Shown here piece by piece: positions 1 to 64,000 of a stretch of DNA of 64,000 bases (positions are counted from its first letter, which is position 1; every line of letters begins with the position of its first letter). The DNA comes from Acinetobacter harbinensis (GTDB lineage: Bacteria > Pseudomonadota > Gammaproteobacteria > Pseudomonadales > Moraxellaceae). The stretch covers positions 1 to 64,000 of the forward strand of contig NZ_JXBK01000001.1 in assembly GCF_000816495.1 (NCBI RefSeq), in the 5' to 3' direction. Position numbers and translations under genes: made by a program. The notes under the pieces are model-generated. The model worked only from the letters and a program-made list of their open reading frames with translations, searched no databases and was not told the DNA's origin.

Positions 1-1062
1 CGCAAATGGCACTTGATTCATCAATTCACTGCGCATCTTCTCTGCTTTGTCTTGTTCTTGCCACAACAAAGCACGACAATCGCTGTATTCAATGTAGCCA
101 CTTTCGCCCGTTTCTTCATGCTGATTAATTTTAATTTGATATTTAAAGCTGCCGACATAACCTGCCGCCAAACCAAATTTAAAATCTCCGCGGCTTTGGG
201 CTTGCACCGCAATACAACTGCCATCTTTTGCTTCATAACGCCATTCAAACTCACGTGGCAAATACATACTTTGCCCATGCGGAGTTTTTATTTTGGGATA
301 AAGTCGATGTACCTTAAAGTAAACGTTTTTATCGAACATCTGACTGGTACCAGCTGTAGCATCACGTAAATATAAACGCGATTGCACAATACGGTTAAAA
401 CGATCACGAATTTGAGTAAGTAAAAGCTGACGATTATTTTGAAGATTAATCACTTGATAAGTAAAAAAAGCCAAAGGTAAATAGGCGAAATTAATGGAAC
501 GTGCATATTCAAAACAGCCGATTTGCTGAATGACAATTTTTTGCCCCTGATAAGTAATCTCACCTTCACATTGACACAATAATGACCAGTGATCAGCTAA
601 ACCCAAACGCAACTTAGTGAAGTAGGAAATAACGGTACTGGTGGTAATGGTCAAATCAAAACTCAGTTCACGATCTTTACGCTGCATTTGAAAGCGAGGA
701 AAATCTCCGGAAATAATTTCTCGATCTGCAAATTGAAAGTGCTTTTGCCCTAAGGAACAGTTTTGCTCAATTGAATAGCTATTGAGGTGCCCTTGCATAT
801 GCGGGCTTACACTACTCAGCACTGTGGCAGTATCTAAAGCACGACTACGCAGTGAATTTTGATTACGCAACAGCGCAATTTTAGATTGACCAATCATGCT
901 ACGGAAATTTAGATAATGTAGCGGTGCCGGCAGATTAGCAATAATCAAAGCTTGATGAATAATCTGATATCGCCCTTGCTGGGCATGATAAGGCAGGCGG
1001 ACCTGAAGCGGAGCTTGGTTGAGCTGTTTAGATTGATCCAATAAATCGTGCAACAACTGCAT
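1..1062 (-). CDS. Conserved hypothetical protein, 3' end outside window
   Basis: An open frame of 354 codons runs from an ATG at 1062 off the left edge of the window, so the C terminus is missing. The start is supported by an AAGGAG Shine-Dalgarno six bases upstream. The product is soluble-looking: there is no signal peptide and no clear membrane segment, and the middle and C-terminal parts are rich in aromatic and beta-prone residues. It lies 35 bp downstream of pssA on the same strand, so it is probably cotranscribed with pssA. I do not recognise a family with certainty; it may belong to the lipocalin-like uncharacterised proteins found in Acinetobacter. No function is assigned. Confidence 0.8.
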   Translation of the reverse strand, partial: MQLLHDLLDQSKQLNQAPLQVRLPYHAQQGRYQIIHQALIIANLPAPLHYLNFRSMIGQSKIALLRNQNSLRSRALDTATVLSSVSPHMQGHLNSYSIEQNCSLGQKHFQFADREIISGDFPRFQMQRKDRELSFDLTITTSTVISYFTKLRLGLADHWSLLCQCEGEITYQGQKIVIQQIGCFEYARSINFAYLPLAFFTYQVINLQNNRQLLLTQIRDRFNRIVQSRLYLRDATAGTSQMFDKNVYFKVHRLYPKIKTPHGQSMYLPREFEWRYEAKDGSCIAVQAQSRGDFKFGLAAGYVGSFKYQIKINQHEETGESGYIEYSDCRALLWQEQDKAEKMRSELMNQVPFA

Positions 1063-1097
1063 ACCCTGCTCCTTTTTTTATTTTTCGTATAGACGTC

Positions 1098-1934
1098 TCA
1101 TGTGTCTATTACTGCTGTATTTTTTCTGGCCATAAAGGTGGTCACAAAACCAGACAAGGCGTAGATGATAGAAATCACCAAAATGCCTACTGGGATATTA
1201 TAAGTGATCGCAGCGAAGATAAATACTGCGATTGGTAATACCGCAAAAGGTACCCGTTTACGATCTAGCGTTTTAAATGAGTAATATTTAATATTAGAGA
1301 TCATCAACAAACCGGCCGCAACAATCAGTACTGCATTGGTGGCTTGAATACCCACTTCACGCAGATCAAAGATCGCTGGAAAATCCAGTCCCACCCAAAC
1401 CAAAGTGATGATTAAAATGGCCGCCAAAGGACTGGCTACACCAATAAAATATCGCTTATCGACCACGCCAATCTGCACGTTAAAGCGCGCTAAACGAAAG
1501 GCAGCACAGGCGGTATAAACAAAGCAGCAAGCTAAGCCGATGCGGCCTAAATCATGTAAGCTCCAGCTATACATTAAGATTGCCGGTGCAACACCAAAGG
1601 CCAACAAGTCCGATAAAGAGTCATATTGTTCACCAAAGGCGCTTTGCGCACCAATTGCACGTGCTACTCGACCATCCAATCCATCTAATAAAGCTGCCAG
1701 AAAAATGGCATAGATTGCATGAGCGAAATCTCCATTCATACTGGCAATAATGGAATAAAAGCCCGAGAGTAATGCAGCAGTGGTAATAAGATTCGGCCAC
1801 AGATAGATACCACGACGTTTGACCTTCTGTCCCTCTTGCGTATGCTCTTCTTCTTCCACCTCAAAGGTGATGCCATCAAAACCACGCTCGTCTACGATAG
1901 AAGATTCACTTTCAGGTTTATTTATATTTGTCAT
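1098..1934 (-). CDS. pssA: CDP-diacylglycerol--serine O-phosphatidyltransferase
   Basis: This enzyme makes phosphatidylserine from CDP-diacylglycerol and L-serine in the inner membrane, the first committed step to phosphatidylethanolamine. The CDP-alcohol phosphotransferase signature is complete: D87-G88, A91-R92, G101, D105 and D109. Several hydrophobic segments follow, as expected for the integral-membrane (type II) form. Residues 1-40 are an acidic, probably disordered extension ahead of the first helix. At 278 aa it has normal length. It lies between rlmJ (47 bp upstream) and an unknown gene, all on the minus strand. Confidence 0.95.
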   Translation of the reverse strand: MTNINKPESESSIVDERGFDGITFEVEEEEHTQEGQKVKRRGIYLWPNLITTAALLSGFYSIIASMNGDFAHAIYAIFLAALLDGLDGRVARAIGAQSAFGEQYDSLSDLLAFGVAPAILMYSWSLHDLGRIGLACCFVYTACAAFRLARFNVQIGVVDKRYFIGVASPLAAILIITLVWVGLDFPAIFDLREVGIQATNAVLIVAAGLLMISNIKYYSFKTLDRKRVPFAVLPIAVFIFAAITYNIPVGILVISIIYALSGFVTTFMARKNTAVIDT

Positions 1935-1981
1935 TCTTCGATCCTAACTGTAACCGTATCTCTCTAACCAAAATGTATGTT

Positions 1982-2839
1982 TTATTCGCCCACTAACCAA
2001 CGTACCGCAGCATGTCCACCATTTTCACTCATACGTAAATGTGGGAATAACCACTGTAATGCTTCATCGGCATCTTCAGAGAATTTCCAAGGTGGATTAA
2101 TCACCAACAATGCACAACCGTTGAGACCGACTGGTGTATCGTCTGGCCAAACACAAATTTCACAGACCAATTGACGGCGGATTCCTGTTCTCATCATTTT
2201 CTTTTCAAAACGATCAATCATGGCGCGATCTTTAATCGGATACCAAACTGCAAAAACGCCTGTTGGCCATTTTTTATGTGCAACTGACAATAATTCCACC
2301 AATTGCGGGAAATCTTTGCGTTCTAATTCGTAAGGCGGATCAATCATCACCAAACCACGTTTTTCTGGCGGTGGAATCACACCCAACAAACCCTCATAAG
2401 CATCACGCTCATGTAGGCCGGCACGGCGATCACGAATATTGAAATATAATTGTTGGAATACGTCTTTTTGCATTTCAAAAATAGTGGCTTTATCAATATC
2501 ACGCATGCCCTCTAGCGCAAACCAAGGCGAACCCGGATAAGCTCCGCGACCAGAACCAGCACGCATATCTTCAACAATTTTCAGATACTGCTTAACCCCT
2601 TCAGGAGCATTACGCGTAATTGAGTCATCCAATTTCACCAAACGATGAATACCGTTAATGAACTCGCCTGATTTTTGTGCAGCAGCAGTGGATAAATCGT
2701 ATTTACCTGCACCACCATGCGTATCGATATAGCGATAAGGTTTATCTTTGGCATTTAAACGTGCTAAAAGTTGAAGCAACAAGATGTGCTTCATAACATC
2801 GGCAAAGTTGCCTGCATGGTAATGGTGACGGTAATTCAT
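1982..2839 (-). CDS. rlmJ: 23S rRNA (adenine(2030)-N6)-methyltransferase
   Basis: RlmJ methylates N6 of A2030 in 23S rRNA using S-adenosylmethionine. The family N terminus with NYRHHYHAGN is intact, a glycine-rich SAM-binding stretch occurs near residues 38-46 (DTHGGAGKY), and the catalytic N6-adenine motif DPPY lies at 167-170. Length (285 aa) is typical. It is the first gene of a minus-strand group continuing to pssA and is divergent from the oxygenase gene at 2956, with 116 bp between the two starts. Confidence 0.95.
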   Translation of the reverse strand: MNYRHHYHAGNFADVMKHILLLQLLARLNAKDKPYRYIDTHGGAGKYDLSTAAAQKSGEFINGIHRLVKLDDSITRNAPEGVKQYLKIVEDMRAGSGRGAYPGSPWFALEGMRDIDKATIFEMQKDVFQQLYFNIRDRRAGLHERDAYEGLLGVIPPPEKRGLVMIDPPYELERKDFPQLVELLSVAHKKWPTGVFAVWYPIKDRAMIDRFEKKMMRTGIRRQLVCEICVWPDDTPVGLNGCALLVINPPWKFSEDADEALQWLFPHLRMSENGGHAAVRWLVGE

Positions 2840-2955
2840 GTTTCTTTAATTCCTATAATCAATGGACATTTTAGCATGAAAAAAAGTTTCATTCTGAAGG
2901 ATATCTTGCTCTAGAATACGCCACCCTTTTTTATCGCCTATTTGAGTCTTGTCCT

Positions 2956-3558
2956 ATGGATGCAATTCAGCTCCCAAAGTCCTGTAATGTTGATCAAATT
3001 ATTGACGATTTAGATCAACAGGGCTTCAGTATTATTGATGATATCTACACCCAAGACTATGTTAATGCTTTAGTTAAAGAATGTAGCGCACATTTAAACT
3101 CTTTTCGTGAAGCAGCCATTCAAAATGGCGTAATCCAGACTATTCGAAATGATCAAATTTTATGGATTGATCCAAAACTGCCGATTGCTCAACAGCATAT
3201 TGCAACCCTTAAGCGAATATCTGAGCGATTAAATCAATATTTTTATTTAGGCCTGAAAGAAGTCGAAGCGCATTTTGCCTGCTACAACAGCGGAAATTTC
3301 TATGCGTTACACCGTGACAATCCACAACAAAAAAATAATCGAGTCATCTCGACGGTCTATTATTTACATGAGCGTTGGCAAGCGGACTGGGGCGGCGAAC
3401 TGCGCTTACAAGACAAAAATCAACAGTGGCATATTCTTTTGCCACAGCCTAATCGCATGGTGCTATTTGAAAGTGATTTATTACATGAAGTGCTCAAAGC
3501 CAAGCAACAGCGCTTATCGATTACCGCATGGTTACGACGCGATAGTGTTTTATTTTAA
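2956..3558 (+). CDS. 2OG-Fe(II) oxygenase family protein
   Basis: This is a 200-residue protein of the prolyl-4-hydroxylase-like 2-oxoglutarate/Fe(II) dioxygenase family. The iron-binding facial triad can be placed at H119, D121 and H177, with R186 as the likely 2-oxoglutarate carboxylate ligand. The WGGELRL segment around 145-151 is typical of the jelly-roll core. It is likely cytoplasmic because no signal peptide is present. The substrate cannot be inferred; related bacterial proteins hydroxylate proteins such as EF-Tu, but that is not shown here. It stands alone, divergent from rlmJ. Confidence 0.85.
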   Translation: MDAIQLPKSCNVDQIIDDLDQQGFSIIDDIYTQDYVNALVKECSAHLNSFREAAIQNGVIQTIRNDQILWIDPKLPIAQQHIATLKRISERLNQYFYLGLKEVEAHFACYNSGNFYALHRDNPQQKNNRVISTVYYLHERWQADWGGELRLQDKNQQWHILLPQPNRMVLFESDLLHEVLKAKQQRLSITAWLRRDSVLF

Positions 3559-3646
3559 TGCGTATGCAATGACAGCAAAAGATTATTTGCTTTAAATTGT
3601 ATAGTTTGACCCGATATATGCAGAATTGATTAAAAAGGTAAAGGCG

Positions 3647-4174
3647 ATGTCTGAAGATACAAGAAACATTATCGAGCGTATCGGTGAAACAGATCAACTG
3701 TATTTGACTGGCAATACGCCTGATTTGGCTTTAGAGCGCGCAGCATTACGCTTAGAATTGGTGGTTTTAAGCCATCTACGCCAAGAACAGATTCATTTTC
3801 TACAAGAAGCGATCGTTATTTTAGAACATGCTCGGGTCGAATCTGCAGAAATTCCCATGCGCGCGTATTTGGACTTATCGATCCAATTGGCCAAAGCTTA
3901 TATGTTGTACTTTGAGATTAGCCGCGAACCGCATTTTGCGTTGATTACACAACAAATTTTAAAACCATTAAGCCAACATCAGCATAGTGATATTTATTTT
4001 TATCTGGCCTATGCTTCGGTGTGTAAAAATGAAACGGCATTGACTCGTCATTGGCTGAATAAATACAGCAAAAGCCCTGATTTTGATTTAGAACTGTTAC
4101 AAATGCACGCTTCTTTTAAAGCACTGCATCAAGACGCTTGGTTTAAACAATTACTGCAAAGCAAATTGCATTAA
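3647..4174 (+). CDS. Hypothetical helical protein
   Basis: A 175-residue protein that I do not recognise. I prefer the ATG at 3647 over an upstream in-frame TTG at 3626 because AAGG precedes the ATG at the usual distance. The sequence is strongly helical, with repeated leucine- and alanine-rich amphipathic stretches that suggest a TPR-like or helical-bundle fold. It has no signal peptide or membrane span and is probably cytoplasmic. An intrinsic terminator follows 30 bp after the stop, so it is likely the last gene of its transcript. No function assigned. Confidence 0.8.
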   Translation: MSEDTRNIIERIGETDQLYLTGNTPDLALERAALRLELVVLSHLRQEQIHFLQEAIVILEHARVESAEIPMRAYLDLSIQLAKAYMLYFEISREPHFALITQQILKPLSQHQHSDIYFYLAYASVCKNETALTRHWLNKYSKSPDFDLELLQMHASFKALHQDAWFKQLLQSKLH

Positions 4175-4201
4175 AACCTGGCACCGCTAAGCTTAAATTG
4201 C

Positions 4202-4238
4202 AAAAAAGCTCCGTAATCTATTATTACGGAGCTTTTTT
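4202..4238. terminator. Bidirectional intrinsic terminator
   Basis: The 14-bp arms AGCTCCGTAATC-type (AAAAAAGCTCCGTAAT / ATTACGGAGCTTTTTT) are perfectly complementary and flanked by A and T runs on both sides. It can end the gene at 3647 on the plus strand and the DUF2789 gene at 4269 on the minus strand. Confidence 0.9.
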
Positions 4239-4268
4239 AAAGTGGAAAATCTTAGGTATTACAATTAT

Positions 4269-4532
4269 TTAAGCAGAAGCAGCTTGTGCTTTAACAGCAT
4301 CCATATGTAATTGTTGATTGAGTTCATCAATCCACATTGCCCAATCATCATCTTGAACCAAATGACTAATTAAAAAATCACGCTGCGATCTGTTCCAAAA
4401 TGGCGCATCGTGTAAATTTTGATGTGCCGCTAATTGATGGGTACGGATAAAAAGTTCAATCGCGGCCGGACTTTGGGCCAGTCCGAGTTGTGCAAACAGT
4501 AATTCAAAGGATGGATTATTATTTCTCAACAT
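4269..4532 (-). CDS. DUF2789 family protein (copy 1)
   Basis: A small (87 aa) cytoplasmic protein of the uncharacterised DUF2789 family. Features seen are an N-terminal block around FAQLGL, a central FW-x(4)-Q-x-DFLISH block and a C-terminal DWAMWIDELNQQL block. It is paralogous to the gene at 4638-4898, which has the same three blocks in the same spacing. The two are separated by 105 bp, both on the minus strand. Function unknown. The gene ends just ahead of a shared bidirectional terminator. Confidence 0.85.
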   Translation of the reverse strand: MLRNNNPSFELLFAQLGLAQSPAAIELFIRTHQLAAHQNLHDAPFWNRSQRDFLISHLVQDDDWAMWIDELNQQLHMDAVKAQAASA

Positions 4533-4637
4533 GACAAACTCCTTATCAGTTTCATTGTCCTTTATTATGTAATTAACTTATAAGATATAGCCGCAGAATA
4601 ATAGTCTATGCAGCCACTATGTTGTGTCAATTTGTGT

Positions 4638-4898
4638 TTACATTTCACACGACCCAGAAAGCCGATGCTCGGTATGTAATTGTTCATTTAAAATATCCAC
4701 CACCATGGCCCATTCATCATCTTTTTTCCAATGACTGATAATAAAATCATGCTGTGCCGGTGTCCAAAATGCAGCTTTATGTAAAGGAATATCCATACTC
4801 AATTGATGGGTTTCGATAAACGCATCAATGGCCTGTTCGCTTGCATCTAGTCCCAACTGTTCAAAAAAAAGTTCTAAGGTGGGCTGTTGATTAAACAT
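4638..4898 (-). CDS. DUF2789 family protein (copy 2)
   Basis: An 86-residue DUF2789 protein and tandem paralogue of the gene at 4269-4532. It shares FEQLGL, FWTPAQHDFIISHW and DEWAMVVDILNEQL blocks. A clear GGAGA-type ribosome site (complement of tcttctcc) precedes the ATG. The N- and C-terminal tails differ most between the copies, which points to an old duplication. Role unknown; DUF2789 is known to me only as a short helical proteobacterial family. Confidence 0.85.
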   Translation of the reverse strand: MFNQQPTLELFFEQLGLDASEQAIDAFIETHQLSMDIPLHKAAFWTPAQHDFIISHWKKDDEWAMVVDILNEQLHTEHRLSGSCEM

Positions 4899-5019
4899 AA
4901 TCTTCTCCTCAACGCTTGATTGTTTTTTAGTACTTTCTAAATTAGCTCAAAGCGACCCGCAATTCAGTTGTCGCTACCGCACAGCATGTTATTTTTTGTT
5001 GAAGATAAAGTTTAGACCT

Positions 5020-5050
5020 AAAAAAGCACTCTCAGATGGAGTGCTTTTTT
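5020..5050. terminator. Bidirectional intrinsic terminator
   Basis: The arms AAAAAAGCACTC and GAGTGCTTTTTT enclose a 6-7 base loop, with an A run on one side and a T run on the other. Its position just after the mdh stop fits termination of mdh on the minus strand. Confidence 0.85.
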
Positions 5051-5081
5051 CTAATTTAAAATCAGCTTAAGCTGAAATTCA

Positions 5082-6068
5082 TTAGTTAAACAAATGCGCA
5101 ATCGCAGCACGTTCGCCTTCTAACTCTTCAAGGGTCACGTTCATACGCTCACGGCTAAAGGCATCAATTTCTAAGCCTTCAACGCGCGTGTATTGACCAT
5201 TTTCACAAGTCACTGGAACACCGTACATCACGCCTTCTGGAATACCATAAGAACCGTCAGAAGGAATACCCATGGTTACCCATTCGCCATTGGTGCCAAG
5301 CGCCCAATCACGCATATGATCGATTGCAGCATTGGCAGCAGACGCAGCTGAAGACAAACCACGCGCTTCAATGATTGCAGCGCCACGTTTACCAACAGTT
5401 GGAAGGAATACGTTAGCATTCCATTCTTGGTCGTTGATCATGTCTTTTACGCTTTCGCCGTTGATGGTGGCAAAACGGTAGTCAGCATACATGGTTGGAG
5501 AGTGATTACCCCAAACTGTAAGATTTTTGATGTCTTTAACGGCTTTACCAGTTTTAGCTGCAACTTGGCTAAGGGCACGGTTATGATCAAGACGTAACAT
5601 AGCAGTGAATTGACCTGGGTTTAAATCAGGCGCAGATTTCATTGCGATGTAAGCATTGGTGTTTGCAGGGTTACCGACAACCAAAACTTTAACGTCACGG
5701 CTTGCGTGGTCGTTAATTGATTTACCTTGAACGGTAAAGATTTTAGCATTTTCTTGTAGCAGTTCAGCACGTTCCATACCCGGACCACGTGGACGAGAAC
5801 CTACAAGTAAACAGTAGTCAGCATCTTTAAATGCAACATCTGGATCATCAGTACCGATCATGCCTTCTAAAAGAGGGAATGCACAGTCTTGAAGTTCCAT
5901 CATTACGCCTTTAAGCGCAGCTTGAGGCTTCTCAAAAGGAACTTCGAGCAATTGCAAAATAACTGGTTGATCTTTACCTAACATTTCGCCGCTGGCGATA
6001 CGGAATAATAGGCTGTAACCAATTTGACCTGCAGCGCCAGTAACGGCAACACGAACTGCTTGCTTCAT
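5082..6068 (-). CDS. mdh: Malate dehydrogenase
   Basis: This is the NAD-dependent TCA-cycle enzyme that interconverts malate and oxaloacetate in the cytoplasm. The N-terminal Rossmann glycine motif GAAGQIGY (residues 11-18), the substrate-binding RPR block near residue 92, and the catalytic histidine in the WGNHS segment near residue 187 are visible. At 328 aa it belongs to the cytosolic-type MDH group common in Acinetobacter and Pseudomonas relatives. A GGAGA ribosome site precedes the ATG. It is a single-gene transcript by appearance. Confidence 0.97.
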
Positions 6069-6116
6069 GTAATTATCTCCAATTGAGGATAGTCAAGGCA
6101 ATTAAATAGCTGTTCT

Positions 6117-6144
6117 ATTTAATCTTAATAATCATAAACGTCAA
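6117..6144 (-). promoter_or_regulatory. Candidate sigma-70 promoter for mdh
   Basis: On the minus strand a TTGACG -35 (6139-6144) and a TTAAAT -10 (6117-6122) are separated by 16 bp, about 50 bp ahead of the mdh start. This is motif matching only. Confidence 0.4.
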
Positions 6145-6238
6145 AGATTGTACTCCAATCATTGCCCTGTTGCATGCAAAACAGAATCAACTTCAACAAA
6201 AGTCTGATAGGAAATATGAATGAAATATGCCTAAAAGC

Positions 6239-6898
6239 TTAGTAAGAACCTTTTATGGTAAATGAGTTCGGGCAGTTGTTTTCCACTGTGACCGGACATG
6301 CTTTATATTGGCCATTAGTTTTGTAGCACAATTTAAGCTCAGTCAAGATTGAGTTGCCATGAAAAGCACTACAATTAAACTTAATTGCAGTGCTGGGCAA
6401 AGTCGCATTTAAACGTAGAAATTGCGAGCGCAAAGTATCGATTTGCATTTTTTTGGTTTCCGGCGTGGTCAATTCAGCCGGAATTTTAAGCTGTTCGGCA
6501 TAATTAATGACGGTACGAAAATATTGACTGGCATTCATCGGCACACATCCGCCAATGGCATGCCACAATTGTACACGTGCTGCTTCGTCAGGCATGACCC
6601 GTGCCACCACTTTGGCTTGTAGCGGAGATAACGCGGCCGAAGATGATGTTTTACAATCCACTTGCATGGTTTCAGGAAACAACCCTGAAATATTCAATGA
6701 ATAACCTTCTAAACACTTACGCTTCTTTGAACTTTGCGCATCCAACATACACACCGCTGGCGTCATTTGTATCGCCATCACGTAGCCCTGCACAGGTGCG
6801 GCAGAAACAGCAGATGCAAACCATCCACACAGCGCAGCACTGAATAAAAACAGTGCAGCTCTGCCTAAAATTGAAGGGTGCGCAAAAAACATCATCAA
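6239..6898 (-). CDS. Exported RNase T2-fold protein lacking catalytic residues
   Basis: A 219-residue protein with a signal peptide (hydrophobic core about 11-30, cleavage near Ala33-Ala34) and many cysteines, so it is probably periplasmic and disulfide-bonded. Its blocks align in order with E. coli RNase I: YVMAIQ-x(5)-C, the CAS-I region ISGLFPE in place of VHGLWP, an LSPLQAKVVARVMP helix, the CAS-II region LWHAIGGC in place of YEYAKHGAC, then LTELKL and a terminal NCPNSFTI. The catalytic His of CAS-I is Ser71. The CAS-II Glu, Lys and His are Leu111, Ala114 and Ile115. It therefore looks like a pseudoenzyme that may bind RNA or another ligand. It lies alone between mdh and slt on the same strand. 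Confidence 0.75.
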   Translation of the reverse strand: MMMFFAHPSILGRAALFLFSAALCGWFASAVSAAPVQGYVMAIQMTPAVCMLDAQSSKKRKCLEGYSLNISGLFPETMQVDCKTSSSAALSPLQAKVVARVMPDEAARVQLWHAIGGCVPMNASQYFRTVINYAEQLKIPAELTTPETKKMQIDTLRSQFLRLNATLPSTAIKFNCSAFHGNSILTELKLCYKTNGQYKACPVTVENNCPNSFTIKGSY

Positions 6899-7004
6899 TC
6901 AGTCAAACCTATGAACAAAATTAAAATGATTAGAACGAATTTAACGTTCAGTTGATCAAGCAGCGGCAGTCAATCAAGCCTCGTGGTCAGTGTATCTATT
7001 ACCG

Positions 7005-7046
7005 ACTCAGTTGACTGAGTTTCTGCCTAGCCTACTGGTTAGGCTA
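7005..7046. other. Two adjacent hairpins downstream of slt
   Basis: ACTCAG-TTGA-CTGAGT (7005-7020) and TAGCCTA-CTGGT-TAGGCTA (7028-7046) are perfect inverted repeats. They follow the slt stop on the minus strand. Neither is followed by a T run, so they may protect the mRNA 3' end rather than terminate transcription. Confidence 0.5.
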
Positions 7047-7061
7047 AAAGTTAAATCTGTA

Positions 7062-9035
7062 CTAAGGATTATTTCTTAAAGGAATTACATTCATTCGTTT
7101 TGCAATCGACTGCGGCCCTTGACCCAACAACACACCATAATGCGTGGCATTGGTCATGACTTGTTTGACATAGTCACGCGTTTCAGCCAAGGGAATACTT
7201 TCAGTATATTGATCTGCGGCAATCGGCTGAAATTCAGGTTGCCAGCGGCGCGCACGATTTGGCCCAGCGTTATAACCGGCTGTAGCCAATACGGCGCTGT
7301 TGCTTAATTGATTCTGAATCATCGACAAGTAGAAAGTGCCATAACGAATATTGGTATTCATGTCTGTAAGCGCCGCAGGATTATAGGTTTCACCCATTTG
7401 ACGCGCCACCAATTTGGCCGTGTCTGGCATGATTTGCATCAATCCGCCTGCACCGACGTGTGAGCGCGCATTCGAGACAAAACGACTTTCCTGACGCATC
7501 AAACCATAGGCCCAAGCCGGATCAATGCCTGCATTACGGCTATGACTAACCACATAGTTTTGATGCGGCATGGCGTAACGATAGGCATAGTTATGCTTGT
7601 TTTCAGTGCGATCTGCGGCATAAATAGCGCGATCATACCAACCCATATCGGTGGCACGTTTTGCAGCAGCCAGCAGCAAACCATCGTCATGTTTTAAATA
7701 GGCTTGTCGTACCGCCCAATTCCATTCTCGATTAATATAATTATCGGGTGCATTCACACGGCGTAAGGCAAAGGCGCGGCTAAAATGGATATCTTGGCTT
7801 AAACGCTGCACATCACTACTGGAGGGCTGTACATTATTGGGCACAGTGCTATAGCCTTGGCCTAATTTATCTTTGGCCAATAAATTATGATATTCATCAC
7901 CCTGCGCCAATTTTTTAAAGATCGATTCAGCAGTGCGTTTAGAGCTGGCATCGCCACGCTGTTCAGAGGCGCGTGCCAACCAATACTGCCAGCGATCTTC
8001 TTGTTTTTGGCTGACGCTCATGGCATCAATGGCCCGAATTAAACTTTCCCAAGCATTAAAACGAATGGCTTGACGGGCATAAATTTCTGCTTCTTCGCCG
8101 CTAAAGGGCAAACCATAACTGGCATCTAAATAATTCAACACTTCACGGTTAAAATTATTCTTCATCACTGTGGTGCCACCAATATAACCCACTGCACGGT
8201 AAAGGGCTTTTTGCACTTGCTCTGGCGCGCCTTGCGCGGCACGTTGCACCGAGGACAGCGCAGTATTTAAATCGCTATCCGCGAGACGCCCCATCGCAAA
8301 GACCAAGTAAGCCTGTTCCACCGTTGATGACTTCGGTGCAGACCATAAGTAATTTAACGGATTGGCTTGAATCTGATTCAATTGCGCCAGTGACAAACTC
8401 ATGCCAAGGCTTTGCGCAGTGGCCAACGCTTGACCGGATTGACCTGCGCGGAGTTGTCCCCACAAACGCTGTTGACGATCTTGCTCGGTCATTAATGGGC
8501 TAGACAGCATCATACGGCCTAAACCGGTACAGGATTCAGGTTGCGAACTGGTGGTCAGCCACACATCTTTATATTCAGCAAACACCAATGGATCACCAGA
8601 TTTGGCACGCACTTGTGCAATGGCACAACTCTCTGCAGGATCGGGGTTACTGACATAGGCTAAAACCGGTTGTGCCGGTGCGAAATCGGCTTGTTTGACT
8701 TTTTCTTCGACATAATCGGCCGCCAGTTTTTCACTCATGGCCGATTGCGGATAACGCTGGGCAAAGTTAACGATATTACTGGCAGGCTGATTGGCTAAAT
8801 TATTGTTCAGCGACCAATACTCAGGATAATAGCCCAACACATCATTTTCCATCGAACTACGGTATTGTTGCAATAAACTTAAGTTACCGGAATTGGCCGC
8901 TTGTAAGGCATCATTAAATTGCTCGTCCGCAGCATGTGTAATAGAGATGCAACCTGTTGATGCTAAAGTCAAAGCAAGCACTTTATAATATTTTTTATTG
9001 ATTAACTGATTAAACATAGGCCTGCCTTGTGTCAT
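7062..9035 (-). CDS. slt: Soluble lytic murein transglycosylase
   Basis: A periplasmic 657-residue peptidoglycan lytic transglycosylase that cleaves MurNAc-GlcNAc bonds to give 1,6-anhydro-muropeptides. The C-terminal SLT domain shows the catalytic glutamate in YGLMRQESRF, the AGGLMQIMPDTA block and the YNAGPNRARRW block. The long N-terminal half is an alpha-superhelical (U-domain) region. A signal peptide is present if translation begins at the second Met (9017), which gives a positively charged start, a hydrophobic core and cleavage near ITHA-ADE. The first ATG (9035) has AGGGA upstream, so the start is uncertain between the two. Confidence 0.92.
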   Translation of the reverse strand: MTQGRPMFNQLINKKYYKVLALTLASTGCISITHAADEQFNDALQAANSGNLSLLQQYRSSMENDVLGYYPEYWSLNNNLANQPASNIVNFAQRYPQSAMSEKLAADYVEEKVKQADFAPAQPVLAYVSNPDPAESCAIAQVRAKSGDPLVFAEYKDVWLTTSSQPESCTGLGRMMLSSPLMTEQDRQQRLWGQLRAGQSGQALATAQSLGMSLSLAQLNQIQANPLNYLWSAPKSSTVEQAYLVFAMGRLADSDLNTALSSVQRAAQGAPEQVQKALYRAVGYIGGTTVMKNNFNREVLNYLDASYGLPFSGEEAEIYARQAIRFNAWESLIRAIDAMSVSQKQEDRWQYWLARASEQRGDASSKRTAESIFKKLAQGDEYHNLLAKDKLGQGYSTVPNNVQPSSSDVQRLSQDIHFSRAFALRRVNAPDNYINREWNWAVRQAYLKHDDGLLLAAAKRATDMGWYDRAIYAADRTENKHNYAYRYAMPHQNYVVSHSRNAGIDPAWAYGLMRQESRFVSNARSHVGAGGLMQIMPDTAKLVARQMGETYNPAALTDMNTNIRYGTFYLSMIQNQLSNSAVLATAGYNAGPNRARRWQPEFQPIAADQYTESIPLAETRDYVKQVMTNATHYGVLLGQGPQSIAKRMNVIPLRNNP

Positions 9036-9389
9036 TGCTTGTTCCCTGATCGCACCGAATCATTCGTAAATAGTTTAAGTATTATTAAACTAATCTACTG
9101 TTGTGTTATGTAACCTTATGATTAGCCGATATTAATACTGAAGCATTTTTAGCTCATAAATCAATATTGTTACGCGCCTATTTATAGCTATAAGTTTAGC
9201 GGCAATTCCTGCTAAAATATGCGCCTTTCTTCTATCCAAATCGCAATTTTAAACAGCACGATGGTCCGTTCTAAGCTAAATAGCTTTTGAATTGAGTCGC
9301 ATCTTGTGATTGGCTTAGATTCGTTACTTGATTGAAAGACGATACAATCTAATCTTGCGATTTCTTCGATTGATCCTTTAGGAGCCTAC
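9036..9389. other. Divergent intergenic region slt / miaB
   Basis: This 354-bp AT-rich stretch must hold the promoters of slt (minus) and miaB (plus). I see no convincing full promoter, no RNA gene and no small gene. Only a strong TAGGAG ribosome site for miaB at its right end is clear. Confidence 0.5.
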
Positions 9390-10844
9390 ATGACGGTTCA
9401 AACCTTCATTCCCAATAGTGCCCAAGCTGCTTCAGAAAACACTGTCATCCAGCCACAGCACACGCTTGCCCACGATACCGTTAAAAAACTGTATATCGAA
9501 ACGCAAGGGTGTCAGATGAATGAGTATGACAGTCATCGTATGGCAGATCTTTTAGGCGACTCGCACGGTTATGTGCTAACCACCGATGCCAGTGAAGCAG
9601 ATATTCTGCTGATGAACACCTGTTCTATTCGTGAAAAGGCACAAGAAAAAGTGTTTTCTGAACTGGGGCGCTGGCGTAAATTAAAAGAAAAGAACCCTGA
9701 TTTGGTGATTGGCGTGGGTGGCTGTGTGGCCTCTCAAGAAGGCGACAACATTCAAAAACGCGCGCCCTATGTCGATATGGTGTTTGGCCCGCAAACCTTG
9801 CACCGTTTGCCGCAAATGCTCGATCAGCACAGCGGACAACTACAAACCCCCAAGAAAGATAAAATCAAATTAATTGATATCTCCTTCCCTGATATTGAAA
9901 AATTCGACTTTTTACCGGAACCACGGGTTGAAGGCTATAAAGCTTTTGTCTCGATTATGGAAGGCTGCTCAAAATACTGCTCATTCTGCGTTGTACCCTA
10001 TACCCGCGGTGAAGAAGTATCTCGTCCACTGGATGATGTATTGGCCGAAATTGCCGGTTTAGCGGAAAAAGGGGTGCGTGAAATTTCGCTGTTGGGTCAA
10101 AACGTCAATGGTTATCGCGGTGAGACCTTTGAAGGCAATATTTGCACCTTTGCAGACTTATTGCGTTTGGTGGCTGAAATTCCGGGCATTGGACGTTTAC
10201 GCTACACCACGTCACATCCGCTTGAATTTAACGATGACTTGATTGAATGCTACCGTGATTTACCCCAAATGGTTTCACATTTGCATTTGCCGGTACAAAG
10301 TGGCTCGAACGATATATTGCAAGCCATGAAGCGCAATCACACCATTGATGTGTATATCGATAAAATTGCTCGCTTGCGTCAAGTACGTCCTGATATGCAT
10401 TTATCCAGTGACTTTATTATCGGCTTCCCGGGTGAAACCGATGCGCATTTTGCCGAGACCTATCAGTTTATTCAAGATTTAGATTTTGATCACTCGTATA
10501 GTTTTATTTATTCAAAACGTCCGGGCACACCGGCCTCTGAATTGCCGGACAGCACCCCTGATGCAGTTAAAAAACAACGTTTGGCACAAGTGCAGCAGTG
10601 GATTAAACGCTCCAGTATTGATAAAACCGACGCCATGTTGGGCACTATTCAACGGGTATTGATTGAGAAAGTCTCAGATAAAGATCCAAACTTATTGGTC
10701 GGCACAGCAGACAACACGCGTTTAGTGTCGTTTATTGGGGATGCTGCATGGGTGGGACGTTTTGCCGAGATTGAAATTACCGACATTAAGACCTTGAATT
10801 TTGTTTACGGTGAACTCTTGAATCTTGAGCCTGACGTGGCGTAA
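9390..10844 (+). CDS. miaB: tRNA-2-methylthio-N6-dimethylallyladenosine synthase
   Basis: MiaB is a radical-SAM enzyme that adds a methylthio group to i6A37 of tRNAs reading UNN codons. The N-terminal UPF0004 domain carries three cluster cysteines (C41, and the Cys of MNTCS and of VGGCVAS). The radical-SAM CxxxCxxC is at C193, C197 and C200. A C-terminal TRAM-like segment ends the 484-aa protein. The N terminus is about 30 residues longer than the E. coli protein before the first conserved block. TAGGAG precedes the ATG. It leads a plus-strand group with phoH and ybeY, an arrangement widespread in gammaproteobacteria. Confidence 0.97.
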
Positions 10845-10883
10845 TGTAAGGTGATCGGTAAGATCATTTTATAAGGAATTCTC

Positions 10884-11960
10884 TTGACTGCAGCGATTCG
10901 ACGTAACGTAAATTTTCCGGGTATTTCAAGTGAGCGTTTACAGCGCATGTTTGGCGCCTATAACGCACACTTGAAACAAATTGAACAACGTTTAGAGGTT
11001 AAAATCTCACAACGTGGTGATGTTTTTTATCTTGATGGTGACATTGCCGCAGTCGAGCGAGCCGAAATACTGCTGATGCGCTTACACCAAGAAACTGAAA
11101 CGGTGCAGGAGCTCAGTGCTGATACCTTGCATCTGATGATTCAAGGCAGTCAAACCGACACTGACGAGTTAGAGCTTGATACTGATCAGGCGCACAGTGC
11201 TTTAGATGAAATCTGGTTACAGACACGTAAAGGTCGGATTCATCCGCGCGGTGCTAATCAAAAACGATATGTGCAACGTATTTTACAAAGTGATATCTCT
11301 TTTGGCATTGGCCCTGCCGGTACAGGCAAAACCTATCTGGCAGTTGCTGCTGCGGTGGATATGCTCGAGCGCAACGAAATTCAACGGATTTTATTGGTTC
11401 GTCCTGCGGTTGAAGCCGGTGAAAAATTGGGCTTCTTACCGGGGGATTTAAGCCAAAAAATTGATCCTTATTTGCGTCCACTTTACGATGCCTTATATGA
11501 AATGCTGGGCTTTGAAAAAGTGGCCAAATTAATTGAACGACAAATTATTGAAGTTGCACCCCTCGCCTATATGCGTGGCCGTACCCTCAATCATTCTTTT
11601 GTGATTTTAGATGAAGCCCAAAACACCACGCCTGAACAAATGAAAATGTTCTTAACCCGTTTGGGCTTTGGATCTCGCGCTGTGATTACCGGTGACATCA
11701 CCCAAGTCGATTTACCACGGGGTCAGCAATCAGGACTGGCGCATTGTGTGCGTGTCTTAGAACCGATTACTGAAATTCATATCACTCGTTTTCATTCTCG
11801 TGACGTGGTCCGTCATCAGCTGGTACAAAAAATTGTCGAAGCCTATGAAGGATGGGACAGTGAACAACACCGTCTAAGTGCAGAGGCACGTGCTGAACGC
11901 AAAGCGCAGCAACAAGCGCTCATTGCAGAACATGACAGCGCAGCTGATGCTCAAGACTGA
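10884..11960 (+). CDS. PhoH-like P-loop ATPase
   Basis: A 358-residue cytoplasmic PhoH/YbeZ family protein. Walker A is GPAGTGKT with K149, and Walker B with DEAQ is at 243-246. A KH-like N-terminal region occupies roughly 1-110. The start is TTG, preceded by AAGGAA at normal distance. YbeZ is known to partner with YbeY in rRNA maturation and quality control, and ybeY follows 27 bp downstream, so this gene corresponds to ybeZ by context. The last 30 residues are charged and Ala/Gln-rich, probably disordered. Confidence 0.93.
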   Translation: MTAAIRRNVNFPGISSERLQRMFGAYNAHLKQIEQRLEVKISQRGDVFYLDGDIAAVERAEILLMRLHQETETVQELSADTLHLMIQGSQTDTDELELDTDQAHSALDEIWLQTRKGRIHPRGANQKRYVQRILQSDISFGIGPAGTGKTYLAVAAAVDMLERNEIQRILLVRPAVEAGEKLGFLPGDLSQKIDPYLRPLYDALYEMLGFEKVAKLIERQIIEVAPLAYMRGRTLNHSFVILDEAQNTTPEQMKMFLTRLGFGSRAVITGDITQVDLPRGQQSGLAHCVRVLEPITEIHITRFHSRDVVRHQLVQKIVEAYEGWDSEQHRLSAEARAERKAQQQALIAEHDSAADAQD

Positions 11961-11987
11961 TTTTGCTTTTTGATGTATTAAGGATTG

Positions 11988-12476
11988 ATGTTGAAACTTA
12001 ACCTTTCGCTGCAACAAGATTTTAAAGCGCCAGAATTGGTGCTGAAACGGGCCTTTATTAAAAAAGTGCTGGAAACCACCTTACGTTTGATTGAAGTGGA
12101 TCAAGACTGTGAAATTGGCATTGCCTGCGTTGACCATGAGCATAGCCATGAACTGAATTTAGCATATCGCCAAAAAGACAAATCGACCAATGTCTTGTCT
12201 TTTCCCAGTGATATTCCAGAAGAAGTTTTAGCACAACTCGATGCATGGCCCATGGGTGATTTGGTGATTTGTATTCCGGTTGTATTACAAGAAGCACAGC
12301 AGCAAAATAAATTACCGATGGATCATTTCACGCATATGCTGGTGCATGGTGCTTTACATTTGATGGGTTATGACCATGAAACCTCAGATGACGATGCTGA
12401 AGAGATGGAGAGCTTAGAAATTAAAATCTTAGCCAAATTAGGTCTGGCGAATCCCTATACCGAACAAGAGGCTTAG
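11988..12476 (+). CDS. ybeY: Endoribonuclease / rRNA maturation factor YbeY
   Basis: YbeY is a single-strand-specific metallo-endoribonuclease needed for 16S rRNA 3'-end maturation and 70S quality control. The zinc motif H-x3-H-x5-H is visible as H120, H124 and H130 in the [11 protein letters not shown] block. I choose the ATG at 11988, which has AAGG five bases upstream, over the overlapping TTG at 11985. The protein is then 162 aa, the normal length. It is the last gene of the miaB-phoH-ybeY group and is followed by an intrinsic terminator. Confidence 0.95.
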
Positions 12477-12488
12477 GCCTAAACCATC

Positions 12489-12515
12489 AAAAGCGAGCCA
12501 CGTGCTCGCTTTTTT
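12489..12515. terminator. Intrinsic terminator after ybeY
   Basis: The inverted repeat AAAAGCGAGC / GCTCGCTTTT with a five-base loop is followed by further T residues on the plus strand, 12 bp after the ybeY stop. Confidence 0.85.
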
Positions 12516-12565
12516 AGATCAACTGTTTTGTATGTTTTTAAACAATCTAATCAGCGATTTGTAAG

Positions 12566-13447
12566 CTAACGTACTTCAAATTCCGCTTCGGCCGGATCGA
12601 AACGCCACGTTCGTACAATGCGCAGTTCTGAAATATCTTTCATGCCCTGATCAAAATAACCAAATGGCGCTGCTTTACGCACCGAAGTTTTGGCTGCCTC
12701 ATCCAATAAAGAATGGCCTGAGCCATCAATTAGGCGAATTGCACGTATGCCACCTTTCCTGTTCACAATCACCATTAGACGCACCTCTCCTGCTAAGCGT
12801 TGCGCTTTGGCAGCATCCGGATAATAACGATTGCCATAAAATTCAACTTTTTGTCGAAATTTTTCTAAATACGCGGCAGAAATATCCTGCTTGGCCTGAA
12901 TGCCATCGACAGTTTTAATGTTTTGCTGACGACTAAAATTTTGCTGATGCTGTAAATATTGGGCTTCTAAACTTGCCACCATTGCAGCTTTGGCTTGAAA
13001 TTGACTGTTCAACTCTTGCATGGCTTTTTTACGCTGATTCTGTTCTGCTTCTTTTTTCCAGCTTAAGGTGGTCATTAAGACCTTTTCTTCAAAACTTAAT
13101 TCACGCTTTTGTTGCAGTTGCTCAACAGTTTCTTGTTGTTGCTCACCTGCACTTTGCTCCAACATCGGTGCAGGCATATTACTGGACATACGGTGCGCTT
13201 CACGGAAAGTCCCCGAGCCTTGTTGATCCGCCTGAGCCAAAAAGTCAGCATCCTGTACTTTGTCTTGACTGGGGCGTAGCGTCACGGCAATTTCTTTCAC
13301 CGCTGCATCACTTTCTTGCGGCAGTGCAAACTGCAAAGTTAAAACAATCAGATGCAAGATGGCTGCAAATAATATTGCCGTTGTGAAAATAGGATCTTTC
13401 CACCACTTATGCATAAAAGGCGTAAAATTTATTTTCTGAAACATCAT
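12566..13447 (-). CDS. TonB-like energy-transducer family protein
   Basis: A 293-residue inner-membrane anchored periplasmic protein. Features in order are a short cytoplasmic N terminus, one transmembrane helix (about residues 19-41, FTTAILFAAILHLIV region), a long Gln/Glu-rich coiled-coil-prone linker and a C-terminal TonB-type domain (residues about 195-290) with GEVRLMVIVNRKGGI and SVRKAAPF blocks. The ATG at 13447 is chosen over an upstream TTG at 13486. No exbB/exbD lies nearby and the linker is not proline-rich as in classical TonB, so it may serve a cell-envelope role other than iron uptake. Confidence 0.75.
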   Translation of the reverse strand: MMFQKINFTPFMHKWWKDPIFTTAILFAAILHLIVLTLQFALPQESDAAVKEIAVTLRPSQDKVQDADFLAQADQQGSGTFREAHRMSSNMPAPMLEQSAGEQQQETVEQLQQKRELSFEEKVLMTTLSWKKEAEQNQRKKAMQELNSQFQAKAAMVASLEAQYLQHQQNFSRQQNIKTVDGIQAKQDISAAYLEKFRQKVEFYGNRYYPDAAKAQRLAGEVRLMVIVNRKGGIRAIRLIDGSGHSLLDEAAKTSVRKAAPFGYFDQGMKDISELRIVRTWRFDPAEAEFEVR

Positions 13448-13681
13448 ACTAAACCGACCACAGGTCTGGTTCCCCAAACTGCACAAAAACAGTATAAAAT
13501 AAAATTAGTTTTCACTTTTTGGTAAAAACGAGAACTCAATCAACAAGTTAGCTGTACACAATTAACAGCATGAAATGGTGCAATTAATTTTGCTAAACTG
13601 CAAGATGAAATACTTGAATTTTTAATACTTTCGACAAAACAGATCCAAGTTTAAAAAGATTAACTTGCTAGGATGCCTTAT

Positions 13682-14362
13682 ATGCAGACGCTACTATCCA
13701 ATATCTCTAAACGTATACGTCAGGTGTACCAAAAAGCAGAAGGATTTATTGAAGATGAGCGTGAATTTCCACTATCTCAAGTCTTTTTGAATGCCACGTT
13801 TCAGCGTTTTGTCACTGACAATGTCTCGATGTTAAAAGATTTACACGCCGATCTACATGATGATTGGTTGCGCTTATATGCCACCTTAGATTTCAAAGGC
13901 TTATACATCACCTTGTCTGTAGATTTAAAATTAATCCAAATGGAATTAAACAAATCAAGCCAGTTGATCGTTTTTGAACAAATCAGTGATACGCAAGTCA
14001 TTGATGCGAAATTTAAAAATGTATTTCAAAAATTAGCGGTGAAGTTTGCTTTATTTTTCTATCAAAAAGTCTTAAATAAAGATCCATTGGGCATGATTTT
14101 AGAAAAGCTAAAAGTCATTACCGTTAGAGATGATTTACTGTATTTAGACTTGAATCGTTGGCTGGGTAAAAACCGCTCAATTATCGATACCTTGGCGAAA
14201 GTTCATGTCAATCATGCGCTGTTACGTGAAGCGGAGTTGGTGGTCATGGGCAATGTGAATTTAACCGCGCTGTTTAAAAAAATGTCTGAAGAGCCGATAG
14301 AGGATTTAACCCTCGATTCAGTGCGGGTTGAAACTGAAGTCACTCCAATCAAACAGAAATAA
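13682..14362 (+). CDS. Hypothetical SCP2-like or lipid-carrier-like protein
   Basis: A 226-residue protein of unknown function. The ATG at 13682 is favoured over the ATG at 13673 because AGGA lies eight bases upstream. There is no signal peptide. The protein alternates charged helices with beta segments and has a hydrophobic stretch near residues 110-130. Its conserved-looking C-terminal block around LLYLDLNRWLGKN is not one I can tie to a named family. The SCP2-like suggestion is only a guess from overall pattern. It is the single gene between the TonB-like gene and the DUF3108 gene. Confidence 0.7.
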   Translation: MQTLLSNISKRIRQVYQKAEGFIEDEREFPLSQVFLNATFQRFVTDNVSMLKDLHADLHDDWLRLYATLDFKGLYITLSVDLKLIQMELNKSSQLIVFEQISDTQVIDAKFKNVFQKLAVKFALFFYQKVLNKDPLGMILEKLKVITVRDDLLYLDLNRWLGKNRSIIDTLAKVHVNHALLREAELVVMGNVNLTALFKKMSEEPIEDLTLDSVRVETEVTPIKQK

Positions 14363-14525
14363 GCGCTTGGCAGCGATTAGTGCGGTCGTTTGACTCGAGA
14401 AGAAACACTACATAAAGCTACAGATTGACTAAAATTATGAATTTTTATCTTCATCATGACTGTGCATAATAGACGTTAATTTAGACTCCGTGCTTTATCT
14501 CCCCCTCTATAGGAATTGTTTAGTT

Positions 14526-15236
14526 ATGGCTCACCCAATATTAAAAAAAATTGCATTAGCATCCAGTATGGGTACCGTTCTTCTATTGAGTGGTCTGGGC
14601 AACGCCTTTGCCATGAGCCCATTTCAAGCCAATTATCAATTTAGTTACAATGGCAAAGATATGGGTTCGGCCACCCGCACTTTAGCTCAATCTGGCAACA
14701 ATTGGAGCTATGTTTTTACCGCAAAAGCCGGTGCAATTGCCTCTGCAACTGAAAACAGTCAATTTAGTTTAAACGGCAACCAAGTTGTGTCTAATAATTT
14801 TAGCCGCAGCAGTAAAATTTTAGTCCATAACAACACCATGAGCATAAAATTTAATCCCAGCGCGAAAACCATCAACACTAAAAAAGACAGTAAGGCTTAT
14901 TCATTTGCATGGAAAGCAGGCGTGCTAGATGAGTTGAATGCAGAATTACAACTGCGTGAAGATTTAAAAGCCGGCGGTCTAAAATCCAGTTATCCGATTG
15001 CCGATGCCAAAGGCGTAGACGCACGTAAATTTATCAAACAAGGTACAGAGAAAATTAAAACCTCGTACGGAACGTTTGATACCATTAAAGTGGTGATGAA
15101 ACATGATAAGCCGAATCGCGATACGATCTTTTGGTTAGCACCAAAACTGGACTATGCGCCGGTCAAAGTTTCTCATCAAGATGGCAAAACATCGTATGGT
15201 TTATTGTTAACAGGCTACAAAGGTGCTGTGAGTTAA
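14526..15236 (+). CDS. DUF3108 domain exported protein
   Basis: A 236-residue protein with a clear signal peptide (KK at 7-8, hydrophobic core about 10-26, cleavage near AFA-MSPF), so it is periplasmic or outer-membrane associated. The mature part matches the DUF3108 pattern: an early YQFSYNGKDMGSATRTL beta block, a central DELNAELQLREDL block and a terminal IFWLAPKLDYAPVKVSHQDG block. DUF3108 proteins are uncharacterised beta-rich periplasmic proteins. The ATG at 14526 with AGGA about 11 bp upstream is the start that gives a proper signal sequence. Confidence 0.85.
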   Translation: MAHPILKKIALASSMGTVLLLSGLGNAFAMSPFQANYQFSYNGKDMGSATRTLAQSGNNWSYVFTAKAGAIASATENSQFSLNGNQVVSNNFSRSSKILVHNNTMSIKFNPSAKTINTKKDSKAYSFAWKAGVLDELNAELQLREDLKAGGLKSSYPIADAKGVDARKFIKQGTEKIKTSYGTFDTIKVVMKHDKPNRDTIFWLAPKLDYAPVKVSHQDGKTSYGLLLTGYKGAVS

Positions 15237-15315
15237 TCGATTTGATCAATTTCGCTTGCATTTTTCGAGAGCCTTTTTAAAATACGCTTTTGCTTTAAAA
15301 AGCATCTGCCCTTAG

Positions 15316-15903
<588 letters not shown>

Positions 15904-15920
15904 TCATTGAGCGACACAAC

Positions 15921-15947
15921 AAAAAAGAGCGCTTAGGCGCTCTTTTT
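15921..15947. terminator. Intrinsic terminator after xpt
   Basis: AAAAAAGAGCGC-TTAG-GCGCTCTTTTT forms a GC-rich stem with a four-base loop and T tail on the plus strand, 17 bp after xpt. The A run also allows use on the minus strand. Confidence 0.9.
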
Positions 15948-16115
15948 ATTTCAGCTAAAATAAAGATCAAACACAGTGTTTAACTTGAACGATCTCTTAT
16001 TTTTGCAAAAACTTATTATGTTCTATCTACCCCTTCTTTATTGATTATTTTTAGATGATCACTCGATAATCACTAATGGTTAATTTGAAAATATAACGCT
16101 GGATATCCAGTTTAA

Positions 16116-16226
16116 TTAAGCTTTCTTGATGGCCTCAGAGCCTTTCTTGCCACATTTACGGCATTCAACTTCATCGAAGTATTCATAGCAGTGCGCGCAG
16201 AGAAATTCACGAATAAATTGAATCAT
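16116..16226 (-). CDS. 36-aa zinc-ribbon microprotein
   Basis: A 36-codon gene with an ideal ribosome site, AAGGAGA, eight bases before its ATG. The peptide has two CxxC pairs (C10-x2-C13 and C22-x2-C25) in a FLCAHCYEYF...VECRKCGKK context, the pattern of a small zinc knuckle, followed by a basic C terminus. No signal peptide is present. It is the most downstream of four small minus-strand genes in this AT-rich region. The family is not recognised. The strong Shine-Dalgarno plus paired cysteines make coding likely. Confidence 0.75.
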   Translation of the reverse strand: MIQFIREFLCAHCYEYFDEVECRKCGKKGSEAIKKA

Positions 16227-16313
16227 ATTTTAAATCTCCTTGAGCCTGTTGAACTGAAAATAGTGATTACTGTACTTGCTGAAATTATTAGTCTTCATGC
16301 TTATCTAGAGCAT

Positions 16314-16427
16314 TTATGATTCGGAGTTTTCTAAAGCATAACCCTCGCCAATTTCAGTTTGGCTATAGCTATAATCTTGCTCTTGATCCATTTGAATACA
16401 GAATAATCTTTGTAATAAATAAAGCAT
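16314..16427 (-). CDS. 37-aa acidic microprotein
   Basis: A 37-codon gene with AGGAGAA just upstream of its ATG. The N terminus (about residues 1-11, MLYLLQRLFC) is hydrophobic and the rest is acidic and Tyr/Ser/Glu-rich. It could be a membrane-associated or regulatory microprotein. It lies 87 bp upstream of the zinc-ribbon gene on the same strand, and a palindrome at 16509-16527 sits about 80 bp ahead of it. No family is recognised. Confidence 0.6.
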   Translation of the reverse strand: MLYLLQRLFCIQMDQEQDYSYSQTEIGEGYALENSES

Positions 16428-16775
16428 CTTGTTCTCCTGTCCATTTGTGTGCTTAACGGCATAAAGCCAACATCACCTTTCACATAATTTATAAATCTTT
16501 TCTAGTGCTTTTATCATAATGATAAAAAAAAGATGAAGTGTTGTGATTTAGAGAGTCTAAAGCTGTGCTTGTGTTGAGTTTATTTGCTGAAATTTTACCT
16601 ATAGTAGCTTTAAGTATTCATTTAATATCTAAATATGAATACGTTAGCTGATAAGATTATTTTTTCGTAAAACAAAGTTTATAATGCATTTTGGCTGACA
16701 TGACTTATTTTTATCGTTAGACAATTTTTGATATCGACTTTTTAAAGCATGAATCCCAGAGATCAACCCGCTTCA
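16428..16775. other. AT-rich intergenic region
   Basis: A 348-bp gene-free stretch, very AT-rich, between two small minus-strand genes. Apart from the palindrome at 16509-16527 I see no gene, RNA or repeat in it. Confidence 0.5.
16509..16527. promoter_or_regulatory. Palindromic operator-like site
   Basis: TTTTATCAT-A-ATGATAAAA is a perfect 9-1-9 inverted repeat about 80 bp upstream of the 37-codon gene. A related TTTTATCATC lies at a similar distance ahead of the 78-codon gene at 17376. It partly resembles a Fur box, but I cannot say which regulator binds. Confidence 0.35.
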
Positions 16776-16949
16776 TCAGCAATGCTGGGCATCAGAAGTG
16801 TGGCGTTCGTACAGGCTAGAGAGCTGTTGTATTAATTGTTTTAGTTTTTCTTTTTTTTGCTGCTGTGCATGCGCATAAACGTTCCAACACAGAAATAGGA
16901 TGCTACTCAATAGTATGCCTAGTAGTACCGCGCCTCTTCTCTTTTTCAT
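16776..16949 (-). CDS. 57-aa single-span membrane microprotein
   Basis: A 57-codon open frame. Residues 1-5 are MKKRR, then about 20 hydrophobic residues form a signal anchor or signal peptide (possible cleavage after AHA), followed by a Gln/Lys-rich amphipathic helix and a terminal cysteine. The ribosome site is weak, so the start is supported mainly by the classic KKRR-hydrophobic organisation. It is probably a small inner-membrane or periplasmic protein. No family recognised. Confidence 0.5.
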   Translation of the reverse strand: MKKRRGAVLLGILLSSILFLCWNVYAHAQQQKKEKLKQLIQQLSSLYERHTSDAQHC

Positions 16950-17139
16950 AGTTACACGAGATGTCTATTGCTGATGCTGTGGCTCAGTTTGACTTGAATC
17001 GGATGATCATCACAATGACCTAATTGCTCATACTCAGATCTATGGCAATAAAAAACCATCTATTCGTTCATTTTTATTGACCGCTAGATAGATATGCATC
17101 CTCAAAAATTATCACGCACGTTAAGTGCTTTTTTACGTC

Positions 17140-17376
17140 TTAGACATAAACCTCATGACTGAACACTTTAAACACTTCACCTGTAGCCGGATGGGTAAAG
17201 GTATAGTCTTGGCTTAAATCGATGACTTTATTGGTGATGGCGATTTTTGGTAAGGCTGACCAGATCTGATCATGCTGCATACTGTCCAGACTTTTTTCAT
17301 ACACCTGTTCCACCACAATTTCCATGCCGCGACTACTTTTGGCACTCACTTCCCTTAAGGTATGAGATTTAGGCAT
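17140..17376 (-). CDS. Small hypothetical protein
   Basis: A 78-residue protein with GGAGTT upstream of the ATG. It has no signal peptide or membrane span. The C-terminal part (TFTHPATGEVFKVFSHEVYV) looks beta-rich and the middle is amphipathic. It is the most upstream of four small minus-strand genes. On the minus strand a TATAAT lies about 35 bp before the start, so it probably has its own promoter. Function unknown. Confidence 0.65.
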   Translation of the reverse strand: MPKSHTLREVSAKSSRGMEIVVEQVYEKSLDSMQHDQIWSALPKIAITNKVIDLSQDYTFTHPATGEVFKVFSHEVYV

Positions 17377-17786
17377 TTTTAACTCCAGAGTCTGTTTTTT
17401 CTGTCCTGAATTATAAAAAAGATGGCTAAAAATGCTGTAAGTTTTATCATCGGCTGTGTGATGATTTCTTTTTTAAAAAGTAAAATTTGTTAAAGCATCA
17501 GCACTTTAGGTAATGCAATGTAATTTTTATCATAAAAAATAGGCATGTTTAAATCATGCCTATGAACGGCCGCTATTCAGATAGATGAGTAATGCAGCAA
17601 GGTGTCTATTCAGTTACAACTCCAATAAACTTCTAGATTTTGATTACGTTAGAATTCAGCAAGCCTTAAAATTTACAGGCTTTATCGTTACACGTTGAAT
17701 ATTCAGGCAGTAGATCGACATATCTATTGTGCTTAACAAGAAAATTGATGCAACTCACGACAAGACCAGTAGAAGATAATAAGTGT
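17377..17786. other. Gene-poor divergent intergenic region
   Basis: A 410-bp AT-rich stretch between the 78-codon gene (minus) and the zinc-ribbon gene (plus). It contains a terminator-like hairpin read on the minus strand (17533-17563) that has no gene upstream of it. I see no other gene. Confidence 0.5.
17533..17563 (-). terminator. Orphan intrinsic terminator on minus strand
   Basis: Arms ATAGGCATG and CATGCCTAT enclose a seven-base loop; on the minus strand the stem is followed by TTTTTT. No minus-strand gene ends here, so it may terminate an unrecognised short transcript from 17564-17780. Confidence 0.55.
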
Positions 17787-18146
17787 ATGGAAAAATCTAT
17801 GATATGCCCTAAATGTAAATCGGCTGAAATTGAAAAGCGCGATCATGAAAAAAACCTTAGAACCATCAGTGGTATTTTGATGACTTCTGCTGGTGCAACG
17901 GCAGGCACAGTAGGCGGCGCAGCAACCGGTGCATCTACCGGTGCAGCAATTGGTGCAGTGGCTGGGCCATTGGGTGTTATTTTCGGTGGTACCGTCGGTA
18001 CATTTGTCGGCGCAATTGCCGCAGGAGTAACGGGCGGTGTCTTGGGCAATATTTTTGGTAAAAAAGCCGGTGTGGTGATTGATAAAAATGTTTTCTTAGA
18101 TTACCGCTGCTTAAAATGCAAGCATCGTTTTAAAGCACCGAAATAA
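17787..18146 (+). CDS. Glycine-zipper protein flanked by zinc-ribbon halves
   Basis: A 119-residue protein. A CPKC pair at residues 7-10 and a CLKC pair at residues 107-110 flank a long Gly/Ala-rich region (about 30-92) with many GxxxG repeats, as in glycine-zipper membrane segments. The two cysteine pairs could form one zinc ribbon after the Gly/Ala hairpin folds through or along the membrane. The ATG at 17787 is chosen because it leaves the CPKC pair near the N terminus; an ATG at 17799 is also possible. Function unknown. Confidence 0.7.
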   Translation: MEKSMICPKCKSAEIEKRDHEKNLRTISGILMTSAGATAGTVGGAATGASTGAAIGAVAGPLGVIFGGTVGTFVGAIAAGVTGGVLGNIFGKKAGVVIDKNVFLDYRCLKCKHRFKAPK

Positions 18147-18172
18147 AATTTCAATCTGCTGCATTTAAAATG

Positions 18173-18222
18173 CTTAAGAATATACTGCGCTGTTAAAATG
18201 AAAGCGCTGCTATATTCTTAAG
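18173..18222. repeat. Long inverted repeat
   Basis: CTTAAGAATATA (18173-18184) and TATATTCTTAAG (18211-18222) are perfect 12-bp arms, with GCGC/GCGC extending the stem inside. A second palindrome, GCATTT-A-AAATGC, abuts it at 18161-18173. The element lies between convergent genes (17787 and wrbA) and lacks a T tail. Confidence 0.6.
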
Positions 18223-18288
18223 ACTCTACAGTTAACCTCAATCCACCCTCTACGTGCATAGTATGAATGGCTATGCTTGTCTGTGTGG

Positions 18289-18891
18289 TTATGCATCTAC
18301 CTGTAATTTCTGAGCAACCTTGCCCAAGTATCTGCCTTGTTCTTCACACAAGATTTTTTCTTCTTGGCTTAAATTTAAATCATGCCGCGGCCCACTCACA
18401 TGACTGGCACCATACGGCGTTCCACCGGATTTGGTATTTGAAAGTGCTGGATGTGCATTCGGCAAGCCCATAATCATCATGCCATGATGCAACAACGGCA
18501 ACAGCATACTCAGCAACGTGCTTTCTTGTCCGCCATGCATCGAACCGGATGAGGTAAAGACACAAGCAGGTTTTTGATGCAAAGCACCATTCAGCCAAAG
18601 ACTGGTGGTCTGATCCCAAAAATACTTCATTTCACTGGCCATATTGCCAAAGCGCGTCGGTGAACCCAAAGCCAAACCAGAACAATGGGCTAAATCCTCT
18701 AAACTACAGTAAATATCCCCGTCTGCCGGAATACTGGCCTCGGCTTGTTGCACCACGGTAGACAACTGCGGCACGGTACGAATTTTCACGGCCATACCAG
18801 TGGATTCAATACCGTTGGCAATTAAGTGCGCCATTTCTTGAGTGGAACCATACTTACTGTAATATAAAACCAAAATATAAGGCTGCATCAT
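18289..18891 (-). CDS. wrbA: NAD(P)H:quinone oxidoreductase, WrbA family
   Basis: A 200-residue flavodoxin-fold FMN enzyme that reduces quinones by two electrons, protecting against redox cycling. Seen are the N-terminal FMN phosphate loop YYSKYGSTQEMA, the GSPTRFGNMASEMKYFWDQT block and the SSGSMHGGQE block, all diagnostic of WrbA. Two adjacent Met codons start the frame (18891 and 18888). It is divergent from the yihY-type gene, 107 bp apart. Confidence 0.92.
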   Translation of the reverse strand: MMQPYILVLYYSKYGSTQEMAHLIANGIESTGMAVKIRTVPQLSTVVQQAEASIPADGDIYCSLEDLAHCSGLALGSPTRFGNMASEMKYFWDQTTSLWLNGALHQKPACVFTSSGSMHGGQESTLLSMLLPLLHHGMMIMGLPNAHPALSNTKSGGTPYGASHVSGPRHDLNLSQEEKILCEEQGRYLGKVAQKLQVDA

Positions 18892-18998
18892 TTTTATACA
18901 TAAAGTGAAAAAAGAAAACTATACGGTATTTTTCTCATTTTTTGGTTAAGCTTGATTTGAAAATCCACAAAATGATAAAAAATTGAGACTTTATTGCT

Positions 18999-20246
18999 AT
19001 GTTGGAAAAGTATTTAACAAAACTGCCTTTTTATGACAAGACATGGTTTCAATTTGTTTTATTTGTTATAAGACGTTTTGAAGCCGATCGCTGCCGTGAA
19101 CAAGCCGGCTCCTTAACCTATACCACCTTGTTTGCGGTGGTGCCGATGCTAACAGTTTTTCTGGTGATTATTTCTTCCATTAAAGCTTTAGAGCCTGCCC
19201 GACAACAATTGCAACAGCTGATTTACAGTAACTTTCTGCCCAAAACCACCATCGCCTTTGATAAAGCCTTTAACGCCTTTACCGATAAATCCAGTAACTT
19301 AACCATTATTGGGATTTTATTTTTGTTTGTTACCACCGTGATGATGCTAACCAGTATTGAAACCGTGTTTAACCGTATTTGGCGAGTTCGTGAAACCCGT
19401 GGTGGAATCGTTGGGTTTATGCGCTATTGGACCATTATCTCTTTGGGTCCAATTTTACTCGGTAGTGCTTTTGTGATTTCCTCTGCTGTGGCCTCACTGA
19501 CGGTGCTGAGTGATAATTTTGTTGGTTACGAGGTAAATGGCAAGTTTATCTTTTGGTGTATCTCCTTTGCACTGACGGTATTGGGTTTTTTCATTTTAAA
19601 CTGGACCATTCCCAACCGCCGTGTGCCGATTAAAGCCGCATTAATTGCCGGTGTTTTTAGTGCCATTGTCTTTGAACTGCTGAAAAATCTGTTCGGTTAT
19701 ATCATGTCCAATTTCACCAGTTATGAAATTGTATATGGTGCTTTCGCGGCAGTGCCGATTTTCCTGCTGTGGATTTTCCTATCTTGGAATATTGTGCTCT
19801 TAGGCGTAGAAATTAGTTATGCGCTGACCGCATTTTATTCAGGCAAAGAACAAAAACGCCATCCGGTGATTATTTTACTTGATCTGCTTGAGCTGTTTTA
19901 TAAAAAACAACTGAAAGGTCATGCGGTCAGTGATGAAGAAGCTTTAAGCGTATTAGGACGTGAAGAAATTGGCCGCTGGCCGTCGTATGTAGAAATGCTC
20001 GAGCAGCAAAAGCTGATTAGACGTACCGATAACGATGACTATGTCTTGGTGCGTAATTTAGACCAAGTGGATTTTTGGAGTTTCTATCGACAGCTGCCTT
20101 ATCCACTGCCACAACGTCAGGCGCTTGGCAACCTTCATCCCGATGATGAATGGATGGAAAAACTTGGCCCGACCCTGATTGAAACTGATGATTATTTGTC
20201 GGCAAAATTAGCTATTCCACTTTCGACTATTTTTGAACAAAAGTAG
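18999..20246 (+). CDS. YihY/BrkB family inner-membrane protein
   Basis: A 415-residue protein of the YihY (UPF0761) family. The first about 290 residues hold six or so transmembrane segments, with the family block around QAGSLTYTTLFAVVPMLT near residue 40. The C-terminal 120 residues form a soluble winged-helix-like extension found in the longer members. The ribosome site is weak. The old names RNase BN and BrkB virulence factor are historical and not supported as functions. Physiological role unknown. Confidence 0.9.
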   Translation: MLEKYLTKLPFYDKTWFQFVLFVIRRFEADRCREQAGSLTYTTLFAVVPMLTVFLVIISSIKALEPARQQLQQLIYSNFLPKTTIAFDKAFNAFTDKSSNLTIIGILFLFVTTVMMLTSIETVFNRIWRVRETRGGIVGFMRYWTIISLGPILLGSAFVISSAVASLTVLSDNFVGYEVNGKFIFWCISFALTVLGFFILNWTIPNRRVPIKAALIAGVFSAIVFELLKNLFGYIMSNFTSYEIVYGAFAAVPIFLLWIFLSWNIVLLGVEISYALTAFYSGKEQKRHPVIILLDLLELFYKKQLKGHAVSDEEALSVLGREEIGRWPSYVEMLEQQKLIRRTDNDDYVLVRNLDQVDFWSFYRQLPYPLPQRQALGNLHPDDEWMEKLGPTLIETDDYLSAKLAIPLSTIFEQK

Positions 20247-20335
20247 AGCTACTCATCATCTATAGCTAAACTCTGAAAGAATTAGCACATTAAATTCTAT
20301 TTATAAACTTTTAACAAATATTAGATACGCGACAA

Positions 20336-20429
20336 GGTGGCATGGACGCCACCGGTTGAACAGAGGTTCCAGGGATGAACCTTCTGTTCAACACAGGCAT
20401 TTGCTTACTTTGTGCCAGCAATGTAAGAA
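20336..20429. ncRNA. Three-hairpin element with GGA loops, candidate RNA
   Basis: Three successive hairpins are seen. The first is GGTGGC-ATGGAC-GCCACC (20336-20353). The second has 15-bp arms starting GTTGAACAGA around the loop CAGGGAT (20355-20392), with one bulged T. The third has CTTACtTTG / CAAtGTAAG arms (20406-20429). The first two loops expose GGA, and CAGGGAUG resembles the CsrA/RsmA target ACARGGAUG. This could be an sRNA, an mRNA 3' structure or a dispersed palindromic repeat. No promoter is evident, so the strand is not certain. Confidence 0.4.
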
Positions 20430-20615
20430 ATCACCGATTCGAAAATATTTAAACCTCAATATTTATTTAAGGTCGTGAGGATTTTCTCTAATGTAAATTT
20501 TATTAAGTCTATCGTGTGTTACTTATTTTCATAACTGGCTATAGATAGATAAATAGCCTCGTTGCTTAAACAAAACTACGCTGAATTGCGCGACAATCTA
20601 TACACTGAGCCAAAT

Positions 20616-20645
20616 AAAAAAGACCTGAAATTTCAGGTCTTTTTT
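20616..20645. terminator. Bidirectional intrinsic terminator
   Basis: A perfect 30-bp palindrome, AAAAAAGACCTGAAA / TTTCAGGTCTTTTTT, lies 14 bp past the stop of the fumarylacetoacetate hydrolase-family gene on the minus strand. Confidence 0.9.
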
Positions 20646-20658
20646 ATTCCATCTTCAA

Positions 20659-21300
20659 TTATTGTTGTACAAAGGTGTTCCAGACAAAATCTTGGCTTTG
20701 ACCGTGTAATGTCATGGTCAACTGATCGCCTGCGTACAGTGCAGCCACACCCGCAGGTGAACCAGTCATCACCACATCGCCCGGCTCTAAAGTGAACACT
20801 TGGCTAATATCAGCCAATAACGTGGCAATATCAAAAATCAACAAAGCGCTGTCTCCCGTTTGACGCAGCTCATCATTGACATGCAGAGTATAATGAATAT
20901 CTTTCCAATTGCTGACTTCTGACAGATCGACCCAATCTGCCAACACGCAAGCGCCATCAAAGGCTTTGGCACGCTCCCACGGCTGACCTTGTTTTTTTAA
21001 ATCATCTTGTAAATCACGTAAGGTTAAATCTAAACCCAAAGTGACCGCACCGACTGCGGCTAAAGCCTTGACTGGATCCGTTTCAACACTCAAAGTACGA
21101 TCGATACGTAAAGTTAATTCACATTCATGGTGACAATTTCCCCACGCCGGATTCCATGAAATACCATGCTGCAAGCTGATTAAGCTACTTGGCGGCTTCA
21201 GAAACAGCACCGGACGATCAGGCAGCGCATTACCAAGTTCTTTGGCATGATCGGCATAACTGCGGCCAACACAGACAATTTTAGAGGGACGTAGAGACAT
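20659..21300 (-). CDS. Fumarylacetoacetate hydrolase family protein
   Basis: A 213-residue single-domain FAH-family protein, similar to YcgM-type acylpyruvases and oxaloacetate tautomerases. The start KIVCVGRSYADHAKELGN, the FLKPPSSLI block and the GDVVMTGSPAGVAAL block near the C terminus are characteristic. The metal-binding acidic residues fall in the HECELTLRI stretch. It is cytoplasmic. It follows the YcxB-like gene after 39 bp, probably in one transcript, and ends at a strong terminator. Substrate unknown. Confidence 0.9.
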   Translation of the reverse strand: MSLRPSKIVCVGRSYADHAKELGNALPDRPVLFLKPPSSLISLQHGISWNPAWGNCHHECELTLRIDRTLSVETDPVKALAAVGAVTLGLDLTLRDLQDDLKKQGQPWERAKAFDGACVLADWVDLSEVSNWKDIHYTLHVNDELRQTGDSALLIFDIATLLADISQVFTLEPGDVVMTGSPAGVAALYAGDQLTMTLHGQSQDFVWNTFVQQ

Positions 21301-21339
21301 GATATTTCCTTATCTTCGGGGTCTACTGAATATGGATAC

Positions 21340-21837
21340 TTATTTCTTAAAGGTATTTTCAAATAACGTTTGATCAGCGGGCTGCATAAAAGCACGTTTA
21401 GGCACAATAACCACGGTGCGATTCTTTAATTCCAACATATAGGTGAGCTTTCCGATAGCGAAATTTTGCACATCTCTATAGTTAAATGTTTGTTTGGTAC
21501 CATTGGCGTAGATTTCAGCATAATCTTGAAATAATTCAATGCCCTGTTCACTTTTACCCAGCTGATATTTCACAAATTGACGCTTAAACATCATGGGTAA
21601 AAACCAATAGCGCATCAGCAATTGTAAAATTAAAAAGAAAGCGCCCAATGCCACGTAATAGCGCCCCACCTGATTAAAGCCCAGATAAAAGCCCCACGCA
21701 ATAATGGCAACACTCACCAACGGCGTAATAAAACGTGTAATTTGCTTCTTACCAAAAGTGGCCAGCGCAAAACCATCTTGAGATTCATCTAAGGTTAAAC
21801 AATAACGTAGTGATACGCTTGGCGAGGTCTGTGACAT
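21340..21837 (-). CDS. YcxB-like membrane protein
   Basis: A 165-residue protein with two transmembrane helices (about 33-52 and 57-78) and a C-terminal cytoplasmic domain. The C-terminal part, with GIELFQDYAEIYANG, YRDVQNFAIG and VIVPKRAF blocks, matches the YcxB-like domain, a PH-like fold of unknown function. It is upstream of and probably cotranscribed with the FAH-family gene. Confidence 0.75.
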   Translation of the reverse strand: MSQTSPSVSLRYCLTLDESQDGFALATFGKKQITRFITPLVSVAIIAWGFYLGFNQVGRYYVALGAFFLILQLLMRYWFLPMMFKRQFVKYQLGKSEQGIELFQDYAEIYANGTKQTFNYRDVQNFAIGKLTYMLELKNRTVVIVPKRAFMQPADQTLFENTFKK

Positions 21838-22074
21838 AACTTTCCATCAAATCATTACAACAATTGGGCTAGATATTACACCAGATTGCCACGTTTTCTT
21901 ATTGTTTTCGCCCTGCGGCTAGAGATGAGGCCACTGCGCCTAGCATCAGATTTAAAAATACTCTGCTAAAGACAAACTGCAAATAGGTCACAATCAAACC
22001 CACATATAAAGTTGAGACCGTATGCGATGAGTAGCCAAAATGTACTGTTGAGGATGATGGCTTTGATCAGGCAC

Positions 22075-22098
22075 AAAAAAACCGCAGCAGGTGCGGTT
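22075..22098 (-). terminator. Terminator of first tRNA-Arg gene
   Basis: On the minus strand AACCGC and GCGGTT arms are followed by a T6 run, 33 bp past the tRNA 3' end. The same terminator recurs at 23159-23182. Confidence 0.8.
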
Positions 22099-22130
22099 GA
22101 TTGTGATTTTACATCTGTCGATGATCAAGT

Positions 22131-22207
22131 TGGTGCGCTCAGAGAGATTCGAACTCCCGACCCCTTAGTTCGTAGCCAAGTGCTCTATCCAGCTGAGCTA
22201 TGAGCGC
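22131..22207 (-). tRNA. tRNA-Arg(ACG), copy 1
   Basis: A 77-nt tRNA with acceptor GCGCTCA/TGAGCGC, D stem GCTC/GAGC, anticodon loop CTACGAA (anticodon ACG, read as ICG), TpsiC arm GGGAGTTCGAATCTC and encoded CCA. It is identical in sequence to two further copies to the right. It lies alone, about 1 kb from the next copy. Confidence 0.97.
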
Positions 22208-22379
22208 GACGTCTTGATGGAACGTATTATACGCATTTTTATCGTTTTAATCAGAATTTTTTAACTTTTTAAATTTGAATGTTTAGTATTTAGGCGACAC
22301 GCGAATGTACTGGGGCTTAAATCGACAATAAGACGATTTTGATCCAAAAAAAATGCTGATTCAAGCAGAAGAAAATAGA

Positions 22380-22977
22380 ATGCAGTTCGCGCAATTGACT
22401 TTAGCGGTGTGTTTCATTGGTGTGATTAACTCTATGAGCTATATCGCCATGCATGAATATAAAGCGCTCACGCAATTTAATTGGCAAATGCAATCTCTGT
22501 TCACTGAAGATCATCCTTATCGCGTTCAACAATTTAAAACAGAAACGAAACTGTTTATTGAGCAAGCCTATCCAAGTGGAAAATCCTTAGCGCTCATCTG
22601 TGATAAAAATTTATATGAGATATGCCACCCTTCTACAAACTGAGCAGATTCATGCAACAGAATTTGTGTTAGCGCTGGGTCAGACTGAAACGGATCTTTA
22701 TTTAAAGCTGCAAGCCATTCGCTATCTCGAATCGAGTGCTCAACCGCAGGCTTATTATGCTAGCTATACACCTGCAAACTCAGTGGCCAAGATAAATCGT
22801 CAATTTAAAATTTTACTCGGCACGATCATCTTAAATGTCATGGCTAGTTTTTTTCTCGGGTATGAAGCGTATCAATCAAAATATTTAAGTCGCTTTGTTC
22901 AAAGAATGAGTTATTCGATCATACTTATCCCTCAACTGATTTTACTGTATGCCTTCACGGCTTTGATTAGCTCCTGA
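22380..22977 (+). pseudogene. Frameshifted membrane-protein gene
   Basis: Two overlapping plus-strand frames look like one broken gene. The first (from an ATG at 22380, or 22353) encodes an N-terminal membrane helix and a soluble stretch and stops at 22643. The second continues in the +1 frame with a helical stretch and two C-terminal membrane helices, ending at 22977. Removing one A from the AAAAA run at 22605-22609 joins the frames smoothly to a protein of about 198 aa. The gene lies between two tRNA-Arg copies. A sequencing error in the run is the alternative. No family recognised. Confidence 0.55.
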
Positions 22978-23158
22978 TTTTTCACCAACTGACGCCATGC
23001 AAAAAATCCACTTAAAGGCAAAAAGATGACGTTTATGCACAGGGCTCAGTAAAACGTAGGTTTAGTCACAACCGAACACCACTATAGACCCATCCTTCAT
23101 TACCCACAGCTTAACTGAATAGTCGAATAGAGCAGTTATGAGCTTTATTTTCAGACAC

Positions 23159-23182
23159 AAAAAAACCGCAACAGGTGCGGTT
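23159..23182 (-). terminator. Terminator of tRNA cluster
   Basis: The same AACCGC/GCGGTT stem and T run as at 22075-22098, read on the minus strand downstream of tRNA-Arg copy 2. It probably ends the Ser-Arg-Arg tRNA transcript. Confidence 0.8.
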
Positions 23183-23216
23183 CTTTTCAATTTTACATCT
23201 GTCGATGGATTCAAGT

Positions 23217-23293
23217 TGGTGCGCTCAGAGAGATTCGAACTCCCGACCCCTTAGTTCGTAGCCAAGTGCTCTATCCAGCTGAGCTATGAGCGC
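23217..23293 (-). tRNA. tRNA-Arg(ACG), copy 2
   Basis: A 77-nt tRNA identical to the copy at 22131-22207, with anticodon ACG and encoded CCA. It follows copy 3 by 49 bp on the minus strand, likely in one precursor with copy 3 and tRNA-Ser. Confidence 0.97.
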
Positions 23294-23342
23294 GTACTTG
23301 AGTTGTCTTTCGACGGCGTTACATTACCACATTTAATTTGAT

Positions 23343-23419
23343 TGGTGCGCTCAGAGAGATTCGAACTCCCGACCCCTTAGTTCGTAGCCAAGTGCTCTAT
23401 CCAGCTGAGCTATGAGCGC
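23343..23419 (-). tRNA. tRNA-Arg(ACG), copy 3
   Basis: A 77-nt tRNA identical to copies 1 and 2 (anticodon ACG, encoded CCA). It sits 15 bp downstream of tRNA-Ser(GCT) on the minus strand. Confidence 0.97.
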
Positions 23420-23434
23420 ATTTCAAATTATTCG

Positions 23435-23526
23435 TGGCGGTGAGGGAGGGATTCGAACCCTCGGTGGGCTTTAAGACCCACGCTCCCTTAGCAGGGGAGT
23501 ACCTTCAGCCACTCGGCCACCTCACC
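23435..23526 (-). tRNA. tRNA-Ser(GCT)
   Basis: A 92-nt class II tRNA. The acceptor is GGTGAGG/CCTCACC-type with discriminator G and encoded CCA. The anticodon stem-loop CTCCC-CTGCTAA-GGGAG gives anticodon GCT. The long variable arm GTGGGTC/GCCCAC is typical of tRNA-Ser. It is the first gene of the tRNA cluster. Confidence 0.97.
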
Positions 23527-23793
23527 GTAACGAGCCGCCATAATACAAACTAAACGGCACTTCTTCAAGCAACATTTGAAAAAAATTGAATATTTTTAAT
23601 CAATCATCTATTTTTTAAACGATTTGCTGTTTTATTGAGCCGCTTATCGGGCTTTTTCCATTACAACAGGTGTGAAATGTACGGCTTCGCGGTAAAATTA
23701 AAAGTGAAAACACAATATTGCAATCATTTACGTGCAGTATCTTGCAGCATGACATATGCTAATCCTATCTTCTGACATGAAGCCAAAGACATT

Positions 23794-26211
23794 ATGAAAA
23801 ATTGGGTCGATCCTGAAGCCAAAGCTGAAGCTGAGCGTTATGACAATCCTATTCCCAGTCGTATTCTGATTTCAGACACGATTGAAAAACGACAAGCACC
23901 GCAATCTCATGCCGATTTAGTTGAACATTTCAATATTGCAGATGAAAAAAGCATAGAAGCACTTAGCCATCGTTTAAGTGCCATGGTCCGCGATGGCCAA
24001 TTAATGAAAGATGGATTTAAGTTCCAACTGACCAGCAGTCAACCTACGCATGAGGCGACGGTCTATATCAATTCCAAAGGTTTAGGCACAGCCAAAATCA
24101 CCGATCATGAAGATTTTTTATTGCCTGAACGCGAACTGCGTTTGGTCTTTAATGGCGACCGCGTCAAAGTGCGTCAAACCTCAGTCGATCGTAAAGGTAA
24201 GCCTTGGGGCTTTATCACTGAGGTGCTGCAGCACCGCGTTAAACAAATTATTGGTAAAGTTGCCGTGCATGAAGGTGAATATTTTATTCAGCCGGCCAAT
24301 CCTAATGCACATCAGCCCATTACTTTAGAAAAAGAGCTGATTGAACATGCCCAAGTTAAAGTGGGTGATTCTGTTCGCGTGGCCATTGATGACTATCCTA
24401 CACGGGAAGAATTGGCCACCGGTCACATCGTACAATCGATGGCGGATAAAGCCGATACAGAAATCATTATTCCACAGACGATTTTAGAGTTTGGTTTACC
24501 ATATGAATTTCCAGAAGAAGTCATTCAGGATGCCGAACGCTTTCAAGAACCCAATGCACAAGACTTGGTCGGACGTATTGATTTACGGGATTTAGCCTTA
24601 GTTACCATTGATGGTGAAGATGCACGCGACTTTGATGATGCCGTGTATGCGGAAAAACGTCCAGGCGGCGGTTATCGCGTGGTGGTGGCCATTGCCGATG
24701 TGAGCCATTATGTACGTCCAGATAAACCTTTAGATGATGAAGCCAAAGAACGTGGTACTTCGGTATACTTCCCGCATTTTGTCTTACCGATGCTGCCAGA
24801 AGCCCTCTCCAACGGTCTGTGCTCGCTCAATCCACAAGTAGACCGTTTATGCATGGTCTGTGACTTAAATGTCTCACGTGCTGGTCGGGTGACTGCTTTT
24901 GAATTCTATCCATCGGTCATGCACTCTAAAGCACGCTTAACCTATACACAGGTTGCAGAGTATTTAGATGGTGACAGCACAGCGATTCCTGAAGACCGTG
25001 AAGTACGCAAATCGGTCAACACCTTATTCCAGTTGTATCAGGTGCTGAAAGGCTTACGTGCGCAGCGCCATGCGATGGAATTTGAAACAGTCGAAACCTA
25101 TATGACTTTTGATGAGATGGGCGGCATTAAAGAAATTTTGCCTCGCTCTCGTAATGAAGCACATAAACTGATTGAAGAATGTATGTTGCTGGCCAACGTG
25201 GCCGCCGCGGAATATGCCTTAAGAAATGATATTCCGATGCTGTACCGTGTACATGAGCCACCAGAATTTTCACGTATTCAAAAAGTGCGTGAATATGTCA
25301 AATTGTTGGGTCTACCGTTCCCTGAACAACCGACGCAAAAAGATTATCAAGCCGTCATTGAAGCGACCAAAGAACGAATTGATGCACCAAGTATTCATGC
25401 AGTGTTATTGCGTTCGATGATGCAAGCCTATTACGGCGCCAACAATGCCGGACACTTTGGTTTGGCGTATGAAGCCTATACGCACTTCACGTCACCAATT
25501 CGTCGCTATCCAGATTTATTGTTGCATCGTGCCATTAAAGCGCATTTACAACAAAAGCCATCACCACTTTCAGGTGCGGCTTTAGAAGCAGCTGGCGAGC
25601 ATTTCTCACAAACTGAACGCCGTGCTGATGAAGCCTCACGCTCGGTCACCACGTGGTTAAAATGCCACTATATGCAGCAGCATTTGGGTGAAGAGTTTGT
25701 CGGTACCATTAGTGCAGTGGCAGAATTTGGTTTATTCGTGACCTTAAAAGATCTGTATGTCGATGGCATGATTCACGTCAGCCAATTGGGCGATGACTTC
25801 TTTGTTTATGATCAAGCCAGCCAAAGCTTAATCGGTCAGGCGCGCGGTCAAAGCTTTAGTTTAGGTGATGAAGTCAAAATTAAAGTGGCTGCGGTGAACC
25901 TCGAAGATCGTAAAATTGACTTTGAACTGTTGCAACAAATGACCCATGCCGGTCGTGCTATTCGTAGCCGTGCACCGCGTGTGGCAAAAACTGCCAGTAA
26001 AGAAGAGGTTTATAGTCCAAAAAAAGCGCCGTTAAGTGAAGATGGTCAACAGCCGGTGCGTAAGAAAAAGCCCAGAACCAAGTCTTCAAGCAATGCAGCC
26101 AAGTCGGATAAGAAACCTTTAGTCAAATCAGACTTAAAAGCCCAAGACAAAGTGAAGAAAAAGTTTAAGTTAAAAAAGAAAAAGGCCAACGCCAAACCTA
26201 AAACAGAATAG
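23794..26211 (+). CDS. rnr: Ribonuclease R
   Basis: RNase R is the processive 3'-5' exoribonuclease that degrades structured RNA and defective tRNA and rRNA. In the 805-aa protein an N-terminal winged-helix and cold-shock region is followed by the RNB domain, whose catalytic acidic cluster is seen in DGEDARDFDDAVY. An S1 domain begins near GTISAVAEFGLFVTL. The last about 65 residues are Lys-rich and disordered, as in E. coli RNase R. It is monocistronic, with an intrinsic terminator just after the stop. Confidence 0.97.
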   Translation: MKNWVDPEAKAEAERYDNPIPSRILISDTIEKRQAPQSHADLVEHFNIADEKSIEALSHRLSAMVRDGQLMKDGFKFQLTSSQPTHEATVYINSKGLGTAKITDHEDFLLPERELRLVFNGDRVKVRQTSVDRKGKPWGFITEVLQHRVKQIIGKVAVHEGEYFIQPANPNAHQPITLEKELIEHAQVKVGDSVRVAIDDYPTREELATGHIVQSMADKADTEIIIPQTILEFGLPYEFPEEVIQDAERFQEPNAQDLVGRIDLRDLALVTIDGEDARDFDDAVYAEKRPGGGYRVVVAIADVSHYVRPDKPLDDEAKERGTSVYFPHFVLPMLPEALSNGLCSLNPQVDRLCMVCDLNVSRAGRVTAFEFYPSVMHSKARLTYTQVAEYLDGDSTAIPEDREVRKSVNTLFQLYQVLKGLRAQRHAMEFETVETYMTFDEMGGIKEILPRSRNEAHKLIEECMLLANVAAAEYALRNDIPMLYRVHEPPEFSRIQKVREYVKLLGLPFPEQPTQKDYQAVIEATKERIDAPSIHAVLLRSMMQAYYGANNAGHFGLAYEAYTHFTSPIRRYPDLLLHRAIKAHLQQKPSPLSGAALEAAGEHFSQTERRADEASRSVTTWLKCHYMQQHLGEEFVGTISAVAEFGLFVTLKDLYVDGMIHVSQLGDDFFVYDQASQSLIGQARGQSFSLGDEVKIKVAAVNLEDRKIDFELLQQMTHAGRAIRSRAPRVAKTASKEEVYSPKKAPLSEDGQQPVRKKKPRTKSSSNAAKSDKKPLVKSDLKAQDKVKKKFKLKKKKANAKPKTE

Positions 26212-26222
26212 TTTAGGTTCCA

Positions 26223-26252
26223 TTAAAGAGAGCTTCGGCTCTCTTTAATTTT
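26223..26252 (+). terminator. Intrinsic terminator after rnr
   Basis: AAAGAGAGC-TTCG-GCTCTCTTT, a stable UUCG tetraloop hairpin, is followed by AATTTT, 11 bp past the rnr stop. Confidence 0.85.
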
Positions 26253-26607
26253 GGCTCACCATTAAAAAACAGTCTTCAATGATCAGAGCAATGCTATCTA
26301 TCCCCCACCCTTTATTGTATTTTTTCAACGCTCTGGCTGCTGTGAGCTGACTCATTGTAGTCTCGACTCAAGCAAACCCCTCTCTCCGATCAGATCAAAT
26401 TTACAGTTAAAATACCTATAGCTAAAAATACTGAGTAGCGACACCGATTATTTGCCTCATCATCTCGCTAAAGCTCAAATTCCGATTTAGCTGATAGAGA
26501 TAATTTTTTAGAGCAGTTAAATTCAGCAGTTATGTGCTTAAAGCTTGATTTCTTGCTTCCATGACCCGACATCTACTGTTAAATCTATAAATGAATGGCG
26601 TATAAAG
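26253..26607. other. Intergenic region rnr / prlC
   Basis: 355 bp of AT-rich sequence with no gene, RNA or repeat that I can support. It must hold the prlC promoter, which I cannot place. Confidence 0.5.
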
Positions 26608-28647
26608 ATGACTTTAGAGCACGCAACCTTACCGGTTCCACAATTTGATCAGATTCAATTGCCGGATTTAAAACAACAGATTGAACAAGCCATTCAACAG
26701 GGACAGCATTTTTTAACGACCTTAACCGCAGTGCCGAGCAATTTTTCTGCGCAATTGACTTTACTAGATCAAGTCGATCAGCTGGAAAACAATATCAGTG
26801 AATGCTGGGGAATCTTATCGCATTTAAATGCGGTGATGAACAGCGCAGAAACACGTGAGCTACATCAGGCCTTACTGCCTGCGTTAAGTGAATATTATAC
26901 CCAGCTCGGTCAGCACACCCTGCTGTATCAAAGCTATCAACACATCCACGATGCCGCTGAATTTGCGACACTTTCTGCTGCACAGCAAAGTGCGATTAAA
27001 CTGGCTTTACGTGACTTTAAACTTTCGGGTGTGGCCCTAGAAGGCGCAGCCAAAACACGATATGCCGACATCTCTGCGCGCTTGTCTCAGCTGTCTTCAG
27101 ATTTTTCTAATCACGTGCTTGATGCCACCCAAGCGTACGTTAAACCGTTAAGCGACGCACAGCTGAAAGGATTACCCGCCAACAGTGTTGAGCTGCTGAA
27201 ACAATATGGTCAGCAGCATCAATTATCGCAAGCTGCGGCCACTTTAGATATTCCTGCCTATATGGCAATTATGACCTATGCCGATGATCGTGATGTACGT
27301 GCCGAGCTCTATAAAGCCTATACCACACGTGCTTCAGATCAATCTGAATATCCAGCCTTTGACAATAGTCAGGTGATGGAAGAAATCTTAAGCTTACGTC
27401 AAGAAATGGCGCAGCTGTTGGGTTTTAACAACTATGCCGAGTTATCACTGGCCAGTAAAATGGCACCGGATGTTGCCACGGTTGAGCAATTTTTAATTGA
27501 TTTGGCTGAGCATGCCCGCGTACCGGCAGAAAAAGAAGTGGCTGAACTTAAAGCCATTGCTTTGGCAGATGGAATTGGTGATTTACAACCATGGGACACG
27601 GGCTACTATTCAGAAAAACTCAAAGTTCAACAATACAATCTCTCGCAAGAAGCCTTAAAGCCGTATTTCCCTGCACCTAAAATTTTGCAAGGCTTGTTCA
27701 GTATTGTCAATCGTCTCTATGGCATCAATGTCGTAGAGCGCCAAGCACCGGTTTGGCAAAGCGATGTGCGTTATTTTGAACTTGAAGAACATGGCGTGGT
27801 GTTGGGTGGTTTTTACTTCGATCTATATGCACGTAGCGGTAAACGTGGTGGTGCATGGATGAGTGGCTTTCGCTCACGTATGCAAACGACGGCCGGTTTA
27901 CAAAAACCAATTTGCTATATGGTGTGTAACTTCACGCCCGCTGTGGGTACACAAGCTGCGCTGCTCAGCCATGATGAAGTGAATACCTTATTCCATGAAT
28001 TTGGACATGGCTTACACCATATGCTGACCGAAGTAGACAATATTTCTGTGGCTGGCACACATGGTGTGGCGTGGGATGCCGTTGAGCTACCTAGCCAATT
28101 TATGGAATTTTGGACGTGGGATATCGACAGTCTAAATTTACTCAGCGAGCATATTGAAACGCAGCAGCATTTACCGCCTGAATTACTACAATCATTATTG
28201 GATGCACGCTTCTTTCAGTCCGGTATGCAAAGCTTACGTCAAATTGAATTCGCCTTATTTGACTTGTCTATTCACAAACACAATCCGGCGCTCAATAGCC
28301 AACACATCCAAGCCACTTTAGATGAGATTCGTCAAAAATATGCGGTCATTGCCACAGCGCCGTATAACCGTTTCCAAAATAGCTTTAGCCACATTTTTGC
28401 AGGTGGTTATGCAGCGGGTTATTACTCATATAAATGGGCCGAAGTTTTGGCCAGTGATGCTTTTGATCGCTTTGAAAAAGAAGGCGTCTTTAATACCGCG
28501 GTCGGAAAAGAATTTCGTCAATTTATTCTAGCAGTTGGCGGAAAAGATACAGCACTTGATGCGTTTATCAATTTCCGTGGACGTGAGCCGAAAATAGATG
28601 CTTTATTACGCCATCAAGGTTGGACGGATGACCGCAAAAACCTTTAA
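26608..28647 (+). CDS. prlC: Oligopeptidase A (M3 family)
   Basis: A cytoplasmic zinc metallopeptidase that degrades short peptides, including cleaved signal peptides. The HEFGH zinc motif lies at 463-467 inside LFHEFGHGLHHM, and the C-terminal NRFQNSFSHIFAGGYAAGYYSY block is diagnostic of the M3 family (substrate-binding Tyr residues). Starting at the ATG at 26608 gives 679 aa, the standard length; the upstream frame adds 21 unconserved residues. yheV follows 37 bp downstream, the usual arrangement. Confidence 0.95.
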   Translation: MTLEHATLPVPQFDQIQLPDLKQQIEQAIQQGQHFLTTLTAVPSNFSAQLTLLDQVDQLENNISECWGILSHLNAVMNSAETRELHQALLPALSEYYTQLGQHTLLYQSYQHIHDAAEFATLSAAQQSAIKLALRDFKLSGVALEGAAKTRYADISARLSQLSSDFSNHVLDATQAYVKPLSDAQLKGLPANSVELLKQYGQQHQLSQAAATLDIPAYMAIMTYADDRDVRAELYKAYTTRASDQSEYPAFDNSQVMEEILSLRQEMAQLLGFNNYAELSLASKMAPDVATVEQFLIDLAEHARVPAEKEVAELKAIALADGIGDLQPWDTGYYSEKLKVQQYNLSQEALKPYFPAPKILQGLFSIVNRLYGINVVERQAPVWQSDVRYFELEEHGVVLGGFYFDLYARSGKRGGAWMSGFRSRMQTTAGLQKPICYMVCNFTPAVGTQAALLSHDEVNTLFHEFGHGLHHMLTEVDNISVAGTHGVAWDAVELPSQFMEFWTWDIDSLNLLSEHIETQQHLPPELLQSLLDARFFQSGMQSLRQIEFALFDLSIHKHNPALNSQHIQATLDEIRQKYAVIATAPYNRFQNSFSHIFAGGYAAGYYSYKWAEVLASDAFDRFEKEGVFNTAVGKEFRQFILAVGGKDTALDAFINFRGREPKIDALLRHQGWTDDRKNL

Positions 28648-28684
28648 AATACGGCTCTTAGATTGATCAGAGGATAAGCGTAAC

Positions 28685-28900
28685 ATGACTATTAAACGTC
28701 GTTTCATTGCAGGTGTTAAGTGTCCTAAATGTGCAGCGTTAGATCGTGTGGTCATGCTTACCTCTGGCGACGAGGAATGGATTGAATGTATCGAATGTGG
28801 CTATAGCGAAAATCGTCCAACCCACATCGATCCACCGCAAACGCCAGAAGTGGCCGATGAGATGGGTGTCATTCAATTTAAACCACGTCAGCCCAAATAA
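28685..28900 (+). CDS. yheV: YheV family zinc-ribbon protein
   Basis: A 71-residue YheV (DUF2387) protein. CPKC at residues 13-16 and CIEC at 35-38 form a four-cysteine metal site; the C-terminal tail is proline-rich. The family is of unknown function and commonly follows prlC, as it does here. It is probably cytoplasmic. The next gene begins 17 bp later, so the three genes are likely cotranscribed. Confidence 0.88.
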   Translation: MTIKRRFIAGVKCPKCAALDRVVMLTSGDEEWIECIECGYSENRPTHIDPPQTPEVADEMGVIQFKPRQPK

Positions 28901-28917
28901 CACAGGTTCAATGTAAA

Positions 28918-29337
28918 ATGTTAAATCAAAGAAATAGCCCAAAACTTTTGGTGGGTATTGCCGGCGGCTTAGTGCTGCTGATTGTCCTATTTTTGGCCTA
29001 TCAGTGGTTATTCTCAAGCAACCCTCAACCGGTAAAAGCGCCTGAAACAGCCGTATCAACCAAACCTGCCGTGATTGCTGAGCAACCAGCAGCCGAGTCT
29101 TTTATCGCTACCGATCCAGACACCATTCAATTGGTCAATGAAGATCTGCTTAACGCCGCTGTTCCACAGGATCAGTCCTTAGCCAAAGAAGAAGTGGCCA
29201 AATTAGAAGATATCCAAACCCAATTGAATGATCAACAGCAAATGTTGAGCACCCAACACAGCCAAGCCGATGAGCTGATTCGTTTAAAAGAAGAGCAAAT
29301 TCAATTGCTAGAAGCACAGCTTAAAGCTGCACCTTAA
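28918..29337 (+). CDS. Single-span membrane protein with coiled coil
   Basis: A 139-residue protein with an N-terminal transmembrane helix (about residues 10-30), a Pro/Ala/Thr-rich linker, and a C-terminal coiled coil (about 90-136) rich in Glu, Gln and Leu heptads. The topology suggests a periplasmic coiled coil anchored in the inner membrane. It lies 17 bp after yheV. I do not recognise the family and assign no function. Confidence 0.75.
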   Translation: MLNQRNSPKLLVGIAGGLVLLIVLFLAYQWLFSSNPQPVKAPETAVSTKPAVIAEQPAAESFIATDPDTIQLVNEDLLNAAVPQDQSLAKEEVAKLEDIQTQLNDQQQMLSTQHSQADELIRLKEEQIQLLEAQLKAAP

Positions 29338-29533
29338 TAATGCCCTAGCACTGTTAAGTCAATATCAATAAACATTGAGTGCCTATTTTTGAATGGATTG
29401 ATTCAGAATAACGGCACTATTTTTTTAAATTTTAGGCTTAAACGCAATGCCGATTAAAAGCACCTCAGCCAGTCGATCATAGCAATCTCACCGGTGAGGT
29501 GCAGTTTCAAATAAATATTGGCTCAGCTGAAAC

Positions 29534-31732
29534 TTAGGGATACCAAGCAAACATTTTAAAAATATACGGCGCATAGGTCACAATCAAAAGAGACGGCAAT
29601 AGCACCATAATCGGCAGTAACCAACGTTCATAACGATAATAAAACGTGTTGTATTGCAGTTTGGCTTCGGCATCGGCTGCGCGGACTTCGGCATCGCCAA
29701 CCGACATTCGGGTCAGCAAATGATTGAGTGCCACAGGCGGCGTCACATATCCCAATTCAAATGCAACCAAAACAATCATCCAAAAATGAATCGGATGAAT
29801 ACCATTTTCATAAGCCACCGGTGCAATGGTCGCTGCCACCAAAATAACCGCACCAAATGGATCGGTGGTCATGCCCACAATAGCCAAGAGCAAGGCAATG
29901 AAGGCCAGTGAAATATAAATATTGCCCAAGTGCGTCGGCAACAATTGTACGATGTCACTGCGCTCAATTAATCCTCCAACACTGGCAGACAATGCCATTA
30001 AAATAATTAATGCACCAATATGCCCCACCGTTTCTGCTGAAGCAAACCACAGTGCGCCGGAAAAACCACGGGTTTTCTCTGCTGCGTGTGGGGTGTGCTC
30101 ACGCATAAAATTTGATTGTTTTTCATGTTGTATGACCAATGCGGCATGCCGATCCGGCGGTGTCACAAAACGATCTCCCCACCACTTATCAAACATCATA
30201 TAAGCCAACAAGATAATCGGTAAAATGACCGGTGCAGTAAACTCATCCATCTTGGTGTCTAAACCATATTTATAAATGGCAATCACCACAGCAGTAATGA
30301 CGATATAGGGAATAACCGGAACAATGGCTTTAAGCATGCCCGGTACCGCAATTTTTGGCGAGTTAATGCGAAAACGTGTTTCAGCCAGATAAAGTGAAAT
30401 GCCTAAAAAGATAAAAGCCGTGAGCCAAAATACATAAATACCATGATTAAACAATTCATCTGAGGTGACATGACGACTGTCGAGCATGGAAATTAAAATG
30501 ACCAATAAACATGGACGAATCACCACCCCCAATGATCCAGACATGGCAGAAACTGCCAACGCGTATTGACGACGCGAACCGGAATTCCAGACTTCTTTAT
30601 AAATAATTGCGCCCGCGGCCACCACAAAAATTCCCGAAGCACCGGTATAGGCCGTTGGAATCGCCGCAGCAATTAAAATCAGCCAAGTTAAGGTTTCCGG
30701 TGCCAAGTTCCATGGGCGTAAAATACCTAAAAACAAATCCATAACACGTGTTTGGGTCAATAACATACCGGCCCAAATAAACAGCGCAAGATTTAAGAAA
30801 ATACCGGAGAATTCAACCAAAATGCCCAAGTAAATCCCTTGTCCCATTGGGTAATCCATGACAAAGGTAAATATAATACCGGTCAGCAAGGCCATATAAG
30901 CGTATAAAGGCACGCTGAGTAAGGCCAAGCCCAGTGTGCCTTTTGCTGCATCTACAACCCGCGGTGGCTTAAAAAACTGAAAGAGACTAATTAAGCTTAA
31001 CGTGATAAATAGAAAAATCCATAACCAATAAATGGTCAAGGTTTCATAGGTGGAAACCACCCCAGAATTGATCACCGAATGATATTGACTAAGCACAGAG
31101 CAGGCCAGCAAGCCATTTCCAAGCAACATAAAAAAGGCATAGACCCGATAATCTAGTCGACTGCTGGGTGCGCGCAAACCAATATGATGAAACTTTACCG
31201 AAGCAGTAATGGCCGCCACCACCACCATCAACAATAAAATAATGACGCGATTTTCAGTGCCGAATTTAAAAATCCCAAAGAATGAGGTTTCAAACGTACG
31301 ATAAGCTCTAACACTGGGGCGCTCATCCATATACTTCAGTGCTTTATCATAAAACTGATATTTTTCTTCACATTGTTGCTGTCCCGCCAACACAGAAGCG
31401 CGCACATCCGCAGCAGAAGTGGTGCCAAAAATATCGGCAAATTCATCTTTGGCATTGGCATTCATTTGCTGTTGCACTTGTGCATCGATATTGGGATGAC
31501 GATCACAACTGGGGCGGCTTGGTTCGGCGCGTAAAAAGGAATATTGCATCCCGACACTTTCATTGCCATACAAGCGCTCTCCAACACGCAGTAATTGGCC
31601 ATGAATCATCTCGCCCGTACCAATGATCAGCGTTAACAACAGCAGCAATAAAATAATGGAAGTTGAAATCCAAGTGGTCCATATATAGCGTAATAGACCG
31701 AGTCCTGATCTATTCTCTTGATTGTTTTGCAT
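29534..31732 (-). CDS. TRAP transporter fused/large permease (DctM-like)
   Basis: A 732-residue inner-membrane permease of the TRAP (tripartite ATP-independent periplasmic) family. Residues about 16-40 form a first helix, then a soluble extracytoplasmic stretch with several cysteines (about 45-165), then DctQ-like helices (about 165-275) and the DctM-like large module to the C terminus, with repeated glycine-rich helices such as ASGIFVVAAGAIIY and the C-terminal GYVTPPVALNHL signature. The fusion of small and large subunits explains the length. No DctP/TAXI solute-binding gene is adjacent. Substrate unknown. Confidence 0.85.
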   Translation of the reverse strand: MQNNQENRSGLGLLRYIWTTWISTSIILLLLLLTLIIGTGEMIHGQLLRVGERLYGNESVGMQYSFLRAEPSRPSCDRHPNIDAQVQQQMNANAKDEFADIFGTTSAADVRASVLAGQQQCEEKYQFYDKALKYMDERPSVRAYRTFETSFFGIFKFGTENRVIILLLMVVVAAITASVKFHHIGLRAPSSRLDYRVYAFFMLLGNGLLACSVLSQYHSVINSGVVSTYETLTIYWLWIFLFITLSLISLFQFFKPPRVVDAAKGTLGLALLSVPLYAYMALLTGIIFTFVMDYPMGQGIYLGILVEFSGIFLNLALFIWAGMLLTQTRVMDLFLGILRPWNLAPETLTWLILIAAAIPTAYTGASGIFVVAAGAIIYKEVWNSGSRRQYALAVSAMSGSLGVVIRPCLLVILISMLDSRHVTSDELFNHGIYVFWLTAFIFLGISLYLAETRFRINSPKIAVPGMLKAIVPVIPYIVITAVVIAIYKYGLDTKMDEFTAPVILPIILLAYMMFDKWWGDRFVTPPDRHAALVIQHEKQSNFMREHTPHAAEKTRGFSGALWFASAETVGHIGALIILMALSASVGGLIERSDIVQLLPTHLGNIYISLAFIALLLAIVGMTTDPFGAVILVAATIAPVAYENGIHPIHFWMIVLVAFELGYVTPPVALNHLLTRMSVGDAEVRAADAEAKLQYNTFYYRYERWLLPIMVLLPSLLIVTYAPYIFKMFAWYP

Positions 31733-31904
31733 GACGATCCTTATTTTTTATTTTGATTCTTGCAGCCCTTTCATTCAAACGCTGCTAATTTTTTTGAATA
31801 GAGAAATCCTTACGCTACTCAATTGCTTTATTCTTCGGCCTAAATGTGCATTAGTTATGCAAAAATAAAAATGACAATCTGTATTTTCTTTGGTGTTTTA
31901 AAAG

Positions 31905-32486
31905 TCAATCTGCTGTGCTTTCAAAAAAGTATTCCCATAAAATATAAATCAGCGCAATTAGCACCCCACCAATCACACCCAACAAATGCGCTTCGACCAA
32001 GACCGGACTACCAATTAATTCTGCTGTACCTACACTGCCAATCGTATTTTCCCAAATTAATTTCGCCAAGATTAACAACAACACCAATGCGGCAAAATGA
32101 CGCTCTTTTTTATACAACAAATGCACACAAGCCACAGTGACATAAGCACCGTGCAAAACCCCTGAGAGTCCGGCATAAGCTTCTATATCAGGGAAAAAAT
32201 AATAAAAACTTAAACTAATAAAGACCGGCAGTAAAAATAGTAGCGCAACAAAATGCCAAATTTTTACCCGTGGAAAAATGAAAGGTAAACATGCAAAGGC
32301 CAGCATATTCAATAGATAATGAATCCATCCCACATGTACCCAATGGCCCGTCCACAAGCGCCAAAACTCATGTAACAAACTGGCTTGCCAATAAATAAAT
32401 ACATCTGGAAAGACTTGAAGACATGCAGAAAATGACATCACAATGGCAATAAAAATCACTTTGTGTAGCATAAATTGGTCTTGCAT
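31905..32486 (-). CDS. rrtA: Rhombosortase
   Basis: A rhomboid-family intramembrane serine protease of the rhombosortase type, which processes GlyGly-CTERM proteins before their release by type II secretion. The catalytic serine is S108 in GLSGVLHG and the catalytic histidine H167 in EAHLLG; H48, H51, H56 and N60 form the expected HW-x-H-x(4)-H-x(3)-N block. Five or six membrane spans are visible. I choose the ATG at 32486, preceded by GAAGGAGG at optimal spacing, over upstream in-frame starts. It sits between the TatT-like and TRAP genes, same strand. Confidence 0.82.
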   Translation of the reverse strand: MQDQFMLHKVIFIAIVMSFSACLQVFPDVFIYWQASLLHEFWRLWTGHWVHVGWIHYLLNMLAFACLPFIFPRVKIWHFVALLFLLPVFISLSFYYFFPDIEAYAGLSGVLHGAYVTVACVHLLYKKERHFAALVLLLILAKLIWENTIGSVGTAELIGSPVLVEAHLLGVIGGVLIALIYILWEYFFESTAD

Positions 32487-32567
32487 AAGCATGCCTCCTT
32501 CAAAATACTGAAGCACAAATCAATGCTGCTCAGCAGATAGATAAAACTCGGCTCAAAATAAATGTCG

Positions 32568-33620
32568 TTAAGAAGCAGCGCCGGCCTCAACACTAAACAG
32601 CTCATCTAATTCTGCGGGATTTTGTTTTTCATCCCAAAAATGCTGCATCCCATCTTCGCTGGCACGTATACCGGTATGCTCAGTCCAATAACGATCTGAA
32701 ATACCCTGTACCATATTTTGCGCCATACTATCCAGCAGCTTGAATTGTGGATTAACCGGTTTTTCCTCTGAGCGCGCAGCGGCAAATTGTTTTAAAGCAT
32801 CTCGAATTTTGGCATCATCGCCACTGGCTTGAGCAGCCACCGCATATAGTGCATGTGACAAGCGCACGCCTTTTTGCTCACCCAATGCAACCGATTGCTT
32901 CAAGGTCTGATAGGCATCAGGCTTACCCTCACCTGCACCCGGCAATAAAGTCCAAATCAACGCGCGTGTTGCATTCGGTACGCCCCAAAATTTGGCATTG
33001 TCTACACAGCTCATGCCACGCTCAACCACTGCAGCGATATCTTTAGGCACTTGAACAGCGCCACCCGAGTGAATATCGTTGGTCATGGCTTGTAATCCGC
33101 TCAGCATGCCCATTAGGTATACAGTTTGATCTAGGTCACTTTTCATTTTGGGGCAACCCTCACCCAATTTTTTATTGTATTTGGCTTGCCAACGATTTTC
33201 TAACAACTGATAACCAGCATATTGACGCTGCGCAGCAACGGCGGCCCAGCGTTTTTGGGCAATACGCGCATCTTGCGCCTCAGACACTTGACCCGCTTTG
33301 GAGGCACGCAAATAGCGCAGTTCAGATTCCAATGCCTGATTTTCTGCACAAATACCAGCAGATGCATATAAAAGTACGGCCACACGCGTTGGGTCTGCCC
33401 CCATATATTGGGTCGACATAATCGCAGGGGTTAAAGCACTGCCAGAATTACATGCCATATCGGCATCATCCATGGCTAAAATAGGCGGAACTATATGTTT
33501 TTCACTAAAACCCAGTGCAACGTTTGCCCCCGTTCTAACCACTTGAGAACATCCTGACAAGACTGAACTGCTCACCACAATCATCGCCACACCTTGGCAT
33601 ATTTTTTGGACTTTCGACAT
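32568..33620 (-). CDS. TatT-like lipoprotein (TRAP-associated family)
   Basis: A 350-residue lipoprotein with a signal peptide ending in the lipobox LSGC, Cys24 being the lipidated residue. The start at 33620 is preceded by an AGG-rich ribosome site. The mature part is helical, with a DD-x-DMACNSGSALTPAI block, a DPTRVAVLLYASAG block and an ELRYLRA block, which recall the TatT TRAP-associated lipoprotein family. That identification rests on pattern memory and on the TRAP permease two genes downstream. It is the first gene of this minus-strand trio. Confidence 0.6.
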   Translation of the reverse strand: MSKVQKICQGVAMIVVSSSVLSGCSQVVRTGANVALGFSEKHIVPPILAMDDADMACNSGSALTPAIMSTQYMGADPTRVAVLLYASAGICAENQALESELRYLRASKAGQVSEAQDARIAQKRWAAVAAQRQYAGYQLLENRWQAKYNKKLGEGCPKMKSDLDQTVYLMGMLSGLQAMTNDIHSGGAVQVPKDIAAVVERGMSCVDNAKFWGVPNATRALIWTLLPGAGEGKPDAYQTLKQSVALGEQKGVRLSHALYAVAAQASGDDAKIRDALKQFAAARSEEKPVNPQFKLLDSMAQNMVQGISDRYWTEHTGIRASEDGMQHFWDEKQNPAELDELFSVEAGAAS

Positions 33621-34070
33621 TTTCCTGTCCTCTATAATTTTATTTATGTCCATCGCAACCCAACATATCAGATGCGAAATTTGAATAAAAGAGTATTTAC
33701 TCTAATTTTCCGCACTACTGTGCCAGTAAAATTATGCAGATCAATTGGCCGAATTAAAGCCAGTGCCCGCATTTAAGCGAAAAGTCTAGTGAGCCTAAGG
33801 CCAGAAAGGGTCTGAAAAATTAAAAATCGGATCAACCCTCACAATGTAGTGATGGATTTTTTATGCTACTGCTGAGCATTTGCTATGAGCGTAAGCGTTT
33901 TTATAAAAATATAACAGCTGTATGTCAGCCTGATCATCGACGCCATAGCGCCTTGAAATATCTAAACATCAATGGCTGTAACTTATTCATGAGCAAGAAA
34001 AGAATTGAAAGGCTCATCAAAGATCAAAGGTGAACTTTGCATTTTATCCGCGATAGGCATGAATTGAGAA
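33621..34070. other. Intergenic region
   Basis: 450 bp without a gene I can support. A 56-codon plus-strand frame (33863-34033) is open but lacks a ribosome site. The promoter of the TatT-like gene should lie in the left part. Confidence 0.5.
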
Positions 34071-34463
34071 TTAAAACACATGGGCGAGATTTTTTAACCC
34101 TTTCCACTGTAATACCGACAATTGATCCCGCCAAATAAGCACAGGTTTATGCTGAGCAGCGTCAAAGTAAATCACCATATAAACTTGATGATCAATAATA
34201 TGACGCATACTGACTTGTACAACCTGTGCAGAATTGGAGTGTAAAAGTGACCATTGTTGCTGATCTAAATATTCAAAACTCTGTACCCACGGTTGCCTTA
34301 AACGATAAATCAAGGCCATTACCGCCAATACAGAGAATAACAGCCATAACCCGAGTGATAGCAATTGCTGCAACACTCCGATTAACACAATCAGCATAAT
34401 CAACTGAAACAGTACAGCCAGACGACTGCGTTTCAGCTGAAAGCAGCGCTTAGCCATGTACAT
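34071..34463 (-). CDS. YgfX/CptA-like membrane protein
   Basis: A 130-residue protein with a short basic N terminus, two adjacent transmembrane helices (about 16-52) and a C-terminal cytoplasmic beta domain (QQQWSLLHSN, KPVLIWRDQLS). This organisation and the position directly after sdhE match YgfX (CptA). In E. coli YgfX was described as a toxin affecting FtsZ and MreB with SdhE as neighbour, though that role is debated. The start overlaps the end of sdhE, indicating translational coupling; the second Met (34457) is an alternative. Confidence 0.75.
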   Translation of the reverse strand: MYMAKRCFQLKRSRLAVLFQLIMLIVLIGVLQQLLSLGLWLLFSVLAVMALIYRLRQPWVQSFEYLDQQQWSLLHSNSAQVVQVSMRHIIDHQVYMVIYFDAAQHKPVLIWRDQLSVLQWKGLKNLAHVF

Positions 34464-34707
34464 AATGCTTAAGTTTGAGAATTAATTGTTTGATCTCTGG
34501 GCGTGGCGGTTCAGACACTTCCATAAACCAATCCAGTAGATCTGGATCTTCTTGCTCTACCAATTCAGCAAAAGTTTGTTTTTCTGCGTTGTCAGCCTGT
34601 AAATAATAATTTTTTACATAGGGATCAAAATAGATGTCTATTTCTTTTAAACCGCGGCGCGCACGATAAATCACTTTGCGTTCTTCCAAGCTTATTTCTT
34701 CGCTCAT
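34450..34707 (-). CDS. sdhE: FAD assembly factor SdhE
   Basis: SdhE promotes covalent flavinylation of succinate dehydrogenase and fumarate reductase flavoproteins. The 85-aa sequence holds the essential RGxxE motif (R18, G19, E22, in RARRGLKEID) and the DLLDWFM block of the small five-helix fold. The ATG at 34707 is chosen because GGGGA precedes it; the upstream in-frame extension is not conserved. It overlaps the YgfX-like gene, forming a two-gene operon. Confidence 0.9.
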   Translation of the reverse strand: MSEEISLEERKVIYRARRGLKEIDIYFDPYVKNYYLQADNAEKQTFAELVEQEDPDLLDWFMEVSEPPRPEIKQLILKLKHYVHG

Positions 34708-34895
34708 AGCATTCCCCGTAGTGTGCAAAATTTTGCTTAGTTTACCCTATCATTCGCGCAGGTTTCGAGCCATTTGCAGCAATTGACCAAATTCATCATT
34801 TCATCTTTCGATTATGAGCATTCATCCCCTTGTGATCAGCACAGCGATCTTCTACTTTGAATAGAACAATAATTTAATTTGGGAATACAATAAAA

Positions 34896-36068
34896 ATGTC
34901 ATCTGCTGCGATTCGCCCCTTAGCCAACATGTTACCGCGCAATCTATTTGATGCAGAACATGATGCATTTCGTGAAACTGTGCGTAAATTTTACGAAAAA
35001 GAAGTCATACCCAATACACAGAAATATGAGTTACAACAGCATGTCGATCGTGATCTGTGGAATAAGGCCGGCGCCATGGGATTACTCTGTGCCAGCATGC
35101 CCGAACAATATGGCGGCTCAGGTGTAGATCGTCTTTACAGTATGATTTTGATTGAAGAACAGGCCTATGCTATGGATTCGTCCACCGGCTTTTCTTTACA
35201 TTCTGATATTGTCGCCAATTACATCAATAACTTTGGCAATGAACAACAAAAAGCCACTTGGCTGCCGAAAATGGCCACTGGTGAAATCGTCACCGCCATT
35301 GCCATGACAGAACCGGGCACAGGTTCTGATTTACAAGCAATTAAAACCACAGCACAACAACAGGGCGATGAGTATCTGATTAATGGCGCTAAAACTTTTA
35401 TTACCAATGGCTACTTATGTGATTTGGTGATTGTGGTGTGTAAAACTGGTGACAGTGAAAAAGGCTCGGCCAATTTATCCTTACTGCTGGTCGAAGCGAA
35501 CCGAGCCGGTTTTAGCAAAGGTAAACCATTGAATAAGATTGGCATGAAAGGACAAGACACCTGTGAACTATTCTTTGATGATGTCCGCGTGCCAAAAGAG
35601 AATTTACTCGGCCTCGAAGGCATGGGTTTTATGATGCTGATGAAAGAATTGGCATGGGAACGCTTAATTGTAGCGATTATCTGTCAAGCGGGAGCAGAAG
35701 CTGCATTTGCGCATACGGTGCAATACACCAAACAGCGTAAAGCCTTTGGTAAGAGTATCAGTGCCTTTCAAAACACACGCTTTAAACTGGCTGAACTGCG
35801 CAGTGAGATTGACTTCTGCCGTGCTTATTTAGACCGTTGCATGCAATTACAACTTGAAGAGCAATTGGGCATTGATGCTGCGGCAGCAGCAAAGTATAAA
35901 ATTTCTGAGATGTTTTCCAAAGTGGTAGATGAATGCCTACAACTACATGGCGGCTATGGCTATATGATGGAATACCCGATTGCACGTGCTTATATTGATA
36001 ATCGCGCCAATCGTATCTATGCCGGCACCAATGAGATTATGAAAGAGTTAATTGCACGTTCACTATAA
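34896..36068 (+). CDS. Acyl-CoA dehydrogenase
   Basis: A 390-residue FAD-dependent enzyme that introduces the alpha-beta double bond into an acyl-CoA. The family signatures AMTEPGTGSDLQAIKTTA (residues 130-147 region), FITNGYLCDLVIVV and the C-terminal QLHGGYGYMMEYPIARAYID block are present. The C-terminal catalytic Glu region is seen as YAGTNEIMKELI. Length and motifs fit long-chain or branched-chain members; the exact substrate is uncertain. It converges on almA across a shared terminator. Confidence 0.92.
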   Translation: MSSAAIRPLANMLPRNLFDAEHDAFRETVRKFYEKEVIPNTQKYELQQHVDRDLWNKAGAMGLLCASMPEQYGGSGVDRLYSMILIEEQAYAMDSSTGFSLHSDIVANYINNFGNEQQKATWLPKMATGEIVTAIAMTEPGTGSDLQAIKTTAQQQGDEYLINGAKTFITNGYLCDLVIVVCKTGDSEKGSANLSLLLVEANRAGFSKGKPLNKIGMKGQDTCELFFDDVRVPKENLLGLEGMGFMMLMKELAWERLIVAIICQAGAEAAFAHTVQYTKQRKAFGKSISAFQNTRFKLAELRSEIDFCRAYLDRCMQLQLEEQLGIDAAAAAKYKISEMFSKVVDECLQLHGGYGYMMEYPIARAYIDNRANRIYAGTNEIMKELIARSL

Positions 36069-36073
36069 AAAGC

Positions 36074-36111
36074 GTGCATAAAAAAGGAGCATACGCTCCT
36101 TTTTTATGCAC
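36074..36111. terminator. Bidirectional terminator between acd and almA
   Basis: GTGCATAAAAAAGGAGC and GCTCCTTTTTTATGCAC form a perfect 17-bp inverted repeat with a four-base loop, with A and T runs within the arms. It lies between two convergent genes. Confidence 0.88.
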
Positions 36112-36117
36112 TTGTAA

Positions 36118-37608
36118 TTAAGAGACCTTTTTAGACTGCACCAAATCTTCATTAGTGTGTTTTTCAAATTGCAGCACCGCATCATCAAATCGAGCATGCT
36201 TAAGCGTTTTACGATCCAATAAGTAGTTATTACTAATCTTCCAAGGTGCATGCTTGCCTTGTTTAGGCATAACACCTACGGCACGCGCAATATAGCCTGA
36301 AGATAAACTCCCCATCACCGTATCTTCCATTAACTCGGTTGGATCACCTTGGGCTATTACTTGATCGTAATGATGCTCATCCATATAGTTAATTAAGCGG
36401 CAAATATAATCTGCGGCAATATCAACTTTTAATGTCCAAGAGGCATTTACATAACCAATGATCATGGCCATATTCGGCACATCACTCAACATAACCCCCT
36501 GATAGAGCATATGCTTAGAAGTATCTAACGGAATGCGATCTAGGGTGGCTTGTACACCGCCTAAAATTTGAATTTCTAAACCCGTTGCAGAGACAATAAT
36601 ATCGGCATCTAAATGTTTACCTGATTTAAGTTGAATACCGGTTTCAGTAAACTGCTCGATCTGATCGGTCTCGACACTGGCGTGCCCCGAACGCAGCATT
36701 TCAAATAAATCACCATCTGGCACCACGCATAAACGTTGGTCCCACGGATTATAAGATGGGGTAAAGTGCTTCATATCGACTTGATCTTTTAACTGCATTT
36801 TGATTAATTTAAGTAAAAATTTACGCAGTAATTTAGGTTGCTTTTGTGCCAGCAGATAAATGGAGCGTTGCGTACGAATATTACGTTCGCGGGTAAATTT
36901 ATACGCTATCTCTTCAGGCAATATTTTACGCATCTTGTCGTAGACAAAATCAATAGAAGGAATCGAAGCGATATAGGTCGGTGAGCGCTGTAACATGGTG
37001 ACATGTGCTGCCCCGCCCTTGGCCAAAGCTGGAACAAGGGTGATGGCTGTGGCGCCACTACCAATAATCACCACTTTTTTATCTGTATAATCAAAGTTTT
37101 CAGGCCAAAATTGTGGGTGGATAACACTGCCCTGAAAAGCTTTTTGATTGGGGAAATCCGGCTGAAAACCTTGATCATAATTATAATAACCGGTACAACC
37201 AATCACAAAATTAGCGATCCAAGTTTGTGGCTGTTGCTCGGCATCCTCAATTTGAACAATCCATTTTTTAAGCTGAGAATCATAATTGGCAGCCAGCAAA
37301 CGATGCTGAAAATGAATTTTGTCTTTTAACTGATATTCATCCACCACTTCGGACAAATAACCTTTGATGGAAGCACCATCTGCTAAGACATTACTCTGTT
37401 GCCATGGTTTAAAATTAAAACCAAAGGTAGACATATCTGAATCGGAGCGAATGCCCGGATATTTAAATAAATCCCAAGTGCCGCCGAAACTTTCACGCCG
37501 TTCAATAATATCAAGCTGCCGCTTGGGACAGTTCTTTAATAAATGAGCGGCCATCCCCAAACCGGAGATACCGGCACCAATAATTAAAATATCAAGATGC
37601 TTTTCCAT
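36118..37608 (-). CDS. almA: Flavin-containing long-chain alkane monooxygenase
   Basis: AlmA is the Acinetobacter flavin-binding monooxygenase for very long-chain n-alkanes (about C32 and above). Seen are the FAD-binding GAGISG (11-16), the FGGTWDLFKYPGIRSDSDM block near 41-59, the Baeyer-Villiger-type fingerprint F158-x-G160-x3-H164-x3-W168-P169, and the NADPH-binding GSGATA at 183-188. At 496 aa it equals the known AlmA length, and remembered AlmA blocks match throughout. It is convergent to an acyl-CoA dehydrogenase and next to the ribosomal cluster. Confidence 0.88.
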   Translation of the reverse strand: MEKHLDILIIGAGISGLGMAAHLLKNCPKRQLDIIERRESFGGTWDLFKYPGIRSDSDMSTFGFNFKPWQQSNVLADGASIKGYLSEVVDEYQLKDKIHFQHRLLAANYDSQLKKWIVQIEDAEQQPQTWIANFVIGCTGYYNYDQGFQPDFPNQKAFQGSVIHPQFWPENFDYTDKKVVIIGSGATAITLVPALAKGGAAHVTMLQRSPTYIASIPSIDFVYDKMRKILPEEIAYKFTRERNIRTQRSIYLLAQKQPKLLRKFLLKLIKMQLKDQVDMKHFTPSYNPWDQRLCVVPDGDLFEMLRSGHASVETDQIEQFTETGIQLKSGKHLDADIIVSATGLEIQILGGVQATLDRIPLDTSKHMLYQGVMLSDVPNMAMIIGYVNASWTLKVDIAADYICRLINYMDEHHYDQVIAQGDPTELMEDTVMGSLSSGYIARAVGVMPKQGKHAPWKISNNYLLDRKTLKHARFDDAVLQFEKHTNEDLVQSKKVS

Positions 37609-37740
37609 TTTTTTTATAACCTTGTTTAAGCTTAATTGAATTAAACCACAAATTTGACAATACGCAATGTCAAGTTTAAATAATTCTGATCAAATAGCGT
37701 AATTTAAGTTTATGATAAAAAAGTATAAACAATAGACATA

Positions 37741-37771
37741 AAAAAAGACCAGTGAAACACTGGTCTTTTTC
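37741..37771 (-). terminator. Terminator of the S10-spc-alpha ribosomal cluster
   Basis: AAAAAGACCAGTG-AAA-CACTGGTCTTTTT. It is read on the minus strand 25 bp after the rplQ stop, with a T7 tail, and ends the whole ribosomal transcript. Confidence 0.9.
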
Positions 37772-37796
37772 GAACAACTGAATTGTACTAACGAAA

Positions 37797-38162
37797 TTAT
37801 TTAACTTCGCGATCTACAAGTTCAACGTAAGCCATCGGCGCAGCATCACCTGCACGAAAGCCCGCTTTAAGAACACGTAGATAACCGCCGTTACGTTCTT
37901 TGTAACGAGGACCAAGAACGGTAAATAATTTACCAACAGTTGCTGCTGAACGAGTACGAGCAAACGCCAAACGACGGTTTGCAACAGTATCGTTTTTAGC
38001 TAAAGTGATTAAAGGCTCAGCTACACGACGTAACTCTTTCGCTTTAGGCACAGTTGTTTTAATCAACTCGTGCTCAAACAAAGAGTTAGCCATGTTTTGA
38101 AACATCGCTTTACGATGGCTGCTTGTACGGCCTAATTTCACACCACTATTACGATGACGCAT
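37797..38162 (-). CDS. rplQ: 50S ribosomal protein L17
   Basis: L17 is a 121-aa large-subunit protein near the exit tunnel. The [20 protein letters not shown] start and the internal [21 protein letters not shown] block are intact. It is the last gene of the cluster, 18 bp after rpoA, and is followed by the cluster terminator, as in other gammaproteobacteria. Confidence 0.98.
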
Positions 38163-38180
38163 GGTGATAGTCCTACTTAA

Positions 38181-39188
38181 TTAACGGCTACGATAGGCAA
38201 AACGATCGTCCATACGTAAACTAGCTGGTGGCCAGTTCTCTAAACGCATGCCGAGTTGTAAGCCTTTTGAAGCCAGAACATCTTTGATTTCAGTTAACGA
38301 TTTTTTACCTAAGTTAGGAGTTTTTAGTAACTCCACTTCAGTACGTTGAACCAAATCACCGATGTAGTAAATATTTTCTGCTTTCAAACAGTTAGCAGAA
38401 CGAACAGTAAGCTCTAGATCATCTACTGGACGAAGCAAGATTGGATCCACTTCTTCGCGAGGCTCTTGAGCAACAGGAGCTTGATCTTTCTGAAGATCAA
38501 CAAAAATTGCAATTTGTTGTTGCAAGATTGTTGCCGCTTTGCGGATTGCTTCTTCTGGATCAACTGTACCATTGGTTTCAAGGTCAATGACCAGTTTATC
38601 AAGATCGGTACGTTGTTCTACACGCGCATTTTCAACGGTATAAGACACACGTTTGATTGGGCTATAAGAAGCATCTAACTGTAAACGACCCACTGGGCGA
38701 GTTTCGCCTTCTGGGAAACGTGAGTCAGACGTCTCATAACCACGACCTTGAGAAACTTTCAGGCGCATTTTTAATGAGCCTGATGCACTGAGTGTGCCAA
38801 TCAAATGCTCAGGGTTGACCACTTCAACATTATGCGGTAAACGAAGATCAGCGGCAGTTACATCGCCAGGACCTTGTTTTTCCAATGTCAAATATGCTTC
38901 GTTTTGATCGAATAGCTTAATCGACAATCCTTTTAGGTTCAGCAAGAGCTCGACGATGTCCTGCTGCAAGCCTTCTAAGGTACTGTACTCGTGCTCGACC
39001 CCTTCTATCTCAACTTCAACCACAGCAGCGCCAGGCAAAGAAGATAATAGGATACGACGTAAAGCATTACCTAGAGTATGACCAAAGCCACGCTCTAACG
39101 GTTCTAGAATCACTTTTGCCGAGGTCCCGCTAGCCGCTTCGACCTTGATCGCTTGCGGAGTTAGAAACTCATTTGCAGTACGCGTCAT
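38181..39188 (-). CDS. rpoA: RNA polymerase alpha subunit
   Basis: Alpha (335 aa) is the assembly platform of RNA polymerase and, through its C-terminal domain, contacts UP elements and activators. The N-terminal dimer domain ([20 protein letters not shown]) and the C-terminal domain with the [14 protein letters not shown] and [13 protein letters not shown] helices are complete. It is 17 bp after rpsD and 18 bp before rplQ within the alpha part of the cluster. Confidence 0.98.
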
Positions 39189-39205
39189 TATTGCTACCTC
39201 AAGGA

Positions 39206-39832
39206 TTATTTAGAATACAATTCTACGATCAAGCTTTCGTTGATTTCAGCAGGTAAATCAGAACGATCCGGTGCAGCTTTAAACGTACCTTCCAATTTCG
39301 AATGGTCAATTTCCATCCAAGAAGGCATACCACGTTGAGCAGCTAATTCAATCGCGCCTTTAATACGCAATTGTTGTTTAGCACCTTCGTGAACTGCAAT
39401 TACATCACCAGCTTTTACTTGGATAGACGCAATGTTAACACGACGACCATTCAAAGTAATGCTACGGTGAGATACAAGCTGACGAGCTTCTGCACGTGTA
39501 GAACCAAAACCCATGCGATAAACAACGTTATCAATACGGCTTTCTAGCAATTTCAACAAGTTTTCACCTGTTGCGCCTTTAACACGAGCAGCTTCTTTAT
39601 AGTAATTACTAAATTGACGCTCTAACACACCGTACATACGACGTACTTTTTGTTTTTCACGTAATTGTAGTGAGTACTCAGATTGTTTACTACCACGAGC
39701 TCCGCCATGTTGACCAGGAGCTTTCGCATGTTTTTTTGTCTTAACATCAAACGGTTTAACGCCTGATTTAAGTTGCAGGTCTGTCCCTTCGCGGCGAGAG
39801 AGTTTGCATTTTGGACCAATATAACGAGCCAT
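39206..39832 (-). CDS. rpsD: 30S ribosomal protein S4
   Basis: S4 (208 aa) nucleates 30S assembly by binding the five-way junction of 16S rRNA, and in E. coli represses the alpha operon by binding its leader. The start [15 protein letters not shown] and the S4 RNA-binding domain ([12 protein letters not shown]-type block, here [18 protein letters not shown]) are present. It lies 12 bp after rpsK. Confidence 0.98.
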
Positions 39833-39844
39833 GAATGATTCTCC

Positions 39845-40231
39845 TTAGACGCGACGTTTTTTAGGTGGACGGCAACCGTTGTGCGGGATTGGCGTCACAT
39901 CGGTAATGCTGTTAATTTTATAACCCACTGCACCTAAAGCACGAACCGCGGATTCACGACCAGGACCAGGACCTTTTACAAGGACGTCCAAGTTTTTCAA
40001 ACCGTAATCTAAAGCAGCTTTACCAGCAACTTCAGCAGCTACCTGAGCAGCAAACGGAGTTGATTTACGTGATCCACGGAAGCCTTGTCCACCAGAGGTA
40101 GCCCAAGCCAATGCATTACCTTGACGATCGGTAATAGTAACAATGGTGTTATTAAAAGAAGCGTGAATGTGTGCAACACCTTCAGAGACGGTACGGGTGA
40201 CCTTCTTGCGTGCGCGAGTATCTTTAGCCAT
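39845..40231 (-). CDS. rpsK: 30S ribosomal protein S11
   Basis: S11 (128 aa) sits on the 30S platform near the mRNA exit. The block [19 protein letters not shown] and the basic C terminus [11 protein letters not shown] are canonical. It lies between rpsM (19 bp) and rpsD (12 bp). Confidence 0.98.
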
Positions 40232-40250
40232 CTTTTAGCTTCCAGAAATC

Positions 40251-40607
40251 TTATTTCTTAATAGGTTTGCGCGGACCTTTACGGGTACGTGCGTTAGTTT
40301 TGGTGCGTTGTCCACGGACAGGCAAGCTGCGACGATGACGAAGACCACGATAGCAGCCTAAATCCATTAAACGTTTAATGTTCATGGAAATTTCGCGACG
40401 TAAATCACCTTCGGTCGGAACCTTGGTAATTTCTGCACGAATCGCATCAAGTTGAGCATCATCCAATTCACGAATTTTAGTAGTTGGTGCAATTCCAACA
40501 GCAGCTAAGATATTCTTAGCAGTGTGGCGACCGATACCAAAGATATACGTGAGGGAGATAACAGCATGCTTGTTATCCGGAATGTTTACACCGGCAATAC
40601 GAGCCAT
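40251..40607 (-). CDS. rpsM: 30S ribosomal protein S13
   Basis: S13 (118 aa) is a 30S head protein contacting P-site tRNA and bridging to the 50S. The start [21 protein letters not shown] and the [22 protein letters not shown] block are canonical. It begins the classical alpha segment, 106 bp after rpmJ; this longer gap contains a hairpin (40642-40668). Confidence 0.98.
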
Positions 40608-40641
40608 TCACTTTCTCCAAAAAGGCAGTAGAGATAATCAA

Positions 40642-40668
40642 CCGCCCGACAAAAACCTTGAGGGGCGG
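40642..40668 (-). promoter_or_regulatory. Hairpin in the rpmJ-rpsM gap (alpha-segment leader)
   Basis: CCGCCC and GGGCGG arms around a 15-base loop lie between rpmJ and rpsM. In E. coli S4 controls the alpha operon at a structure just upstream of rpsM, so this is a candidate S4-responsive leader; the homology of structure is not shown. Confidence 0.45.
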
Positions 40669-40713
40669 ATATTAACCTAATTCACCTACTGAAATCAACA
40701 GGTCTTGATTAGA

Positions 40714-40830
40714 TTAACCTTGACGCTGTTTATGACGAGGCTCTGCGCTACAAATTACGCGGATAACCCCATTACGACGGATAACTTTACAGTTACCACA
40801 AATTTTTTTAACAGAAGCTTGTACTTTCAT
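40714..40830 (-). CDS. rpmJ: 50S ribosomal protein L36
   Basis: A 38-codon gene. The protein [15 protein letters not shown]... keeps the zinc ligands C11, C14, C27 and H33, so it is the zinc-binding (C+) form of L36. It lies 19 bp after secY and ends the spc segment. No second L36 copy is in the window. Confidence 0.96.
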
Positions 40831-40849
40831 GATGAAACCTCAAGTGCGC

Positions 40850-42205
40850 TTATCCTTTAGGATGAGCCGTTTTTCTCATTAACGTTTGATTATCGTACTG
40901 ATGCGAGGTGAGATGTGCTTGTAGCTGAGCCATAAAGTCCATCACGACCACCACAACGATGAGCAAAGAGGTACCACCCAAAGAGAATGGAATACCAAAT
41001 GAACTCTGCAATACCATCGGCATTAAACAAATCACTGTGATGTAAATCGCACCAATGAAGGTCAAACGATTAAGAATATGATCTAAGTAACGAGCAGTTT
41101 GCTCACCTGGACGAATACCAGGCACATACGCTCCGCTGCGTTTCAAGTTCTCTGACACTTCTTTTGGGCTAAACACTAGCGCAGTATAGAAGTAACAGAA
41201 AAAGATAATTAACGCACCAAAGAGCACCAAATACAACGGCTGTCCAGGCGATAACACGAGTGCAAAATCTTGTAGGCTACGCTTAATAATACCTGCATTC
41301 GGATCAGTACTCCCCATCCATTGACCTAAGCTCGCAGGGAACAAAAGTAATGAACTTGCAAAAATTGCGGGAATCACGCCTGCCATATTAATTTTCAATG
41401 GCAAATGTGTCTGCTGTGCAGTAAATACACGACGACCTTGTTGTTTTTGAGCGTAATTCACTGGGATACGACGTTGTGCTTTTTCAATAAACACAATAGC
41501 TGCTAACACTCCGATCGACAATAAACCAAACACGACTAAACCAATTAGACTTGTTTGACCATTATCAACTGAGGATAAAGACTGCATAATTAAATTCGGC
41601 AATCCAGCAACAATACCCGCAAAGATGATCATGGATATACCATTCCCTACTCCGCGTTCCGTAATTTGCTCACCTAACCACATCAAAAACATAGTGCCTG
41701 CAACCAGTGAAGTCACTGCAGGAATGTAAAATGCTAATCCAGCAGTCAAAGTAATACCTTGACTAATTAGACCTGCACACATCCCGACTGACTGCACAAA
41801 TGCAAGAAACAATGTTCCTTGTCGCGTATATTGATTAATCTTACGCTTACCTTGTTCGCCTTCTTTTTTCAAAGCTTCCAGCGAGGGCACCACGGTCGAC
41901 ATTAACTGCACAATAATAGATGCAGAAATATACGGCATGATACCTAAAGCAAGAATTGACATTCGCTCTAATGCACCGCCCGAAAACATATTAAACAAAC
42001 CAAGAATAGTACCCTGATTGGCATTAAATAAGTTTTCAAGTGCTGCACTATTAATGCCTGGCACTGGAATATGTGCCCCTAGTCGAAAGACCATTAATGC
42101 ACCGACGAGAAACATCATTCGGCGAATAATTTCACGATATTTCACATGAAACGGTTGGCCTTTCATCATGTTGACATGACCTGAAGAACTAGGAGACATA
42201 GACAC
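40850..42205 (-). CDS. secY: Protein translocase subunit SecY
   Basis: SecY (451 aa) is the channel of the Sec translocon in the inner membrane. Ten transmembrane segments are recognisable, with the family blocks [16 protein letters not shown] and [25 protein letters not shown]. The plug and lateral-gate regions look normal. It lies in its classical place between rplO (6 bp) and rpmJ (19 bp). Confidence 0.98.
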
Positions 42206-42211
42206 TAGTGA

Positions 42212-42652
42212 TTACTCCTCGACTTTGCCGCCAGCAGCTTCAACAGCAACTTTAGCGCCTTTAGTCAATGCAACACCTTGAATAGTGAATGCACGAGTAA
42301 TCTCACCAGAAAGTACGATACGCGCACGGATCATATCTTTACGTACAACGTTCGCTGCTTTTAAAGTTTCAAGTGACACAACATCACCTTCAACTTTATT
42401 CAGCTCTGATAAACGTACTTCAGCAGTTTTCAAAGCAATTTGGCTAGTAAAGCCAAATTTAGGCAAACGACGATATAACGCAGTTTGGCCGCCTTCAAAA
42501 CCAGGACGTGTACCACCACTTTTACGTGAGTTTTGACCTTTGACACCACGGCCGCCAGTCTTACCCATACCAGAACCAATACCACGGCCTAGACGAATAT
42601 TATCACGTTTTGCACCTTCAGCAGGTGCAAGCTCATTTAAACGCAGAGTCAT
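42212..42652 (-). CDS. rplO: 50S ribosomal protein L15
   Basis: L15 (146 aa) is a late-assembly 50S protein with a long glycine/arginine-rich N-terminal tail ([20 protein letters not shown]) and a C-terminal globular domain. It lies 3 bp after rpmD and 6 bp before secY. Confidence 0.98.
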
Positions 42653-42655
42653 GGC

Positions 42656-42832
42656 TTATTCCTCTACACTAACCATATAGTAAACTTTGTTGACCATACC
42701 GCGGTTAGAAGGTGTATCTTGAACTTCTACCGTATGACCAATACGACGCAGACCTAAACCTTGTAAGCAAAGTTTGTGATTTTTCAAACGATGCGAAGAA
42801 GATTTAGTCTGGGTAATTTTAATCGTTTTCAT
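42656..42832 (-). CDS. rpmD: 50S ribosomal protein L30
   Basis: A 58-codon gene. The peptide begins [20 protein letters not shown] and includes [16 protein letters not shown], the standard L30 blocks. It lies 6 bp after rpsE and 3 bp before rplO. Confidence 0.96.
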
Positions 42833-42838
42833 GATTGA

Positions 42839-43336
42839 TTACCCTTGAATTTGTGCTACTGAAAGACCACGTTTCGCAGCGACTTTCTCAGGAGAAGTCA
42901 TATCACGCAAACCTTTAAAAGTCGCGTTTACTACGTTAGCAGCATTCGTAGAACCATAGCATTTCGTCAATACGTTACGTACACCGACAGCTTCAAGGAC
43001 AGCACGCATTGCGCCACCAGCAATTACGCCGGTACCTTCAGAAGCAGGTTGCATGTATACACGGCTTGCACCATGACGAGCATGAATAGGATGTTGTACA
43101 GTACCATCTACGAGGTCAACTGAAATCATGTTGCGACGAGCAGCTTCAAGTGCTTTAGAAATAGCAGCTGGAACTTCACGTGCTTTACCACGACCAAAAC
43201 CTACGCGACCGTTACCATCACCCACAACTGTTAAAGCTGTGAAAGAAAAGATGCGACCACCTTTAACAACTTTGGCTACACGATCAACGGCAACCAGCTT
43301 TTCAACAAGACCTTCGTTTTGTTCAACTTTAGCCAT
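42839..43336 (-). CDS. rpsE: 30S ribosomal protein S5
   Basis: S5 (165 aa) lies at the mRNA entry side and affects decoding fidelity and spectinomycin response. The [19 protein letters not shown] block and the [11 protein letters not shown] block are canonical. It is 2 bp after rplR. Confidence 0.98.
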
Positions 43337-43338
43337 GA

Positions 43339-43689
43339 TTAGAACTCCAAGCCGTTTTCACGAGCAGCATCAGCCAAGGCTTTGATACGACCATGATATT
43401 TAAAACCAGAACGGTCGAATGCAACTTTAGTGACACCAGCTGCTTTAGCACGTTCTGCAATTAAAGCACCTACTTTCGTAGCGGCTTCAACGTTACCAGT
43501 TGTACCAGCACGTAAAGTAGTATCTAAAGTTGAAGCTTGCGCTAAAACTTTGCCACCATCTGCTGAAATAACTTGCGCATAGATGTGACGCGGAGTGCGG
43601 TTTACACACAAGCGAGTCGCACCCAATGCACGAATGTGCAAGCGTGTGCTTTTCGCACGACGCAAACGGGATTGTTTCTTTTCGTTCAT
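43339..43689 (-). CDS. rplR: 50S ribosomal protein L18
   Basis: L18 (116 aa) binds 5S rRNA with L5 in the central protuberance. The [15 protein letters not shown] block and the C-terminal [21 protein letters not shown] block are typical. It lies 14 bp after rplF. Confidence 0.98.
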
Positions 43690-43703
43690 TAGAACCTCGC
43701 GCC

Positions 43704-44237
43704 TTATTTCTTCTTAGCTTCTTTACGAAGAACAACTTCATCCGAATAACGAACACCTTTACCTTTATAAGGCTCTGGCTCACGATATGAACGGATATCT
43801 GCAGCTACCTGACCCAACATATGTTTGCTTGCTGATTTCAAAACGATTTCAGTAGCAGTTGGAGTTTCAGCAGTTACACCTTCAGGAAGTTTATAATCGA
43901 TAGGATGTGAAAAACCCAGGTTAAGGTGAACAACGTCACCTTTAACTGCAGCTTTATAACCCACACCAATTAGTTGTAACTTACGTTCGAAGCCTTCATT
44001 AACACCTTTTACAAGGTTATTAAGAACGGCGCGAGCAGTACCAGCTTGCATCCAAGCGTCTTTCGACTCTTTAACTGGAGCAACGTGAAGATTACCTTCT
44101 TCCTGTTTAAGCTCGACCAGCGCATGCAGGTTGAAAGACAACGTACCTTTGCTGCCTTTCACTTCGACCTGCCGGCCGTTCTGAGTAACTGTTACGCCAT
44201 TAGGCACAGCTACTGGGGCTTTAGCCACACGAGACAT
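43704..44237 (-). CDS. rplF: 50S ribosomal protein L6
   Basis: L6 (177 aa) has two tandem related domains near the factor-binding site. The start [14 protein letters not shown] and the C-terminal [25 protein letters not shown] region (residues near 155-177) are canonical. It lies 13 bp after rpsH. Confidence 0.98.
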
Positions 44238-44250
44238 GAGGAATCACCTA

Positions 44251-44646
44251 TTAAGATACAAAAGCAATAACTTCACCACCGATGCCCGCAGCACGTGCAG
44301 CGCGATCAGTCATGATGCCTTTGCTTGTAGAAACAATTGCAATACCTAAACCTTGCTTAACGCTCGGAAGTGCATCTTTACCGCGATACTGACGTAGACC
44401 TGGACGGCTTACGCGTTTCACAGTTTCGATAACTGGTTTGCCTTCAAAATATTTTAACGTAAGAGTCAAAGTCGGTTTGCTTTCAGCATCCGCAACTTCT
44501 ACGTCAGAAATGTAACCCTCTTGTTGAAGAACGTTGGCAATAGCAACTTTCAACTTAGAGTTCGGCATAGAAACGGTTTGTTTCTTAGCCATTTGTGCGT
44601 TACGAACACGGGTTAGCATGTCGGCAACGGTATCTTGCATACTCAT
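44251..44646 (-). CDS. rpsH: 30S ribosomal protein S8
   Basis: S8 (131 aa) binds the central domain of 16S rRNA and in E. coli represses the spc operon by binding near rplE. The start [20 protein letters not shown] and the C-terminal [20 protein letters not shown] block are canonical. It lies 12 bp after rpsN. Confidence 0.98.
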
Positions 44647-44658
44647 TATGGTCGCTCC

Positions 44659-44964
44659 TTACCAACTTGCCTTAACAACGCCCGGTGCATCACCTTGCAT
44701 GACTGTTTCACGTATTTTGTTACGGCTTAAACCGAACTTACGGAAATAACCATGAGGACGACCAGTTAAACCACAACGGTTACGTAGACGTACTGGAGAT
44801 GCATTACGTGGTAATGCCTGTAACTTTAAAGTCGCTTCAAAACGCTCTTCGTCGCTTGCATTTACATTTGCAATCGTTGCTTTTAATTCAGCACGTTTTG
44901 CAGCAAATTTAGCGACAGTTTTCTCACGTTTTAATTCGCGATTAATCATACCTTTCTTAGCCAT
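44659..44964 (-). CDS. rpsN: 30S ribosomal protein S14 (zinc-independent form)
   Basis: S14 (101 aa) is the long, non-zinc-binding type: the paired CxxC motifs of the short form are absent, and [20 protein letters not shown] is the conserved C-terminal block. It lies 9 bp after rplE. Confidence 0.97.
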
Positions 44965-44973
44965 ATCGACCTC

Positions 44974-45510
44974 TTATTTGAACGGGAAGCCAAATACACG
45001 CATTAGTGCACGGCCTTCGTCATCGGTGCGAGCAGTCGTAGTGATGGTAATATCCATACCACGAATACGATCAATCTTATCGAAATCGATTTCAGGGAAC
45101 ATAATCTGTTCCTTCAAACCCATCGAGTAGTTACCACGACCATCGAATGATTTCGCAGAAAAACCGCGAAAGTCACGAATACGAGGGATCGCGATAGAGA
45201 TCAAACGGTCTAAGAATTCATACATACGTTCGCCGCGTAAAGTAACTTTACAACCAATCGGCCAACCATCACGGATTTTAAAACCCGCGATTGATTTACG
45301 AGCTAATGTAAGAACTGGTTTTTGACCAGCAATCGCTTGCATATCAGATAAAGCGCCATCTAACAATTTCTTGTCAGCTGAAGCTGCACCAACACCCATA
45401 TTAATGGTGATTTTAGTAATGCGTGGAATTTCCATCACATTCTTAACGCCCAATTGTTCTAGTAACTGAGCTTTAAGTTCTTCGTTGTAACGTGTTTTAA
45501 GTCTGGCCAT
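44974..45510 (-). CDS. rplE: 50S ribosomal protein L5
   Basis: L5 (178 aa) binds 5S rRNA in the central protuberance and contacts P-site tRNA. The [18 protein letters not shown] block and the C-terminal [18 protein letters not shown] block are canonical. It lies 16 bp after rplX. Confidence 0.98.
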
Positions 45511-45526
45511 GGCCTATATCAACCTA

Positions 45527-45847
45527 TTACTTCGCTGCCGCCACTGATTCACCATTTGATTTGAATACGCGAGTTTTCACGCCTTCAGCATCAAATTGGT
45601 AACCAACACGGTCAGCCTTTTGGGTTGTAGCATTAAAAACTGCCACGTTTGAGATATGAAGCGTAGCTTCCTGAGTTACGATGCTGCCTTCAGCGCCAGT
45701 AGCTCGGTTCGGCTTTTGATGCTTCTTCACCAAATTAAGGCCTTCAACCTTAACACGGTCATTTGAAACAGACAAAACAGTTCCCTGGTTGCCTTTTTCT
45801 TTACCTGCGATCACAATAATTTGATCGCCTTTTTTAATCTTAGCCAT
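45527..45847 (-). CDS. rplX: 50S ribosomal protein L24
   Basis: L24 (106 aa) is an assembly initiator with an N-terminal KOW domain (KKGDQIIVIAGKEKGNQGTV). It lies 9 bp after rplN and starts at the ATG at 45847. Confidence 0.97.
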   Translation of the reverse strand: MAKIKKGDQIIVIAGKEKGNQGTVLSVSNDRVKVEGLNLVKKHQKPNRATGAEGSIVTQEATLHISNVAVFNATTQKADRVGYQFDAEGVKTRVFKSNGESVAAAK

Positions 45848-45856
45848 GAGTGCCTC

Positions 45857-46225
45857 TTATAGAACTTCAGGAGCCAATGAAATGATTTTCATGAACTGTT
45901 CAGTACGAAGTTCACGAGTCACTGGTCCGAAAATACGAGTTGCAATCGGCGCTTTGTTGTTGTTCAAAATCACAGCAGCATTGTCATCGAAACGAATGAT
46001 AGAACCATCCGGACGACGTACACCGAATTTCGTACGTACAACTACAGCATTCATCACGTCGCCTTTTTTAACACGACCGCGAGGAATAGCTTCTTTTACA
46101 GTAACTTTAATAATATCGCCAACAGAAGCATAACGACGGTGTGAACCACCTAGTACTTTAATACATTGTACGCGGCGAGCACCACTGTTGTCTGCTACGT
46201 CGAGCATACTTTCGGTTTGAATCAT
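45857..46225 (-). CDS. rplN: 50S ribosomal protein L14
   Basis: L14 (122 aa) forms part of an intersubunit bridge. The [21 protein letters not shown] start and the central [14 protein letters not shown] block are canonical. It is the first gene of the classical spc segment, after a 92-bp gap from rpsQ that contains a hairpin. Confidence 0.98.
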
Positions 46226-46245
46226 TGCCCTACTCCAAAACCGAG

Positions 46246-46302
46246 CATCACCGGTCGAAATTTCGAAAGGCTCAAAGAGTACTCGAAATTAACCGATGAT
46301 GC
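46246..46302 (-). promoter_or_regulatory. Long hairpin at the S10/spc boundary (rpsQ-rplN)
   Basis: Arms GCATCA-c-CGGT-cga-AATTTCGA (46246-46266) and TCGAAATT-a-ACCG-a-TGATGC (46283-46302) pair over about 18 bp with small internal loops. A short U run follows on the minus strand. It is a candidate attenuator, RNase processing site or ribosomal-protein binding site. Confidence 0.55.
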
Positions 46303-46317
46303 AAGAAGAACGTCTGA

Positions 46318-46575
46318 TTACTCAGCAGCAGCTTCAATCACTTCAACCAAAGCCCAAGCTTTAGTTTTAGAAATCGGGCGGCTTTCTTTAATGGTTACAA
46401 GGTCGCCAGTTTTAGCAACATTGTTCTCATCATGAGCGTGTAATTTAGTTGAACGGCGGATTAATTTGCCATACAACGGGTGTTGAACACGGCGTTCAAT
46501 AAGGACAACAATAGATTTTTCCATTTTGTCGCTTACAACTCTACCGGTTAACGTGCGAACTGTTTGTTCACTCAT
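46318..46575 (-). CDS. rpsQ: 30S ribosomal protein S17
   Basis: S17 (85 aa) is a primary 16S-binding OB-fold protein. The [22 protein letters not shown] block is canonical. It overlaps rpmC by 4 bp and ends the classical S10 segment. Confidence 0.98.
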
Positions 46576-46769
46576 TGTCCATTCCCCTGTTTTTCGGTAA
46601 GGAGTGTCTTAATACGAGCAATAGCTTTACGAGTAAGCGCAACTTCATGCGATTTACCCAATTGACCAGTTGCTTTAGCCATACGAAGACGGAATTGGTT
46701 AAGCTGTTGCTCATCAAGCAAAGCTGTCAACTCTTCTACCGATTTTTCACGTAGATCTTTAGTTTTCAT
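46572..46769 (-). CDS. rpmC: 50S ribosomal protein L29
   Basis: L29 (65 aa) is a small helical protein at the tunnel exit. The start [14 protein letters not shown] and [16 protein letters not shown] block are canonical. It overlaps rplP by one base and rpsQ by four. Confidence 0.98.
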
Positions 46770-47182
46770 TACATTACCGTCCGAGTCACGATAGTGGTTT
46801 TAAACGGAAGCTTCGCAGCAGCAAGCGTAAATGCTTCGCGTGCTAGCTCTTCGCTTACACCATCCATTTCGTACAAGATCTTACCTGGTTTGATTTCGCA
46901 AACCCAGTATTCCACTGAACCTTTACCTTTACCCATACGAACTTCTAATGGTTTTTGAGTAATTGGTTTATCAGGGAAAACACGGATAAAGATCTTACCA
47001 CCACGTTTTACACGACGGCTGATTGTACGACGCGCAGCTTCAATTTGACGAGCAGTCATACGACCACGCTCGAGAGATTTAAGCCCAATAGTACCAAAAG
47101 ATACTGTACTACCGCGATGTGCTAGACCAGTGTTACGGCCTTTCTGCACTTTACGGAATTTAGTACGTTTAGGTTGCAACAT
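46769..47182 (-). CDS. rplP: 50S ribosomal protein L16
   Basis: L16 (137 aa) contacts A-site tRNA. The start [17 protein letters not shown] and the [21 protein letters not shown] block are canonical. It lies 3 bp after rpsC. Confidence 0.98.
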
Positions 47183-47185
47183 GGA

Positions 47186-47938
47186 TTATTCTCCTTTTTC
47201 AGCAGAACGATCATTGCGACGACCACGACGCTCTTGACCTTCACCACGACCGCGACCGCGTTTAGCTTGACGCTCTTCAGCAGGAGCAGGGTTCATGACT
47301 TGTTTCATGCCACCTAGAATCTCACCACGGAATACCCAAACTTTAACACCAATCGTACCGTAAGTTGTTTCAGCACGTACAGATGAGTAGTCGATGTCAG
47401 CACGAAGCGTATGTAAAGGTACACGACCTTCACGATACCACTCAGTACGGGCAATCTCAGCACCACCTAAACGACCAGAAACTTCAACTTTGATACCTTT
47501 AGCACCAGAACGCATTGAGTTCTGTACCGCACGCTTCATAGCACGACGGAACATTACACGTTTTTCCAATTGAGAAGCAATAGCTTCAGCAACTAGACGA
47601 GCGTCTAAATCTGGGCGATCGATTTCGTTGATACTTACTTGCGCAGGAACACCCATAATAGATGTTAGTTCGCGTTGTAGTTTCTCAATATCTTCGCCTT
47701 TTTTACCGATAACGATACCTGGACGAGCAGTGCTAATAGTAATTTTAGCAGCGCCTGTAGGACGTTCGATAAGAATTTTGCTGATCATCGCATTTTTAAG
47801 TTTTTTATTCAAAAACTCACGAACTTGAAGATCTTTAAGCAAATATTCAGCGTATTGTTTCGGACTCGCGTACCAGTTAGCGTTATGACGTTTCACAACA
47901 CCTAGGCGGATACCGATTGGATGAACCTTCTGACCCAT
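47186..47938 (-). CDS. rpsC: 30S ribosomal protein S3
   Basis: S3 (250 aa) guards the mRNA entry and has helicase activity with S4 and S5. The KH domain block [15 protein letters not shown] is present. The C-terminal about 30 residues are Arg/Gly/Glu-rich ([18 protein letters not shown]), somewhat longer than in E. coli. It lies 1 bp after rplV. Confidence 0.98.
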
Positions 47939-47939
47939 A

Positions 47940-48272
47940 TCAAACCCCTACCTTAACGGTGATGTGACAAGTACGCTTAGTGATACGATCTGCACGGCCT
48001 TTAGCACGTGGCATAATACGTTTCAGGCTTACACCCTCATCAACGTAAATCGTAGCAACTTTAAGGTCGTCTACATCTAAACTGTTATTATGTTCAGCGT
48101 TTGCAACTGCAGATTCTAAAGCTTTTTTCACTAAAACTGCAGCTTTTTTATTGCTGAAATTCAAGATATTAAGCGCGTGAGCAATAGACTTGCCACGGAT
48201 TAAATCTGCAACCAAACGTGCTTTTTGTGCCGAGATAGCGGCACCGCGTAATTTAGCAGTAACTTCCATCAT
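47940..48272 (-). CDS. rplV: 50S ribosomal protein L22
   Basis: L22 (110 aa) lines the exit tunnel with a beta hairpin where macrolide-resistance changes occur. The tandem [14 protein letters not shown] start is the form known in Acinetobacter; AAGG precedes the first ATG. The hairpin tip [10 protein letters not shown] looks wild type. It lies 6 bp after rpsS. Confidence 0.97.
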
Positions 48273-48278
48273 AGCACC

Positions 48279-48554
48279 TTAACGTTTAGATTTCTTGTCA
48301 ACACCGTGACCACGATAGGTACGAGTTGGCGCGAATTCACCGAGTTTATGACCAACCATATGCTCTGATACAATTACCGGAACATGGTTACGACCATTAT
48401 GAACAGAAATTGTTAAACCAACAAAATCTGGGAGTATCATCGAACGACGCGACCAAGTTTTGATCGGCTTACGGTTATTAGCCGCGATAGCCGCTTCAAC
48501 CTTAGCGAACAAGTGCGCATCGACGAATGGGCCTTTTTTCAGAGAACGAGGCAT
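48279..48554 (-). CDS. rpsS: 30S ribosomal protein S19
   Basis: S19 (91 aa) is in the 30S head, forming a complex with S13. The start [15 protein letters not shown] and the [16 protein letters not shown] block are canonical. It lies 19 bp after rplB. Confidence 0.98.
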
Positions 48555-48573
48555 TGTCAGATTCCTTTACTTG

Positions 48574-49398
48574 TTACTTAACGCGACGGTCGCGAATAAT
48601 CATCTTAGTCGTACGCTTGTTGGTACGTGTCTTGTACCCTTTAGCTTTTTGACCCCATGGGCTTACAGGTTGAATACCTTTATTACGCCCTTCACCACCA
48701 CCATGTGGGTGATCGACTGGGTTCATAGCCATACCACGTACGGTAGGACGAACGCCACGCCAGCGTGAAGCACCCGCTTTACCGAGTGAACGAAGGTTGC
48801 TTTCTGAGTTCGAAACTTCACCCAAAACTGCACGGCATTCAACGTGAATTTTACGCATTTCGCCAGAACGTAGACGAACAATTGCGTAAGAACCGTCACG
48901 ACCCAACAACTGAACAGAAGTACCAGCTGAACGAGCTAATTGCGCGCCTTTACCGATTTTAAGTTCGATGTTGTGAAGAGTAGAACCGATTGGCATATTG
49001 CGAAGCGGTAAGCAGTTACCTGGACGAATTGGAGCATCGTTACCAGATTGGATCTTATCGCCTGCACGTAAGCTCTTAGGAGCAATGATATAACGACGTT
49101 CACCATCAGCATACAAAACCAAAGCAATGTGTGCAGTACGGTTAGGATCGTATTCAATACGCTCTACAGTAGCTGGAATACCATCTTTATTACGTTTAAA
49201 GTCAATTATGCGGTAGTTTTGTTTATGACCACCACCAATGTGACGAGTTGTAATGTGACCGTTATTATTACGACCACCAGTACGTTTTTTAGCTTCAATC
49301 AACGGCGAATAAGGTGAACCTTTGTGAAGATGGTCGTGAACGACTTTCTCTACAAAGCGACGCCCTGGTGACGTTGGCTTACATTTTTGAATAGGCAT
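48574..49398 (-). CDS. rplB: 50S ribosomal protein L2
   Basis: L2 (274 aa) supports the peptidyl-transferase centre. The [20 protein letters not shown] block with the conserved histidine is intact, as is the N-terminal RRFVEKVV region. It lies 11 bp after rplW. Confidence 0.98.
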
Positions 49399-49409
49399 AA
49401 TTCTCGTCC

Positions 49410-49730
49410 TTATTCCGCTGTGGTTTCAGCGGTATCGCCCAAGTCAGCCATTTCAACATCTTGGCCAGCTTTCAGGGTGACGTATGCTTTTTTAACATCA
49501 GAACGGCGCCCTAATGTTTTACCAAAGCGTTTAGTCTTACCTTTAGTGATAGTCGTGTTAACTTTAACCACTTCCACACCAAAGAGTTGCTCAACTGCTT
49601 TTTTGATTTCAAGTTTGTTTGCGTTAATAGCAACTTTAAAAACTTGAACTCCAGCAGCCTCACCTAAAGCTTGTGCTTTTTCTGAGAATACAGGTCCTTG
49701 AAGGACTTGATAGATACGTTCGTTGTTCAT
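49410..49730 (-). CDS. rplW: 50S ribosomal protein L23
   Basis: L23 (106 aa) is the docking site for trigger factor and SRP at the tunnel exit. The start [18 protein letters not shown] and [19 protein letters not shown] block are canonical. Its start overlaps the rplD stop by 4 bp. Confidence 0.98.
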
Positions 49731-50329
49731 CCGAGTTCTACCTCAATTTTCTTAGCAGCAGCTACAGACATAACAACTTTATCGAACGCGATCAAGCTAA
49801 CTGGATCGATTGCAGCAGCATCAACCACATCTACATGCGGAAGGTTACGTGCAGCAAGATATAGATTTTCATCTACAGCATCCGTAACGATTAATGCGCG
49901 AACTGCATTTAAGTCGTTAAGTTTTGCAAGCAAATCTTTAGTTTTAGGAGCGTCAATAGCAAACTCTTCAACCAATACCAAGCGATCTTGACGAACAAGT
50001 TCAGCTAGGATGCATTGCATAGCACCGCGGTACATTTTACGGTTAACTTTTTGAGACCAATCTTGTGGACGAGCAGCAAAAGTTTTACCACCACCAACCC
50101 AGATTGGGCTACGAATAGAACCAGCACGCGCACGACCCGTACCTTTTTGACGGAAAGGTTTTTTACCACCGCCAGATACATCGCCACGTGACTTTTGAGC
50201 TTTAGAACCTTGACGACCGCCAGCTAAATAAGCTGTAACAACTTGGTGTACAAGAGCTTCGTTAAACTCACGTCCAAAAGCAACTTCAGATAATTCAACA
50301 GCAGAGCCGGAAACAGTATTTAAATTCAC
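49727..50329 (-). CDS. rplD: 50S ribosomal protein L4
   Basis: L4 (200 aa) lines the exit tunnel and, in E. coli, regulates the S10 operon by attenuation and translational repression. The extended loop with [20 protein letters not shown] is intact. It lies 11 bp after rplC. Confidence 0.98.
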
Positions 50330-50340
50330 GTTATTTCCCC

Positions 50341-50979
50341 TCAGGCCTTGATCGTAGGACGAACGATAACGTCGCCACCAGTAGCGCCAGGAATCGCACC
50401 TTTAACAACTAGAACTGAACGCTCAAAGTCGATAGAGATAACTTCCAAACCTTGTACTGTTACACGTTCAGCACCCATATGGCCGGCCATTTTCTTGCCT
50501 TTAAACACGCGTCCAGGTGTCTGGTTTTGACCAGTAGCACCTAAAGAACGGTGAGACAATGAGTTACCGTGAGTAGCGTCTTGAGTACGGAAGTTCCAAC
50601 GTTTAACACCACCTTGGAAACCCTTACCTTTAGATTGACCAGTTACGTCAATTACTTGACCAACTGTAAACAAGTCAACACCAATGGTACCGCCAACTTC
50701 ACGACCTTCAAGCTCAGTTTCTGAAACGCGGAATTCTTTAACCAAACGACCAGCAGCAACACCCGCTTTAGCGAAGTGACCTTTCTGAGGGTTGGTTACG
50801 CGAGATTCGCGACGTTCACCAGTAGTGATTTGAATCGCCTGATAACCATCAGTTTCAAGCGTTTTGATTTGAGTGATGCGGTTAGGATCAACCTCAATCA
50901 CTGTAACAGGCACAGAAACACCAGCATCTGTAAAGATACGTGTCATACCGCACTTGCGACCGACTAAACCAATAGTCAT
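50341..50979 (-). CDS. rplC: 50S ribosomal protein L3
   Basis: L3 (212 aa from the start at 50979) is an early-assembly protein reaching the peptidyl-transferase centre. I prefer this ATG over the one six bases earlier because AGAGG then sits at proper distance and the protein starts [16 protein letters not shown] as in the family. The glutamine target region [19 protein letters not shown] is normal. A 60-bp gap separates it from rpsJ. Confidence 0.97.
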
Positions 50980-51039
50980 GTGCATAAACCTCTAAAAAAG
51001 CGGCTTAATTAACGTTTAATGTTAACTAACCCGAAAGCC

Positions 51040-51351
51040 TTAACCCAATGCGATCTGAACGTCAACACCAGCTGCAAGATCCAATTTCATCAACGCATCA
51101 ACAGTTTTGTCTGTTGGTTGAACGATATCGATCAAACGCTTGTAAGTGCGAATTTCATACTGATCACGCGCGTCTTTATTAACGTGCGGTGAAGTTAGAA
51201 CGTTAAAACGTTCGATGCGAGTAGGCATCGGAATTGGACCACACACTTGTGCGCCAGTACGTTTTGCGGTTTCTACGATCTCTTGAGCAGATTGATCAAT
51301 TAAACGATGATCAAAAGACTTCAAACGGATACGGATTCTCTGGTTAGACAT
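51040..51351 (-). CDS. rpsJ: 30S ribosomal protein S10
   Basis: S10 (103 aa) is a 30S head protein that also joins NusB in transcription antitermination. The start [17 protein letters not shown] at 51351 is the family start; an upstream in-frame extension of 12 codons is not conserved. It is the first gene of the ribosomal cluster, behind a leader of about 160 nt and a strong promoter. Confidence 0.97.
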
Positions 51352-51511
51352 ACCAGTAAACTCCAAGCCAAATATATAAAGAATCACCTCTGACGCATCT
51401 CACCTAGTGGTAAGTGTCAAAGGCAGTGAAAATCACTAAGGTCATGATCGATGCCACGACTGTAACGATGTTAACTGCGATATAAGCAGCCAACCCCCTT
51501 TTATTAAAGGG
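51352..51511 (-). promoter_or_regulatory. Leader of the S10 transcript
   Basis: About 160 nt lie between the inferred transcription start and rpsJ. This is similar in length to the E. coli S10 leader that binds L4. A CCCTTT/AAAGGG stem occurs near its 5' end, but I cannot identify an L4 site. Confidence 0.4.
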
Positions 51512-51517
51512 TCGCTT

Positions 51518-51546
51518 ATTATAGCGACTGTTTAGTGCTTAAGCAA
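51518..51546 (-). promoter_or_regulatory. Sigma-70 promoter of the ribosomal cluster
   Basis: On the minus strand TTGCTT (51541-51546) and a consensus TATAAT (51518-51523) are separated by exactly 17 bp, upstream of rpsJ. Transcription should start near 51511. Confidence 0.8.
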
Positions 51547-52081
51547 ATCTCTTTTTGATTTTTTAGTTGTGCGGTAGAATTAAAAATGTATCCAATTGCT
51601 CAAAAATAGAGCACCGCATCTTTTAAGTAAAATTCGACACAAAAAATAAATTAATCACTGATTTAAATCAATAAATAAAATAATTAAAGCTATTTTGTCT
51701 GCATTATTCGTTTATAGAATGTATATTAAAGCCAACATCTGCAACGATTAAGTTTTGCAAGCCAGTACAATTCATCTCTAGATCATTTGACAAGAATTGT
51801 AATCTTTCAATCTTTATTAATTGTAATGGTGAGGGTTTTAAGTCTGTTTAACTTTGTGCTGCTTTAATGAGCAACCAAAGTGTTTCAAAGGGTCTTGCGA
51901 TGAAGCTATGTAATTTTTTAGAAAACAGATTAAGTATTGTGCTGTATATCGTGATTTTACAAAAAATCAAATTTAATTCAGTTAAGGTCAAAATACACAG
52001 TTTTACGCCCTCTATTTATATAGCCTAATATTGATGTTTCTCTTAAGCTAGCGTGAATTTAAGATCATCATAGGGCAGAAT
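51547..52081. other. Intergenic region upstream of rpsJ and the cystathionine lyase-like gene
   Basis: An AT-rich 535-bp stretch between divergent genes. It holds an FNR-like box with one mismatch (CTGAT-TTAA-ATCAA, 51658-51671) and a 42-codon plus-strand frame (51900-52028) preceded by AGGG. Neither is strong enough to call a feature on its own. Confidence 0.45.
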
Positions 52082-53275
52082 TTGAAAAATAATGCACAGA
52101 CTGAGCTGCTTCATGCTGAACGCAAAGCACCTCAATATATCTCGACGGTTCAACCTCCCCTATTTCGCGCATCGACCATTATTTTTCAAAATACCGACGC
52201 GCTGTTCAATCGCCATTGGAGTGACCCTTATGACTATAGTTATGGCACACACGGCACGCCGACCACATTTACCTTAAGCGACCAGATTGCACAGATTGAA
52301 GGTGGCAAATATTGTCTCTTGGCACCGAGCGGTTTGTCTGCGATCAATTTGGTCAATTCATGCTTTTTAAGTCATGGTGATGAAGTTTGGGTGGCGGACA
52401 ATATTTATGGTCCCAATATGCACCATTTACGTCACTTAGAATCACGCTATGGGATTAGTGTAAAAGTATATAATCCGATGGATGTTGAGAGTTTTCAGCC
52501 CTCTAAGCGCGCTAAATTAATATGGTTAGAAGCGGCCGGTTCTGTGACTTTAGAATTTCCAGATTTAGTCGGCTTGGTGAATAAAGCCAAAACCGCTCAT
52601 GTGCTAACCGCACTGGATAATACTTGGGGCGCAGGACTGGCCTTTAATGCCTTTGATTTTTCTGAGCAGCATTTAGGTGTAGATTTAACCATTCATGCAT
52701 TGACCAAGTATCCCAGCGGCGGCGCAGATATTTTAATGGGTTCTGTGGTCACGCAAAATAAAGAACTCTATCAACAACTGTTTCAGATACATGCTTTGCA
52801 AGGTATTTGTGTCTCTGGTGATGACAGCGCACAAATTCAGCGTAGCTTAGCCTCTATGCGTATGCGTTATGCGCATCAGGCTGAAAGTACACTTAAAATT
52901 TTAAACTGGCTGCAACAACAAGAACCATGTGTGCAAGTGCTTCATCCTGCCGCGCCCGACTCTGCCGGCCATAGCTATTGGAAAGAAGTCTGTAGCAGTG
53001 CGCAAAGTGCTGGCTTGGTCAGTGTTATTTTTAAAGCAGCATATGATTTAACCGCGATTCGAAAATTTTGCGACAGCTTACAGCTTTTTAAACTCGGTTT
53101 TAGCTGGGGCGGCCCAATCAGTTTGGTGATGCTTTATCAACTTAATGAAATGCGCACGCTTGAATCTGACCATTTACAGTCTGGCATCTTGGTGCGCTTC
53201 TGCATTGGACTAGAACATGCGGACGATTTAATTGCAGATTTAAAACAGGCTTTACAGCACCTACCCTTACTCTAA
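52082..53275 (+). CDS. metC: PLP-dependent cystathionine beta-lyase-like enzyme
   Basis: A 397-residue Cys/Met-metabolism PLP enzyme of the trans-sulfuration family, most like cystathionine beta-lyase, which makes homocysteine from cystathionine. The PLP-binding lysine is K209 in HALTKYPSGGAD; the YGTHGTPTTF-x-L block and the APSGLSAI block of the PLP phosphate site are also seen. The start is TTG with AGGG seven bases upstream. Specificity between beta-lyase and related activities cannot be fixed by eye. It has no operon partner here. Confidence 0.82.
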   Translation: MKNNAQTELLHAERKAPQYISTVQPPLFRASTIIFQNTDALFNRHWSDPYDYSYGTHGTPTTFTLSDQIAQIEGGKYCLLAPSGLSAINLVNSCFLSHGDEVWVADNIYGPNMHHLRHLESRYGISVKVYNPMDVESFQPSKRAKLIWLEAAGSVTLEFPDLVGLVNKAKTAHVLTALDNTWGAGLAFNAFDFSEQHLGVDLTIHALTKYPSGGADILMGSVVTQNKELYQQLFQIHALQGICVSGDDSAQIQRSLASMRMRYAHQAESTLKILNWLQQQEPCVQVLHPAAPDSAGHSYWKEVCSSAQSAGLVSVIFKAAYDLTAIRKFCDSLQLFKLGFSWGGPISLVMLYQLNEMRTLESDHLQSGILVRFCIGLEHADDLIADLKQALQHLPLL

Positions 53276-53528
53276 AGCCCATCCATACGAGGATGCCGGT
53301 TTTAGCATAAATAGACTTTGACTGGCTCAGCACTACACCTCAGTAGCGCTGAGCCAGCAGCACCGATCTATGCTTGAATTTACAAGATGAGTTTGAAATA
53401 AAAATAGCTCCAGCAGCCCACCAAAACACGAAAAAACCATTAAAATAAATCAGTTAATGAATAAATATTTTAAATATAGAGCCTATATCACTGTTAGATT
53501 TGGTTTTGAGCTTTATCTATAGCGATTA

Positions 53529-53551
53529 TTTATCAAATCCTATTTGATAAA
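53529..53551. promoter_or_regulatory. Inverted repeat operator candidate
   Basis: TTTATCAAA-TCCTA-TTTGATAAA, perfect 9-bp arms with five-base spacer, about 160 bp upstream of the globin gene start. The binding regulator is unknown. Confidence 0.45.
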
Positions 53552-53662
53552 GAAAAATCACTGTTGTTTTTTGTCATTAAGAATCATTGCATTCACGTTA
53601 TTTTTCATTATTCCATAATTTTTTTATGGTTTTCTAAAAGATGTATTTACATTGCCCTATAG

Positions 53663-53690
53663 AAGACGTATTTTGCATATATCTTATAAT
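53663..53690 (+). promoter_or_regulatory. NsrR-like operator overlapping a TATAAT -10
   Basis: The 23-mer at 53663-53685 (AAGACGTATTT-T-GCATATATCTT) matches 18 of 22 defined positions of the NsrR consensus AAGATGYATTT-N-AAATRCATCTT. It abuts the -10 TATAAT (53685-53690). A single half-site AAGATGTATTT also lies at 53638-53648. NO-sensitive repression by the nearby NsrR is the obvious reading. Confidence 0.65.
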
Positions 53691-53709
53691 CACAATTGAC
53701 GTTTTAATT

Positions 53710-54474
53710 ATGACTCCACAACACATTGAACTTGTTAAATCGACCGTCCCTGTCCTACGTGAAAATGGCGTTGCGTTGACCGGTTATTTTTATAATCGTA
53801 TGTTGAATAATAATCCTGAATTAAAAAACATTTTTAACCTTGATCATCAAGCCACAGGTCGTCAGTCACGTGCTTTAGCGGCAGCGGTATTGGCTTATGC
53901 AGAAAATATTGAAAATCCAAGTGTTCTTGCTAAAGCGATTGAGCACATCAGCACCAAACATGTCAGCTTGGACATTCAACCCGATCACTATCCGATTGTT
54001 GGGGACAATCTATTGCACTCCATTAGCGAAGTTTTAAATGTTCCTTTTGAATCTGAATTAATTGCAGCGTGGAAAGAAGCCTATATGCAATTGGCCGCAA
54101 TTTTAATTGGTGCAGAAAAACAAAAATATGCCGGCTTAGCGGCACAAAATGGCGGTTGGGCAGGCTGGCGCACCTTTGAAGTGGCTGCAATTGAAAGCAC
54201 TGAAACAGGTAAACGCTTGAGCTTAAAAGCACAAGATGCACAGCCGATTATGGATGCTGAAGCAGGTAGCTATATTTCAGTTAAAATCCAAGTTCCAGCG
54301 CATGATATTCAGCAACCGCTACAATTTACTTTTGCTAAGCCACAAACTGCCGATCAATATGTTTTTGATGTTAAAGCAGAACCGAATCATACTGAATATT
54401 CAGTGGCCAATATTTTATTGAATAATTATAATGTTGGTGATGTGGTGCAAGTGTCTGCCCCTGTTAAAGGCTAA
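53710..54474 (+). CDS. Globin with truncated flavohaemoglobin reductase domain
   Basis: A 254-residue protein. The N-terminal globin domain (1-about 140) aligns with Hmp throughout: Tyr28 (B10), Gln52 (E7), proximal His84 and Tyr94 correspond to the NO dioxygenase residues. The next 110 residues resemble the FAD-binding domain, but RxYS, whose Arg contacts FAD, is LQFT here. The protein stops at NVGDVVQVSAPVKG, where Hmp continues into its NADH domain. So there is no NAD-binding domain and FAD binding is doubtful. An NsrR-like operator precedes the gene and nsrR follows it, which supports a role in nitric-oxide defence. Confidence 0.82.
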   Translation: MTPQHIELVKSTVPVLRENGVALTGYFYNRMLNNNPELKNIFNLDHQATGRQSRALAAAVLAYAENIENPSVLAKAIEHISTKHVSLDIQPDHYPIVGDNLLHSISEVLNVPFESELIAAWKEAYMQLAAILIGAEKQKYAGLAAQNGGWAGWRTFEVAAIESTETGKRLSLKAQDAQPIMDAEAGSYISVKIQVPAHDIQQPLQFTFAKPQTADQYVFDVKAEPNHTEYSVANILLNNYNVGDVVQVSAPVKG

Positions 54475-54503
54475 GCAATTAATAAATCTCTAGCGCAGTA
54501 TCA

Positions 54504-54532
54504 ATAAAGTCCCTTTTTAGGGACTTTATCTT
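54504..54532 (+). terminator. Intrinsic terminator after globin gene
   Basis: ATAAAGTCCCT-TTTT-AGGGACTTTAT followed by CTTTAT on the plus strand, 29 bp past the stop. It separates the globin gene from nsrR, so nsrR may have its own promoter. Confidence 0.8.
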
Positions 54533-54568
54533 TATCATATCCATCTCCCTGCATATTTTAAAACTCCC

Positions 54569-55012
54569 ATGCAACTCAATAAATTTACCGATTACGCACT
54601 GCGCCTATTGATCTATGTGTCTAGAGCGCGAGAAACACCGTACACCATTGCAGAGATTGCACGTGATCTACAGGTCTCTCAAAATCATTTGGTTAAAATC
54701 GTGCATTTCACTGCAAAACAAGATTGGGTGATGACTGCACGCGGTAAAGGTGGCGGAATTCGCTTAAACCCTGAAACTTTAAATTTAAATTTAGGGCAAC
54801 TGGTGCGGGTCTTACAAGGCAGCCATCCGATTGTAGAATGTAATACACCGCCCTGTGTACTGCGCAGCAACTGCGGTCTTAAAGGTATTTTAGATCAAGC
54901 ACTTGAACAGTTCTATCAATCTTTAGATCAGTATTGCTTAAGCGAGGTTTTGGCCCAAAGCCGCATCATGCCAGAGCGTAGTCTGTCGGCCATTTCACTG
55001 ATTAATCTTTAA
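54569..55012 (+). CDS. nsrR: Rrf2-family NO-sensing repressor NsrR
   Basis: A 147-residue Rrf2 winged-helix regulator. The recognition-helix region (VSQNHLVKIV, ARGKGGGIRL) is typical. Cys91, Cys96 and Cys102 have the same spacing and numbering as the iron-sulfur cluster ligands of E. coli NsrR, and Asp8, the fourth ligand, is in the FTDYALR block. The cluster reacts with NO and releases DNA. The NsrR-like site upstream of the neighbouring globin gene makes it the likely target. No ribosome site is obvious ahead of the ATG. Confidence 0.85.
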   Translation: MQLNKFTDYALRLLIYVSRARETPYTIAEIARDLQVSQNHLVKIVHFTAKQDWVMTARGKGGGIRLNPETLNLNLGQLVRVLQGSHPIVECNTPPCVLRSNCGLKGILDQALEQFYQSLDQYCLSEVLAQSRIMPERSLSAISLINL

Positions 55013-55111
55013 ATTTACAATCTAAGTTGAACGCTTTCAAAATGCAAAGGTCGCTTGCCTAGACGACTTCCTTTATAATGCGTTCTTGTAATCATTTATT
55101 GAAGTTGAGTT

Positions 55112-55987
55112 ATGCACCACAGCAGAGGAAAATCCAAAAACAGCAAGACATCTCAAGCGCCCAAATACAAGATCAGCTACGAGAAAAAAGTGGATTCTGC
55201 CATTACTGAATATTCGGTGCGGTCACTCAACTGGTTACGTCAAGCTGAATTTTTAATGAGTGCGCCAAAGCTGAATCTTTGTGTTGAAGATACCGGTTAT
55301 GAGATTGCTTTTGCCGGTCGTTCAAATGCCGGAAAATCCAGTGCCATCAATGCCTTGACCAATCAAAAACAATTGGCGCGTGCATCGAAAAGACCTGGTC
55401 GTACACAAATGATCAACTTTTTCAGCCTAGGCAATCCAGATCAGCGCTTGGTCGATTTACCTGGCTATGGTTATGCTGCGGTACCTGAAGCCATGAAATT
55501 GGTGTGGCAAAAAGAGTTAGAAAATTATCTGATTGAGCGTCAAAGCCTACAAGGCTTGGTGTTGCTGATGGATATTCGTCATCCGTTACAGCATTTTGAT
55601 GTGATGATGTTGCAATGGGCACATTCACGTCAATTGTTCGTGCATGTGCTACTGACCAAATCGGATAAATTAAACCGTGGGCCGGCCTCGAAAGTGCTAC
55701 AAGAAGTACAGCTACAATTAAGAAAAATGAAGCTGCAATTCTCAATTCAACTGTTCTCATCGATGAATAAGCAAGGTTTAGAAGAACTGGCCAGCATTAT
55801 GGCGGGTCGCTTAAACTTTACCTTAGAGCAAGCCACTGAATTTGATTTAAGCAGTATTGCTGAAGCCAGCGCTGATGATGCAGATGACGAAGATTTAGAT
55901 CCGCAAGATCTCGACTTTGATGTTGATGTTGATCAACGTACAGCTGATGAAAGTACTGATGCAATGCAGTCGAATCCAGAAAATTAA
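55112..55987 (+). CDS. engB: Ribosome-biogenesis GTPase EngB (YihA/YsxC)
   Basis: A 291-residue TRAFAC-class GTPase that assists late 50S assembly. G1 is GRSNAGKSS, G3 DLPGYGY, and G4 TKSDKL. The E. coli protein is about 210 aa. Here a basic N-terminal extension of about 55 residues and an acidic C-terminal tail (about 250-291, rich in Asp) add to the core, a feature I associate with Acinetobacter EngB. It is a single gene with a bidirectional terminator after it. Confidence 0.93.
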   Translation: MHHSRGKSKNSKTSQAPKYKISYEKKVDSAITEYSVRSLNWLRQAEFLMSAPKLNLCVEDTGYEIAFAGRSNAGKSSAINALTNQKQLARASKRPGRTQMINFFSLGNPDQRLVDLPGYGYAAVPEAMKLVWQKELENYLIERQSLQGLVLLMDIRHPLQHFDVMMLQWAHSRQLFVHVLLTKSDKLNRGPASKVLQEVQLQLRKMKLQFSIQLFSSMNKQGLEELASIMAGRLNFTLEQATEFDLSSIAEASADDADDEDLDPQDLDFDVDVDQRTADESTDAMQSNPEN

Positions 55988-56041
55988 TTTGCTGTAGGCC
56001 TACACGGCATTCAGACAAATCGTTTGATTTTATGGATTATC

Positions 56042-56079
56042 AAAATGCGCTTTATAATTTGATTATAAAGCGCATTTTT
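56042..56079. terminator. Bidirectional terminator after engB
   Basis: AAAATGCGCTTTATAAT-TTG-ATTATAAAGCGCATTTTT is a perfect 17-bp stem with A and T flanks. It lies between convergent engB and the symporter gene, and a second stem, GCGCTCT/AGAGCGC (56101-56120), follows on the symporter side. Confidence 0.88.
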
Positions 56080-56136
56080 CATGGCTATTTAAAATATAGT
56101 GCGCTCTTAGCCTAGAGCGCAGCCAAGGCAAAACCC

Positions 56137-57375
56137 CTAACCCTTAAGTTCATCCTCACGGGTATAACGATCGACCACTACACTAATCATCATATCGCCC
56201 TGCACATTCACTACGGTACGCACGGTATCCAGCAAACGGTCAATCGGCAATAAAATCACGATGGCCTCGGCCGGTAAACCGACCGATTGCAACACCATAA
56301 TCATGGTCACCATACCGGCACTGGGAATACCGGGTGCGCCCAAGGACGCAATCATGGCGGTTAAACAGACAATCACTTGTTGACCGATAGTTAAATCCAG
56401 TCCCATTAAATTGGCAATAAATAACGCCGCAGCCGCTTCATACAGTGCCGTGCCATCCATATTCAATTGTGTGCCCAAAGGAATCACAAAACCGGCGGTG
56501 GCTGGGCGCACACCTAAATTTTCTTGTGCACATTTTAACGATAGCGGTAAGGTGGCTGAACTGGAACTGGTGGCAAACGCGGTAATCAGTGCACTGCGCG
56601 CACCTTTAAAAAAGATGATCGGATTCATTTTGCCAAATATCCACAACAACAGTGGCAACACCACGGCGCCATGAAAAATAGTGGTGCCAGTAACCACCAT
56701 GGCAAACTGCAATAACCGATTGAGCACGGAAATATCTTCGGTTGAGATCAGTTTGGCCAAAAGCGCAAAAATACCAATCGGGGCTAAGCGCATCACCCAG
56801 ATAATCATAAACATCATCATGTCAAAAAACTGCTGACTGAGTTGACGCACTGTTTTAAAGCGCTCGCCGCCATGCACCAATGCCACGCCAAAAAATAAAG
56901 CAAACACCACCACGGCCAAAATATTGCCTTCAGCAAACGCTTTAAATGGGTTCATGAGCGTGTTTTGAATAAAATGGGTTAAAAATGAACTGGGCGTTAA
57001 AGTGTCTGGAGTCTGATGGCTGCTCATGGCCTCTTGAAACAGTGCAATGTCTACGCCTTTGCCCACATCAAATAAATGCGTACTACTGAGCCCCAAAATA
57101 AGTGCCAAAGTGGTGGTGGTCACACAGCAAGCCAAGGTAATTTTCCAGACTTTACCCAACTGGCCACCAGATTGTAAATTAGAGACACCAACCACAATTG
57201 AGCTGAAAATCAATGGAATTAACAGCATTTTCAGTAAGCCAATAAAAATACTACTGGCAATGCCCAAGCCATACAAACTGGCTGCAAAAAACGCCGTTTC
57301 AGGGTAAAGATTTAAAACAAAGCCAAAGGCCACACCTAAAATTGCAGCAATTAAAATTTGGGTATTTAAGCTCAT
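56137..57375 (-). CDS. Dicarboxylate/amino acid:cation symporter (DAACS)
   Basis: A 412-residue inner-membrane secondary transporter of the GltP/GltT/DctA family, using Na+ or H+ to import glutamate, aspartate or C4-dicarboxylates. The serine-rich re-entrant hairpin TSSSSATLP and the downstream GTQLNMDGTALYEA block, which binds substrate and cation, are intact. Eight membrane helices plus two re-entrant loops are consistent with the length. Exact substrate is not determined. Confidence 0.9.
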   Translation of the reverse strand: MSLNTQILIAAILGVAFGFVLNLYPETAFFAASLYGLGIASSIFIGLLKMLLIPLIFSSIVVGVSNLQSGGQLGKVWKITLACCVTTTTLALILGLSSTHLFDVGKGVDIALFQEAMSSHQTPDTLTPSSFLTHFIQNTLMNPFKAFAEGNILAVVVFALFFGVALVHGGERFKTVRQLSQQFFDMMMFMIIWVMRLAPIGIFALLAKLISTEDISVLNRLLQFAMVVTGTTIFHGAVVLPLLLWIFGKMNPIIFFKGARSALITAFATSSSSATLPLSLKCAQENLGVRPATAGFVIPLGTQLNMDGTALYEAAAALFIANLMGLDLTIGQQVIVCLTAMIASLGAPGIPSAGMVTMIMVLQSVGLPAEAIVILLPIDRLLDTVRTVVNVQGDMMISVVVDRYTREDELKG

Positions 57376-57605
57376 GAGAACATGCTTATATGGCGAATAC
57401 GTGCAGGCACTATGCCATGCCTTTTTTTGAGAATCGAGCCATTTTTTGTCATCTATTCAAGCAGGCGCTAACTGAGACCAAGAGCTCAGTGAATTCAATT
57501 TTCTAAAATTTATAGATTTTCATACACCATAATCCGCAAGATCGATTGGATGAATTATCACGGCTACACAGGAATAAGGCTTGTGCATAAAAATAAAGAG
57601 TCAGA

Positions 57606-57640
57606 GATCAAAAAACCGGAAATTACTCCGGTTTTTGATC
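57606..57640. terminator. Intrinsic terminator after tesB
   Basis: GATCAAAAAACCGGA / TCCGGTTTTTGATC pairs almost perfectly around a six-base loop. On the minus strand it lies 14 bp past tesB and has a T6 run. Confidence 0.85.
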
Positions 57641-57654
57641 TGACTTAAACGGTA

Positions 57655-58527
57655 TTACTGTGTTTCAATTTCGCGCACGCGAATTAAACCTTCTTGTACC
57701 GTACTACACACCAACTCACCTTTTTGCCACATACGGCCGAAGTTTAGACCACGTGAACTGGCGCTGACCGTAGCATCCATATCATAGAGCATCCATTCAT
57801 CGACACGAAAGGGCTTATGGAAATACATCACATGATCAATACTGGCACACTGCAAACTTGGCGATAAAAAGCTTAAACCTTGTGGACGTAATGCCGTGGT
57901 CATTAAAGTAAAATCGGAATAAAAAGCGGCAATGGCTTGATGTAAAGAGACGTCATCTAAATTTTCAGGCACGGCACTATGGGTGCGTAAATAGTGCGCA
58001 TAAGACGGCGCTTCAGGCTGTGGCTGAAACGGATTGCTGGGATTAATCGGGCGAATATCAATATGTCGATCACGCATAAAGCTGGCACGGACATTTTCCG
58101 GCACAAACTCCACCATGCTTTTTTTCAGCTCTGCTTCAGATTTTAAGCTGGCCACATCCGGATAATCCGGTTCAGAGATTTGATAATTCAACCCCTCTTC
58201 TGGCTCTGCAAATGAAATCATGGCAGTAAAAATAGTCCGGCCATGTTGAATGGCGCGCACTTGACGACTGACAAAACTTTTGCCATCTCTTAAACGATCA
58301 ATTTCATATAAAATAGGCGCGTTAACATCGCCGCCATATAAAAAATAAGCATGTAAAGAATGTGCAGGACGGTCGGTGGTATAAGATGCTGCGCGTAAAG
58401 CTTGACCCAAAACTTGCCCACCAAAAACCCGCTTACCGACCAAGTTCCGACTGATGCCGCGGTAAACATTTTCTTCAATTTTTTCAAGACTGAGTAATTC
58501 AATTAACTCTTGGGTTAAGGTATTCAT
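57655..58527 (-). CDS. tesB: Acyl-CoA thioesterase II
   Basis: A 290-residue double-hotdog acyl-CoA thioesterase that hydrolyses medium- to long-chain acyl-CoAs. The block VFGGQVLGQALRAASYT (residues 34-50) and the C-terminal ASIDHVMYFHKPFRVDEWMLYD block are diagnostic of TesB. Cytoplasmic. It is divergent from plsB, so two lipid-metabolism genes share a 290-bp intergenic region. Confidence 0.93.
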   Translation of the reverse strand: MNTLTQELIELLSLEKIEENVYRGISRNLVGKRVFGGQVLGQALRAASYTTDRPAHSLHAYFLYGGDVNAPILYEIDRLRDGKSFVSRQVRAIQHGRTIFTAMISFAEPEEGLNYQISEPDYPDVASLKSEAELKKSMVEFVPENVRASFMRDRHIDIRPINPSNPFQPQPEAPSYAHYLRTHSAVPENLDDVSLHQAIAAFYSDFTLMTTALRPQGLSFLSPSLQCASIDHVMYFHKPFRVDEWMLYDMDATVSASSRGLNFGRMWQKGELVCSTVQEGLIRVREIETQ

Positions 58528-58817
58528 ACACGACCTGTTTAATAGAGGATAGCCAGCAGCTAGGCAAAATTTAAATCAATCAGCAACGCTATGCTGACTA
58601 TTTTGCCATAAATCCAGACCAAAACCCTAGAGTTAGACTGACTGATGTGTCACACGATTACAGAATCGATGCCACTAAAAATACCTTTTTTAACGATAAA
58701 AGTTAACAATCACCATGCATTTTGACTGAAAATGACCGAGTGTTTTAAATTACAATAGTGCAAAATCATTTTCCCCCTCAGTAAATCTGCGCTGTCGGTC
58801 ATTAATCAGGAGTGTGT

Positions 58818-61394
58818 ATGTCCAAGAGTGGCTTTGGTCAAATCTATCGTCGGCTTTCCAGTAAGCTGCTTGACCTTGTGGTAACTCCACATGTTCTTGG
58901 TGAGGTTCCCAGTGAATCCGTATCGACCGCAACAGCGATAGGCACACAACCGCCCAGCACAACGAAAGTGGTGTGTTATGTGTTGCAGAATTATTCACGC
59001 AGTAATGCCCTATTGATTGATGCGGAAACGCGTCGTTTACAACTTGCACCGGCATTAAATCCTTTGCTGCTTGGCACACATAAAGAAAAGGCTTCGATTC
59101 TTTTTTTACAGCACCACAATGAAAATAATCTGCTCAGTCCACCTACGCATGCTTTTCCGCCGCGTTTATTGCGTTTAATTGAAGTGATTGAGCAGCATCC
59201 GGAGATGGATGTGGAATTTATTCCAGTGACTGTACTGTGGGGACGCGCACCGGATAAAGAAGATTCTTGGTTTAAATTATTGTTTACCGACACGTGGGCA
59301 ACCCCCAGCAAGGTCAAGCAATTGATGAATATTGGTCTACATGGCCGACAAGCCTATTTAGAGTTTCATCAAGGGCAATCCTTACGTGCTTTGATTGAGC
59401 ATGCCAAAGCCACACATGCCAATCTCTCCCCTGCAACCTATATTATTAACACCCTAAACAATTACTTAGATGGTCAACGTGCAGTGGTACTCGGCCCCGA
59501 TCTTTCTGATCGCCGCAATGTCATGCATTCATTGATTAAGTCAGAAGATGTGCAAGAGGCCATTCGCCGTGAAAGTTTGCGCAGCAAAATCAGTATGCTG
59601 GATGCCGAACGCCGTGCCATTGCCTATTTAAATGAAATTGTGTCCGATTACTCGCATTCTGCCGTGCGTTTTGCCGATATGGCCTTAACCCGTTTATGGA
59701 CACAGTTGTATGACGGTGTTGAAGTGCATAATTTTAGTACCGTGCGCGAATTGGCCAAAGATTATCAAATCATCTATACGCCGTGTCATCGTAGTCACAT
59801 CGACTATTTACTCTTGTCGTATGTGATTTACAAACGCGGCATGATGGTGCCGTACATTGCCGCCGGTGACAATTTGAATATGCCGTTTGTCGGTCAATTG
59901 CTGCGCGGTGGCGGTGCCTTTTTTATTCGTCGCACGTTCCGTGGCAATGGTTTATATACCACGGTGTTTAAAGAATACCTATACAGTATTTTGTCGCGCA
60001 ATACGCCGCTGGAATATTTCATTGAAGGTGGGCGTTCGCGTACTGGACGACTGCTGCCACCGAAAACCGGTATGTTGGCAATGACCGTACACAGTCATTT
60101 ACGCGGTAAATCAAAACCGATTGTGTTTTTACCGACCTACATTGGCTATGAACGCTTGATGGAAGGCTCGACCTATGTCGGTGAAATGCAAGGCAAGCCG
60201 AAAGAATCGGAATCAGTGATTGGTATCTTCAAAACCTTACGTAAAATTGAGCGTATCTTTGGCAAAGTGCATGTGAACTTTGGTGAACCAGTCTTTTTAG
60301 ATGAGATGCTGCAAAAATATGGTGCCGATCAGATCAAAATTGAAAAAAATGATGATCCGATTCCGCAAATTGTCTCCGATGCCGTCAATGATTCAGCGCA
60401 TGCGATTTTAGAAAACATTAACCGTGCCGTGGTGATTAATCCGGTTTCACTGTTATCGCTGATTTTATTGGCCACACCCAAACACACTTTAGATGAAGAA
60501 ATCTGTATTAAGCAGTTAGAGGTTTATCAAAATCTGGTCAAGGCGCTGCCCTATGATGAACGCACCCAAGTGACGGCGTTATCGGGTAAAGAAATTATTG
60601 CCTATGGCTTGAAACTAAAACTGATTAAACGTATTAAGCACGTCTTGGGCGATATTATTGCCATTGAAGACAATCAAGCAGTACTGCTGACCTATTTCCG
60701 CAATAACATTTTACATGCCTTTGTTTTACCGTCATTGATTGCTGCTTTGGTGGAACACAATGGTTGCATTCGTCGCAGTGACTTACTGAATGTGATTCGT
60801 ACGCTGTATCCGTTCTTAAAAGCAGAACTGTATTTAAAATGGCAAGATGAGCAACTAAACACTCAAATTTGCGCTTATGTGGAAGCTTTAATTCAGGCCC
60901 ATTTGATTGCTGTAGATGCAGAGAATAATTTGGTCTCACCGGCACCAAATACAGAAGACCACAATCAATTGATGGTATTGGCTGCACCAGTGATGCAAAG
61001 TCTAGAGCGTTACTACATGACTTTGGCGCTGATCACGCAGCGTGGTTCGGGTAATATTTCTACCCGTCAGGTCGAGGAACTCAGTCATTTGGTTGGCCAG
61101 CGTTTATCGGTGTTGTATGAGTTCAACTCACCTGAATTTTTTGATAAAGCCCTGTTCCAAAGCTTTATTAAAGTGCTGACCCAGCAAGGCTATATCAGCA
61201 CCAATGACGACAACGCCATTGTCTTTGATGAGAATTTTCAAAACGTGGCGCAGTACGCCAATTTGGTGCTGGATGATGTGACCTTACAGATGCTGCAACA
61301 TATCACCACCTTTAGTGATGATGAGCTAAAAGAAACGTTAGATGCCGTGGCAGCACAACAAGCAAAACGTCGCTTAAAACGTAAGAAAAAATAA
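58818..61394 (+). CDS. plsB: Glycerol-3-phosphate 1-O-acyltransferase
   Basis: PlsB makes lysophosphatidic acid from glycerol-3-phosphate and acyl-ACP or acyl-CoA, the first step of phospholipid synthesis. The acyltransferase motif HxxxxD is H324-x4-D329 (HRSHID), and the substrate-binding FIEGGRSRTGR block follows. The ATG at 58818, with AGGAG six bases upstream, is preferred over the in-frame GTG at 58812, giving 858 aa. The C terminus is Arg/Lys-rich. Membrane-associated. Monocistronic with a terminator. Confidence 0.96.
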   Translation: MSKSGFGQIYRRLSSKLLDLVVTPHVLGEVPSESVSTATAIGTQPPSTTKVVCYVLQNYSRSNALLIDAETRRLQLAPALNPLLLGTHKEKASILFLQHHNENNLLSPPTHAFPPRLLRLIEVIEQHPEMDVEFIPVTVLWGRAPDKEDSWFKLLFTDTWATPSKVKQLMNIGLHGRQAYLEFHQGQSLRALIEHAKATHANLSPATYIINTLNNYLDGQRAVVLGPDLSDRRNVMHSLIKSEDVQEAIRRESLRSKISMLDAERRAIAYLNEIVSDYSHSAVRFADMALTRLWTQLYDGVEVHNFSTVRELAKDYQIIYTPCHRSHIDYLLLSYVIYKRGMMVPYIAAGDNLNMPFVGQLLRGGGAFFIRRTFRGNGLYTTVFKEYLYSILSRNTPLEYFIEGGRSRTGRLLPPKTGMLAMTVHSHLRGKSKPIVFLPTYIGYERLMEGSTYVGEMQGKPKESESVIGIFKTLRKIERIFGKVHVNFGEPVFLDEMLQKYGADQIKIEKNDDPIPQIVSDAVNDSAHAILENINRAVVINPVSLLSLILLATPKHTLDEEICIKQLEVYQNLVKALPYDERTQVTALSGKEIIAYGLKLKLIKRIKHVLGDIIAIEDNQAVLLTYFRNNILHAFVLPSLIAALVEHNGCIRRSDLLNVIRTLYPFLKAELYLKWQDEQLNTQICAYVEALIQAHLIAVDAENNLVSPAPNTEDHNQLMVLAAPVMQSLERYYMTLALITQRGSGNISTRQVEELSHLVGQRLSVLYEFNSPEFFDKALFQSFIKVLTQQGYISTNDDNAIVFDENFQNVAQYANLVLDDVTLQMLQHITTFSDDELKETLDAVAAQQAKRRLKRKKK

Positions 61395-61418
61395 TATTCA
61401 AATCATCCTTGGATGACT

Positions 61419-61471
61419 AAAAAGAGTCAGTAGATGCAGGTATTTCACTGCATTTGCTGACTCTTTTTTTT
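61419..61471 (+). terminator. Intrinsic terminator after plsB
   Basis: AAAAGAGTCAG and CTGACTCTTTT arms, with an inner ATGCAG/CTGCAT stem, are followed by a T8 run on the plus strand. Confidence 0.85.
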
Positions 61472-61521
61472 GGCCTTACTGCTCTTTTTGACTCAAACAC
61501 CGGCTTAATACAGCGAGCCTG

Positions 61522-62334
61522 TTATAGGTCTACTTCTGCCAATAACTGTTTATAATCCTCAAAACAATCTTGATGCTGTAACTCAAAACCGCTCTTGGGC
61601 ATACGTGTGGCGTAAACGCGTTTGCCGGTAAGCGCTTCACTGTCTAAAACCAACAGCGGCAAATTCAGCTGGCGCTGGAACCACTGGATGGTTTCATGTA
61701 AAGCCAATGGCCGATTGTTGCTGATGATATAAGAGCTTTCAGCATGTTCCACGTGAACCAAGTGCGCTAAGAAGCCTGCCAAATCTTCAATATGAATCTG
61801 ATTGCTATAGTGAATGTTAGGATAATGGGTCGTGCTGTGTGCCAACTTCAGCATTCGCGTTACCGAGTTACCGTAAATACCGGTAGGCCGGATGATAATG
61901 CACTGCGCCGGATAAGCTTGCTGATAGAGCTGTTCCATCTGTAACAATAATGCGCCTTGGGCATCATTTGGTACACACGCGGAATCATCATCAATCCGTG
62001 CACCATTATTTTCTCCATAGACCCGAGTCGAGGACACCAGCACCAATTTTTGTACCGGATGGGTTTTTAAGGCCTGTAGAATGGGCTGTACTGAATCGAC
62101 ATAGGCCTGTTGATAGCCCTCAATACTGCTTTCAGCGGGCGATAACAACACATAGACCCAATCAATGGCGGCCACTTGCGCTAAATTGAGTTGATGAACA
62201 TCTTGAATAAGATGATTGGCATAAGGATCTGTTTTTGGAGTTTGACTAATTGTGGTAATTTGGTGGCCATGCTGAAATAGTTGTTTGGCAACGCGCTGAG
62301 ATGTTTTACCATAACCAATAAATAAAATATGCAT
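61522..62334 (-). CDS. NAD-dependent epimerase/dehydratase-like protein (YeeZ-like)
   Basis: A 270-residue extended short-chain dehydrogenase-type protein. The N-terminal Rossmann motif GYGKTSQ (8-14) is a variant glycine motif; LVLVSSTRVYGE and the IRPTGIYG block correspond to catalytic Ser and structural motifs of nucleotide-sugar epimerases. The standard catalytic YxxxK is not clear, resembling YeeZ. Substrate unknown. Divergent from recG, with 35 bp between the starts. Confidence 0.8.
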   Translation of the reverse strand: MHILFIGYGKTSQRVAKQLFQHGHQITTISQTPKTDPYANHLIQDVHQLNLAQVAAIDWVYVLLSPAESSIEGYQQAYVDSVQPILQALKTHPVQKLVLVSSTRVYGENNGARIDDDSACVPNDAQGALLLQMEQLYQQAYPAQCIIIRPTGIYGNSVTRMLKLAHSTTHYPNIHYSNQIHIEDLAGFLAHLVHVEHAESSYIISNNRPLALHETIQWFQRQLNLPLLVLDSEALTGKRVYATRMPKSGFELQHQDCFEDYKQLLAEVDL

Positions 62335-62369
62335 TAAGCACCTGATGATATAACTTAAGTTGAGGGGAC

Positions 62370-64000
62370 ATGGCTGCAGTCCATCAATTGCAAGGGGTAG
62401 GAACTGCCTCTACTGCTTTACTTGAAAAATTAAACATTTTCAGCACAGATGACTTGTTGTTTCATCTGCCGCGTGACTATGAAGATCGTAGCACGATCAT
62501 CGCCATGAACCAATTGACCGTGGGGCGCAGCTATTTACTCGAAGGTGTGGTGAAAGGTGTCGACTTCCCACCCGGCAAGCGTAAATCAATGGCGGTGCTG
62601 TTGCAGGATGATTTTGGTAAAGTCACCTTGCGCTTTTATCATGTGTATAAAGCCTTAACCGACCGTGCCAAACTTGGGCATCGGCTACGGATTTTTGGTG
62701 AAGTTCGCGTCGGTGCGCGTGGCTTAGAGCTTTATCATCCGGAAATTCAGCTGATTACTGAACACACGCCGCTACCTAAAACTGAACTGACCGCAATTTA
62801 TCCTGCCACCGACGGTCTAACGCAAAGCAAACTGCGTGACTATGTCAAACAAGCCCTCAAACAGCACAGTGAAGATTTGCCTGAGCTACTACCGGAAAAG
62901 TTCACCAATGGTTATGCGCTGAAACAAGCGCTGCACTATATTCATCAGCCACCGGTCGATGCCAATATGCTGCAACTGGCCCAAGGCGCACACCCTGCCC
63001 AGCAACGCTTAATCTTTGAAGAACTGGTGGCACATCAAATTAGTTTATTGGCCCGCCGTGCCTATATTCAGCAAATTGCAGCCCCTTCATTTGTGGCCAG
63101 TCAAAAGTTTGCCCAAGCCTTATTGGCCAGTTTACCGTTTAGTCTGACCGCCGCACAAAAGCGCGTTTCCACAGAAATCATGCAGGATTTACAGCAAAAC
63201 AAACCCATGCTGCGTTTGGTGCAAGGCGATGTTGGCGCCGGTAAAACCTTAGTGGCTGCAATCGCCGCCTGTCATACTTTAGAAGAAGGCTGGCAAGTGG
63301 CATTAATGGCACCGACTGAAATTTTAGCCGAACAGCATTATCTAAATTTTAAAAAATGGTTTGAGCCGCTTGGCTTAAGTGTGGCTTGGCTGTCCGGCAA
63401 ACAAAAAGGTAAAGCGCGACTGGCTGCAGAACAAGCCATTAAAAATGGCACAGCGCAGTTGGTTATTGGGACGCATGCCCTATTTCAAGACACAGTCGGC
63501 TTTGCTCAATTGGGTTTGGTGATTATTGATGAGCAGCATCGTTTTGGTGTTGATCAACGTCTGGCACTGCGCAATAAAGGCGGCAACAATATGACACCGC
63601 ATCAATTGGTGATGACCGCCACGCCTATCCCGCGCACACTAGCCATGTCGGCTTATGGCGATTTAGATACTTCAGTGATTGATGAATTGCCTCCCGGTCG
63701 CACGCCCATTCAAACCGTGACCATTCCTTTAGAGCGCCGCGAAGAAGTATTACTGCGTACCGTGAGTAATTGTATGGCCGGCAAACAAGCCTATTGGGTC
63801 TGCACCTTAGTGGAACAATCGGAAACTTTAGATGCTCAAGCCGCCGAAGCCATGTTTCAAGATATTCAACTGCGCTTTCCCGAATTAAATGTCGGTTTGG
63901 TGCATGGTAAAATGAAGGCGGAAGAAAAACAGGCGGTCATGCAACAATTTAAACACAACACCTTACAGCTGTTGATCGCCACCACGGTGATTGAAGTGGG
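62370..64000 (+). CDS. recG: ATP-dependent DNA helicase RecG, 3' end outside window
   Basis: RecG remodels stalled forks, R-loops and Holliday junctions. The first 543 codons are present and the gene runs off the right edge. Seen are the N-terminal wedge OB domain (about 55-150), Walker A GDVGAGKT with K292, the DEQH box at 387-390 and the TATPIPRTLAM motif. The ATG at 62370 follows GAGGGG. The missing part is the second helicase lobe and C-terminal domain. Confidence 0.96.
   Translation, partial: MAAVHQLQGVGTASTALLEKLNIFSTDDLLFHLPRDYEDRSTIIAMNQLTVGRSYLLEGVVKGVDFPPGKRKSMAVLLQDDFGKVTLRFYHVYKALTDRAKLGHRLRIFGEVRVGARGLELYHPEIQLITEHTPLPKTELTAIYPATDGLTQSKLRDYVKQALKQHSEDLPELLPEKFTNGYALKQALHYIHQPPVDANMLQLAQGAHPAQQRLIFEELVAHQISLLARRAYIQQIAAPSFVASQKFAQALLASLPFSLTAAQKRVSTEIMQDLQQNKPMLRLVQGDVGAGKTLVAAIAACHTLEEGWQVALMAPTEILAEQHYLNFKKWFEPLGLSVAWLSGKQKGKARLAAEQAIKNGTAQLVIGTHALFQDTVGFAQLGLVIIDEQHRFGVDQRLALRNKGGNNMTPHQLVMTATPIPRTLAMSAYGDLDTSVIDELPPGRTPIQTVTIPLERREEVLLRTVSNCMAGKQAYWVCTLVEQSETLDAQAAEAMFQDIQLRFPELNVGLVHGKMKAEEKQAVMQQFKHNTLQLLIATTVIEV

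Follow-up and report, generated by a model that had tools for sequence, protein, structure and literature searches.

The Globin Locus and Its Genes

The window, i.e., the whole stretch of 64,000 nucleotides of DNA that was analysed, belongs to a genome of 2.9 Mb, and the relatives at its globin locus are Acinetobacter records. On the forward strand, it carries a short-form flavohaemoglobin gene (53710–54474) that opens with an ATG at 53710 and encodes 254 amino acids followed by a stop codon. The promoter region contains a predicted NsrR-type palindrome (53665–53683, forward strand), matching 12 of the 14 defined positions of the consensus gATGyAT-N5-ATrCATc as printed in an excerpt of PMC1274295, and, directly after it, a TATAAT (53685–53690, forward strand) as candidate −10 element, for which a promoter scan gave no paired −35. 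Downstream on the same strand lie a terminator-like hairpin (54504–54529; three such sites occur in the stretch, with 1.3 expected), which might reduce nsrR expression from a shared promoter, the nsrR gene itself (54569–55012; 147 amino acids, Rrf2 family), assigned by profile matches and cluster ligands, and a GTPase gene (engB).

The reading frame appears to open at 53641, because an upstream ATG happens to be in frame, and the stretch given in the original prediction begins at 53638. The start at 53641 was rejected, given that ATG 53641 lies upstream of both the TATAAT and the palindrome and that the alignments with most relatives begin at the first residue counted from 53710; the numbering of Tyr28, Gln52, His84 and Tyr94 counts from the latter.

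Domain Architecture and Predicted Fold

The encoded protein is composed of a globin domain (residues 1–147; 53710–54150, forward strand) with Tyr28, Gln52, Lys83, His84, Tyr94 and Glu136, scoring 55.8 bits against Pfam Globin (cut-off 22), and a ferredoxin-reductase-type β-barrel (residues 148–254; 54151–54471, forward strand), which is devoid of the RxYS arginine, of the second (Gly/Ser) flavin element and of a subsequent NAD domain. FAD_binding_6 is hit with 12.2 bits, below its cut-off of 21.1, and NCBIfam NF009805 with 269.5 bits versus a cut-off of 432. The RxYS position reads Leu204-Gln-Phe206-Thr, and the C-terminus lies three residues beyond Ala-Pro (250–251); in the alignment, it is after the equivalent Ala-Pro that Thr-Gly-Asn-Phe and the NAD domain come in full-length Acinetobacter Hmp. 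Hence, the original prediction was right in stating that the FAD-binding arginine of RxYS is replaced and that the protein ends before the NAD domain, with the stop at 54474 just ahead of it. The portrayal of the remainder as a “stump” of the reductase domain needs correction, as no part of the barrel is missing and the domain is conserved and, by prediction, well folded. Among the features of Hmp, the heme pocket and the FNR-type barrel are found, and the FAD motif and the NAD-binding domain are absent; with 107 residues beyond the globin fold that constitute a conserved, predicted barrel, the protein is not a single-domain globin.

The AlphaFold2 model of the short form, built from 88 aligned sequences, reached a pLDDT of 93.3 and a pTM of 0.88. 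Its best structural match is E. coli Hmp (1gvh; Z 29.2, rmsd 2.0, 248 residues), and flavohaemoglobins occupy the first six places in the comparison (Foldseek; VIA-align), with single-domain globins coming next.

Spread of the Short Form

A match to the window protein is present in 166 of 175 Acinetobacter genomes. With the open frame and the matches to full-length Hmp as criteria, the 175 genomes were divided into carriers of the short form (82/175), of a long form of about 402 amino acids (86/175, including G156, counted on a fragment at a contig end) and of a third type, H2 (7/175), with 426–428 amino acids and encoded elsewhere in the genome; eight genomes are without any Hmp-type globin. 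Short and long form coexist in two genomes (G145, G146), short form and H2 in six, long form and H2 in none, and in 74 of the 82 short-form genomes no other Hmp-type globin accompanies the short form. The six genomes with short form and H2 include that of the window: its H2 gene (G000:C1:2602680-2604030; L002, L236) encodes a full-length Hmp of 428 amino acids and has its own nsrR paralogue adjoining as well as an NsrR-type site of 13/14; within this gene, the record contains a run of 10 N.

Among named records, the short form occurs in A. nosocomialis, A. pittii, A. calcoaceticus, A. seifertii, A. lwoffii, A. baylyi (L070) and A. gerneri, and also in a strain labelled A. baumannii. Out of 77 distinct short-form proteins fetched, 76 are 252–256 amino acids long; the remaining one (L188, from G119; 220 amino acids) is apparently frameshifted in the barrel, and in G089 one match is interrupted by a stop close to its end. 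No remnant of an NAD domain was detected in the 700 bases downstream of any of the 77 short forms, and the same test was positive in 67/67 long forms. At L185 (G029) and L045 (A. gerneri), the short form is present as a tandem pair (67% and 73% identity to the window protein). A divergent short form (L194, G076) lacks a neighbouring nsrR or engB within the stretch read, and NsrR is located elsewhere in that genome. The short form was also sought outside Acinetobacter in a survey of 199 genomes of the family, 132 of them from other genera by handle: 63 of the 132 genomes matched, 61 with open frames of 399–440 amino acids and two with frames of 170 and 314 amino acids whose globin hits are weak.

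Residues Kept and Lost

For residue comparison, 77 short forms were set against 112 other proteins (67 long forms, 7 H2 and 38 outgroup proteins). Tyr28, Gln52, His84, Tyr94 and Glu136 are found in all 77 short forms and Lys83 (F7) in 76; the NO dioxygenase residues originally named for the window protein (Tyr28, Gln52, His84, Tyr94) are among the invariant ones. The picture is reversed at the Hmp positions taken here as flavin-binding (RxYS, a histidine and the second Gly/Ser element). The RxYS arginine is present in 112/112 of the other proteins vs 0/77 short forms, where it is replaced by Gln (49), Lys (16), His (7), Leu (4) or Glu (1). The tyrosine of this motif is Phe in 73/77; the histidine, again invariant in the 112 others, gives way to Leu or Ile in 73/77, and a deletion removes a glycine of the second flavin element in 75/77. 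The barrel core (Gln202, Pro203, Ser190, Val191) is kept in 76–77 of the 77.

Both domains of the short form are under strong purifying selection, with median dN/dS values of 0.015 (globin) and 0.040 (barrel) over 107 close pairs that are not independent; the corresponding values of the long form are 0.013, 0.026 and, for the NAD domain, 0.051 (87–88 close pairs, likewise not independent). The barrel is thus maintained, somewhat less strictly than in the long form, and the lost flavin residues suggest a role other than that of a standard FAD site. The median net charge of the globin domain is −5 in short and −9 in long forms; this lends no support to a new docking patch, because the full-length Hmps of the outgroup sit at −3.

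One Origin and Repeated Allele Exchange

Short and long forms both reside between metC/herA and nsrR–engB in nearly all loci read, with nsrR downstream of the globin gene at 76/77 distinct short-form and 63/67 distinct long-form loci. Pfam matches on L066 agree with the names of the neighbours: herA gives HerA_C, engB the 50S ribosome-binding GTPase and metC Cys_Met_Meta_PP. In the comparison with other Acinetobacter envisaged by the original prediction, other species carry a full-length Hmp at this locus, before nsrR–engB.

In the globin tree, the short form falls among flavohaemoglobins. The larger tree (76 of the 77 short-form rows, the two L026 copies having shared a name) places all short forms in one clade requiring one change (SH-aLRT 71), and a thinned tree of 60 rows with other Moraxellaceae recovers this clade with a support of 99/94. 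The nearest full-length relatives of the short form are L076 (Alcaligenaceae) and L073 (Neisseriaceae), each a single, long branch. Grouped with the long form are Pasteurellaceae and the full-length Hmps of another genus within the family; the stretches of the latter have matches to nsrR, engB and metC, too. Based on this grouping and the matching neighbours, the full-length form is likely ancestral at the locus.

The flanking genes tell a different story. In the EngB tree (131 of the 144 short- and long-form rows, those with flanking genes in the fetched stretch), the two forms are mixed, with 20 changes, at least 5 of them forced. The NsrR tree, which has few columns and long branches, requires 20 changes for the short and 19 for the long form, at least 7 being forced, and the combined HerA and EngB tree (110 of the 144 rows, 56 short and 54 long, for which flanking genes had been fetched) 18 label changes, at least 11 of them forced on well-supported branches. 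A single short-form clade is rejected by the HerA and EngB flanks with a p-AU of 2.1e-99. This tree conflict shows a single origin of the short form, followed by repeated gain and loss via in-place allele exchange; short and long form are two old alleles swapped in place at one chromosomal spot.

DNA identity in sliding windows was followed in eight short/long pairs, hand-picked from the EngB tree, and the pattern is clearest in two of them. For L011/L126, the flanks are 75–93% identical except for the last window (43%), and identity is 49–65% from base 100 to base 900 of the open reading frame. For L051/L234, flanks of 73–100%, except for 60–68% over the promoter, contrast with 42–68% between bases 100 and 900. 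The contrast is smaller in L013/L235 and L019/L240 and weak in L189/L120 and L187/L131; L030/L121 and L179/L233 align poorly upstream and are uninformative there.

NsrR and the Globin Promoter

With 12/14, the NsrR-type site of the window is weaker than most short-form promoters: 64/77 short-form, 52/67 long-form and 6/7 H2 promoters score 13–14/14, and dinucleotide shuffles reach 12/14 in about 0.1% (short form), 0 (long form) and 0.7% (H2) of cases. An 18/22 match had originally been claimed. Counted by eye over the 23-mer form (53663–53685), it amounts to 17 or 18 of 22, depending on G or R at one position, relative to what we take to be the 23-mer NsrR consensus; the placement of the site next to the TATAAT stands. 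The downstream nsrR with Asp8, Cys91, Cys96 and Cys102 was correctly recognised, and these ligands are invariant in the rows examined, 75 linked to short and 63 to long forms. The window NsrR scores 99.7 bits against the NCBIfam equivalog NF008240, below the cut-off of 182; NF008240 is still its best NCBIfam match by E-value.

At E ≤ 1e-25, NsrR was found in 166/175 genomes. The nine genomes without a match are the eight globin-less ones (G003, G005, G009, G057, G069, G079, G116 and G144; 2.4–2.8 Mb) and G147, which has a long form; at this cut-off, NsrR is present in 166/167 globin-bearing and absent from 8/8 globin-less genomes. This co-loss indicates that NsrR tracks the globin, whichever allele is present.

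Published expression changes fit with the globin gene and nsrR forming one unit, the genes being matched by name in excerpts of the respective papers: in A. lwoffii under baicalin, hmp_1 and nsrR change together (log2 fold 3.08 and 3.07; PMC11103975), and A. baumannii A1S_3085 and A1S_3086 are induced by sulphide (PMC7315123) and fall together in imipenem-selected cells (PMC4192346).

The Question of the Electron Donor

As stated in the original prediction, the absence of the NAD module implies a separate electron donor, if the short form turns over. The FNR-family proteins of the window's genome comprise, besides H2, BenC, two Fpr-like proteins and four others; the two proteins closest to ferredoxin-NADP reductase score below its NCBIfam cut-off. 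Genes for Fpr-like reductases are present in 175/175 genomes, with two or more in 173; this ubiquity shows availability and says nothing on use. A search for a linked reductase matched none of the seven FNR-family reductases of the window's genome at 125 short-form loci (3.3–12 kb, redundant), and the control search matched at 78/78 long-form and H2 loci. Given that the short form has entered many genomic backgrounds without a linked reductase, the donor would most simply be a protein of the core genome. FNR-like proteins have been suggested as donors for reductase-less globins in a passage of the Gardner review (PMC3820574), where Lys F7 is also implicated in single-electron transfer from flavin to heme.

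Comparison with Known Globin Systems

A flavohaemoglobin is usually seen as a self-contained enzyme; here, the electron-supply half is gone and the rest is kept. With Hmp (E. coli 1gvh; R. eutropha FHP 1cqx), the short form shares the globin and barrel, the heme-pocket residues, the NsrR-type site and the adjoining nsrR, but it lacks the NAD domain, the RxYS arginine and the second flavin element, having 254 instead of about 400 amino acids. Campylobacter jejuni Cgb (2wy4), which is NO-regulated via NssR according to a passage of PMC3820574, and Vitreoscilla VHb are likewise globins without a reductase of their own; however, they stop after the globin fold, whereas the short form continues into a conserved barrel and is placed among flavohaemoglobins by the tree. 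The Legionella operon of glbN and a ferredoxin reductase under NsrR, as outlined in excerpts of PMC1274295 and PMC3820574, offers a parallel in that an NsrR-controlled globin has its reductase on a separate protein, but glbN is a truncated-type globin with a linked reductase gene, and none was seen at the 125 short-form loci.

The fold of the short form is, thus, ordinary and its architecture and history are unusual: it is a single-origin, reductase-less Hmp derivative kept as an alternative allele. Acinetobacter papers, matched by name in excerpts, simply refer to such a locus as hmp or flavohaemoprotein (PMC7315123, PMC11103975, PMC4192346). A description of the short Acinetobacter form was not encountered in the literature searched, mostly at the level of titles and the first lines of abstracts, and one may already have been published.

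Proposed Function and Alternatives

The short form is a conserved NAD-less, apparently flavin-less Hmp allele that takes the place of full-length Hmp at the NsrR-linked locus of many Acinetobacter species. Judged by its sequence, it probably acts as an NO dioxygenase under NsrR repression and receives the electrons for its heme from a housekeeping reductase on another protein, for which Fpr is a possibility. In the absence of NO, NsrR would bind the palindrome beside the −10 element and repress the globin gene, as suggested by the site and the linkage. NO damages the iron-sulphur cluster of NsrR, which is established for NsrR elsewhere, and repression would be lifted. The globin, with O2 on its ferrous heme, would then turn NO into nitrate, an activity suggested by the conserved heme pocket, by the mode of regulation and by the interchange with Hmp. 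Re-reduction of the heme would fall to the housekeeping reductase, with Fpr as a candidate, and the barrel may be retained as a folded cover or docking module rather than as a standard flavin site. In the window's genome, the short form need not be the main NO remover, given that a full-length Hmp with its own nsrR is encoded there as well. A further-reaching scenario, which we offer tentatively, is a split flavohaemoglobin: a single event would have stripped an old Hmp of both its flavin and its NAD module, the emptied barrel would have come to dock a housekeeping FNR-family reductase, and the resulting allele would since have competed with full Hmp at one recombining locus throughout the genus, sometimes beside a second complete Hmp.

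Alternatively, the globin might bind NO or O2 without turnover, acting as a sensor, as a buffer for NO or as a carrier that brings O2 to oxidases (cf. the proposal for Vitreoscilla haemoglobin), for which the lack of an own or linked reductase and the rank of single-domain globins directly after flavohaemoglobins in the fold comparison could be adduced. This is rather unlikely in view of the alternation with full Hmp at one locus, the role as sole Hmp-type globin in 74 of the 82 genomes, and the retention of Lys F7 together with the proximal His/Tyr/Glu set. The retained barrel and Lys F7 would also suit a vacated FAD cleft that takes up free reduced or loosely bound flavin, making the protein flavin-dependent without a flavin motif; the loss of flavin-site residues conserved in the long form and the outgroup, some of them to hydrophobic ones (His to Leu, Tyr to Phe), renders this improbable.

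A chief role in sulphide or other redox stress instead of NO is more improbable still. The sulphide induction of A1S_3085–3086, called hmp and nsrR (excerpt of PMC7315123), and the rise of a flavohaemoprotein gene of Acinetobacter Tol 5 on desiccation (excerpt of PMC13130816) speak in its favour, but the induction could stem from damage to the NsrR cluster, the heme pocket and promoter site are of the NO-system type, and both sets of genes are matched to this locus by name. Finally, a decaying pseudogene, an assembly error or a recent frameshift of an ordinary hmp, such as the one near 54474 considered originally, has next to no standing: the missing domain, the frameshifted-looking copy of G119 and the stop in the G089 match would agree with it, but the length is constant in dozens of genomes, dN/dS is 0.015–0.04, the clade is single and no NAD remnant follows in 77/77 cases.

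We retain the NsrR-repressed NO dioxygenase as the preferred reading; the natural interchangeable alleles with and without a reductase make a direct test possible, e.g., in A. baylyi.

Further NsrR-Type Sites

A scan of 12 chosen genomes with a 19-mer, allowing up to two mismatches, gave 19 distinct places (two in the reversed control), 12 at globin or H2 promoters and seven elsewhere; the globin promoter is the only place in 6/12 genomes. The 19-mer was not found at the short-form promoters of G000 and G007 with this tolerance, and no FNR-family reductase matched at the seven non-globin loci (3 kb each). With seven of the 19 places elsewhere, the regulon may include more than the globin, and a donor gene with a weaker site would escape such a scan. 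A search for NnrS matched in 0/175 genomes, with the control query silent as well. At L064 and L156 (G112), the interval separating herA from the globin gene holds another NsrR-like match, on the opposite strand. Three of the seven non-globin places, at L247 (G000), L258 (G108) and L260 (G049), are two-mismatch sites with an OmpW-family gene about 200 bases downstream; by sequence, the regulon may exceed the globin, and the OmpW gene is a possible candidate for a further member.
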